Origin: Minisyncoccota bacterium
GTDB lineage: Bacteria; Patescibacteriota; Minisyncoccia; Phycocordibacterales; UBA9973
Assembly (NCBI GenBank): GCA_025453495.1
Contig: JALOQM010000005.1
Location: forward strand, 1 to 39,993
Direction: 5' to 3'
Length of the DNA: 39,993 nucleotides
Part shown: positions 1 to 39,993 of the stretch, piece after piece
How the letters are laid out: every line of letters begins with the position of its first letter
How positions within the stretch are numbered: position 1 is the first letter of the stretch
Position numbers and translations under genes: made by a program
The notes under the pieces: generated by a model
Seen by the model: only the letters and a program-made list of their open reading frames with translations
Database searches by the model: none
Told to the model about the DNA's origin: nothing

Positions 1-2
1 AG

Positions 3-152
3 ACCATTGCCCGTATCAATGCCCTTGCTGACTATCTTCCTAGAACTCCGGTATCTACACCAGCACAGACACCACGCCTTGTAGCGCCAAGTACAGGGAG
101 TGTTTGGAGTGTACTTACACCACCGGGCGAGGGGGTAGCTAGAGAAATGTAA
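3..152 (+). CDS. C-terminal end of an unknown protein (partial)
   Basis: Frame 3 is open from the window edge for 49 codons and stops with TAA at 150-152. The visible tail is rich in Pro, Thr, Ser and Val and ends GEGVAREM, resembling a low-complexity or linker-like C-terminus. No family can be recognised from so short a piece. A strong palindromic hairpin follows about 50 nt downstream, which fits the end of a transcription unit. It could also be a chance open frame, but frames 1 and 2 are both closed within this stretch. Confidence 0.5.
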   Translation, partial: TIARINALADYLPRTPVSTPAQTPRLVAPSTGSVWSVLTPPGEGVAREM

Positions 153-203
153 ATTCCTGAAAAGAGGCAAAAAATAATTGATGATAAGTGTACTTTTTAT
201 ATG

Positions 204-245
204 ATTCAAGACAAAAACCAGTAATTACTGGTTTTTGTCTTGAAT
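204..245. terminator. Perfect 42-nt palindrome, likely bidirectional terminator
   Basis: The segment ATTCAAGACAAAAACCAGTA and its exact reverse complement abut with no spacer, giving a 21-bp stem potential. The stem has A-rich and T-rich arms (CAAAAACC/GGTTTTTG) as in intrinsic terminators. It lies 50 nt after the stop of the partial first gene. There is no long U tract beyond the stem, so an operator or cruciform role is also possible. Confidence 0.5.
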
Positions 246-396
246 GGTGAGTAGTGCACACTACTACCATAGACATTAATACTTGTGATGTAGGCTGCTG
301 ATTTCTAGGAAAACACCTCGTCTATTTTTGTCTTGTGCCGTGAGCTAGAGGTTTTTTGAAAGACACATATAGGTATAAGTAGTTACGGTAGTACTA
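246..396. other. Non-coding stretch upstream of rpoB
   Basis: No credible ORF is seen here on either strand. A small hairpin, GTAGTG-CA-CACTAC, lies at 251-264. A weaker long-range pairing between CACCTC near 326 and GAGGTTTTTT near 348 might be a terminator with a large loop. Together with the following 187 nt this makes an unusually long spacer for this compact genome, which suggests regulation of rpoBC. Confidence 0.35.
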
Positions 397-424
397 TTGA
401 CGCACAGAAGAAAATAAGTAGAAT
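397..424 (+). promoter_or_regulatory. Candidate sigma-70 promoter for rpoBC
   Basis: TTGACG (397-402), a 16-nt spacer and TAGAAT (419-424) match a housekeeping promoter. Transcription would start near 431, giving a leader of about 150 nt before rpoB. A second -10-like TATAAT sits at 514-519, but its upstream hexamer TTGCCA is only 13 nt away, so it is weaker as a complete promoter. Confidence 0.4.
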
Positions 425-530
425 GAACCCACTTCACTCTGATTGAGTTACTGGTGCGAGGAAGGCTTATCAACGCATAATCTCGTCGATTATCTTGCCA
501 CATAACAGCGCACTATAATACGGCACGCAC

Positions 531-567
531 AAAACGGGACATCGGTCACCCTGTTTTTTTCTTTTTT
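531..567 (+). terminator. Terminator-like hairpin in the rpoB leader (possible attenuator)
   Basis: AAAACGGGAC and GTCACCCTGTTTT can pair around a 4-nt loop, with bulges at A548 and at C551-T552. The structure runs into TTTTTTTCTTTTTT, the standard shape of an intrinsic terminator. It ends only about 17 nt before the rpoB start codon. Either rpoB is transcribed through it (attenuation) or it closes an upstream transcript and rpoB starts elsewhere. Confidence 0.5.
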
Positions 568-583
568 ATAAGTAGCAGCATCT

Positions 584-3500
584 ATGAGTAAAACTACGCA
601 CGAGAAAAAATATTTCTCACGATACAAAAAGCCACTGGCAATACTTCCAAATCTTTTGGAAAACCAGATCCATTCATTTGAGTGGCTCGTTCAAAAGGGT
701 CTTAAGGAAGTCTTCAAAGAATTCTCTCCGATCCAGGACTATTCAGGAAAAAAGTTTGTTCTTGAATTTACCTCTTTTTCGCTTGGCGAACCAAAATGCG
801 ACGAGCAACATGCCAAAGCAAATAAACTCTCCTATGAAGGACAGCTCAAGGCGGTTGTGAAATTGACCAACAAAACAATTGGTGTTTCCAAAGAGCAGGA
901 AATTTTCATGTCGGATCTTCCGCTCATGACCAATCATGGTACCTTCGTTATAAACGGTGTTGAACGTGTCGTTGTGCCACAGCTCGCACGTTCATTTGGT
1001 GTCTTTTTCACCGATATGGAAGTGAAAGGTAAGACATACTTTGGTGCCAAGATCATCCCTGCGCGTGGTGTGTGGATCGAAATTGAATCTGATGCTGATG
1101 GCATCATATATGTGCGCATCGACAAGAAGCGCAAGTTTCCTGTCACCTCGCTTTTGCGCGTCCTTGGTCTTACGACCGATGAGGCGTTACTCAAGCACTT
1201 TAAAGATGAAGAGCAAGTAAAGACACTCAAATTGATACTTGAGAAAGATCCTGCAAAGACGCAAAGTGATGCATATATAGAAATTTACAAGCGTCTTCGT
1301 GATGGCGATCTTGCAACAGCTGAAAATGCAAAGGAATTTATCGATGCACTTTTTTCTACAGAGCGATACGACTTGTCTGCTGTTGGTCGTTTCCGTTTCA
1401 ATAAGCGCTTCGAAAAAGATATGAGTGATAAGGAAATGGAGCGCCGCACCATATCTGCAGAAGATGTCGCGACTATCATTATGCATATCCTTTTGCTCAA
1501 TACTGATCCCTATGCAAAAGCCGATGATATCGACCATCTTGGACAGCGTCGCGTCCGCTATATCGGTGAACTTTTTCAACAGAAGATTCGTATGGGTATG
1601 GCGCAGATCAAGAGAAACATTCAAGACCGTATGTCTACGATTGATACCTCCACAACTCTCCCGATTGCGATTATCAATCAGAGACCGCTGCAGGCGCGTA
1701 TTAAGGAATTTTTCACTACAAACCAGCTGTCGCAGTTTATGAACCAAGAAAACGTGCTCTCTGAGCTTGAGCACTTGCGTACACTCTCTTCACTCGGACC
1801 GGGTGGTTTGACTCGCGAGCGTGCAGGTCTTGAGGTGCGTGACGTGCACACTTCACACTATGGACGTGTCTGCCCGATCCATACTCCAGAAGGTCCAAAT
1901 ATCGGTCTCATCCTTCACTTGTCGATGTATGCGAAGGTCAATGATTTCGGTATCATCGAGACACCATATGTGAAAGTTAAAAACGGCAAGATCACCGGAG
2001 AAATTGTCTATTTGAATGCACTTGAAGAAGAAAAGTATGTCATCGCACACGCGGCAGTACAGTATGACGCGAGTGGGAAGCTTACTGATGAAAAAGTTGA
2101 AGCTCGTATCAAGACAGAGCCAGGTTTTGCACCACGCGAGGAAGTTGATTTTATTGATATCTCGCCAAACCAAGCATTCTCTATTGCAACTTCGATGATT
2201 CCGTTTCTTGAGCACGATGACGCGAATCGTGCATTGATGGGATCGAACATGCAAAAACAGGCAACGCCGTGTGTTCTTCCTGAAGCACCGCTTGTTGCGA
2301 CTGGTATTGAAGAGCTTTCGGCAAAGGATTCTGGTCGCGTGATTGTTGCGGAAGAAGAGGGGACAGTTATCAAGGTTGATGCTAAAAAGATTGTTGTCAA
2401 AAACGTTAAAGGTAAGGAAAAAACATACGATCTTGTTAATTTTTCTCGTACTAACAATTTCACTTCCTTCCATCAGCGCCCGGTAGTCAATCTGAATCAA
2501 AAAGTAGCAAAAGGTGATGTGCTTGCTGATACCTCTTCATCAGATCGTGGTCAAATCGCCCTTGGACAAAACATGCTTGTTGCCTTCATGTCATGGAGTG
2601 GTGCAAACTACGAAGACGCGATTATTCTCTCAGAGCGTGTTGTTAAAAATAGTAAATTCACTTCGATTCATATTGAGGAGTTTATCTGTCTTGTCCGTGA
2701 TACAAAACTTGGACCTGAAGTCACTACTCGTGACATACCAAATGTCGGTGAGGCAAAACTCAAAGATCTTGATGAGGATGGCGTCATTCGTATCGGCGCG
2801 GAACTCCGTGAAAACGATATTCTCGTGGGTAAAATTACTCCAAAGGGTGAGACTGAACTTACTCCGGAAGAAAGACTTCTTCGCTCTATCTTTGCCGAGA
2901 AGGCGCGCGATGTGAAGGATACATCACTCCGTATGGATCACGGCGCACGCGGTCGTGTTATCGGTGTAAAGATCTTTTCACGTGATCAAGGACACTCACT
3001 CGAATCCGGTATCATCAAGAAGATTGTTATCGAAGTCGCACAAGTGCGCAATATCTCAGTTGGTGACAAACTCGCTGGCCGTCATGGAAACAAGGGTGTC
3101 ATCTCTCGTATTCTTCCTGAAGAAGAAATGCCATACATGGCTGATGGCACACCTATCGACGTTATTCTCACACCGCTTGGTGTCCCATCTCGTATGAACC
3201 TCGGACAGATTCTTGAAATGCATCTTGGTATGGCAGCGCATACGCTTGGCTATCAGGCAATTGTGCCACCATTTTCTGGTGCGACAGATATCGAGATCAA
3301 GGCTGAACTCAAGAAAGCAGGTCTTGCAGAAACAGGAAAAATGAAGCTCTACGATGGTCGCACTGGTGAGGCATTTAACCAAGATATTGCTGTCGGCTAC
3401 ATGTATATCTTGAAACTACACCACATGGTCGAAGACAAGATCCACATGCGTTCAATTGGTCCGTACTCACTTATTACTCAGCAGCCACTTGGCGGTAAAG

Positions 3501-3769
3501 CACAAGGTGGTGGTCAGCGCTTCGGCGAAATGGAAGTGTGGGCACTCGAAGGGTATGGCGCGGCACACACACTCCGTGAGATGATCACAATCAAGTCAGA
3601 CGACATTATGGGTCGAAGCGCGACGTTTGACGCAATTATCAAAGGACAAGAAATTCAGGAACCAAATGCTCCAGCATCGTTCAATGTAATGCTCAACTAT
3701 CTCCGCGGACTCGCGCTTGATGTTGAACTCAAGAAAGACGATGCACAAGATCCAGAAATAAACGATTAA
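584..3769 (+). CDS. rpoB: DNA-directed RNA polymerase subunit beta
   Basis: Encodes the beta subunit, which with beta' forms the catalytic cleft of RNA polymerase. The 1061-residue product is short compared with about 1180-1340 in most bacteria. Hallmarks include the rifampicin-pocket region with NQLSQFMNQEN near 380 and SSLGPGGLTRERAGLEVRDVH near 402-422, CPIHTPEGPNIGL near 430, and the C-terminal KAQGGGQRFGEMEVWALEGYGA block. Residues equivalent to E. coli D516, R529 and E565 are Asn, Thr and His here. No clear Shine-Dalgarno precedes the ATG, but this start gives the expected N-terminus. rpoC follows after 19 nt, so the two are co-transcribed. No rplL or rplJ lies upstream as in most bacteria. 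Confidence 0.98.
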   Translation: MSKTTHEKKYFSRYKKPLAILPNLLENQIHSFEWLVQKGLKEVFKEFSPIQDYSGKKFVLEFTSFSLGEPKCDEQHAKANKLSYEGQLKAVVKLTNKTIGVSKEQEIFMSDLPLMTNHGTFVINGVERVVVPQLARSFGVFFTDMEVKGKTYFGAKIIPARGVWIEIESDADGIIYVRIDKKRKFPVTSLLRVLGLTTDEALLKHFKDEEQVKTLKLILEKDPAKTQSDAYIEIYKRLRDGDLATAENAKEFIDALFSTERYDLSAVGRFRFNKRFEKDMSDKEMERRTISAEDVATIIMHILLLNTDPYAKADDIDHLGQRRVRYIGELFQQKIRMGMAQIKRNIQDRMSTIDTSTTLPIAIINQRPLQARIKEFFTTNQLSQFMNQENVLSELEHLRTLSSLGPGGLTRERAGLEVRDVHTSHYGRVCPIHTPEGPNIGLILHLSMYAKVNDFGIIETPYVKVKNGKITGEIVYLNALEEEKYVIAHAAVQYDASGKLTDEKVEARIKTEPGFAPREEVDFIDISPNQAFSIATSMIPFLEHDDANRALMGSNMQKQATPCVLPEAPLVATGIEELSAKDSGRVIVAEEEGTVIKVDAKKIVVKNVKGKEKTYDLVNFSRTNNFTSFHQRPVVNLNQKVAKGDVLADTSSSDRGQIALGQNMLVAFMSWSGANYEDAIILSERVVKNSKFTSIHIEEFICLVRDTKLGPEVTTRDIPNVGEAKLKDLDEDGVIRIGAELRENDILVGKITPKGETELTPEERLLRSIFAEKARDVKDTSLRMDHGARGRVIGVKIFSRDQGHSLESGIIKKIVIEVAQVRNISVGDKLAGRHGNKGVISRILPEEEMPYMADGTPIDVILTPLGVPSRMNLGQILEMHLGMAAHTLGYQAIVPPFSGATDIEIKAELKKAGLAETGKMKLYDGRTGEAFNQDIAVGYMYILKLHHMVEDKIHMRSIGPYSLITQQPLGGKAQGGGQRFGEMEVWALEGYGAAHTLREMITIKSDDIMGRSATFDAIIKGQEIQEPNAPASFNVMLNYLRGLALDVELKKDDAQDPEIND

Positions 3770-3788
3770 TCCATTCATCAATACATCT

Positions 3789-6700
3789 ATGTCTAAAACA
3801 ATTGATACAAAAGACTTTGAACTGATCTCGCTCTCACTCGCGTCTCCTGAGCGTATTCGTGAGTGGTCATTCGGCGAAGTAACCAAGCCAGAAACTATCA
3901 ACTATCGTACCGGTCGCAGTGAACGTGGTGGGCTCTTTGATGAGCGTGTGTTTGGTCCTGAAAAAGATTACGAATGTTATTGCGGAAAGTATCGCAGAAT
4001 CCGCTACAAGGATATTGTCTGTGAGAAGTGTGGTGTAGAAGTTACTCGCTCTATCGTGCGCCGTGAACGCATGGGACACATCGAGCTTGCAACACCAATC
4101 GCGCATATTTGGTTCTTGAAGGGTGTGCCATCTCGTATGTCTATACTGCTCAATGTACCAATTACTGATCTTGAGAAGGTAATTTATTTCGCAGGATACA
4201 TTATTACCAAGGTCAACGAAGGAGAAAAGGAAACCATTCTCAAAGACCTCGATTCGGAATTCAAAACGAAGGTGAAGATGACAAATGACGATGAGACCAA
4301 GCAGAAACTCAAAGATGTGCTCTCAAGTACAAAAAAAGAAATCGCCGAGATATACGAAGGAAAGGTGCTCAATGAAATTGCATATCATCACTACAGTCTC
4401 AAATACGGTACTGCGTTTGAAGCGGCAATCGGTGCTGAAGCGATCTATACTCTTTTCAAAAACCTTGATCTTGAGAAATTGCGTCAGCAGACTGAAGCAA
4501 TGATTGAGAAGGCAAGCCGTATCGATAAAGAAAAGCTCGAGCGTCGACTCTCACTCATCCGTTCTATGCAAAACGCAAAAGTGCGTCCTGAATGGATGTT
4601 TCTCACAGTCATCCCAGTTATCCCACCAGCGCTTCGCCCGATGGTTGCTCTCGAAGGCGGTCGTCACGCGACATCTGATTTGAACGATCTCTATCGTCGC
4701 GTCATAAACCGCAATAATCGCCTGAAGAAACTCAAAGAAATTGGTGCTCCAGATGTCATTTTGCGTAACGAAAAGCGCATTCTCCAGGAAGCTGTCGATG
4801 CGCTTATTGACAACTCTATTTCAGCAGGTGATAACGCAGCGATGAGTCAAGCACAGAAGCGTGCGCTCAAATCACTTTCTGACAACTTGAAGTCCAAACA
4901 AGGTCTCTTCCGTCAGAATCTCCTTGGTAAGCGCGTAGACTACTCTGGTCGCTCCGTGATCGTGGTGGGTCCACAGCTCAAGCTCTCACAGTGTGGTCTT
5001 CCAAAGCATATGGCACTTGAGCTTTTCAAACCATTCGTCATCTCCAAGCTCATCGAACGTGAACTTGCGTTCAATATTCGCGGTGCGAATCGTTTGATTG
5101 AGGAAGGAGTACCAGAAGTATGGGCAATTCTTGAAGAAGTGATCGACGGCAAGCGGGTACTTTTGAACCGTGCGCCAACACTCCACCGTCTCGGTATTCA
5201 AGCATTCATGCCAGTTCTTATTGAAGGTAATGCTATTCAATTACACCCGCTCGTGTGTGCTGCATTTAATGCTGACTTCGACGGCGACCAAATGGCAGTT
5301 TACGTACCGCTCTCTGATGCTGCACAAGACGAAGCTCGTGATCTCATGGCTGCAAACAAGAATCTCTTGAAGCCTCAGAATGGTGATCCAATTGTCTCAT
5401 CTAAATTGCTTGATATTGTCCTTGGTTGTTATTGGATGACTAAAGCAATCGATGGTGAGACTGGCGAAGGAAAATTCTTCGCTAGTCCAAACCAAGCTAT
5501 CACGATGTATGACTTCGGTGGTGTGTCATTCCGTGCCAAGATCAAAGTACTCGGCACTGATTCAGAGAAGTATGCAAAATTTGAAAATAAACCGTTTGAG
5601 ACAACTGTTGGACGACTCCTTTTCAATAGCGTGCTCCCGTCTGATTTTGAGTATATAAACGAAGAAATTACACAGAAAAAAATGTCTGTCATTATCGATC
5701 AAGTCATTATGCGTTATGGCGTTGATGCGACACCAGATATACTCGATAAGCTCAAAGAGTTTGGCTATCGCTATGCAACTGTTTCTGGTGTCACTTGGAG
5801 CATCGACAATGTCATAGTTCCTGAGGAGAAGAAGGCAATTATCGCAAAAGGTGAAGCACAAGAAGCTGAAGTTGTTGTACAATTTAACGAAGGTCTCCTT
5901 TCTGAAGAAGAAAAATATCTAAAGACAATCGAAATCTGGGAGCAGATCAAAATGGAAGTTGAAAAGCATATCCCTGGAACACTTGATAAAAATGGTTCGA
6001 CACACGATATGGTTATGTCAGGCGCTCGTGGCTCGATGGGTAATATCACTATGATGGCCGGTATTAAGGGTCTCATTCAAGGTCCAACTGGTCGCACGAT
6101 TGACTTCCCAATTACAACTTCATACAAAGAAGGTTTGTCACCGGTTGAATACTTCATTACCACACACGGTTCACGTAAAGGTCTTGCCGATACAGCGCTC
6201 AACACCGCAAAGGCTGGCTACTTGACACGTCGCCTTGTCGACGTCGCACAGGATGTCATGATTACTGAGGAAGATTGTGGTACTAAGGAAGGAAAGATGG
6301 TCGCAAAGGAAAATATTTCTGGCATCGAAATTACACTTACAAAAAATCTGAAGGGTCGCGTGCTCGCTGCTGATATCAAAGACGAAAAGGGAACAGTGCT
6401 CTACAAGCGTGGTTTCCTTGTTATGAAGGATGACGCTATGAAGATCGAAGCGCTTGGTATCAAGGAGGTTATGGTCAGATCACCACTTACTTGTAAGACT
6501 ACAGATGGTATCTGTGCGATGTGTTATGGTCTTGATCTTGGTAGAAACCACCTAGTGAAGCTTGGTGAAGCGGTTGGTATTGTCGCCGCACAAGCGATCG
6601 GTGAGCCGGGTACTCAGTTGACACTCCGTACCTTTCACGCCGGTGGTGCTGCAGGTACTGACATTGTCGCTGGTCTGCCGCGTGTTGAAGAAATCTTTGA

Positions 6701-7415
6701 GCGTAGAAATCCAAAAAATCCAGCAGTGGTCTCACAGACAAATGGTACTGTTATCGAAGTCAAAGATCTCGGAAAGGAAAAAGTTATCACTGTCTTGTCT
6801 GATACCAAAGTAGATGGTAAGTCTAATCAGATTGAATACACGGTCGCGTATCGTCGGAATCCGATTGTCAAAAATGGCCAGAGTGTCAGTGCAGGCGAGC
6901 TTTTAACAGATGGTTCAGCAGATATTACCGAAATCTTCCAGTACGGTAGTAAAGAAATGGCTGAAGAATATATCATCAGAGAAATCAACAAAGTGTATGA
7001 ATTGCAAGGTGCTTCGATCTCGCGCAAGCACGTCGAGATTATCATCCGTCAGATGTTCTCACGTCGACGCGTCAAGCATGCCGGTGAGACGCTTCTCTCT
7101 CCAGGTGAAATCGTCGAAGGTCGCGAGCTTGCACGTGAAAACAAAAAGATGAGAGCACAAGCAAAAGAAGAAGCAAAAGCAGAGCAGATCGTGCTTGGTA
7201 TCACCGAAGTATCGCTCACGACAAAAAGCTGGCTCTCCGCTGCGTCGTTCCAGAACACAAACCGCGTCCTTATCAACAATGCCGTACGCGGTGGTGTCGA
7301 TCGTTTACGTGGTCTTAAGGAGAACGTCATTATTGGTAGACTTATCCCAGCTGGTACTGGATTCCGCGAGCGATTAGCAAAGAAAGAAAAGCAAGTAGAA
7401 GAAACAGCAGAATAA
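3789..7415 (+). CDS. rpoC: DNA-directed RNA polymerase subunit beta'
   Basis: Encodes the beta' subunit carrying the catalytic magnesium site. The 1208-residue product is close to the Gram-positive length, without the large proteobacterial insertions. The N-terminal zinc site is seen as CYCGKY...CEKCG near residues 58-79. The active-site loop NADFDGDQMAV lies near 492-501, and the C-terminal zinc site near 900 has the spaced CKT..GICAMCYG cysteines. The bridge-helix and trigger-loop regions are recognisable in GSRKGLADTALNTAKAGYLTRRL. It lies 19 nt after rpoB and ends at a strong hairpin terminator, so rpoBC is a two-gene unit. Confidence 0.98.
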   Translation: MSKTIDTKDFELISLSLASPERIREWSFGEVTKPETINYRTGRSERGGLFDERVFGPEKDYECYCGKYRRIRYKDIVCEKCGVEVTRSIVRRERMGHIELATPIAHIWFLKGVPSRMSILLNVPITDLEKVIYFAGYIITKVNEGEKETILKDLDSEFKTKVKMTNDDETKQKLKDVLSSTKKEIAEIYEGKVLNEIAYHHYSLKYGTAFEAAIGAEAIYTLFKNLDLEKLRQQTEAMIEKASRIDKEKLERRLSLIRSMQNAKVRPEWMFLTVIPVIPPALRPMVALEGGRHATSDLNDLYRRVINRNNRLKKLKEIGAPDVILRNEKRILQEAVDALIDNSISAGDNAAMSQAQKRALKSLSDNLKSKQGLFRQNLLGKRVDYSGRSVIVVGPQLKLSQCGLPKHMALELFKPFVISKLIERELAFNIRGANRLIEEGVPEVWAILEEVIDGKRVLLNRAPTLHRLGIQAFMPVLIEGNAIQLHPLVCAAFNADFDGDQMAVYVPLSDAAQDEARDLMAANKNLLKPQNGDPIVSSKLLDIVLGCYWMTKAIDGETGEGKFFASPNQAITMYDFGGVSFRAKIKVLGTDSEKYAKFENKPFETTVGRLLFNSVLPSDFEYINEEITQKKMSVIIDQVIMRYGVDATPDILDKLKEFGYRYATVSGVTWSIDNVIVPEEKKAIIAKGEAQEAEVVVQFNEGLLSEEEKYLKTIEIWEQIKMEVEKHIPGTLDKNGSTHDMVMSGARGSMGNITMMAGIKGLIQGPTGRTIDFPITTSYKEGLSPVEYFITTHGSRKGLADTALNTAKAGYLTRRLVDVAQDVMITEEDCGTKEGKMVAKENISGIEITLTKNLKGRVLAADIKDEKGTVLYKRGFLVMKDDAMKIEALGIKEVMVRSPLTCKTTDGICAMCYGLDLGRNHLVKLGEAVGIVAAQAIGEPGTQLTLRTFHAGGAAGTDIVAGLPRVEEIFERRNPKNPAVVSQTNGTVIEVKDLGKEKVITVLSDTKVDGKSNQIEYTVAYRRNPIVKNGQSVSAGELLTDGSADITEIFQYGSKEMAEEYIIREINKVYELQGASISRKHVEIIIRQMFSRRRVKHAGETLLSPGEIVEGRELARENKKMRAQAKEEAKAEQIVLGITEVSLTTKSWLSAASFQNTNRVLINNAVRGGVDRLRGLKENVIIGRLIPAGTGFRERLAKKEKQVEETAE

Positions 7416-7423
7416 ACTCCCGA

Positions 7424-7460
7424 TCAGCGCCCAAAACTACGGGCGCTGATTCGTTTTCTG
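7424..7460 (+). terminator. Intrinsic terminator after rpoC
   Basis: ATCAGCGCCC (7424-7433) and GGGCGCTGAT (7442-7451) form a perfect 10-bp GC-rich stem with an 8-nt loop. A T-rich tail (TTCGTTTTCT) follows. It lies 9 nt after the rpoC stop codon. Confidence 0.85.
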
Positions 7461-7463
7461 ACT

Positions 7464-7492
7464 TGTTTGAGAGATGTGCGATAGTTACTATA
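7464..7492 (+). promoter_or_regulatory. Candidate promoter for dnaG
   Basis: TTGTTT (7464-7469) and TACTAT (7487-7492) are separated by 17 nt, directly after the rpoC terminator. The start site would lie near 7500, giving a leader of about 27 nt before dnaG. Confidence 0.5.
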
Positions 7493-7526
7493 CATATACG
7501 TGAGAAAATAAGAGTCAAAGTTATAT

Positions 7527-9269
7527 ATGCTTTCTCCAGCACAAGAAATAAAAGAACGGTTGCATATTATTGATGTCGTGTCTTCGTACATCAAGCTTGA
7601 AAAAGCGGGAGGCAATTACAAGGCACGTTGCCCATTTCATTCTGAAAAGACGCCATCGTTTGTCGTTTCGCCGGCGCGTGGCACGTATCACTGCTTCGGT
7701 TGCAACAAAGGTGGTGACATATTTAGTTTCGTCCAAGATATAGAAGGTATTGAGTTTCGTGATGCACTTGAGAAGCTCGCTTCGCGTGCCGGTGTCGCGC
7801 TCAAGTATATCGATCCAAAGGAGCTCTCCAAACAGAAGGCACTCTATGACTGTATGGAACTTTCAGCTCGCTTCTTTGAATTTGTCTTGAAGCGTACACC
7901 CAAAGCGTTAGAGTATTTGAAGTCGCGTGGACTAACGGAGGAATCAATCAGTACATGGCGGATTGGCTATGCTCCTGCTGATTGGCGGAAGCTCACTACA
8001 TTTCTTCGCGAGAAAAAAATGTCTGAAGAAGTGATTGAAAAAGTCGGTATGGCGATCAAACCTACCCGTCCTTCAGGAGTAGGCGGAAGCCATAAAGATT
8101 TATATGACCGTTTCAGGGGGCGCATTATGTTTCCTATCTTTGACGCGCAGGGAAGAGTAGTAGCATTTTCGGGGCGTATATTTGATCTCACTGGCAAGCA
8201 GAAAGATGACATTGCAAAATACGTTAATTCACCGGAAACAGTACTTTATAATAAATCAAAGATTCTATACGGCTACGACAAAGCAAAGCTTGGAATGCTG
8301 AAGGAAAATATATGTGTGCTTGTAGAAGGGCAAGTTGATCTTGTGATGGCACACCAAGTAGGTACCACCAATGCAGTCGCGGTATCAGGCACTGCACTGA
8401 CGAGTGAACACCTTGGTCTTATCAAGCGATTTACCGATAATCTCGTGATTTCTTTTGATGGCGATAGTGCAGGACTTTTGGCAGCCAAACGCGGCGTCTT
8501 ACTTGCTCTCGGACTTGGTATGGATGTCAAAGTTGCTGCACTTCCAGTTGGCATGGATCCTGCTGATCTTATTGCCAAAGATTCAGATGTGTGGCGTTTG
8601 GCACTTTCTCAAGCAGAGCATATTGTACCGTTTTATCTCAAGCATCTTGCTGTACGAGAGCTTCCAAAGCGCGACTTTATAAAAGAAGTTTCTCGAGAAG
8701 TTTTACCGCTTGTTGCTGAAATTACAAATCGCATCGATCAAGAACATTTCATTAAAGAAATTTCTCGTGAGCTTGGTATGGGTGAGGAGGCAGTGCGTGA
8801 AGAATTGGCAAAGGTAGTAGCCGAGCGTGTCGGGAGCAGTGTCTCAAAAAGCGACACAGCAACAGAAATCAAAACCCTTTCAGATGATCCAGTTAGAGAA
8901 CGATTATTTGGTATCTATCTCTGGCAGTCTAGTTGTCCGTCTCCTGCGATATCGCTGACAGGTGCTGCAAGCGAATATGCTCGTATTTCTCATTCTGATA
9001 TTACTTCCGATCTTGCTCTTTTGTCTGAGAACAAACGACAAGATCTCATCCTCCAGGCAGAAGTCTACTATGCAGGACATGAGCGTCTTGAGGTTGAGCT
9101 TGGAGAATTACTACTCTCTTTTGAGGATACACTTCTTGCTCGTGAACTTGTCGACCTTCTCGGTACACTTGCCGAATCTGCTCATGAAGATCCAGCTATC
9201 ACCAAGAAGGTATATGATATCCAACGTCGTCGCGATGAGATGAAGAGAAGTCGATTTTCTGAAAAATAA
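7527..9269 (+). CDS. dnaG: DNA primase
   Basis: Synthesises RNA primers at the replication fork, working with the DnaB helicase. The 580-residue length is normal for the family. The N-terminal CHC2 zinc finger is clear: Cys35, His38, Cys56 and Cys59 (CPFHS...YHCFGCNKGG). The TOPRIM catalytic core includes VLVEGQVDLVMAH near 260-275, with the conserved Glu, and SFDGDSAGLLAAKRG near 310-325. The C-terminal 150 residues are more variable and correspond to the helicase-binding region. It has its own likely promoter after the rpoC terminator and lies upstream of rpoD, echoing the dnaG-rpoD pairing of the macromolecular-synthesis operon in many bacteria. Confidence 0.97.
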   Translation: MLSPAQEIKERLHIIDVVSSYIKLEKAGGNYKARCPFHSEKTPSFVVSPARGTYHCFGCNKGGDIFSFVQDIEGIEFRDALEKLASRAGVALKYIDPKELSKQKALYDCMELSARFFEFVLKRTPKALEYLKSRGLTEESISTWRIGYAPADWRKLTTFLREKKMSEEVIEKVGMAIKPTRPSGVGGSHKDLYDRFRGRIMFPIFDAQGRVVAFSGRIFDLTGKQKDDIAKYVNSPETVLYNKSKILYGYDKAKLGMLKENICVLVEGQVDLVMAHQVGTTNAVAVSGTALTSEHLGLIKRFTDNLVISFDGDSAGLLAAKRGVLLALGLGMDVKVAALPVGMDPADLIAKDSDVWRLALSQAEHIVPFYLKHLAVRELPKRDFIKEVSREVLPLVAEITNRIDQEHFIKEISRELGMGEEAVREELAKVVAERVGSSVSKSDTATEIKTLSDDPVRERLFGIYLWQSSCPSPAISLTGAASEYARISHSDITSDLALLSENKRQDLILQAEVYYAGHERLEVELGELLLSFEDTLLARELVDLLGTLAESAHEDPAITKKVYDIQRRRDEMKRSRFSEK

Positions 9270-9358
9270 TTTATGTATCTAGAGCAGTATATATTTACAA
9301 GCACAGGTATTCGTTTGGTATGAAGATAAACTCATGCTAAGCTACACATTGTCATTTT

Positions 9359-10630
9359 ATGAAGAAAAAAACAAAAAAAACGCATACGGTGAAGGTAAAA
9401 AAGCCAGCTAAAAAGGTGGCTAAAACCAAGCCGATTCAAAAAAAGAAAGTCGTAAAAAAACCGGTTGCAAAGAAGCCGACTTCAATCAAAAAGGCACCAC
9501 AGCCCAAAGCAAGCCCTGCTGAGCCAAAGTCAAAAAAGAAACTCTCTCCCTCAGAGAAAAAAGTAGAACTTTGGAATCACAAAGCAAATGATCTTGTCAC
9601 CAAAGGCAAGAAGCGTGGATTTATCACTTATGATGAGATACTAAAGACGTTTCCAGATATCGAAAGCAATGTCTTTTTTCTCGAAGAGCTCTACGAGAAA
9701 CTATCTGTTGCTGGTATAGATGTGCTTGAAGGAGGAAACTTGCTCGATATTGACGCTCCTGAGAAAGATCTCAAGAAGTTTGTAAAAGATGGTCCTGCAT
9801 ATGACTCGGTCCAGATGTATCTCAAAGAGATTGGCCAATATCCACTCATCATGGCAGCCGAAGAAAAGGAGCTTGCCAAGCGTATTGAAAAAGGGGATTT
9901 TGAAGCAAAGAATCTTCTTGCTCGTGCCAACCTCCGCCTTGTCGTCTCGATCGCGAAGAAATACGTTGGCCGTTCAAGTGATCTGACACTCCTTGACCTC
10001 ATCCAGGAAGGCAACCTCGGCCTCTTCAAAGCGGTTGAGAAATTCGACTGGACGAAGGGGTACAAGTTCTCAACCTACGCGACCTGGTGGATCCGCCAGT
10101 CGATCACTCGCGCACTTGCTGATCAGTCACGCACTATTCGTATCCCTGTGCACATGGTGGAGACAATTTCCAAGTACAAGCAGGTATTTCGTCGTCTCTC
10201 ACAGGATCTTGGTCGCGACCCACTTGCCGAAGAGATAGCCACAGAAATGGGTATCGATGTTGAGAAAGTGCATGTAATCGAAAATATCAATCAAGATACG
10301 CGCTCGCTTGAGCAGCCAATCGGCGATGATGATGAGAAGTCGACGCTTGGCGAATTCATCCCTGATGACAAGATTCTCCGTCCGGACGAGGACGCATCAC
10401 GTCGTATCCTTGGTGACCAAGTACGGGAAGTACTCAATGATCTCTCGCCAAAAGAGCGTAAGATTCTTGAGATGCGTTATGGACTCCTCGATGGTGTTCA
10501 ACATACACTTGAAGAAGTAGGCCAAGAATTTGGCGTGACCCGTGAGCGTATCCGTCAGATTGAGGCAAAAGTGCATGACAAGCTCAGAAACAACGAAAAG
10601 ATTATGCGACTCAAGAACTACTTCGACTAA
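9359..10630 (+). CDS. rpoD: Primary RNA polymerase sigma factor (sigma-70/SigA)
   Basis: The housekeeping sigma factor directs polymerase to -10/-35 promoters. The product has 423 residues. Region 1.2/2 includes [20 protein letters not shown], the region 2.3/2.4 core includes [19 protein letters not shown], region 3 starts [11 protein letters not shown], and the region 4 helix-turn-helix reads [21 protein letters not shown] segment resembling region 1.1 (about 70-130) precedes these. The first 65 or so residues are an extremely Lys/Pro/Ala-rich tail that is not part of the usual sigma fold. A possible promoter, TTGGTA-17-TAAGCT, ends 15 nt before the ATG. A terminator follows the stop. Confidence 0.97.
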
Positions 10631-10643
10631 ATAGCAACTATTC

Positions 10644-10670
10644 AAAAAGCACCCTATGAGGTGTTTTTTG
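10644..10670 (+). terminator. Intrinsic terminator after rpoD
   Basis: AAAAAGCACC and GGTGTTTTTT pair, with one G-T pair, around a 6-nt loop, 13 nt after the rpoD stop. The 3' arm runs into the U tract. Confidence 0.75.
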
Positions 10671-10675
10671 TGTTA

Positions 10676-10703
10676 TTGACATTTATATAAAAAATGTTAT
10701 CTC
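10676..10703 (+). promoter_or_regulatory. Candidate promoter for the 57-codon ORF
   Basis: A consensus -35 TTGACA (10676-10681) is followed after 16 nt by TATCTC (10698-10703). It lies directly after the rpoD terminator and about 37 nt before the start codon of the small ORF, so the small gene appears to be transcribed independently. Confidence 0.45.
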
Positions 10704-10740
10704 AATAACGGAAATCATTCATAAACCAAAACGTTACAAT

Positions 10741-10914
10741 ATGAAGAAAATAATGGCCGATGACCTCTCTGCCAGAGAGCATGACTCAATTGTCAGAATT
10801 TTACAGAGACAGAATCGCGCCCTCGAGGCGGATAGATTCAGGAAAGGTGAGCTTGCTATTGAAATCATTCTTTCTGAGCCTGTAAATTTTACAGACTTTA
10901 GCAAGAAAAACTAA
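10741..10914 (+). CDS. Small hypothetical protein (57 aa)
   Basis: An ATG ORF of 57 codons, too short for the ORF track. The product begins MKKIMADDLSAREHDSIVRI and is charged and probably helical, with a central QRQNRALEADRFRKGEL stretch. No family is recognised and there is no signal peptide, membrane helix or cysteine pair. Support comes from context: a consensus -35 promoter lies upstream, an intrinsic terminator begins 25 nt after the stop, and rpoD ends at its own terminator before it. It therefore looks like a monocistronic small gene, although a short regulatory RNA in the same place cannot be excluded. Confidence 0.55.
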   Translation: MKKIMADDLSAREHDSIVRILQRQNRALEADRFRKGELAIEIILSEPVNFTDFSKKN

Positions 10915-10939
10915 GCTCGAAGTAGCTCAAAAACTTCAC

Positions 10940-10965
10940 CACTCTTGAGATAGAGTGTTTTTTTA
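10940..10965 (+). terminator. Intrinsic terminator after the small ORF
   Basis: CACTCT and AGAGTG form a 6-bp stem with a 6-nt loop, followed by seven T residues. Confidence 0.7.
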
Positions 10966-11203
10966 TTTATGCCGATTTATTCTAATATAATATTTATATG
11001 CGGTCGTGTATAAATATTTATATGTCTTTTTTCTCTTGATTTTCTTAAAGAGCAATCGTTTCTGCTTACAGAATTGCTTGCTGAATAATCGGAGGTTATA
11101 CCCTCAACTATTCATTAAGGATTGGTTTTATGTCAATCTTTTTTCTATAAATTCCAAGGTTACACCTTGGGCATATTTGATATATTGAGACTGTGCACTT
11201 TTA
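10966..11203. other. Non-coding AT-rich spacer with a hairpin
   Basis: No convincing gene is seen; the 60-codon ORF at 11006 is AT-rich and has no protein-like character. A perfect hairpin, CCAAGGT-TAC-ACCTTGG, lies at 11154-11170, and a related imperfect one, GAGG-TTATA-CCCTC, is near 11092-11105. Both are centred on the similar string AGGTTAYACC. Neither is followed by a T run, so they may be operator-like or RNA-leader elements ahead of the glycosyltransferase gene. Confidence 0.35.
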
Positions 11204-11232
11204 TTGATAAACAGTCGTTTTAATGGTAGTAT
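11204..11232 (+). promoter_or_regulatory. Promoter for the glycosyltransferase gene
   Basis: TTGATA (11204-11209), a 17-nt spacer and TAGTAT (11227-11232) match a sigma-70 promoter. The -10 ends 21 nt before the start codon, so the leader would be about 15 nt. Confidence 0.6.
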
Positions 11233-11253
11233 AGTAGCGCTTTTATATATCTT

Positions 11254-12492
11254 ATGATCGGTGTTGGAACAGCTATATTTTATACAGCAGTGTTTCTCTC
11301 TGTGTATGTACAGGTCTTTTTCTTGGTTACATTTCTCGAGAAACGACGACATATCGTCATCCGCAAGGATTCGATTTCACTCCCAGAGTATCCAGGGGTC
11401 ACAATTATCGTCCCGTGCTGGAATGAAGAAAAGACTGTCGAGAAGACAGTGGCATCACTCCTTGCACTTGAATATCCCAAAGACAAATTACATATCACGA
11501 TTGTCGATGATGGCAGTACAGACAACACATGGGGTGTACTTCAGAAGTATGCACATACTCCAAATATTCATCTCTACAAAAAAGAAAACGGCGGCAAGCA
11601 TACTGCGATGAACTACGCGCTTGCACAGACGACGACGCCATTTACTGGTTGTCTCGATGCTGATTCGGCGGTGCATCCTGAGGCGCTTAAGCGCATCATG
11701 ACGTATTTCGCGGATCCTGAGATTATGGCAGTAGCACCATCAATCATGATAGAGAAGTCAAAGAATCCAATTCAGATCGCCCAGCGCGTCGAGTATGATA
11801 TGGCAGTGTATGTCAAAAAGATGCTCGCATTCATAGGTGGCATTCATGTCACTCCTGGGCCGTTTTCTATTTTTCGCAAGAAAGTGTTTGATGATCTTGG
11901 TAACTATCGTAAAGCACACAATACCGAAGATCAAGAGATTGCACTTCGTATGCAGTCATATGGATATAAGATTGAGCATTGTCCGGATGCATATGTGTAT
12001 ACCGTAAGTCCAAATACGGTGAAGAAGCTCTACAAGCAGCGTCTCCGTTGGATTTATGGTTTTCTCAATAATTTGATTGATTATCGCCATTTGCTCTTTC
12101 GCAAGAAATACGGAAATGTCGCATTGTTTACACTACCATCAGGTTTGATCTCAATCGTGACGGCTATGTTTGGTTTTGGCTATATTCTGTATCGATTTGG
12201 TATATATATTGCAGATAAAGTTGAACAGATACGCATTGTCGGGTGGCAGTTTTCATTGAGACCATTTGATTGGTTCTATGTCAGCACAGAATCAACTATT
12301 TTTCTCTCTATTCTCTTGTATGGTCTCGTTATTTTGGCAATTATGCTTGGTCGTAAAATGTCTCAGGATCGCAAGAAACTCTCGCTCGATTTCCTTTATT
12401 TTATAGTGATCTATAGCGTGGTGGCACCGTTTTGGCTTGCAAAAGCCGTGTATAATACAACTGTTGCCAAAAAGATGCCAACTTGGCGTTAA
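11254..12492 (+). CDS. Membrane-bound family 2 glycosyltransferase
   Basis: A processive-type GT2 enzyme of the kind that makes a beta-linked extracellular polysaccharide from a nucleotide sugar. The 412 residues comprise an N-terminal membrane helix (about 5-28), the GT-A catalytic domain and three C-terminal membrane segments (about 285-410). Catalytic motifs are visible: the first Asp in IVDDGSTD near 84-90, LDADS near 134-138, TEDQE near 224 and the QRLRW motif near 262. This is the D, D, D, QxxRW signature of cellulose, hyaluronan and poly-GlcNAc synthases. Its sugar specificity cannot be read from the sequence. It is the first gene of a likely three-gene unit with the thioredoxin-like and AAA+ genes. 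Confidence 0.9.
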   Translation: MIGVGTAIFYTAVFLSVYVQVFFLVTFLEKRRHIVIRKDSISLPEYPGVTIIVPCWNEEKTVEKTVASLLALEYPKDKLHITIVDDGSTDNTWGVLQKYAHTPNIHLYKKENGGKHTAMNYALAQTTTPFTGCLDADSAVHPEALKRIMTYFADPEIMAVAPSIMIEKSKNPIQIAQRVEYDMAVYVKKMLAFIGGIHVTPGPFSIFRKKVFDDLGNYRKAHNTEDQEIALRMQSYGYKIEHCPDAYVYTVSPNTVKKLYKQRLRWIYGFLNNLIDYRHLLFRKKYGNVALFTLPSGLISIVTAMFGFGYILYRFGIYIADKVEQIRIVGWQFSLRPFDWFYVSTESTIFLSILLYGLVILAIMLGRKMSQDRKKLSLDFLYFIVIYSVVAPFWLAKAVYNTTVAKKMPTWR

Positions 12493-12524
12493 TATGTTAT
12501 GTATCTTATAGTAGAAATCAAAGG

Positions 12525-13220
12525 ATGAATCAAAAAATCGACTGGAAAAAATATATACTCGTATTTTTCATTACTCTTTCACTGTTTCTGACAGCAGTCT
12601 ATCTTTCTAATTTCTTTCATCGCAGTAGAGCAGAAGAGATCAAGTCAATCCAAAGCAAAATTGCTATCGACATACTCTCTTCAGAGACACAATATGCATT
12701 GCTTGAAGATCTCTCATGCAAAGATGTCTCAAACTCAATGCTTTCCCAGGAGCTCAATTCACTTGGCGACAAAATAGATTATCAAGAATCAAATAGTTCT
12801 GCAGGAAATGCAGCTGATCTTGTTGATCTCAAACGATATTACTCATTACTTGAAATAAAAGATTATCTGCTCATGCAGAAAGTGACAGAACGATGCGGCG
12901 AAAAAGCATTCTTTATTCTCTATTTTTATACTGATAAAGAAAATTGTAGTGAGTGTGTGAAGCAAGGGTATGTGTTGACGGCTCTGCGAGAGAAGTACCC
13001 ATCGCTTCGTGTGTATTCTTTTGATTATAGTCTTGATCTCTCAGCAGTGCGCGCACTCAAATCAATCTACAAAATCGATGACAGAAACCTTCCGGCGCTC
13101 ATCATAAACAAAGAAGTAGTCACTGGCTTTAAGAGTGTGGAAGATATCGAAGAGCAATTTCCTGAACTTGAGACATTGTTGATTGTCGAAAAAACGAAAG
13201 AAGAGCTAGGCAAGAAATAA
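12525..13220 (+). CDS. Membrane-anchored thioredoxin-like protein
   Basis: I place the start at the ATG at 12525, not the TTG at 12483, because the latter overlaps the glycosyltransferase end and only adds a poorly conserved-looking stretch. This gives 231 residues. A short basic N-terminus and a membrane helix (about 8-29) are followed by an extracytoplasmic domain. The C-terminal half looks like a thioredoxin fold: a strand FFILYFYT, then ENCSEC with a C-x-x-C pair near residues 141 and 144, and LPALIINKEVVTGF carrying the expected cis-proline. The first half is helical and unrecognised. It is probably a thiol-disulfide protein of the cell envelope; the redox role is inferred. Confidence 0.6.
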   Translation: MNQKIDWKKYILVFFITLSLFLTAVYLSNFFHRSRAEEIKSIQSKIAIDILSSETQYALLEDLSCKDVSNSMLSQELNSLGDKIDYQESNSSAGNAADLVDLKRYYSLLEIKDYLLMQKVTERCGEKAFFILYFYTDKENCSECVKQGYVLTALREKYPSLRVYSFDYSLDLSAVRALKSIYKIDDRNLPALIINKEVVTGFKSVEDIEEQFPELETLLIVEKTKEELGKK

Positions 13221-13260
13221 CTCTCGTCTTGCAATTTCTTTTCTGCTACACTGATTGCAT

Positions 13261-15141
13261 ATGAAAAAAGGTATTGCCGCATGGCCGCTGTTTGTCGAAT
13301 TCGCTTTTTCTTTCTTTTCGATTCCACTACTTTTTGGTACATTACTTTCTCCACTCCGACGCGAAGGCAATGCAGGGAATATGGATCTTATCGAGAGTAT
13401 TGCATTCTTCTTTCTCTCGCGGGTTATCGGCTTTGTTCTTCGTGTTGCCTGTATTACGCTCGGACTTATTTTTACTTTCTTTGCTCTCCTGTCGCTGCCG
13501 ATTTTTTTCCTTCCAGTGTCGCTTAACAGAGATGTACTGATGCGCAAAGGAAGTTTCGGTATGGAGCTTTCGTTTAGTACTACGTATTTCCTAGATACAC
13601 ATAGTCGGAGACTTTCATTTTCATATGCGCAAAAATTGTATGGTCGTGATGTTGTAGTAAGTATGATTGTTCGTGGCCTGACGAGAGATGGCAATAATAA
13701 TGTATTGCTTGCAGGTGTTCCAGGTGTCGGTAAATCCACAATTCTTGGTTATCTTTCTCAAATTGCAAGTTCAGGTCTTGCTCCCAAAAAAATTCGCTAT
13801 CATCGTGTCATTGAGCTTATGATGGAGGGCATTAGTATGGATGATCTTTCGAGAATGCTCGAAGAAGCAAAGCAAGCAAAAAATGTAATTCTCGTTATTG
13901 AAAATATCCATCTCTATACCGATGCAAGTAGTATCCTCCTGCCATATCTGCAGTCAGAAGATATTGCCATAATTGGTACCACCGATGGTCATGCGGCAGC
14001 ACTCAATTCTGAGCACACTGAATTCGCAAGAATGTTTGAACAAGTCAATCTAGCGTCTGCTTCAGCTGAGGATACTATACTCATTCTAAAAGATGTTATC
14101 CGTGCTCATGGCATGCATATTGATGAGAATGCAATTCAAGAAATTATTCGTCTTACAGGACGCTACATGCCAAATGCTCCTGAACCAGCACGATCACTTG
14201 ATATACTTGAAGAACTCCGCGCACTAGGTACACAGATCACTCTTGTTGATGTCCAGCAGATAGTATCACAAAAAACAAATATACCACTCGGTGCGCTTTC
14301 TGCTAATGAGACAGAAGTCTTGCAGACACTGGGCGAGCGTATGCGCAAGAAGATTATAGGTCAAGACGAAGCGGTCAAAGATGTCACTGCAGCGATCCGG
14401 CGTCTGCGCGCTGGTATCGCTGATCCCAAGAAACCTGCTGGTAGTTTTCTCTTTCTTGGACCAACTGGCGTGGGAAAGACGCAGACTGCAAAAGTACTTG
14501 CCGAAAACTATTTTGGACATTCAAATGCAATGATACGTTTTGATATGAGTGAATTTGCTCTTGAGGGAAGTATTGAAGTTCTCAAACAACGTATCGCTCG
14601 AGCTATTGAACTTACCCCACTCTCACTTGTTTTTTTTGATGAACTCGAGAAAGCACACTCATCAATACATAACCTCCTTTTGCAAGTGCTTGATGAAGGA
14701 CGTTTGACAGAAAATAATGGACAGACTGTAAACCTCAAAAATGCGATTATTATTGCTACCTCAAATGCTGGAAGTGCTGATATTATCGCAAACCCAGAGA
14801 TTTCTAAAACGAGTCTTATTGCGCTACTGATAGAACGTGGTATCTATGCACCAGAATTCCTTAATCGTTTTAGTTCGGTGGTACTTTTTTCTCCACTTGA
14901 TCCAAAAGAGACCAGACAGATTGCCGAACTTATGCTCGCAGACGTTGCTGCACGACTGCTTGCTGACAAGAAAATTATACTGCAAGTACAAGATGCAGTC
15001 ATGGATCAGGTCGCCGCAGTTGGGTTTGATCCACAATTTGGTGCGAGACCGATCAAGCGTGCAATTGAAGAACTTATTGAAAACAAAGTTGCTGATGCGA
15101 TTATCGCTGGAGCAGGCGAGGGGACACTTACTATTGGTTAA
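13261..15141 (+). CDS. Membrane-anchored Clp-like double AAA+ ATPase
   Basis: A 626-residue relative of ClpB/ClpC with two membrane segments (about 8-30 and 42-85) in place of the Clp N-domain. The first AAA+ module has Walker A GVPGVGKST near 152-160, but its Walker B reads VILVIENIH, where the usual Asp-Glu is Glu-Asn. The second has Walker A GPTGVGKT near 400-407, an intact Walker B LVFFDELEKAH, sensor IIIATSNAGS and the ClpB-like C-terminal PQFGARPIKRAIEE. Both segments that normally carry the pore loops (KYRGEF in D1, GYVG in D2) are missing by shortening. It may act as a membrane-linked remodeller or scaffold, not a threading unfoldase. The ATG at 13261 is preferred over the TTG at 13255. 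Confidence 0.8.
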   Translation: MKKGIAAWPLFVEFAFSFFSIPLLFGTLLSPLRREGNAGNMDLIESIAFFFLSRVIGFVLRVACITLGLIFTFFALLSLPIFFLPVSLNRDVLMRKGSFGMELSFSTTYFLDTHSRRLSFSYAQKLYGRDVVVSMIVRGLTRDGNNNVLLAGVPGVGKSTILGYLSQIASSGLAPKKIRYHRVIELMMEGISMDDLSRMLEEAKQAKNVILVIENIHLYTDASSILLPYLQSEDIAIIGTTDGHAAALNSEHTEFARMFEQVNLASASAEDTILILKDVIRAHGMHIDENAIQEIIRLTGRYMPNAPEPARSLDILEELRALGTQITLVDVQQIVSQKTNIPLGALSANETEVLQTLGERMRKKIIGQDEAVKDVTAAIRRLRAGIADPKKPAGSFLFLGPTGVGKTQTAKVLAENYFGHSNAMIRFDMSEFALEGSIEVLKQRIARAIELTPLSLVFFDELEKAHSSIHNLLLQVLDEGRLTENNGQTVNLKNAIIIATSNAGSADIIANPEISKTSLIALLIERGIYAPEFLNRFSSVVLFSPLDPKETRQIAELMLADVAARLLADKKIILQVQDAVMDQVAAVGFDPQFGARPIKRAIEELIENKVADAIIAGAGEGTLTIG

Positions 15142-15295
15142 AAAGAATGTATTAGAAAGCTAGTATGTATTTAGTGCAATCTTCTTTGTATAAAACAGAG
15201 CTTCGAGTTTGTAAATTTTTGAGAAAATTCTTCTTCAATTGTTCGTGTACAGTATACTTCTTGCACTCAATATGTTTATTTGAAAACATGTTTTT

Positions 15296-15371
15296 TGGAG
15301 CCGCTTCTCGGACTTGAACCGAGGACCTTCGCTTTACAAAAGCGTTGCTCTACCAACTGAGCTAAAGCGGC
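15296..15371 (-). tRNA. tRNA-Thr (UGU)
   Basis: The minus strand folds as a full cloverleaf: acceptor GCCGCTT/AAGCGGC, D-arm with AGCTCAGTTGGTAGAGC, anticodon loop TTTGTAA giving anticodon UGU, and T-arm TCGGTTCAAGTCCGA. The discriminator base is U and the 3' CCA is encoded. It lies downstream of the rpsB-tsf-small membrane protein cluster in the same orientation. Confidence 0.95.
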
Positions 15372-15478
15372 AATACTTTTTTATTCTTCTACTTACCTCA
15401 ATTTTCGCTGTTGTTAGTTACCAAGACAGCCAAAGCGTCATATAGGCACAACTTTGCCTATTTACTATAGCATATTTT

Positions 15479-15910
15479 TTACAAAGTACCAGTCTCTTTC
15501 TCTTTTGCTTCCTCCTGACGCTTCATGTATGCATGAGCTCTCTGAATCCTTTTTTTATATTCAGAAATATTGTGGAGAAAATGAGATACAGCACTTTCGC
15601 GCGCAGGAAGATGGCGCCGTCTTTTGGGAGTGAGAAGTGTGCGTATCTTTGGCTCAAGTACTCTTGCTTTACGCTTGAGAAAATAGGTTCCTTTGATCCA
15701 CAGACGCAGAAGAATAAGAACAAAGCGGTGTCCGAGATATTTGCTATAGAACAGTACAGTGTTTTTGAGGGCAGCGAAATTCACATCGGGAAAATGTAAA
15801 TTTTCTGAATTAAAAGTATATGTGCGACCAAGTCGCAATTGCCGTATCCGTATCCCGATCATAACTATGATCGCAAGGAGCGATGCAATAAAGATAAGAT
15901 AGAGGATCAT
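15479..15910 (-). CDS. Hypothetical single-pass membrane protein (143 aa)
   Basis: No family is recognised. An N-terminal membrane helix (about residues 2-20) is followed by a very basic cytoplasmic region with many Arg and Lys (RKARVLEPKIRTLL, PKRRRHLPARE) and a Glu/Lys-rich C-terminal helix. A second short hydrophobic stretch, HRFVLILLRLWI, lies near 61-72. It begins 20 nt after tsf in the same direction, so it is probably read from the rpsB promoter. A nearly perfect hairpin (ATAGGCA/TGCCTAT, 15442-15461) follows its stop codon but lacks a U tract. Confidence 0.65.
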   Translation of the reverse strand: MILYLIFIASLLAIIVMIGIRIRQLRLGRTYTFNSENLHFPDVNFAALKNTVLFYSKYLGHRFVLILLRLWIKGTYFLKRKARVLEPKIRTLLTPKRRRHLPARESAVSHFLHNISEYKKRIQRAHAYMKRQEEAKEKETGTL

Positions 15911-15930
15911 ACTACGAGTGGGTCCTTGTA

Positions 15931-16701
15931 TTAGATACTAAAGACAGCGTATTCGGTGAGAGTAGCACCGCTTGATTCGAGAAGTTTTCCAACGGTCACA
16001 TCAGGATTTTTGATGAATGGCTGGTCAAGTAGTGTTTGTTCTTTGAAGTATGAGCTGATTTTTCCTTCAAGTATTTTTTTCTGTATATCTTCTGGTTTTT
16101 CAGATTCCGCGACTTCTTTTGCAAACAGTTCAGTTGCCATACGTTTTGCATCTTCAGGAACGTCATTTGCGCTCATGTATGCTGGCTTCATCGCTGCGAT
16201 GTGCATGGCAATATCTTTTGCAAGATCAGTTGTGCCGCCAGTGAGATTGGTAACAACTCCTGATTTACCATTGTGCACATAGAGTCCAAGTGTTTCGCCA
16301 GTAAATTCTCTTATATCTCCAAGCTGGATGTTTTCTCCAACTTTCTGAACAATTGCACTTATCATCTCTGGCGCAGCTGTCTGTGTAGCTTCTACGCCAT
16401 CAGCGAGTGCTTTTTCAGCGATAGTATTAGCAAGACTTGTAAAGTCTTCATTTTTTGCGACGAAGTCCGTCTCGCAATTTAAGATTACCGCAACTGCCTT
16501 TGTCCCTTCTTTTTTGATCACCACAACTCCATCTTTTGCTTCACGATCAGATTTCTTTGCTGCAATTTCACTTGATTTCTTCTTGAGAATCATAAGTGCT
16601 TTTTGCATGTCGCCACCTGCTTCTTCGAGTGCCTTTCTGCACTGCATAACTGAGACACCTGTAGCGTCACGCAATTCTTTGACTTGTTCTGTGGTAATCA
16701 T
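15931..16701 (-). CDS. tsf: Translation elongation factor Ts
   Basis: Guanine nucleotide exchange factor for EF-Tu. The 256-residue product begins with the N-terminal UBA-like domain MITTEQVKELRDATGVSVMQ followed by CRKALEEAGGDMQKAL. The core carries the family signature CETDFVAKNEDF (near 75-86) and LGLYVHNGKSGV. The C-terminal part is LLDQPFIKNPDVTVGKLL. It lies downstream of rpsB, the usual bacterial order, separated by 83 nt that hold a nested hairpin. Confidence 0.97.
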   Translation of the reverse strand: MITTEQVKELRDATGVSVMQCRKALEEAGGDMQKALMILKKKSSEIAAKKSDREAKDGVVVIKKEGTKAVAVILNCETDFVAKNEDFTSLANTIAEKALADGVEATQTAAPEMISAIVQKVGENIQLGDIREFTGETLGLYVHNGKSGVVTNLTGGTTDLAKDIAMHIAAMKPAYMSANDVPEDAKRMATELFAKEVAESEKPEDIQKKILEGKISSYFKEQTLLDQPFIKNPDVTVGKLLESSGATLTEYAVFSI

Positions 16702-16707
16702 AGGTTA

Positions 16708-16764
16708 TAGTTTCTAGTGATTAGATTTTAGTAAAAAAACGATTTACTAACAGCTAGGAAACTA
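16708..16764 (-). promoter_or_regulatory. Nested hairpin in the rpsB-tsf spacer
   Basis: An inner perfect stem TTAGTAAA/TTTACTAA (16728-16735 and 16743-16750) sits inside an outer, slightly imperfect pair TAGTTTCTAG/CTAGGAAACTA (16708-16717 and 16754-16764). On the coding strand the inner loop is T-rich but no U tract follows. The structure could cause partial termination or processing that sets the ratio of S2 to EF-Ts. Confidence 0.45.
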
Positions 16765-16784
16765 GCTACTAGTAACTGTGGTGA

Positions 16785-17492
16785 TTATTTCGCCGCAAAT
16801 GTAGCTTCTTTATACGCCTTTACGATCGCTTCCACAAAGAAAGCGATACTTGATGCAGCTGCATCATTTGCGACGATAGGGTAGTCGATGTCGCGAATAT
16901 TGGTGTCTGAGTTTGCAAGAGCAATAACTGGCACACCTGCTTTCTTGGCTTCAGTGACCGCGATGTGCTCTTTTTTGGCGTCTACCACAAAGAGTGCTTC
17001 TGGTGTTTTGACGACGTTTACAACACCGGAGAAAAGCTTGTGCAATCGCTCGATTTCGCGCTCAATCATAAGCTTTTCTTTTTTTGTGTAGACGCCTAGT
17101 TCACCGTTTGCTCGTTTTGCTTGTAGATCAGTAAGCTTACTAATGCGCTTTTTGATCTCAGAGAAGTTGGTGAGCGTGCCACCGATCCAGCGCTCGATGA
17201 CATAGGGCATATCAAGTGAAGTAGCTCCTGCTTCAATTGCTTTCTTTGCTTCTGGTTTTACGCCGACAAAGAGTATCTTTTTCCCTGTTTTTGCAAGATC
17301 TGCGACAAATGCAAGCACCTCAGCGAGCTGAGTATCAGTCTTTTCAAGATCAATGATGTCGGTCCTGTTCTTCGTGGTGAAGATCAGAGGAGCGACTGAC
17401 GGGTGACGTCGAGTCTTCGAATAGCCGAAATGCGCGCCGGCTTTAAACATGTCGTCAACGAGTCCTGCTGTTTTAGCTTCTTTCGTATTCAT
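16785..17492 (-). CDS. rpsB: 30S ribosomal protein S2
   Basis: Small-subunit ribosomal protein. The 235-residue product has the family features FKAGAHFGYSKTRRHP near the N-terminus, FVGVKPEAKKAIEAGA, the RWIGGTLTNFSEIKKRI block and the C-terminal nucleotide-like fold VPVIALANSDTNIRDIDYPI with NDAAASSIAFF. It heads a minus-strand unit with tsf. A TTGCGA-17-TAGGAT promoter ends 8 nt before the ATG, so the mRNA should have almost no leader. Confidence 0.97.
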   Translation of the reverse strand: MNTKEAKTAGLVDDMFKAGAHFGYSKTRRHPSVAPLIFTTKNRTDIIDLEKTDTQLAEVLAFVADLAKTGKKILFVGVKPEAKKAIEAGATSLDMPYVIERWIGGTLTNFSEIKKRISKLTDLQAKRANGELGVYTKKEKLMIEREIERLHKLFSGVVNVVKTPEALFVVDAKKEHIAVTEAKKAGVPVIALANSDTNIRDIDYPIVANDAAASSIAFFVEAIVKAYKEATFAAK

Positions 17493-17500
17493 ACCGGACT

Positions 17501-17529
17501 ATCCTAGCAGAAAAGGGTGATTCTCGCAA
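17501..17529 (-). promoter_or_regulatory. Promoter of rpsB (leaderless arrangement)
   Basis: On the minus strand TTGCGA and TAGGAT are separated by 17 nt. Only 8 nt lie between the -10 box and the ATG, placing the transcription start at or within about 2 nt of the start codon. Confidence 0.65.
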
Positions 17530-17671
17530 CACTTCGACTCGCTCTGCTCGCTCAGTGCAAGCTATTAAAAATTAAAGATCGAGACGAAGTGTCATGAGTC
17601 AATCGAAGGATCTGGTATGCACGGAGCAGTGGTGAATGGCCCTGAGCGAGGGTAGTGCCGAGTTGAAGGAC
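17529..17671. repeat. REP-like inverted pair of GAGCGAG...GAGTCGAAG elements
   Basis: ACTTCGACTCGCTCTGCTCGCTCAGTG (17531-17557) and, inverted, CCTGAGCGAGGGTAGTGCCGAGTTGAAGG (17641-17669) are imperfect copies of one motif in opposite orientation. A partial third copy, GAGTCAATCGAAGG, lies near 17597. Such CTGAGCGAG...CGAAG strings are typical dispersed intergenic repeats. The 69-aa minus-strand ORF across them is taken as an artefact of the repeat. Confidence 0.6.
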
Positions 17672-17762
17672 AGTCAGAAACAAAAGTGTTGAATGGGTTT
17701 ATACAGGCTACTTGAGTTTTTTGAATCATTTTGAAGATAAGCAATCTTAATATGTCTATTTT

Positions 17763-17791
17763 TTGACTTGGGCCTTTATTTACTATAGTAT
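17763..17791 (+). promoter_or_regulatory. Promoter of proS (leaderless arrangement)
   Basis: TTGACT (17763-17768), a 17-nt spacer and TAGTAT (17786-17791) precede the proS ATG by only 8 nt. Transcription is therefore expected to begin at or next to the start codon. Confidence 0.65.
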
Positions 17792-17799
17792 GTGGGCAC

Positions 17800-19059
17800 A
17801 TGCGCCAATCTCACCTATTTACAAAAACACGCAAAGAGGCACCTGCTGACGAGATGTCAAAAAACGCCGAGCTTCTTATCAAGGCTGGCTTCATCCACAA
17901 AGAGATGGCAGGCGTCTACTCTTTTTTGCCACTTGGGCTTCGCGTTTTACAAAAGATTGAAGCTATTATTCGTGACGAGATGAACAAGATTGGTGGTATC
18001 GAGATGCGTACATCAGCTATACAGACAAAAGAGGTGTGGGAAAAAACAGATCGCTGGAGTGATGATGTTGTCGATAATTGGTTCAAGACGACACTCAAAA
18101 GTGGTGGCGAGATCGGTCTTTCATTTACAAATGAAGAGGCGTACTCAACTATTCTCAAGCAGTATATTCATTCATACAAAGATCTCCCTATATATCCCTA
18201 TGATTTCAAAACTATTTTTCGTAATGAGACGCGAGCTAAGTCAGGGATGCTGCGCGGAAGAGAATTCTATTGGAAGGCACTCTATTCCTTTTCAAAAGAT
18301 ATAGCTGAGCACGATGTGTTCTATGAGAAAGCAAAACAGGCATATAAGGCAATATTTCAAAAAGTCGGTATCGGACATATTACCTACGTGACGTTTGCTT
18401 CAGGTGGGACATTTTCCCAATTCTCTCATGAATTTCAGACTATTACTGCAGCAGGTGAAGATACCATTTATATTGATGAGTCAAAGGGTATAGCGGTAAA
18501 CAAAGAAGTCTATACCGATGAGGTGCTCGCTGAGCTTGGTCTCGTAAAGGAGCACTTAATCGAGCAGCGTGCGGTCGAGACTGGAAATATTTTTTCACTT
18601 GGTACTAAGTTCTCAGAGCCATTTGATCTTGCCTATGCAGATGAAACTGGTGTGCGACACTTAGTGATAATGGGAAGTTATGGCATTGGACTTGGTCGCT
18701 TGATGGGTACCGTTGCTGAGACACTCTCTGATGACAAAGGTATTGTCTGGCCAGAATCCATTGCGCCATTTCGCACACACTTACTTGTACTTGGCGATTC
18801 TGCAGCAGTAAAATCAGAAGCAGACAGAGTGTATGCCGAGCTTACAGAAAAAGGAGTAGAAGTATTGTTTGATGATCGTGTTGGTATGAGCGCTGGAGAG
18901 AAGTTTGCTGATGCTGATCTTATCGGCATTCCGTATCGTCTTGTGGTCTCTGAACGCAGTATTGAAGCTGGCGGGATCGAACTCAAGAAGCGTATCGAAG
19001 AGAAAGGGATGGTCGTACCACTTTCGGAATTAGTTGATATGCTAACTGCTCGAAACTAG
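17800..19059 (+). CDS. proS: Prolyl-tRNA synthetase, short form without editing domain
   Basis: Class II aminoacyl-tRNA synthetase that charges tRNA-Pro. At 419 residues it is about 150 shorter than the E. coli-type enzyme because the INS editing domain between motifs 2 and 3 is absent. Seen are the N-terminal SKNAELLIKAGFIHKEMAGVY...LPLGLRVLQKIE (motif 1 region), motif 2 FRNETRAKSGMLRGREF, and motif 3 GSYGIGLGRLMG near 288-299. The C-terminal anticodon-binding domain follows. Only 9 nt separate it from mreB, so proS-mreB-mreC is likely one transcript. Short editing-less ProRS forms are known elsewhere, for example in alphaproteobacteria. Confidence 0.95.
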   Translation: MRQSHLFTKTRKEAPADEMSKNAELLIKAGFIHKEMAGVYSFLPLGLRVLQKIEAIIRDEMNKIGGIEMRTSAIQTKEVWEKTDRWSDDVVDNWFKTTLKSGGEIGLSFTNEEAYSTILKQYIHSYKDLPIYPYDFKTIFRNETRAKSGMLRGREFYWKALYSFSKDIAEHDVFYEKAKQAYKAIFQKVGIGHITYVTFASGGTFSQFSHEFQTITAAGEDTIYIDESKGIAVNKEVYTDEVLAELGLVKEHLIEQRAVETGNIFSLGTKFSEPFDLAYADETGVRHLVIMGSYGIGLGRLMGTVAETLSDDKGIVWPESIAPFRTHLLVLGDSAAVKSEADRVYAELTEKGVEVLFDDRVGMSAGEKFADADLIGIPYRLVVSERSIEAGGIELKKRIEEKGMVVPLSELVDMLTARN

Positions 19060-19068
19060 AAATACTAT

Positions 19069-20115
19069 ATGATCAAGAAACTCTTTGAGCTATTTTCAAA
19101 TGATATCGGTATCGACCTTGGTACTGCGTACACACTCGTGTATCTCAAAGGGCACGGCATTATCATCAACGAACCATCAGTTGTTGCTCTCAATCAGAAG
19201 ACAGGACAGATAGTCGCAGTTGGTACAGCAGCGAAGGAAATGCTTGGTAGAACACCGCCACATATCAAGGCAGTTCGTCCACTTGTTGATGGCGTCATCT
19301 CAGATTTTGATGTCACAGAAGAGATGCTTTCTTATCTCATAAACAAAGCAGAAAAAATATCCAAGAAATTTTTTCGTCCGCGAGTGGTTATCGGAGTACC
19401 ATCAGGTATCACCAATGTCGAGACACGCGCTGTCTATGATGCTGCAAGAAATGCTGGTGCGCGTGAAGTACATATTGTAGAGGAACCAATGGCTGCGGCT
19501 ATCGGTATCAAGATTGCAGTCAAAGAACCTGTGGGCTCTATGGTAATCGATATTGGCGGTGGTACTACAGATATAGCAGTTATTTCACTTGGCGGTATCG
19601 TCATGGCAAAGAGTATAAAAATAGCAGGAGACCGACTCAATCAAGACATCATGACGTATATGCGCGATGAGTTCAAAATGCTTATCGGTGAGAAGACTGC
19701 AGAGCAAGTAAAAATCGCTATTGGCACTGTTTCCGAAGGTGAGAATCTTGAAGCAGAAGTTCGTGGTCGGGATCTTGTGACTGGCTTACCGAGACAAGTT
19801 ATCGTCACCTCTGCAGATTTGCGCGAAGCGATGTCAGGTTCGATAGGAAATCTTATTGATGGAATAAAAGAAGTACTTGAAAAGACGCCACCTGAGATTC
19901 TCTCTGATGTTATGCGTGGTGGTATCGTCCTTGTCGGTGGGGGTGCGCTCATAAAAGGTTTTGATGCAGTACTTGGAACGGTGCTTAAAATTCCAGTATT
20001 TGTCGCTGATGATCCATTGACTGCAGTGGCGCGTGGCACGGGTATCATTCTTGAAGATCTTGTATTTTATCAGGAAGTGCTTCTTCCAGCTCACGATGAG
20101 TTACCTCCGCAATAA
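19069..20115 (+). CDS. mreB: Rod shape-determining protein MreB
   Basis: Actin-like filament protein that organises lateral cell-wall synthesis under the membrane. The 348 residues are of standard length. The phosphate-1 loop DIGIDLGTAYTLVYLKG lies near 12-28, phosphate-2 is MVIDIGGGTTDIAVISLGG near 158-176, and the C-terminal adenosine motif is GGIVLVGGGALIKGF near 283-297. The family-typical VEEPMAAAIG is present. Its 3' end overlaps the start of mreC by 20 nt, indicating translational coupling. Confidence 0.97.
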   Translation: MIKKLFELFSNDIGIDLGTAYTLVYLKGHGIIINEPSVVALNQKTGQIVAVGTAAKEMLGRTPPHIKAVRPLVDGVISDFDVTEEMLSYLINKAEKISKKFFRPRVVIGVPSGITNVETRAVYDAARNAGAREVHIVEEPMAAAIGIKIAVKEPVGSMVIDIGGGTTDIAVISLGGIVMAKSIKIAGDRLNQDIMTYMRDEFKMLIGEKTAEQVKIAIGTVSEGENLEAEVRGRDLVTGLPRQVIVTSADLREAMSGSIGNLIDGIKEVLEKTPPEILSDVMRGGIVLVGGGALIKGFDAVLGTVLKIPVFVADDPLTAVARGTGIILEDLVFYQEVLLPAHDELPPQ

Positions 20116-20884
20116 AGCACTCCGGCAGAGAAAAATCTTTCACCTCGCACTGACTATCTGTGCAGTGGTGCTTGCTGTTGTATTTCGTGCGCCGCTTGGC
20201 ACTGCTTTTTCAAAAGTAGCGCATGGTGTTGCATGGCCATTTCTTGAGCTCAAACAGTCGATTTCTGAAGTCTTCTCTGTAGTACAAATTACTTTTCAAA
20301 CAAAAGAGACACTTGTTGCTCAAAACGAAGCACTTCTTCAAGAACTTGAGGAAGCGAAGCTTGCAAATCTTGAGCGCGACATTCTCTTTGCAGACAATGT
20401 CGCACTCCGCGCCGCATTAGAGCGTCCTCAAACTGAAGGAGAGCGTTTAGTCGCAACAATCTTGTCTAAGCCAAATAAATCTCCGTATGACACGCTTGTT
20501 ATCGATATTGGGACAGATACTGGTATTACTCCTGGTGCTACTGTCTTTGCACGTGGGTCAGTACCTATCGGCATGATTGATGAGGTATACAGACGAAATG
20601 CACGTGTCCGCCTTTTTTCTACTCCAAAAGAGAGCACTCAAGTCACTTTAAAGAATGGTATCCAGATAGACATTGTCGGGACTGGTGGCGGTAGTTTTAA
20701 AGCGACACTACCACGTGATATCACTATTGTAGAAGGTGATATACTCACACTTCCATTGCTTACGCCGCAGATTGTCGCAGTGGTGAAAAAAATCGTTTCT
20801 GATTCACGTGATCCATTTCAGACTATTCTTGCGACATCTCCAGTGAATATTCAGGAGTTGAAATTTGTAGAAGTAGAAAAGTGA
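20096..20884 (+). CDS. mreC: Rod shape-determining protein MreC
   Basis: Membrane-anchored, periplasm-facing partner of MreB in the elongasome. The track starts at 20033, but the ATG at 20096 gives the expected N-terminus: a short basic stretch (YLRNKALRQRKIF), a membrane helix LALTICAVVLAVVF and then a coiled coil (about 70-105). The beta-domain core follows: VIDIGTDTGITPGATVFARG and VRLFSTPKESTQVTL are MreC-like. The 262-residue length is typical. It overlaps mreB by 20 nt. No mreD or rodA follows in this window; tgt comes next after about 110 nt. Confidence 0.93.
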   Translation: MSYLRNKALRQRKIFHLALTICAVVLAVVFRAPLGTAFSKVAHGVAWPFLELKQSISEVFSVVQITFQTKETLVAQNEALLQELEEAKLANLERDILFADNVALRAALERPQTEGERLVATILSKPNKSPYDTLVIDIGTDTGITPGATVFARGSVPIGMIDEVYRRNARVRLFSTPKESTQVTLKNGIQIDIVGTGGGSFKATLPRDITIVEGDILTLPLLTPQIVAVVKKIVSDSRDPFQTILATSPVNIQELKFVEVEK

Positions 20885-20993
20885 TTGTCTGGCTATTTGT
20901 AAAACACCGCCTCTTATTTTTGAATGAGTAGTGTAGAGAAGCTATCAGCTTGTAAGGTATTTCAAAAAACCTTTGCACTTTAGAAAGTCATCA

Positions 20994-22235
20994 ATGGAAA
21001 AGTTTAATTTTAAAATTACAAAAAAGCTCGATGGTGCTCTTGGACGTGCTGGTGTGATCACAACACCACATGGCACGATCGAGACGCCGGCATTTGTCAC
21101 CGTCGGAACGAAAGCAACAATAAAAGGAGTGTCTCCAGAGCAACTTCGCGACCTTGGTGCTGCGGTTGTGCTTGGTAATACGTATCATCTCTATTTACAA
21201 CCAGGTGATGAGCTTGTCGCAAAAGCAGGTGGTATGGGGAAATTTATGCATTGGGAGGGACCAACGATGACTGATTCCGGTGGCTTTCAGGTATTTTCGC
21301 TTGGTGCGGCGTACGGCAAAGAAATTTCAAAAGTGGTCAAGATTACTGACCCGTCGCTCATGATTCCTGAGCGCTTTGATGATTCTGATGCGCCGCGTCT
21401 TGCAAATATTGGGAATGACGGGGTCTCATTCAAATCGCATCTCGATGGTTCGATTCACTATATTACTCCTGAGAAATCGATTCAGATTCAGCACAATCTC
21501 GGCGCGGATATCATCTTCGCATTTGATGAGTGCACGTCTCCAGCCGAGGATTTGCGCTATCAGGAGGAAGCGCTTGAGCGCACGCATGCGTGGGCGCATC
21601 GTAGCTTGAAGGAGCATTTGAAACTAAAAGAGGAAGACAAAAAGGAAATTGCGCTTTTTGGCATCGTACAGGGAGGTCGCGATGAAATACTCCGCAAGCG
21701 CTCGGCAAAAACTATCGCTGAGATGGAAGTCGACGGACATGGATTCGACGGCTTCGGTATTGGCGGCTCATTCGCCAAAGAAGACATGTCGACTGCTGTT
21801 CGCTGGGTGAATGAGGTGTTGCCGGAAGATAGGCCGCGTCACCTGCTTGGCATTGGCGAGCCAGAAGACCTTTTTATGGGATGTGAAAACGGCGTCGACC
21901 TCTTTGACTGCGTGCTTCCGACGCGTCTTGGCAGGAATGGCACACTCTATACAAAATTCGGTAAGATCAATATCACCAATGCAAAATATCGCGACGATTT
22001 CTCGCCGGTTGACGACGACTGCGGCTGTTATGCGTGCAAAAACTATACTCGTGCGTATATTACACACCTTTTCCGTGCGGATGAAATGTTTGCTGGTACG
22101 CTTGGTTCAATTCACAACATCTATTTTTTGGTGAATCTTGTGAAAAAAATCAGACAGTCAATTATTGATAGCAATTTTAGTGAAGTGAAAGAACAGTTTC
22201 TTACGACTTACAAAACCAACAAGAAAGGTGTATAG
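20994..22235 (+). CDS. tgt: Queuine tRNA-ribosyltransferase (tRNA-guanine transglycosylase)
   Basis: Exchanges guanine 34 of GUN-anticodon tRNAs for the queuosine precursor preQ1. I place the start at ATG 20994 (MEKFNFKITKK), because the track start at 20973 is a TTG that adds seven unconvincing residues. The 413 residues contain the active-site DSGGFQVFSLG near 94-104, FDECTSP, the nucleophile-region FDCVLPTRLGRNGTLYT, and the zinc site CGCYACKNYTRAYITHL. The last codon overlaps the GTG start of the DUF1653 gene (TAGTG). Codon use is more GC-rich than in the flanking genes. Confidence 0.96.
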   Translation: MEKFNFKITKKLDGALGRAGVITTPHGTIETPAFVTVGTKATIKGVSPEQLRDLGAAVVLGNTYHLYLQPGDELVAKAGGMGKFMHWEGPTMTDSGGFQVFSLGAAYGKEISKVVKITDPSLMIPERFDDSDAPRLANIGNDGVSFKSHLDGSIHYITPEKSIQIQHNLGADIIFAFDECTSPAEDLRYQEEALERTHAWAHRSLKEHLKLKEEDKKEIALFGIVQGGRDEILRKRSAKTIAEMEVDGHGFDGFGIGGSFAKEDMSTAVRWVNEVLPEDRPRHLLGIGEPEDLFMGCENGVDLFDCVLPTRLGRNGTLYTKFGKINITNAKYRDDFSPVDDDCGCYACKNYTRAYITHLFRADEMFAGTLGSIHNIYFLVNLVKKIRQSIIDSNFSEVKEQFLTTYKTNKKGV

Positions 22236-22591
22236 TGTTGCCAGAATCAAAACATAAACTCATGGAGAACAAATATCCAGAACCAGGTTTTTACTATCAT
22301 TACAAGCACAATCCGGACGGAACGGTGGGTAATTTCGCCTATGAAGTATTAAACATTGGCTCCCACACCGAAATGGAGTGGAACGAAGGCATGTTTGTCG
22401 TGTACCGTCCGTTGTTTCCTGAAGCAAAAGTGTATCGTGAAGGAAAGTTGTGGGATATTCGGCCTCTCGACATCTTCATGGAAGTAGTCAATGAGGAGGA
22501 ATACAAAGGTGAGCGCTTCATTAAAATCACTGATCCGGAACGCATTGCGGAACTTGCAAAGATGCGCGATGAGATGTATCCTTGCTCGTAG
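22235..22591 (+). CDS. DUF1653-type small protein
   Basis: 118 residues from a GTG codon that shares its G with the tgt stop (TAGTG). An AGAAAGG ribosome-binding site about 6 nt upstream supports this start over the later ATG at 22262. The body matches what I recall of the DUF1653 family, a compact beta-rich domain: PGFYYHYK, YEVLNIGSHTEM, FVVYRPLF and IRPLDIFMEVV. The function is unknown. It is probably translated by coupling with tgt. The C-terminal 20 residues are helical. Confidence 0.8.
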   Translation: MLPESKHKLMENKYPEPGFYYHYKHNPDGTVGNFAYEVLNIGSHTEMEWNEGMFVVYRPLFPEAKVYREGKLWDIRPLDIFMEVVNEEEYKGERFIKITDPERIAELAKMRDEMYPCS

Positions 22592-22594
22592 ATT

Positions 22595-22749
22595 GGTTAT
22601 GGGCACCGTGACAAGTGCGTCAAGAGTGCCGGGAAAACCGACATCCGACACGCAGCATACGCTGTGCCTTGGAAGCCGAATGCCGGGATTGTAGTTCTTG
22701 CGAGAAGCCCCGGGGTACATCCGGTACACCCGCACGGCGGGAGAAAGTA
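22595..22749 (+). ncRNA. Candidate structured RNA upstream of uvrB
   Basis: This stretch has about 60% GC, well above its neighbours, and no good ORF (the longest ATG frame has 31 codons). Several local hairpins can be drawn: GGCAC...TGAC/GTCA...GTGCC near 22602-22631, GCAGC-ATAC-GCTGTG near 22654-22668, and CCGGG...TTCT-TGCG-AGAA...CCCGG near 22683-22716. A strong intrinsic terminator follows immediately. I could not match it to tmRNA, RNase P, SRP or 6S RNA by their conserved strings. It could be an independent small RNA, or a 3' UTR element of the tgt-DUF1653 transcript. Confidence 0.4.
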
Positions 22750-22788
22750 AAGGAGAATCAACTGCCAGGCAGTGGTTCTCCTTTTTTA
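22750..22788 (+). terminator. Intrinsic terminator before uvrB
   Basis: AAGGAGAA/TTCTCCTT form the outer 8-bp stem and ACTGCC/GGCAGT an inner 6-bp stem, followed by TTTTTT. It ends the tgt-DUF1653-candidate RNA unit. Confidence 0.85.
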
Positions 22789-22825
22789 TTTGACACACCC
22801 TGTATAATAGATACTGTTACAGTCT

Positions 22826-24919
22826 ATGTTATCGAACCCATTCAAATTAAGTACTCATATGAAGCCCGCCGGTGACCAGCCGAAGGCTATTGCGGCGCTT
22901 GTGGATGGACTCGAAAAGGGGATGCGCAAACAGACACTCCTTGGTGTGACCGGCTCTGGTAAGACATTTACTATGGCAAATGTCATTGCCGCAATCGGTA
23001 AGCCGACGCTTGTTATCGCACACAACAAGACGCTTGCCGCTCAACTTGCCCAGGAGTACAAAGAATTTTTCCCTGACGCAGCGGTACACTATTTCGTCTC
23101 GTACTATGACTACTATCAGCCAGAGGCGTATCTCCCAGTAACAGACACCTATATCGAGAAGGATGCACAGATCAACAAAGAAATCGACCGCCTACGCCAC
23201 GCGTCCACGCAAGCATTGCTGACGCGACGTGATGTTATCATTGTTGCGTCTGTGTCGTGCATTTACGGTCTCGGTTCACCAGAAGAATATCGCGAAGAGA
23301 ATATGAGTATCAGTGTCGGGCAGAAGGTCTCTCGTACTGATTTCATGAAGAAACTTGTAACGCTTCATTTTGAGCGCACTACCGCTGACCTTTCGCCTGC
23401 GCAATTTCGCGCACTTGGCAACAAGATTGAAATCATGCCAGTTTCAGAAACATTTGTCTGGCATATCGAATTTGTAAGCGATACTATTTCAAACATACTA
23501 AAGATCAATCCAGTATCGTCAGTCATTATCGAAGAACCAAAAGAAATTTTTATTTTTCCTGCAAAACACTTCTTAACTGACAAGAAAAAAATCGATAAAG
23601 CAATCAAAGCTATCAAAGACGAACTTGCCGTCCAGCTCAAAAAATTTGATACAGAAGGGAAGTTACTTGAAGCAGAACGTATCAAACGTCGCACGAACTA
23701 TGATCTTGCGATGATAAAAGAAGTAGGGTATTGCTCTGGAGTCGAGAATTATTCTCGCCACTTGTCGGGCAAAAAAGAAGGCGAACCGCCTGAAACGCTT
23801 CTTTCCTATTTTCCACACAAAGCAGATGGGAGTCCCGATTTCTTGACGGTTATCGACGAATCGCACGTCACCATCTCACAACTGCGTGGCATGTATGCTG
23901 GTGATGCCTCACGCAAAAATACACTTGTTGAGCACGGCTTCAGATTACCTTCAGCAAAGGATAACCGACCGCTTACATATGATGAATTTGAGCCTCGAGT
24001 CGGTCAGGTAGTCTATACAACTGCGACACCTTCTGAGTATGAACGTGAGGTAAGTCAACAAATTGTCGAACAGATCGTCCGCCCGACTGGTCTTGTCGAT
24101 CCGCTATTGACTGTCCGGCCGATTGTCCCAAGTGGTGTTTATAAAGGTCAAGTTGGTGATTTTATTGATGAGACAGTTAAGGAGGTACAGAAAGGTGGGC
24201 GAGTACTTGCAACCACGTTGACCAAAAAAATGGCAGAAGATTTATCGGTCTATCTCAAAGAGCAAGGTCTCAAAGCCGAGTACTTGCATAGCGAGATTAC
24301 TACACTTGATCGTATCAAGATTCTCACCAGTTTTCGGCGTGGTGAATTTGATTGCCTTGTTGGTGTAAACCTCCTTCGTGAAGGACTCGACATGCCTGAA
24401 GTGTCATTTATAGGCGTGCTCGATGCCGACAAGGAAGGATTTCTACGTAGTGATACGTCACTTATCCAGACCATCGGTCGTGCAGCAAGAAACGTCGACG
24501 GTCGCGTTATTCTCTATGCAGATACAATGACTGGCTCAATGGATCGAGCCATCACTGAGACAAATCGTCGTCGAGCGCTGCAGATCGCTTATAACAAAGA
24601 GCACGGCATTACCCCAAAAACAATCATAAAGAAGATCAAAGATATTACACAAGAACTCGAAAAAGAACATGATAAGGCGGTCGCATATAACCTTGCGCTT
24701 GATGTAGCGATGTTTAGCAAGAACCTGAAAGCACTGACAAAAAAGGAAGAGAAAAAATTGACTCGTCTTTCTGATGAGGAACGCAAGAGTGCAGTGTATG
24801 AAAAGATCATCAAGATTAAAGAGAAGGAAATGAATAAGGCAGTCAAAGAACTCGACTTTGAGACTGCGGCGATTTTGCGAGATGAGATTAAGGTGTTGGT
24901 AGAGAGAATGAAGAAATAA
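22826..24919 (+). CDS. uvrB: Excinuclease ABC subunit B
   Basis: Damage-verifying helicase-like subunit of nucleotide excision repair. The 697 residues are of standard length. Walker A GVTGSGKTFTM lies near 40-50, and the damage-binding beta-hairpin region YYDYYQPEAYLP near 95-106. Helicase motif II is VIDESHVTI, motif VI is QTIGRAARNVDGRVILYAD, and a C-terminal UVR helix pair (MNKAVKELDFETAAILRDEIK) provides the UvrC contact. The start MLSNPFKLSTHMKPAGDQPKA fits the family. A TATAAT (22803-22808) lies 17 nt upstream of the ATG. A decayed copy of codons near its 3' end recurs at 27036-27115. Confidence 0.98.
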   Translation: MLSNPFKLSTHMKPAGDQPKAIAALVDGLEKGMRKQTLLGVTGSGKTFTMANVIAAIGKPTLVIAHNKTLAAQLAQEYKEFFPDAAVHYFVSYYDYYQPEAYLPVTDTYIEKDAQINKEIDRLRHASTQALLTRRDVIIVASVSCIYGLGSPEEYREENMSISVGQKVSRTDFMKKLVTLHFERTTADLSPAQFRALGNKIEIMPVSETFVWHIEFVSDTISNILKINPVSSVIIEEPKEIFIFPAKHFLTDKKKIDKAIKAIKDELAVQLKKFDTEGKLLEAERIKRRTNYDLAMIKEVGYCSGVENYSRHLSGKKEGEPPETLLSYFPHKADGSPDFLTVIDESHVTISQLRGMYAGDASRKNTLVEHGFRLPSAKDNRPLTYDEFEPRVGQVVYTTATPSEYEREVSQQIVEQIVRPTGLVDPLLTVRPIVPSGVYKGQVGDFIDETVKEVQKGGRVLATTLTKKMAEDLSVYLKEQGLKAEYLHSEITTLDRIKILTSFRRGEFDCLVGVNLLREGLDMPEVSFIGVLDADKEGFLRSDTSLIQTIGRAARNVDGRVILYADTMTGSMDRAITETNRRRALQIAYNKEHGITPKTIIKKIKDITQELEKEHDKAVAYNLALDVAMFSKNLKALTKKEEKKLTRLSDEERKSAVYEKIIKIKEKEMNKAVKELDFETAAILRDEIKVLVERMKK

Positions 24920-25012
24920 AATAGTCTTTTCAAGACAGACTAATTTATTTCTTTTGTTAAGATAGTTTAAGATTTATTCCGTCTGTAATGTATATTAAGT
25001 AATATTTATAAA

Positions 25013-25047
25013 AAATCCCTCGACACAGTGTATGTGTTGAGGGATTT
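25013..25047 (-). terminator. Intrinsic terminator of the minus-strand membrane protein gene
   Basis: AAATCCCTCGACACA and TGTGTTGAGGGATTT form a 15-bp stem (one G-T pair) with a 5-nt loop. On the minus strand the stem runs into TTTTTTATAAAT, so it serves the gene at 25055-25597. Confidence 0.85.
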
Positions 25048-25054
25048 GGTCTCA

Positions 25055-25597
25055 CTAAAACCAACCATTTCTAATTCGATTTACTACACTTTCTCCAACT
25101 TCAAGAGCATCTTTTTTACTATTCTCTCCTTGCTTCTTTTTAAGGTAAAAATCATAAAGATTTTTATAAAGCACAGTGCTCTTTTTCGAGTTCCATTTTT
25201 TTTGTGCAATATCTTTTCCGATACCTTTTCCTATATAATAAAAAGCAATAGAACTAGGAATAGTCGAAAGTACAAATATCACGAGACTTGAACCCACTTC
25301 CATGATTTCCGGGCGAGGATCGATATCGAATTTATCAAAAAAGAAAGCCACAGTTATTATAAGAATTGCCATAGGAATAACGAAAATCCACTGTAAGTCC
25401 ATTCCAGCAAGGATATAGGCAGCCCCTTCTTTTTCTGTCGATCTGTTTACTGTTACTATTTCTTCATCCGTCAATTCATCGATAAATGATGTATTTTTAT
25501 CAATATTGATAGTGTGCTTTTGATTTGAATTTCTTCCATTCAAATTTTCTGCAATACCGTTGCTTTGATGGCGTTGGATAGTTTCTTCAGTATTCAT
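25055..25597 (-). CDS. Hypothetical two-helix membrane protein (180 aa)
   Basis: No family is recognised. I start it at the internal ATG at 25597 (MNTEETIQRHQ), because the upstream 14 codons of the track ORF look non-coding. The N-terminal 65 residues are polar, with many Asn, Thr and Glu. Two membrane helices follow: LQWIFVIPMAILIITVAFFF (about 78-97) and SSLVIFVLSTIPSSIAFYYIG (about 113-133). A basic C-terminal tail ends the protein. It is AT-rich, stands alone on the minus strand between uvrB and the next plus-strand pair, and ends at a strong terminator. Confidence 0.6.
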   Translation of the reverse strand: MNTEETIQRHQSNGIAENLNGRNSNQKHTINIDKNTSFIDELTDEEIVTVNRSTEKEGAAYILAGMDLQWIFVIPMAILIITVAFFFDKFDIDPRPEIMEVGSSLVIFVLSTIPSSIAFYYIGKGIGKDIAQKKWNSKKSTVLYKNLYDFYLKKKQGENSKKDALEVGESVVNRIRNGWF

Positions 25598-25752
25598 GAT
25601 TATGTTTTTGTGAGTTAAGCACGAGTCAAGCAGGGGCACTATGGCCGCTAGTTTTCTAGTGCTTTCCTCTGGTTTAAAATAACAGGTTATTTATCTCAGG
25701 ATATTTTATCATATTTATGTCTCTTGTCAAGTATTTACTATAGTGCTACTAC

Positions 25753-25781
25753 TTAATTATATTCTCATTTTTTGATATACT
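25753..25781 (+). promoter_or_regulatory. Candidate promoter for the 25815 gene pair
   Basis: TTAATT (25753-25758) and TATACT (25776-25781) are separated by 17 nt. The predicted start site near 25788 lies downstream of the track's first ATG (25782), which supports translation from the ATG at 25815. Confidence 0.45.
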
Positions 25782-25814
25782 ATGCTTAGATATTTATCGA
25801 TTATTAATTATTTT

Positions 25815-25988
25815 ATGGACATAAAAAAAGAAGAGAAGAGCATAGAGGCTGTGTATGACAATGCTCTTGAGCAAATACATACGCTAAAAAACAAAAAGAA
25901 AACAATTATTCGGTCATACATAGATGTTTTAGTAGGTAAAAAAATCGCATCAATTAAAAATATTATCATTAATAAATTTTCAAAATGA
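25815..25988 (+). CDS. Small basic hypothetical protein (57 aa)
   Basis: The product starts MDIKKEEKSIEAVYDNALEQ and is lysine-rich and helical, with no known domain. The track start at 25782 would lie upstream of the predicted transcription start, so 25815 is preferred. Its TGA stop overlaps the ATG of the next gene (ATGA), so the two are translationally coupled and probably work together. Strongly AT-rich, like the other genes of this insert. Confidence 0.55.
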   Translation: MDIKKEEKSIEAVYDNALEQIHTLKNKKKTIIRSYIDVLVGKKIASIKNIIINKFSK

Positions 25989-27019
25989 GTTTCAATAATA
26001 ACGAAAAACAGTCACTTGAAAATGACTTGGCAAGGCTTGGACACGAAAATGATACTGAGGGTATACGTAGGTTTGTTGAGGACGTTGAGTTGCTCGGAGG
26101 GTATGAAGACTTGATAGCGATGGCACAAGAAAAAATCAATGAAATTGAAGCAGCAAGCGTGTCAGCACAAAGAATTGAACCAGCTGTAGTCGAAGAAATA
26201 ACAAATGCCGGTGGTTCTGTTGAAGTAGTGGATCAGATGACTGCTGAAGTTGATGCTGAAATAGAAGATACAGAAGGAAGAGCGACTGAGACTATTCAAC
26301 ATCAGATTGATGTAGCAAAAAAAGAACAAATACAGTTCGCGACTCTTGAAACATATGATGAAGAAAAAGAAAAGTCTAAAAAACGCTTTTCTGAAATAAG
26401 TGATTCTGAAACTAGATTATACAAAGCATTCATCGCAGATGATACTCTATATGCTAAATTGCAGGAGTTTGATGCTAGTCTTGGTGCTACTGCAGCTGGT
26501 TTTCAAATACAAAATGTTTTAAAAAACTTTCTTAGGAGTGCTTCAAAAGAAACTATTGTTTCAATGCCACCCGAAGTGCAAAAAGAAATTGAATTATATC
26601 AATTAGCAAAAGCTGATTATGAAGATAGTGTAAATAAAATCAAACCAATAGAAAAGTTAGCGGAGGCTCGTAACTCACTTGAGGCTATAAATGCAGTACT
26701 TTCAAAGATTGATGAAATGAAAATAGGAGATTCGATATATGGTAAAAAAAGATTTGAGCTAAATGAGCTAGGGCAAATACGAGAAGCTACAGAGACGAAA
26801 TCAATGCTATTTGACCAGGTTCGTTCTCACGATTATTCACTCAATCCATTTCAACTTGAATCAACTATGACCGATCCAAGTAATGAGCAGTATCTAAATA
26901 AGATTTTGACTGCTCAAGAAGTAGTTACCATGGTAAAAGCTTATTGGACCAAGAAGCAAGAACTGGCAGCTGAGATATATAAAAAAGAAATCGACACTTT
27001 TTCTCAGCAAGGTATTTAG
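25985..27019 (+). CDS. Hypothetical acidic, mostly helical protein (344 aa)
   Basis: No family is recognised. The protein has no signal peptide or membrane helix and is rich in Glu, Lys, Ala and Gln. Long heptad-like helical stretches include EVDAEIEDTEGRATETIQHQ and KIKPIEKLAEARNSLEAINA, suggesting coiled coils. The N-terminal 30 residues resemble a short helical repeat (LENDLARLGHENDTEGIRRF). It overlaps the upstream 57-aa gene by ATGA. The block 25055-27019 is AT-rich and lies between uvrB and a decayed uvrB-like fragment, which suggests acquired DNA. Confidence 0.65.
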   Translation: MSFNNNEKQSLENDLARLGHENDTEGIRRFVEDVELLGGYEDLIAMAQEKINEIEAASVSAQRIEPAVVEEITNAGGSVEVVDQMTAEVDAEIEDTEGRATETIQHQIDVAKKEQIQFATLETYDEEKEKSKKRFSEISDSETRLYKAFIADDTLYAKLQEFDASLGATAAGFQIQNVLKNFLRSASKETIVSMPPEVQKEIELYQLAKADYEDSVNKIKPIEKLAEARNSLEAINAVLSKIDEMKIGDSIYGKKRFELNELGQIREATETKSMLFDQVRSHDYSLNPFQLESTMTDPSNEQYLNKILTAQEVVTMVKAYWTKKQELAAEIYKKEIDTFSQQGI

Positions 27020-27035
27020 GTATTAAAACTCAATA

Positions 27036-27115
27036 AATAGGAATAAAAGAAACTTATACGTCTTTGTGATGAGAAACGCAAGAGTAGAGTGAATGAAAAG
27101 ATCGTAAAGATGTTT
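27036..27115 (+). pseudogene. Decayed duplicate of the uvrB 3' region
   Basis: The stretch from 27059 (CGTCTTTGTGATGAGAAACG...) aligns without gaps to uvrB 24764-24816, with 46 of 53 bases identical. Weaker A-rich similarity extends about 20 nt upstream. In the same frame it reads RLCDEKRKSRVNEKIVKM against UvrB RLSDEERKSAVYEKIIKI, then stops. No ORF of useful length contains it. It is a remnant left on the far side of the 2.1-kb AT-rich insert. Confidence 0.7.
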
Positions 27116-27134
27116 AAACAATTGGTTTAGTAAT

Positions 27135-27175
27135 ATTAAATAAAAAGTGGTCAATTAGACCACTTTTTATTTAAT
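27135..27175. terminator. Strong bidirectional hairpin terminator
   Basis: ATTAAATAAAAAGTGGTC and GACCACTTTTTATTTAAT form a perfect 18-bp stem with a 5-nt loop. The A-rich and T-rich arms provide U tracts in both directions. It closes the AT-rich insert. Confidence 0.8.
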
Positions 27176-27404
27176 GAAAAAGCACGATAGCTTCCAGAGA
27201 GCAAGCAGAACCTTTTTACACGTTCTATTAGGAATTGCTCCTCATTACTAGCTGACAATTAAGTATCTCATTTTGACGCATCGCGTATTTTTATCTTAAG
27301 GCAACATTTTGCAGTATTAATTTTTTTGCAGTTCGCGCATAAAAGATATATCTGGATGTATTTTATGTTTGTATGTTTTATTACAATACGTAAGTAATAT
27401 ATCT
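27176..27404. other. Non-coding stretch upstream of uvrA
   Basis: No gene is supported. A long imperfect hairpin can be drawn near 27198-27243 (GAGAGCAA...AGAAC/GTTCT...TTGCTCCTC), and a short ACGC-ATC-GCGT stem followed by ATTTTT lies at 27276-27292. The 102-aa minus-strand ORF that spans this stretch and the uvrA start has no protein-like features. Confidence 0.35.
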
Positions 27405-27432
27405 TTGTCAAATTACTACTTTGTGTTACACT
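27405..27432 (+). promoter_or_regulatory. Promoter of uvrA
   Basis: TTGTCA (27405-27410) and TACACT (27427-27432) are separated by 16 nt. The leader would be about 66 nt long and contains CACCC...GGGTG (27456-27480), which could fold just ahead of the start codon. Confidence 0.5.
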
Positions 27433-27504
27433 AGCTAAGTAATAAAAGAGATATACACCCATACGGGCGAGCCGCGGGTGCGTTTCTATTTTCAAAACAC
27501 ACAC

Positions 27505-30144
27505 ATGAGTACCGAAAAAATAAAAAAATTCAATACTGGTGCCGAGTCGATCGTTGTTCGTGGCGCGCGAACACATAATCTCAAAAACATCGATGTTGAG
27601 ATGCCGCGCAATGCAATGGTGGTCATTACCGGTATGTCAGGTTCGGGCAAGTCATCGCTTGCCTTTGACACCATCTTTGCTGAGGGTCAGCGTCGCTATG
27701 TCGAATCGCTTTCTTCGTATGCGCGACAGTTTTTGAAACAAATGGGTAAGCCTGATGTTGACGAGATCACTGGGCTGTCTCCTGCAATCTCAATTGATCA
27801 GAAATCTCGTTCAAACAATCCGCGTTCGACTGTGGCTACGATCACCGAGATATACGATTACTTGCGTGTGCTCTACGCACGTGTCGGTAGACCGCACTGT
27901 ATTCTCTGTGGCGATGAGATCAAGAAGCTCTCAAACGAAGAGATTGTCGCGCTTGCGATGGCGAAGGTAAAAAGTTTTGATACCAAAGGCAATGAAAAGA
28001 AAGTCATGGGTGTAGCATTCAATGATATCCGCCTTCAGATTTTCTCACCGGTCGTCCGTGGGAGAAAAGGTGAGTACTATCAATTGCTCTACGATATGCT
28101 TGGTCGTGGTTTCTCAAAAGCACGTATTGATGGCGTGCTCCGTAATCTACGTGATCAAATTATCCTCTCAAAAAATAAGCAACATGATATTGATTTTCTT
28201 GTTGATGAGATTGCATTGCATGAATTCAAAGACGCACCAAAAGACGCCGGCATGCGCCTTTCCGAAGGTATTGAGCGTGCCTTGCTCGAATCCGACGGAC
28301 TTGTACGAATCAGTTTTGATATTGACAAAGAGCTAAAACTCGGCGAGACCGAATTTTTGCTTTCAGCGAAATTTGCCTGCCCGCGAGATGGCTTCTCGTT
28401 CCCGGAAATTGAGCCACGCCTCTTTTCTTTTAACTCTCCTCACGGCGCCTGCCAAGAATGCCACGGCTTGGGAACCAAACACATGTTTGGTGATGATTCT
28501 TGTGATAGCTGTAAAGGACTCCGTTTGCGACCTGAAGCACTAAATGTATTCATCGGACCAGACAACCAAAAAGGTAGGAAAAATATTGTTGAACTAACTG
28601 GGCAGTCTATTGAAGATGCATTTGCATTTTTCAAAAGTCTGAAGCTCACTGCAAAAGAGAAAAGCATTTCCGCGCCTGTCATCCGTGAGATCGAAGCGCG
28701 TCTGCAATTTATGCTCAATGTCGGCCTCGAATATCTCTCGCTCAATCGTCGTGCAAACACCTTGTCGGGTGGGGAAGCACAGCGCATCCGGCTCGCGTCA
28801 CAGCTTGGCTCGCGTCTTGTGGGCGCCCTCTACGTGCTCGATGAGCCGACGATCGGCCTGCATCAACGCGACAATGAAAAGCTCATCAAGACACTGCAGG
28901 ACCTTCGTGATCTTGGCAATACAATACTTGTTGTTGAGCACGATGAAGATACTATCTATTCATCAGACTATATCATCGATATCGGACCAAAGGCGGGCGT
29001 GCATGGTGGCGATGTTGTCGTATCTGGCTATCTCGACAAGTTGCTCTCTGCAAAGAAGAACGATTCCGGTTCACGTACGCTTGCATATCTGCGTGAAGAA
29101 GAGAAGATTGCCGTGCCGGAAAAGCGCCGTGAGGCGGACAAGGGCGCGATCAAGATCTTCGGCGGCAAAGTGTTTAACATCAAGAATATGAATGCGGAAG
29201 TGCCGCTTGGCAAGATGGTGTGCATTACCGGCGTGTCCGGTTCGGGCAAGTCGTCGTTTATGTATGAGATATTGCACAAGAATCTACAAGCGCGACTTGA
29301 GCGCAAATATCGAAGCAATCAGGTGTTTAATTGTGCATCATTTTCTGGTACAGAGTATATTTCCCGAGCGATTCTTATCGATCAGTCGCCAATCGGTCGC
29401 ACACCACGTTCAAATATTGCGACCTATACTGGTGCATTTACCTTTATCCGTGATCTCTTTGCTGAGTCCGAAGAAGCACGTCTGCGCGGCTGGAAAGCCA
29501 ATCGTTTCTCCTTCAACGTACCCGGCGGTCGCTGTGAGGCATGTCAGGGTAATGGCGAGATCGCTGTTGAGATGCATTTTCTTCCGACAGTGTATGTGAC
29601 GTGTGATGTCTGTAATGGTAAGCGCTTTGACAAAGAAACGCTCAAGGTGAAGTACAAGAAGAAGAATATCTACGAAGTGCTCAATCTGACCGTCGAGGAG
29701 GCAATCAAATTCTATGAAGAAATTCCAGCAATTTATGACAGACTGAAGACGCTCATGGATGTCGGTCTTGGGTATGTCGCGCTCGGCCAGTCGGCGACAA
29801 CGCTCTCCGGGGGTGAGGCGCAACGCGTGAAAATTGCATCAGAGCTCTACCGTCCGCATGTCGAGAAGACCATGTATCTCCTTGACGAACCGACCGTCGG
29901 TCTCCACTACGACGACGTCGCAAATCTCATCGGCGTTCTTGATCGGCTGGTCGCGAAAGGGAATACTGTCGTCGTGATCGAGCACAATATGGATCTCATC
30001 AAATGCGCGGACTATCTCCTCGATATCGGCCCCGAAGGAGGCGTCGGCGGTGGTACACTCGTGGCAAAGGGAACGCCGGAGGAGGTAGCGAATAATTCAA
30101 AGTCGCATACGGGGAAGTATCTCAAAAAAGTATTAAAAAAATAA
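27505..30144 (+). CDS. uvrA: Excinuclease ABC subunit A
   Basis: Damage-recognition ABC-type ATPase of nucleotide excision repair. I start it at ATG 27505 ([15 protein letters not shown]), because the track's GTG at 27478 falls inside a leader hairpin. The 879 residues are somewhat shorter than the usual 940. The N-terminal ATPase half has Walker [11 protein letters not shown], signature [12 protein letters not shown] and Walker [13 protein letters not shown]. The C-terminal half has [21 protein letters not shown] and [12 protein letters not shown]. The C-terminal zinc module (CEACQGNGE...CDVCNGKRF) is complete, whereas the other reads ACPRDG...ACQEC, with Asp where a Cys is usual. Confidence 0.97.
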
Positions 30145-30185
30145 TGGAGCTTCGTTTGGAAGCCCCATTAGGTTAATTAGACAGT

Positions 30186-30614
30186 TCAGGATTCTTTTTC
30201 GTTTGGGAGAGCTGCAAAAGCACGCGCAAATTGTTCACGTTCGTTCTCATTGAGTGGGCGCTCACAAACTAAAATGTTATCTACGACAGTGGGCAAAGTA
30301 GGAGTTTTCGAACGAGTAAAACAGGCAGTAAGATGATCAGGATAATCAAATGAAAATACGAAATCATAAATCTCGTATTTTGATACTCCTTCTCTGATTT
30401 CTTCGACCAGTTCATCCATCGATTTATAACCGTCATCTGCCCAAACTACCTTGGAATGAAGCACATCATCCCACAAGCCCGTTTCAACTGGCTTGCTGTA
30501 AACACTCGTTGGCTTTACTGCTTCTTTAGAATCAGAAATAGTATAGACGTGATAAAGCGTTCTATTGTTAGTGTAATCAATAGAAGCAAAGACATAAGCT
30601 GTTATTGTTTTCAT
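30186..30614 (-). CDS. Hypothetical soluble protein (142 aa)
   Basis: Not recognised. The ATG at 30614 (MKTITAYVFASIDYTNNRTL) gives a better start than the track's 30638, which would extend into the uvrC promoter area. Alternating beta strands and a central helix (DDGYKSMDELVEEIREGVSKYEI) suggest a compact alpha/beta fold. There are no membrane or export signals. It lies on the opposite strand between uvrA and uvrC and is divergent from uvrC, with only 63 nt between their start codons. Confidence 0.6.
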   Translation of the reverse strand: MKTITAYVFASIDYTNNRTLYHVYTISDSKEAVKPTSVYSKPVETGLWDDVLHSKVVWADDGYKSMDELVEEIREGVSKYEIYDFVFSFDYPDHLTACFTRSKTPTLPTVVDNILVCERPLNENEREQFARAFAALPNEKES

Positions 30615-30677
30615 TCTGTATAGTATTAAGTGGAACAATCAGTTGATTTTTGCTGTGTATTTTATATCATTAAAAGA

Positions 30678-31916
30678 ATGCAAAGTCAATATCTTACAAA
30701 AAAGAAACTGCCTGATACACCCGGTGTGTATTATTTTCTGGATGACAAGAAAAAACCGATCTATATTGGCAAGGCAACATCCCTGCGCGACCGCGTGAAG
30801 AGTTATTTTGCAAAAGATCTGATCGTTACTCGCGGGCCACATATTCTCGATATGACGGTAAAGGCGTGCGATATCAAGTGGCAGGAGACGGACAGTGTGC
30901 TTGAAGCACTGATCCTTGAGGCGAACCTCATCAAGAAGTACAAGCCGTACTACAACACCAAGGAAAAGGACGACAAAAGCTTCAATTATGTCTGTCTGAC
31001 AAAAGACGAGCTGCCTAAGCTCACAACGCGTCGCGGCAAAGAGCTTGATTTTGAAAACCTTACCGACACGACGGGGACCAAGTTTTCTGTCTGTTATGGC
31101 CCATACACTTCGGGTGGTGCGCTCCGCGAAGCGCTCAATATCATTCGTAAGATATTTCGGTATCTCGATGAGAAATCGCGCGTAAAGGGTCGTTATGAAT
31201 TTTATCGCCAGCTCGGGCTTGTGCCGGATATATCACATGAGGAGGGTGTGATCGAGTATAAGAAGATGATTCGTCATCTCAGACTGTTCTTCGACGGTAA
31301 AAAGCGTGATCTTATCAAAACGCTCGAGAAGGAGATGAAAGCGTACGCGAAGAAGCAGGAGTTTGAGCGTGCCGATGCCACCAAGCGCATGATCTTCGCG
31401 CTCACGCATATTCGTGACGTATCGCTTATCAAGGAAGAGAATCTTGTCGAGAAGTCCGGTGAGCGTGTATTTCGTATCGAAGCGTACGATGTCGCGCATA
31501 CAAGCGGCAAGAATATGGTGGGCGTCATGACAGTAGTTGTTGATGGAGAAGTTGAGAAAAAAGAATACCGAAAATTTAATATCAAAGGTTTCGATGCGTC
31601 AAATGATACCGGTGCGCTTGGTCAGATGATTGAGCGGCGTCTTGGGCATCCAGAGTGGCCGATGCCGGCGCTTATAGTTGTAGATGGTGCGAAACCACAG
31701 ATCAATATTACAGAAAGTACTCTTGGTCGGTATGGTGTCAGAATTCCTATTGTTTCCGTGGTGAAAGACGAGTTGCATCGTCCACGCGGCATACTCGGTG
31801 ACGAGAAAATGGCTCAGAAATATGAAAAGCAGATTTTACTCGCCAATAGTGAAGCACATCGCTTTGCAATCGGTTTCCATAGAGAAAAAAGAAGAAAAGG
31901 GCTGTTTGGGAAATAA
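30678..31916 (+). CDS. uvrC: Excinuclease ABC subunit C, short form lacking the HhH tail
   Basis: Dual-incision nuclease of excision repair. The ATG at 30678 (MQSQYLTKKKLPDTPG) gives the normal family start; the track's 16 extra residues are discarded. The 412 residues include the N-terminal GIY-YIG nuclease (GVYYFLDDKKKPIYIGKATS, about 13-32), a UVR motif (EKEMKAYAKKQEFERADATKR, about 217-237) and the RNase H-like 5' nuclease (RIEAYDVAHTSGKNMVG, LIVVDGAKPQ, SEAHRFAIGFHR). The protein ends just after the last block, so the tandem helix-hairpin-helix domain of full-length UvrC (about 600 residues) is absent. Confidence 0.93.
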   Translation: MQSQYLTKKKLPDTPGVYYFLDDKKKPIYIGKATSLRDRVKSYFAKDLIVTRGPHILDMTVKACDIKWQETDSVLEALILEANLIKKYKPYYNTKEKDDKSFNYVCLTKDELPKLTTRRGKELDFENLTDTTGTKFSVCYGPYTSGGALREALNIIRKIFRYLDEKSRVKGRYEFYRQLGLVPDISHEEGVIEYKKMIRHLRLFFDGKKRDLIKTLEKEMKAYAKKQEFERADATKRMIFALTHIRDVSLIKEENLVEKSGERVFRIEAYDVAHTSGKNMVGVMTVVVDGEVEKKEYRKFNIKGFDASNDTGALGQMIERRLGHPEWPMPALIVVDGAKPQINITESTLGRYGVRIPIVSVVKDELHRPRGILGDEKMAQKYEKQILLANSEAHRFAIGFHREKRRKGLFGK

Positions 31917-31994
31917 TCTAATTTTCAATTATTTGAATAAGTACATTAGTATTGTTTGTCTGCAAAATACACTACTTCTATGGAAGAATACAGT

Positions 31995-32022
31995 TTGCAT
32001 TCTGTTTGAAAATAGGTAGAAT
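31995..32022 (+). promoter_or_regulatory. Candidate promoter for tRNA-Ala
   Basis: TTGCAT (31995-32000) and TAGAAT (32017-32022) are separated by 16 nt. The transcript would start near 32029 and would include the degenerate tRNA-like segment before the tRNA. Confidence 0.45.
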
Positions 32023-32043
32023 AAGAAAGCTTAATGAATATAG

Positions 32044-32073
32044 ACCTGTAGCTTTTTTGGTAAATGAGAGCAT
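32044..32073 (+). pseudogene. Degenerate 5'-half tRNA copy
   Basis: ACCTGTAGCT...TTGGTA...GAGCAT mirrors the first 26 nt of the adjacent tRNA-Ala (CCTGTAGCTCAGTTGGTAGAGCA), with a 5-nt insertion and a changed D-loop. No anticodon or T-arm follows. It looks like a partial duplication of the tRNA 5' end. Confidence 0.4.
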
Positions 32074-32097
32074 ATAGGTAAAATATAAATAGAATAT

Positions 32098-32170
32098 GGG
32101 CCTGTAGCTCAGTTGGTAGAGCAGTGCTTTTGCAAAGCAAAGGTCAGGAGTTCGAATCTCCTCAGGTCCA
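32098..32170 (+). tRNA. tRNA-Ala (UGC)
   Basis: Complete cloverleaf: acceptor GGGCCTG/CAGGTCC, D-arm TAGCTCAGTTGGTAGAGCA, anticodon loop TTTGCAA giving UGC, and T-arm AGGAGTTCGAATCTCCT. The discriminator is A. The following bases are CAT, so the 3' CCA is not encoded, unlike the tRNA-Thr in this window. Confidence 0.96.
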
Positions 32171-32176
32171 CATTAG

Positions 32177-32207
32177 AAGACTTCGCTTCCAAAGTGAGGT
32201 CTTTTAC
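32177..32207 (+). terminator. Intrinsic terminator after tRNA-Ala
   Basis: AAGACTTC and GAGGTCTT pair (one G-T pair) around an 11-nt loop and are followed by TTAC. It begins 6 nt after the tRNA end. Confidence 0.6.
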
Positions 32208-32230
32208 TTTGAAAAAGCTACACATTTCGG

Positions 32231-32282
32231 TGGTTCCAAAAAAATTATTTTGATAGACCAATCCTGATGGAAATTGGAACCA
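32231..32282. repeat. Inverted repeat TGGTTCCAA / TTGGAACCA
   Basis: A perfect 9-bp inverted repeat is separated by 34 nt. An alternative smaller pairing, CCAAT/ATTGG, lies inside the right half. It sits in the non-coding gap between the tRNA-Ala terminator and the minus-strand hairpin-rich element. Confidence 0.4.
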
Positions 32283-32328
32283 TTGCAAGAACTAAAGTGT
32301 GAGCTTTTTGAGATGATTAATGCTCTGT

Positions 32329-32363
32329 AAAAAAAGAACCCCTGCCGAATTACAGGCAGGGGT
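32329..32363 (-). terminator. Intrinsic terminator of the minus-strand element
   Basis: ACCCCTGCC and GGCAGGGGT form a perfect 9-bp GC-rich stem with an 8-nt loop. On the minus strand it is followed by TCTTTTTTT. This fixes the direction of transcription of the candidate RNA. Confidence 0.8.
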
Positions 32364-32720
32364 GAAAATGCGTAAGCCCATCAGTGGACGTTTAACCACG
32401 TCGGATGTCACGTCAATTTGACACTGACTTTCTCTTAGAAACCATTGGCGCACGGTCCCAGTTTCTACTGGCTCACTTAATTGAAAGTGGTTCTTGTTCT
32501 TTCTTCCTTCCTCACACATTTGTGGCAGTTTCTTTGATAATCAGATTTCTCTTTTACAAAGAATAGGAATTAACCTATCTTGTGAACTTAATCACTGCCT
32601 CACGGCACAGGTGAACTTCTTTGGGCGGTGTGTACAAGGACGATTTTTGCGCCTGTTAAGACTTGCTTTCGCTGTTGTCCCCCAAAGCACTTTCTAGTAA
32701 GGTGCAATTTCATTTTTACA
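32329..32720 (-). ncRNA. Candidate structured RNA with a 16S-like 17-mer
   Basis: On the minus strand this stretch forms a chain of short perfect hairpins: TGCC-GTGA-GGCA, ATAGG/CCTAT, CACTT/AAGTG, CCAGT-AGAA-ACTGG and GACGT/ACGTC. It ends in a 9-bp terminator stem followed by TTCTTTTTTT. A possible promoter (TTGATT-17-TAGTGT) lies at the 5' side near 32716-32744. At 32623-32639 the minus strand reads CCTTGTACACACCGCCC, identical to the universal 16S rRNA segment around 1390-1407. Flanking bases do not continue the 16S match. No tmRNA or RNase P landmarks were found. Two short ORFs exist (37 and 75 codons), but hairpins dominate. Confidence 0.4.
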
Positions 32721-32824
32721 CTAACAAAAAATCTCTCCGAAATCAATAGGAATAACAGAGAAAACTAGCCCTTCTATAATGTCGGAAAACTCCTAGATAT
32801 AGTGGTGCGTAGTGTAGGCTAAAT

Positions 32825-32860
32825 AAAAAACCCACCAAATAGTTTATCTATTTTGGCGGG
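32825..32860 (-). terminator. Intrinsic terminator of the histidine-kinase gene cluster
   Basis: On the minus strand CCCGCCAAAATAG and CTATTTGGTGGG pair with one bulge and one mismatch around a 5-nt loop, followed by TTTTTTATTT. It lies about 33 nt after the last small gene of the cluster. Confidence 0.8.
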
Positions 32861-32893
32861 GCTTGGCTTTGTGTGGTCGAACTATTCAGTACT

Positions 32894-33097
32894 CTATGGT
32901 TGTGCGTAATAGGATTCATTGATTGCTACATAATCCCAAATCATTTGTTGCCATACCTGTTCTATCGAATAGATAGTTATTGTTTCTGACTCATTTTGTT
33001 CAAGTATGTTTCCTAATGTTGGACCATCCGTATCATCATATTTGAACCATTTATTGTTTTTGGCAATAACAATATGGGTAGGTGTCTTGAACATCAT
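32894..33097 (-). CDS. Small hypothetical protein (67 aa)
   Basis: The ATG at 33097 overlaps the TGA stop of the upstream gene as ATGA, so this start is preferred over the track's 33178. The product begins MMFKTPTHIVIAKNNKWFKY, is aromatic-rich and acidic toward its C-terminus (YSIEQVWQQMIWDYVAINES), and looks like a small folded alpha/beta protein. No family is recognised. It is the last gene before the terminator of the kinase cluster. Confidence 0.5.
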   Translation of the reverse strand: MMFKTPTHIVIAKNNKWFKYDDTDGPTLGNILEQNESETITIYSIEQVWQQMIWDYVAINESYYAQP

Positions 33098-33450
33098 GTT
33101 GTGTTCACGAGGTCTGAGTCGCAAGTGAATTGTGCAAATGATAGCAAGTAGGGTATCTTCTCTTTTGAATTGACCCATGGTATTTCAATCAATCCTATAA
33201 CAGCACTCCAAGTGAAAACCTTACAGCGGTCTTCTCGTTTGGTGCATCCTCTAATTTTGCCTTGATATTCTTTGTAGCCTCCTTCTTCCATTTCAGGGCT
33301 ATGTTTTGATACGATAACCTCTCTTTTTTCTGGAAGCTTGGGGTAAGTAACACTTCTGTTCTCAATGTCAATTTTGACATCTCCAAAAATGTTCATTTTT
33401 AAAAACAAGGTTTTGAGTACTGTTTTTCCGCCTCTTGCAATAGTATTCAT
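33094..33450 (-). CDS. Hypothetical protein (118 aa)
   Basis: Not recognised. It begins MNTIARGGKTVLKTLFLKMN, then has alternating charged strands (FGDVKIDIENRSVTYPKLPE) and one mildly hydrophobic segment, TWSAVIGLIEIPWV. There are two cysteines, and no export signal is evident. Its stop overlaps the start of the 67-aa gene, and it follows the 52-aa ORF by 45 nt, so all three are likely read from the histidine-kinase transcript. Confidence 0.5.
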   Translation of the reverse strand: MNTIARGGKTVLKTLFLKMNIFGDVKIDIENRSVTYPKLPEKREVIVSKHSPEMEEGGYKEYQGKIRGCTKREDRCKVFTWSAVIGLIEIPWVNSKEKIPYLLSFAQFTCDSDLVNTT

Positions 33451-33495
33451 TTTTAAAAGATTTTTACCGCAACGTAGCGATGCCAGGATTATTCC

Positions 33496-33654
33496 TTATT
33501 GCATCGTCATACGACGGAGCAATGCGTGCGCACGCATGCAATGTGAGAGCATTGTGGCACTGACATGATCGATCGCTTTTTCCCAGAAAATCTCTTTGAG
33601 TATTTCTTCATCTCTTGGAAATACTATTTTCTGGGTCTTCTTTTGTTTTTTCAT
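33496..33654 (-). CDS. Small ORF overlapping the kinase 3' end (52 aa)
   Basis: Too short for the ORF track. The ATG at 33654 lies inside the last 16 codons of the histidine-kinase gene in another frame, a 47-nt overlap, and the frame stops with TAA at 33496. The product begins MKKQKKTQKIVFPRDEEILK and continues as an amphipathic helix (EIFWEKAIDHVSATMLSHCM) with a basic end. Its protein-like composition beyond the overlap supports a translationally coupled gene. The family is unknown. A 16-bp perfect palindrome (33522-33537) lies within it. Confidence 0.4.
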   Translation of the reverse strand: MKKQKKTQKIVFPRDEEILKEIFWEKAIDHVSATMLSHCMRAHALLRRMTMQ

Positions 33655-35080
33655 GAGATATAGGTAGTACTACAGTAAATGTGGTACTACGACCAGGCTC
33701 AGTTGAGACAGTTATTGTACCGAGGAAATCTTTTTTGATAATTTCTTTGGTCGTTGAAAGTCCAAGTCCAAGGCCATGTATCTGAGTTTTTGTCGTAAAG
33801 AATGGGGTAAATATCTTATCTTTGATGCGGGAATCAATCCCACCTCCAGTATCTGAAATAGCAAACGTGACAAATCTATCATTCTTGGTAAGTGAGATAG
33901 TGATCTGTTTTTCACCTTCTGTTTTTTCCTCGATTGCATCAATGGCATTTGCGATAAGATTTATGGCTATTTGGTGAAACTTAAGTGGATTGCCATATAC
34001 ATAGATAGTTTCTTCTATGCTTGTATTGAGTGTGATACCTGTGCGCAGTATGCGGTGTTCGAGCATTGCAATCGCTTCATCAAGTTCCTGTTTGACAGGG
34101 AAAGAGGTAAAGATTTCTGGTGTACCCATTTGCTTTCTAATGGATCCAAGAAGTGCTCCCATGCGGCGACTGGCATTGACTGCACGTACGATGTACTGCT
34201 TGGACTGTGCTCCACCATCTAGAGATTTCTCAAAGCTATTGATATTTGCGATAAGCGCGTTGAGTGGATTCATGAGGTCATGAAATATTCCTGATGAAAT
34301 TTTCCCGAATTCAGCGAATCGGTACAATTGCGTAAGCTTCTCATGTTCTGCTGCGCGGAGTGCTTTTGTCCGTTCCTCAACCTTTAGCTCAAGAGAACCT
34401 CTTTCTATTTTGAGTGCGTGTTCACTCTTTCGAGCTCGCACCAAAGACCTTTCGACTTCGCGATTAGAAAGCCAAGAAACAGTCATGATGAGAAAGAGGA
34501 GAATCGAAAACTCAATAGGATCTTCAAGTCCGATTGGTTGGTATTTCCAGGAAAGCATAACGGGAGTGAATCCATGCACTTGCGCCCATCCAATACCGAC
34601 AAGTGTTAGTGCGATAATAGTAGTGAAGAAAAATCCGAATCCAGTACCCACAAGTACGCTTGCGATAATGATTGTAAGTACATACGTAAAACCAGCGAGT
34701 GGTAATTCAACTCCCCATCGGATAGCAGAGTACGTTGCTGAGGTGTAATAGAGTGCAAGTAATATTGCTGTTGCAATTTTAAAATAACCAACTCGTGAAA
34801 GCACAAGTAACAAAATAAACAACACGAGAATACTACTGTACCCTAGAAATGATATGCCTTGATAGGCATTACCGTGTTGAAATGATAGGAATAAGATAAA
34901 AAGATCGAGTATTCCGACAAGTACGACTGATCCGAAGAGAATGATATTGAGTATGAATTCTTGGCGCCTACTATCTTCATCAGATGCTTTCGGTCTAATA
35001 CATCGGCTGTATATAAAATGAATACCACTCAGAACAAGGGTACTCAGTTTTTGAAATAGGGTTCTAGAATCAGTATTCAT
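33608..35080 (-). CDS. Membrane sensor histidine kinase
   Basis: A 490-residue kinase of a two-component system. Five to six membrane helices fill residues 42-205, with no large extracytoplasmic loop, so it probably senses something in or at the membrane. A coiled-coil linker (205-245) leads to the phosphoacceptor motif SSGIFHDLMNPLNAL with His267. The ATPase part has an N box in NLIANAIDAIEE, G1 in SDTGGGIDSRIKDKIF and G2 in HGLGLGLSTTKEIIKK. The OmpR-type regulator gene lies upstream on the same strand, about 215 nt away, and is the likely partner. The C-terminus overlaps a 52-codon ORF. Confidence 0.92.
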   Translation of the reverse strand: MNTDSRTLFQKLSTLVLSGIHFIYSRCIRPKASDEDSRRQEFILNIILFGSVVLVGILDLFILFLSFQHGNAYQGISFLGYSSILVLFILLLVLSRVGYFKIATAILLALYYTSATYSAIRWGVELPLAGFTYVLTIIIASVLVGTGFGFFFTTIIALTLVGIGWAQVHGFTPVMLSWKYQPIGLEDPIEFSILLFLIMTVSWLSNREVERSLVRARKSEHALKIERGSLELKVEERTKALRAAEHEKLTQLYRFAEFGKISSGIFHDLMNPLNALIANINSFEKSLDGGAQSKQYIVRAVNASRRMGALLGSIRKQMGTPEIFTSFPVKQELDEAIAMLEHRILRTGITLNTSIEETIYVYGNPLKFHQIAINLIANAIDAIEEKTEGEKQITISLTKNDRFVTFAISDTGGGIDSRIKDKIFTPFFTTKTQIHGLGLGLSTTKEIIKKDFLGTITVSTEPGRSTTFTVVLPISHEKTKEDPENSISKR

Positions 35081-35094
35081 TTTATTTTATTGGC

Positions 35095-35199
35095 TTATGG
35101 CCACGGTGTGCACTCGTCCTGCGAGAATAACACTATCTTTGTGGTCGTTTTACTTCGCGCATCCGCGTTTGCAACTAGCTGCTGTGCGATAGTGCTCAT
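35095..35199 (-). CDS. Tiny ORF ahead of the histidine kinase (34 aa)
   Basis: An ATG ORF of 34 codons ends 14 nt before the kinase start. It reads MSTIAQQLVANADARSKTTT and ends IVLFSQDECTPWP. Its composition is protein-like and different from the AT-rich spacer around it. An 8-bp inverted repeat (35219-35243) lies just upstream. It could be a leader peptide or a small protein; the evidence is limited to composition and position. Confidence 0.35.
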   Translation of the reverse strand: MSTIAQQLVANADARSKTTTKIVLFSQDECTPWP

Positions 35200-35218
35200 G
35201 TGTATATCTATACTTTGT

Positions 35219-35243
35219 TATAGCCGTTGACTTGTCGGCTATA
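35219..35243. promoter_or_regulatory. Operator-like dyad between regulator and kinase
   Basis: TATAGCCG and CGGCTATA form a perfect 8-bp inverted repeat with a 9-nt spacer. There is no U tract on either side, so a protein-binding dyad is more likely than a terminator. It lies between the regulator stop and the tiny ORF that precedes the kinase. Confidence 0.45.
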
Positions 35244-35294
35244 TTAATCGCAGAAAAAAATAAGTAAAGTAAAGATAAACTTTTTATCAAATTG

Positions 35295-35981
35295 TTAGCG
35301 TTTTAGGTCAATTTTGTATCCACGACCTGGGACGCTATGGATGAGTTTGCGTTTCGTGTTTCGGTCTATTTTTTTGCGGAGATTCAAGATATGCGTTTCG
35401 ATGGTATTTGAAAATGGGTCGGCATTGATGTCCCAGACGTGCTCGGCAATCGCACTTCTTGAGACGACGCGTCCTGAGTTTCGCGCCAGGAATTCAAGCA
35501 GAGCGAACTCTTTTCTGGTGAGGTAGATGGACTCTTTGCCGCGGATCACTTCTTGGCGATCCGAGTCGATGATCAGATTGTCTATGCTCATGCGGGCACT
35601 TTCTCTGATTCTTGGCCGACGAAGTATGGCTTGTATGCGCGCGAGTACTTCCTCAAAGAAGAACGGTTTAGTTATGTAATCGTCAGCGCCATGTGACAAT
35701 CCTTCGATCTTGTACGGAACATCTCCAGTAATGGAAAGCATAACGATTGGTACATGTTTGCGACTCTCGTGCTCTTGCACTCTGATATCTTGGCAAACAA
35801 CGAAACCATTTTTCTTCGGAAGTCCGTAATCAAGTATAACTAGATCATAATCATTGGTTCGTGCTAGATAACTGCCATGTTCTCCGTTTTCTGTTCCATC
35901 AACAGAAAACCCTTTTTCTCTCAAGCCTTTGGTGAGTGATTCAAGAGTGTCTGTGTCGTCTTCGATAATCAAAATTCGCAT
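35295..35981 (-). CDS. OmpR/PhoB-family response regulator
   Basis: A 228-residue DNA-binding response regulator. The receiver domain (1-120) has the acidic pair D8/D9, phosphoacceptor Asp51 in LVILDYGLPKKNGF, Ser83 in IVMLSITGD and Lys105 in DYITKPF. The C-terminal winged helix (about 130-226) contains LTRKEFALLEFLARNSGRVV, SRSAIAEHVWD and IETHILNLRKKID...VPGRGYKI, typical of the OmpR class. It probably pairs with the histidine kinase at 33608. Two exact 15-nt direct repeats upstream (35996, 36078) are candidate self-binding sites. Confidence 0.95.
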   Translation of the reverse strand: MRILIIEDDTDTLESLTKGLREKGFSVDGTENGEHGSYLARTNDYDLVILDYGLPKKNGFVVCQDIRVQEHESRKHVPIVMLSITGDVPYKIEGLSHGADDYITKPFFFEEVLARIQAILRRPRIRESARMSIDNLIIDSDRQEVIRGKESIYLTRKEFALLEFLARNSGRVVSRSAIAEHVWDINADPFSNTIETHILNLRKKIDRNTKRKLIHSVPGRGYKIDLKR

Positions 35982-35995
35982 AAATGATGTATATC

Positions 35996-36092
35996 ACTGT
36001 ATTGTAATAATTACTTTTGATTTCCTAATTATTTAGAGTATTTTTCTACAACATTATACTAAATTAGAAAAGTATGGACTGTATTGTAATAA
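35996..36092. repeat. Two 15-nt direct repeats upstream of the response regulator
   Basis: ACTGTATTGTAATAA occurs exactly at 35996-36010 and at 36078-36092, an 82-bp period close to eight helical turns. The repeats flank AT-rich DNA between the divergently oriented regulator and RadC-like genes. The intergenic span 35982-36274 holds no gene. Confidence 0.7.
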
Positions 36093-36274
36093 AGAAGAGA
36101 GAACTGTAAATAAAAAAAAGATAAAGAAAAAATAAATCCACACTTTTCTTTTTGCTTTGTTAACTTTTCATAATGAAATACTTTTCTCATGATAACTATG
36201 TATACACTGCGAGACAATGATCTTTTTCTTAATACTTCAAATGAAGGAAAAAACGTGTTCTAAAGATTCAGGAC

Positions 36275-36808
36275 TTGCCGAAAGAGTCAAAGCCTCGTGA
36301 ACGCACACTTGCTGGAGCAACAAATCCTACTCAGTTTGTAAAAGAACTTGATATCCTAGTCGGCAAAGCACTACAGTTTGTGGCATGCACAGAACTTGGT
36401 CGAAGATTCTTCAAAACACGTCAGGGTGGACTACTGGTTGTGCGCACAGCAAAAGATGCATATCGGTATTTCAAAGATGTGGAATCGCTCCCGAAAGAGC
36501 ATTTGTGTGGCATCTGTATTGATAGACACTATAGGGTTGTTCATGATGAGGTGATCTCGATTAGTACAATCAATACTAATATCATTCACCCGAGAGAGGT
36601 GTTTAAGCCTGCTATGGAGTATGGGGCTGCTGCTGTGGTGCTTGCGCATAACCACCCATCGGGTATTACCAAACCAAGTCAGGCAGATATAGATGGTACG
36701 CGTCAACTTGTCGAGGTCGGTAAAATGCTTGGCATAAATTTGATCAATCACATCATTATCGACAAGGATTCTTTTGTAGGTTTTAATATTGATTATTCAT
36801 CAGAATAA
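36275..36808 (+). CDS. RadC-like JAB-domain protein lacking the HhH region
   Basis: A JAB/MPN-fold protein of the RadC (UPF0758) group, probably metal-binding. Its core is the family pattern STINTNIIHPREVFKPAMEY, AVVLAHNHPSG (near 120-130) and SQADIDGTRQLVEVGKMLGI, LINHIIIDKDSF. The region that normally carries a helix-hairpin-helix domain is replaced by about 40 helical residues (FVKELDILVGKALQFVACTE). The start is uncertain: the track uses TTG 36275, yet the in-frame codons just upstream read LKIQDL, which matches the usual RadC opening IKDLP. An ATT at 36266 or a frame problem is possible. Confidence 0.8.
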   Translation: MPKESKPRERTLAGATNPTQFVKELDILVGKALQFVACTELGRRFFKTRQGGLLVVRTAKDAYRYFKDVESLPKEHLCGICIDRHYRVVHDEVISISTINTNIIHPREVFKPAMEYGAAAVVLAHNHPSGITKPSQADIDGTRQLVEVGKMLGINLINHIIIDKDSFVGFNIDYSSE

Positions 36809-36882
36809 AAACATGCGTTTACTATACTATATTCCTTCATGTGGATATATCACTACCGTGGCTTGTATTACAGTGCCTTACT

Positions 36883-36911
36883 TTTAAAATAGCGGCAGTG
36901 TGTACTATACT
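36883..36911 (+). promoter_or_regulatory. Candidate promoter of the TraG-like ATPase (leaderless arrangement)
   Basis: TTTAAA (36883-36888), a 17-nt spacer and a good -10 TATACT (36906-36911) precede the ATG by 8 nt, the same distance as in proS and rpsB. Confidence 0.5.
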
Positions 36912-36919
36912 GATAGTAA

Positions 36920-38881
36920 ATGAATTCTGAAGATACAGTAACTTATTTTGGCGCGGCCGATTATCGTGGCAAAAAAACTAAATTTGGCATCAAAGCCAAG
37001 GATCGAGCTCGCCATGTGTATGTCATCGGTAAGACTGGTATGGGTAAGTCGACCCTACTTGAAAACATGGCCGTACAAGATATTTTGAGCGGGGAAGGCA
37101 TGGCATTTATTGATCCACACGGTGGCACGGCCGATAAACTACTCGAATATATCCCTGAAGAGCGCATCAAAGACGTTGTCTATTTCGCGCCATTTGATCT
37201 TGAGAATCCAGTCTCATTTAATGTGCTTGAAGATATCGGCTTTGACAAGCGTCATCTCGTTGCAAGTGGTCTCATGAGTACTTTTAAGAAAATCTGGGTT
37301 GATGCCTGGAGTGCTCGCATGGAGTACATATTGAACAACACACTTCTCGCATTACTTGAATATCCAAACTCGACGCTGCTTGGTGTCAACCGCATGCTTG
37401 CAGAAAAAGACTTCAGAAATGCTGTTGTTGCAAATGTGAAAGATCCTTCAGTGAAGTCATTTTGGACCGAAGAATTCGCAAAGTTCTCCGCAAGTTATAT
37501 GCAAGAAGCAGGCGCTGCGATTCAAAATAAGATTGGACAATTCACTGCCAATCCAATTATTAGAAATATCATCGGCCAACCCAAGTCGAGTTTTGATATT
37601 CGTAAACTCATGGATGAGAAGAAAATTCTCATCATGAACCTCTCTAAAGGACAGATTGGTGAACAGAATGCATCACTTTTGGGCGGTATGCTTATCACGA
37701 AGATTTATCTTGCTGCCATGTCACGCGCTGACATGAGCGGATTTGAACTTAAAAAACTTCCGAATTTTTACTTTTACGTCGACGAATTTCAGTCGTTTGC
37801 AAATGCGACCTTTGCAGACATTTTGTCAGAAGCGAGAAAATATAAACTCAATCTGACGATCGCGCATCAATATATCGAGCAAATGGAGGAAGAAGTGCGC
37901 GATGCGGTGTTTGGGAACGTCGGTACCACTATTGCTTTTCGCGTTGGTCCTTTTGACGCTGAAGTGCTTGAGAAAATTTTTGCGCCGACCTTTTCACGTG
38001 AAGACCTCGTGAATATCAGTAAGTACCAGATCTATTTGACGCTTATGGTGGACGGGATTGGCTCACGACCTTTCTCAGCAGCGACGCTTGATGCTATACC
38101 TCTTCGTGAAGATTCCAACAAAGAACGAGTAATCCGAAGCTCACAAGAATTATTTGGTCGGCCAAGGAAGATAGTTGAAGAAGAAATCAATGCATGGTTT
38201 GCGCCAATCACACCGCCACAGCGCCCTCGTCCGCAAGGAGAAGGAGAAGGAAACACTGGGCGTCCGCGCTCATTTATCGAAGAAAGGGCACCACGTTCTG
38301 CTGATCGATTTGAAAAGCCACGACCTGAATATAATCGTGATGGACCATCTCGCCCGCGTCCTGCTGGAGATGGAGAAGTACATACTCGTCAGCCACGCCC
38401 TCATTCATTTACCGAAGATAGACCACAGAGACTACAACACCAGAAGGCGGAAGAAAAGAAGCCGTTTGCAAGTCTCAAAGACATGCTTGCTATGCTTGAG
38501 AGTGGTGAAGTGAAAGAAGTCAAAGAAGTACCTTCTATTCCTCCGCAAACACATCCACCAAGATCTCCTGTGCCGACACGATCTGAGAATAGTCGTCCTA
38601 TGAGACACCCACAACATGAGCGATCAGCCACACGAGCACCAGTGCAGTCAACTCCTCGTACAATTCCACTTTCGTCATTGAAACAACCACCAGTACAATC
38701 ACAAAATCTCTCTGCACTCAGAGACGTACTTGCATCAGTGACAAAGGCAACCGAAGCTCCTGTTTCAACACCCGCGCCTCTTCCAAAACAACAAGAAGTA
38801 CCTAGATCTGCTACCGTTCCTTCGATACAACAGCAAAGAAAAGAAGTCTCGGAAGATGTCCTTCGAAAGATTTTGGAGTAG
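36920..38881 (+). CDS. TraG/VirD4-type (type IV secretion coupling) ATPase with disordered tail
   Basis: A 653-residue protein of the HerA/TraG ATPase group, which moves DNA or protein substrates. Walker A is VIGKTGMGKSTL (near 35-46) and Walker B FYFYVDEFQSF (near 284-294). A typical LTIAHQYIEQM and the arginine-containing TTIAFRVGPFDAE follow. The usual N-terminal membrane helices of coupling proteins are absent, so it must be recruited to the membrane or act in the cytoplasm. From about 410 to the end it is Pro/Arg/Glu-rich and disordered, with three short similar helices: SLKDMLAMLE, ALRDVLASV and SEDVLRKILE. No relaxase or other conjugation gene is visible, so transfer is not implied. 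Confidence 0.85.
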   Translation: MNSEDTVTYFGAADYRGKKTKFGIKAKDRARHVYVIGKTGMGKSTLLENMAVQDILSGEGMAFIDPHGGTADKLLEYIPEERIKDVVYFAPFDLENPVSFNVLEDIGFDKRHLVASGLMSTFKKIWVDAWSARMEYILNNTLLALLEYPNSTLLGVNRMLAEKDFRNAVVANVKDPSVKSFWTEEFAKFSASYMQEAGAAIQNKIGQFTANPIIRNIIGQPKSSFDIRKLMDEKKILIMNLSKGQIGEQNASLLGGMLITKIYLAAMSRADMSGFELKKLPNFYFYVDEFQSFANATFADILSEARKYKLNLTIAHQYIEQMEEEVRDAVFGNVGTTIAFRVGPFDAEVLEKIFAPTFSREDLVNISKYQIYLTLMVDGIGSRPFSAATLDAIPLREDSNKERVIRSSQELFGRPRKIVEEEINAWFAPITPPQRPRPQGEGEGNTGRPRSFIEERAPRSADRFEKPRPEYNRDGPSRPRPAGDGEVHTRQPRPHSFTEDRPQRLQHQKAEEKKPFASLKDMLAMLESGEVKEVKEVPSIPPQTHPPRSPVPTRSENSRPMRHPQHERSATRAPVQSTPRTIPLSSLKQPPVQSQNLSALRDVLASVTKATEAPVSTPAPLPKQQEVPRSATVPSIQQQRKEVSEDVLRKILE

Positions 38882-38936
38882 TGATCTTTTGGTTAGCTAT
38901 ATTTTAAATTTCTTTTATTCTTAATCTGTTACATTT

Positions 38937-38970
38937 CGGCATATGAAACATATATGCCGTTTTGTTTTTT
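38937..38970 (+). terminator. Terminator-like hairpin overlapping the next start codon
   Basis: CGGCATAT (38937-38944) and ATATGCCG (38952-38959) form a perfect 8-bp stem with a 7-nt loop, followed by TTTTGTTTTTTG. The ATG of the exported protein (38943-38945) is at the top of the left arm. It may end the ATPase transcript and also mask or control translation of the next gene. Confidence 0.5.
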
Positions 38971-39993
38971 GTATGCTGCTTATATTGTGTGCTCACAGTA
39001 CTAGCGCATACTCGCAAGTACTTGTCAGTGAAGTCATGTATGACCTACCAGGGTCAGACAGTAAACGTGAATGGATAGAAGTATACAATAGTGGTGATAC
39101 AACACTCGACTTTACGAAATGGAAGCTTTTTAAAAAAGAGACTAATCACGGCATCAAGCAATTCAAGGGCAGTACTGTGCTCTCTCCTGGTGAGTTTGCA
39201 GTTATAGCAGCAAATGGTGAGCAGTTTATGATTGAGTATCCTCAATACGCAGGTATTCTTTTTACAAGCAGTTTTTCACTTTCTAATGACGGGGGAATTA
39301 TCGGGCTAAAGGATAGTAGTCTCAATATCGTCCATCAAGTCTCCTATGAGAGTACAGCCGGTGCATCAGGTGACGGTACTAGTCTCCAGAAATTACATGA
39401 CACATGGAGTGTGGCACCACCGACGCCTGGCCGGACAAATGAACCTGCATTAGCAAAAGATACTGCTTCAGTAACTTCTCCAGAAGTATTGAACGGAATT
39501 ATTTCAGTTGCCGGTGATCCTATTGCTGGTGAGGTGCTTACATTTACAGCTAATGTACAACATACTGTCGGAGATAAGTGTGTTTGGAATTTCGGAGATG
39601 GTACAACGGTACTAGGTACTCTAGATGCTCAAACAGAGCATATCTTTGATTTTGCCGGTACCTATGCTGTTGTTGTTGAATGCGGTGACAAAGCTCCGGT
39701 TTCACCATATGCACGTCTTGTGATTACTATTACTGAAAGAAGGGCGCTCACAGAGACGATTACAACACCCATACACAACACTGCTTCTGTAGCAGAAGTA
39801 CGATCTCTCGATAGTAGTGATCTGATAACACCGGTGGTAGTTACAGAAGGAGAAATCAATAACACCATGTCCGAGAGTTCAAGTGTTTCGCAGACTACTA
39901 CGGCTATTAATGCAAATACTCCACTTTGGTCATGGCTTCTTGGATTAGCGGGATTTGTGGTACTCGCTGTGATTGCGCTTCGGTTGTTTGGCA
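38943..39993 (+). CDS. Exported lamin-tail (LTD) and PKD-domain protein, 3' end beyond window
   Basis: Open from ATG 38943 to the window end (350 codons, no stop), so it is absent from the ORF track. The N-terminus is a signal peptide (MKHICRFVFCMLLILCAHSTSAYS). A lamin-tail domain covers about 25-160: VLVSEVMYDLPG, EWIEVYNSGDTTLDFTKWKL, LSPGEFAVIAANGEQF and SLSNDGGIIGLKDSS are its recurrent blocks. A PKD-like domain follows (about 185-265, with WNFGDGTT and FDFAGTYAVVVECGD). A Ser/Thr-rich stalk leads to a membrane helix, LWSWLLGLAGFVVLAVIALRLF (about 328-349). It is probably a surface protein held by its C-terminal helix. Confidence 0.85.
   Translation, partial: MKHICRFVFCMLLILCAHSTSAYSQVLVSEVMYDLPGSDSKREWIEVYNSGDTTLDFTKWKLFKKETNHGIKQFKGSTVLSPGEFAVIAANGEQFMIEYPQYAGILFTSSFSLSNDGGIIGLKDSSLNIVHQVSYESTAGASGDGTSLQKLHDTWSVAPPTPGRTNEPALAKDTASVTSPEVLNGIISVAGDPIAGEVLTFTANVQHTVGDKCVWNFGDGTTVLGTLDAQTEHIFDFAGTYAVVVECGDKAPVSPYARLVITITERRALTETITTPIHNTASVAEVRSLDSSDLITPVVVTEGEINNTMSESSSVSQTTTAINANTPLWSWLLGLAGFVVLAVIALRLFG

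Follow-up and report, generated by a model that had tools for sequence, protein, structure and literature searches.

Substrate threading by ClpB and ClpC relies on aromatic pore loops. Torsins are Clp-related ATPases that lack pore loops yet are essential, and they carry a hydrophobic N-terminus (PMC4999309; PMC5425593). They possess no arginine finger of their own and rely on an activator (PMC7175109). Bcs1, a membrane AAA ring, carries a protein across the membrane in the folded state, without unfolding it (PMC12219900). Membrane protein families enriched in CPR bacteria are mostly poorly annotated (PMC6744442).

Here, we describe a Clp-type protein encoded in a stretch of 39,993 nucleotides from a Minisyncoccota bacterium (contig JALOQM010000005.1), termed the window in the following. 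With ClpC, ClpA and ClpB the protein shares the presence and order of two AAA+ modules, a ClpC-like fold, the full set of catalytic D2 residues and the D2-small domain. Unlike these proteins, it lacks the aromatic pore loop 1 of both rings, the ClpP loop, the N-domain and the M-domain, the Walker B glutamate of D1 is replaced, and a membrane partner domain is present at the N-terminus. Torsin resembles it as a Clp-related AAA+ protein with a membrane tie and without aromatic pore loops (PMC4999309; PMC5425593), but has a single AAA module, is located in the ER lumen, depends on LAP1/LULL1 and features a cysteine at sensor II, whereas the window protein has two modules, an intact D2 arginine finger and a GAR motif at sensor 2. 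Bcs1 is a membrane-anchored AAA ring, as proposed for the window protein, the transport of folded protein being a property of Bcs1 (PMC12219900); it differs in its single AAA module, its heptameric state and its specific N-terminal domain, and the Bcs1 family is not among the Pfam matches of the window protein. FtsH, also a membrane-anchored AAA+ protein and found in the same genomes, differs by its M41 peptidase domain, for which the Pfam scan of the window protein gave no match. The protein is comparable to Torsin or Bcs1 and a member of neither. A non-threading role appears to be the most economical reading, because loop loss, loss of the D1 glutamate and membrane anchoring are properties of the whole clade; this pore-less, membrane-paired Clp is probably a non-threading remodeler of membrane protein complexes.

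Gene and Product

The gene (positions 13261–15141, plus strand) is an undamaged reading frame for a two-ring Clp-type AAA+ protein of 626 amino acids, delimited by the intact frame, an alignment with ClpB, the starts of orthologs and an AlphaFold2 model. Translation starts at the ATG at 13261, in agreement with ortholog starts, while a mechanical list of open reading frames gave TTG 13255. By sequence pattern, a −10-like hexamer TACACT preceded by TGC (13247–13252, plus strand) is located 8 nt upstream of the ATG. In the orthologs inspected (L048–L066), an extended −10 element of the TGnTAnAAT type occupies the same place, 6–8 nt before the ATG, and its counterpart in the window is recognizable as TGCTACACT (13240–13263). 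The closeness of this element to the start codon suggests a leaderless mRNA and a self-standing transcription unit. Pfam matches comprise AAA_2 (2e-35) and ClpB_D2-small (3e-20), and the NCBIfam equivalog scores lie far below their cut-offs for both ClpB (329 of 1232 bits) and ClpA (300 of 993 bits). On the basis of Pfam, motifs and fold, the window protein is a double AAA+ protein of the Clp/Hsp100 type in the broad sense.

Loss of Pore Loop 1 in Both Rings

An earlier note, made from the sequence alone, had described a D1 without a KYRG-like loop and a D2 in which no GYVG loop follows DMSEF. Both statements are borne out by alignment with Thermus thermophilus ClpB, in which gaps of nine and 12 residues cover the KYRG and GYVG loops, respectively. 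The site of the D1 deletion (13819–13836, plus strand) corresponds to residues 187–192, which form a six-residue turn between β2 (182–186) and α2 (193–206) in the AlphaFold2 model; in D2 (14557–14613, plus strand) a single unbroken helix (437–451) occupies the place of pore loop 1. The monomer model, computed from a 34-sequence alignment, has a mean pLDDT of 83.7, with values around 90 in the AAA+ cores and low values in the membrane domain, and its top Foldseek match is ClpC (9gi1, TM 0.71).

Loops and motifs were aligned for 20 fusion-type proteins including that of the window (group A) and 46 longer relatives (group B), together with 13 ClpC/ClpB-type controls and two proteins of a third Clp-like type. 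The D1 pore aromatic was confined to the controls (Y or F in 13/13) and occurred in none of the 20 group A and 46 group B sequences. Likewise, the D2 pore tyrosine was missing from all members of both groups and present in 13/13 controls and both proteins of the third type. Extended by 59 further members, the clade did not contain a single GYVG-type motif (0/125 vs. 15/15 comparison proteins). As judged from the aligned motifs, the hallmark of threading unfoldases, i.e., the aromatic KYRG and GYVG loops, is absent from the clade (0/66 in either ring). The stretch from DMSEF to DELEK spans 27 residues in every group A protein, 33–39 in group B and 39 in the controls. A sequencing or assembly error is ruled out, as 19 orthologs from independent genomes share the deletions together with the E/K-N Walker B motif of D1. 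The second loop region of D2 (GRLTxxxG) is retained, so the earlier statement that both pore loops are missing holds for loop 1 of each ring and not for D2 as a whole.

This retained region, together with the fully conserved D2 motor, is what could allow the protein to go on threading: the second D2 loop, the shortened loop 1 or an element of the partner would grip the chain, and the protein would act as a membrane-protein unfoldase with an unorthodox pore. The best sequence argument that some clade members may still grip substrate is provided by 12 of 105 members not belonging to group A, in which glycine plus an aromatic residue is found somewhere in the shortened D2 segment; the one nearest to a real loop (L124:830–3346, plus strand) keeps SPAGYGQ. 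These members may be intermediates in loop loss. In the window branch the D2 loop has gone entirely and is replaced by one helix, and the D1 loop is gone too, which renders continued threading unlikely.

ATPase and Docking Motifs

Also in line with the earlier note, the Walker B motif of D1 (NVILVIENIH, 13882–13911, plus strand) carries asparagine in place of the catalytic glutamate, as it does in all 20 fusion-type proteins. The glutamate is gone in 65 of the 66 proteins of groups A and B. The peptide pattern used to scan contigs was built around NVILVIEN, a bias that favors the Glu-Asn state among the loci thus retrieved and leaves the pore-loop counts unaffected; among 14 relatives found without this pattern (L008–L011, L013–L021, L028) the residues vary and the glutamate is lost in 13. 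The D1 Walker A motif (GVPGVGKS, 13714–13737, plus strand) is intact in 20/20 group A proteins, and most of group B have lost its Ser/Thr, so D1 is probably a ring that binds nucleotide or has a purely structural role.

The Walker B, sensor and arginine finger of D2 had been noted as seemingly intact, and the counts across the clade agree: the lysine of Walker A (GPTGVGKT, 14458–14481), the DE of Walker B (LVFFDE, 14626–14643) and the asparagine of sensor-1 (TSN, 14758–14766) are found in 66/66 sequences, the arginine finger (LNR, 14866–14868) and the sensor-2 arginine (GAR, 15046–15048) in 65/66 each (all on the plus strand). This conservation bears on a further explanation, according to which the protein would be a scaffold or assembly switch akin to Torsin, with ATP binding leading to membrane assembly and slow hydrolysis to disassembly, and with no mechanical work on a client. 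Loss of the D1 Walker B glutamate, which resembles the situation in ATP-trap mutants, would fit such a switch. So would the Clp ancestry, missing pore loops and hydrophobic N-terminus of the Torsins (PMC4999309; PMC5425593). However, Torsins need an activator for the arginine finger (PMC7175109), whereas the retained D2 arginine finger and sensor 2 suggest an ordinary self-sufficient cycle here, and we regard a pure switch as rather improbable.

An [LIVM]GF loop for docking of ClpP was sought in D2 and found in 11/13 ClpC/ClpB-type controls and 0/125 clade members; in the window, the position of the LGF/IGF loop of ClpC corresponds to 14767–14805 (plus strand). With the loop missing from all clade members tested, a partnership with ClpP is unlikely.

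The N-Terminal Membrane Protein

Two hydrophobic segments, helical in the model, were identified by hydropathy at residues 7–27 (13279–13341, plus strand) and 62–84 (13444–13512, plus strand), the second also being evident in two alignments (A1 and A2), where it is preceded by a helical stretch in which R54 and R61 are invariant. In unfused relatives the Clp gene is immediately preceded by a separate gene for a membrane protein of about 130 amino acids, and the two often overlap or are only a few nucleotides apart. A hidden Markov model of the free-standing protein matched the N-termini of group A (E-value 5e-13 for the window protein, down to about 1e-18 for close orthologs), and hhalign gave a probability of 99%. 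According to these matches and alignment A2, approximately residues 1–90 (13261–13530, plus strand) represent the small membrane protein, and the window gene is, by homology, a fusion of this protein with a Clp that has dropped its own membrane and N-domains. The window protein has no Clp N-domain at its N-terminus, while unfused relatives have an N-terminal helical domain and align with full-length ClpC. In keeping with this, the model of a group B protein (L092, pLDDT 82.5) exhibits a pair of hydrophobic helices at the N-terminus as well as a helical N-domain, the remainder being ClpC-like, with full-length ClpC as the top structural match. The earlier note was therefore right about the two membrane segments, the anchoring and the missing N-domain, and fell short in taking for a mere anchor what is a fused partner protein. 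For the small protein, a Pfam scan of the members examined yielded no family, and no relatives of solved structure were found at E-values up to 1.

A second kind of fusion, in which the small protein is joined to a longer Clp, occurs in Moranbacteria (L077, L098, L101, L102).

Descent and Other Clp and FtsH Machines

A tree of 77 D2 sequences separated controls and third-type proteins (95/95) from groups A and B. Group A branches from among group B as a monophyletic unit (100/100), and the Moranbacteria fusions are placed elsewhere, a topology according to which the fusion arose at least twice. The genome of the window encodes its own ordinary ClpC with KYRG and GYVG, ClpP on another contig and FtsH, so the pore-less Clp is an addition to the usual machines and not a substitute. 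Replacement of FtsH is ruled out, FtsH being separately present in 138 of 143 genomes of the class as well as in that of the window.

The D2 of the window protein is 42% identical to that of ClpC from the same genome, and in many Nomurabacteria the gene is convergent to clpP-tig. Both observations would suit a regulator of normal ClpC or ClpCP that acts via mixed rings or membrane recruitment. Against this speak the missing LGF loop, the long divergence of the separate clade and the location of clpP, which the window genome carries on a different contig and which is not among the neighbors in other lineages; taken together, such a function seems very improbable.

Distribution

Of 380 genomes sampled from Patescibacteria, 222 gave a match to the small-protein profile, and so did 218 of 384 from the class, with almost invariably a single copy in each genome; the two samples overlap and were drawn evenly rather than at random. 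As a check of specificity, 40 hits, among them weaker ones, were fetched from the two lists. All 40 lay beside or in frame with a clade-type Clp according to the HMM, with motifs as an additional criterion where they could be read; all 20 hits in frames of about 770–1000 amino acids were true fusions. Of the 57 loci in the contig scan, all but three had titles of CPR lineages or of bacteria without a lineage name, the exceptions being labeled Cryomorphaceae (L083), Mammaliicoccus (L087) and Pacearchaeota (L104). The Mammaliicoccus locus encodes an ordinary Clp with GYVG. An apparent frame of 2850 amino acids in L064 consisted of masked sequence only.

In open-licence papers we found no description of such a Clp in CPR bacteria, and the main text of a survey of CPR protein families makes no mention of Clp (PMC6744442). 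The family is widespread in Patescibacteria, a phylum-wide extent that the earlier note had missed, and is apparently undescribed so far. That the protein is a decaying ClpC duplicate without function, as the degenerate D1 motifs of many unfused relatives might hint, is hardly credible for a gene that a phylum with reduced genomes keeps as a single copy in over half of those sampled, with D2 motifs invariant over deep lineages and a constant partner.

Gene Neighborhood

A constant neighbor was sought across lineages, and none was found except the small membrane protein. One set of loci features serS, ftsQ, dprA and topA, another tgt, Glycos_transf_4 and rplU, and others are mixed. The arrangement topA-dprA // serS-ftsQ-like-(130 aa)-clp, a neighborhood conserved at the level of the order (L039, L042–L044, L046, L047, L092), is a possible clue to a context in the envelope or division. 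Neighbors in different lineages include genes for FtsQ-like proteins, MraY/WecA-type transferases, undecaprenyl diphosphate synthase, GtrA-type proteins and glycosyltransferases, and in the window a glycosyltransferase gene is located two genes upstream of the pore-less Clp. This envelope theme appears weak and is not evidence of function.

In Nomurabacteria (L048–L052, L054, L055, L061–L064; L033:7226–7831) the gene is often convergent with clpP, followed by tig (trigger factor) in several cases, and divergent from an RNase Y-like gene. The window also encodes a 245-amino-acid protein (12483–13220, plus strand) with a hydrophobic segment near its N-terminus and a Cys-x-x-Cys motif (NCSECVK), possibly thioredoxin-like, that has no Pfam match and was not found beside orthologs of the pore-less Clp. 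The third, soluble Clp-like type (553–554 amino acids; L037:6581–8242 and L038:5973–7637, both minus strand) has Asp-Asn in the D1 Walker B and keeps GYSG/GYIG in D2. It adjoins genes for a TraD/VirD4-like ATPase, a protein of about 105 amino acids and an acidic protein of 639–704 amino acids; the window gene at 36920–38881 (plus strand) clusters by BLAST with this ATPase.

Proposed Mode of Action

We consider it reasonably probable that the pore-less Clp is a membrane-anchored ring powered by D2 that remodels or dissociates complexes of the membrane or envelope without threading. The subunits are predicted to assemble into a membrane-anchored ring on the cytoplasmic side. D1, whose Walker A motif is still present in the window branch, would be a nucleotide-bound structural collar and D2 the sole motor, in which ATP turnover would alter the shape of the ring. 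The linker would transmit force from D2 to membrane domain and partner, which would engage membrane or envelope protein complexes and remodel or dissociate them, clients being shifted as folded pieces or by lever action.

Several lines of evidence argue for non-threading action, i.e., clade-wide loop loss with D2 motifs retained (125 members by motif), the separation of the clade from ClpC in a genome with normal ClpC, ClpP and FtsH, the constancy of the small membrane protein including its true fusions, a ClpC-like predicted fold with a loop in neither ring, and the precedents of Torsin (PMC4999309; PMC5425593) and Bcs1 (PMC12219900). The retained second D2 loop region and the displaced aromatic in the shortened D2 loop of some relatives count against it, and the variation of neighboring genes among lineages, with a weak envelope theme, counts against a remodeler. 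The earlier note had suggested a non-threading remodeler or membrane scaffold; its premises, i.e., loss of both aromatic loops and of the D1 glutamate and membrane anchoring, hold clade-wide, although the anchor proved to be a separate partner protein belonging to a phylum-wide family.

More tentatively, and with chances that we judge a little short of even, small subunit and pore-less Clp may together constitute a two-component membrane AAA+ machine of CPR bacteria, a bacterial counterpart in principle of Torsin and Bcs1. It would be a Clp-derived motor without threading, dedicated to membrane or envelope remodeling, characteristic of Patescibacteria and encoded by over half of the CPR genomes sampled.

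If this holds true, a Clp motor without loops that is tied to the membrane by a constant partner would represent a natural experiment on non-threading Clp action. As the pair is single-copy and easily recognized, it would also offer a handle on the biology of the CPR envelope.
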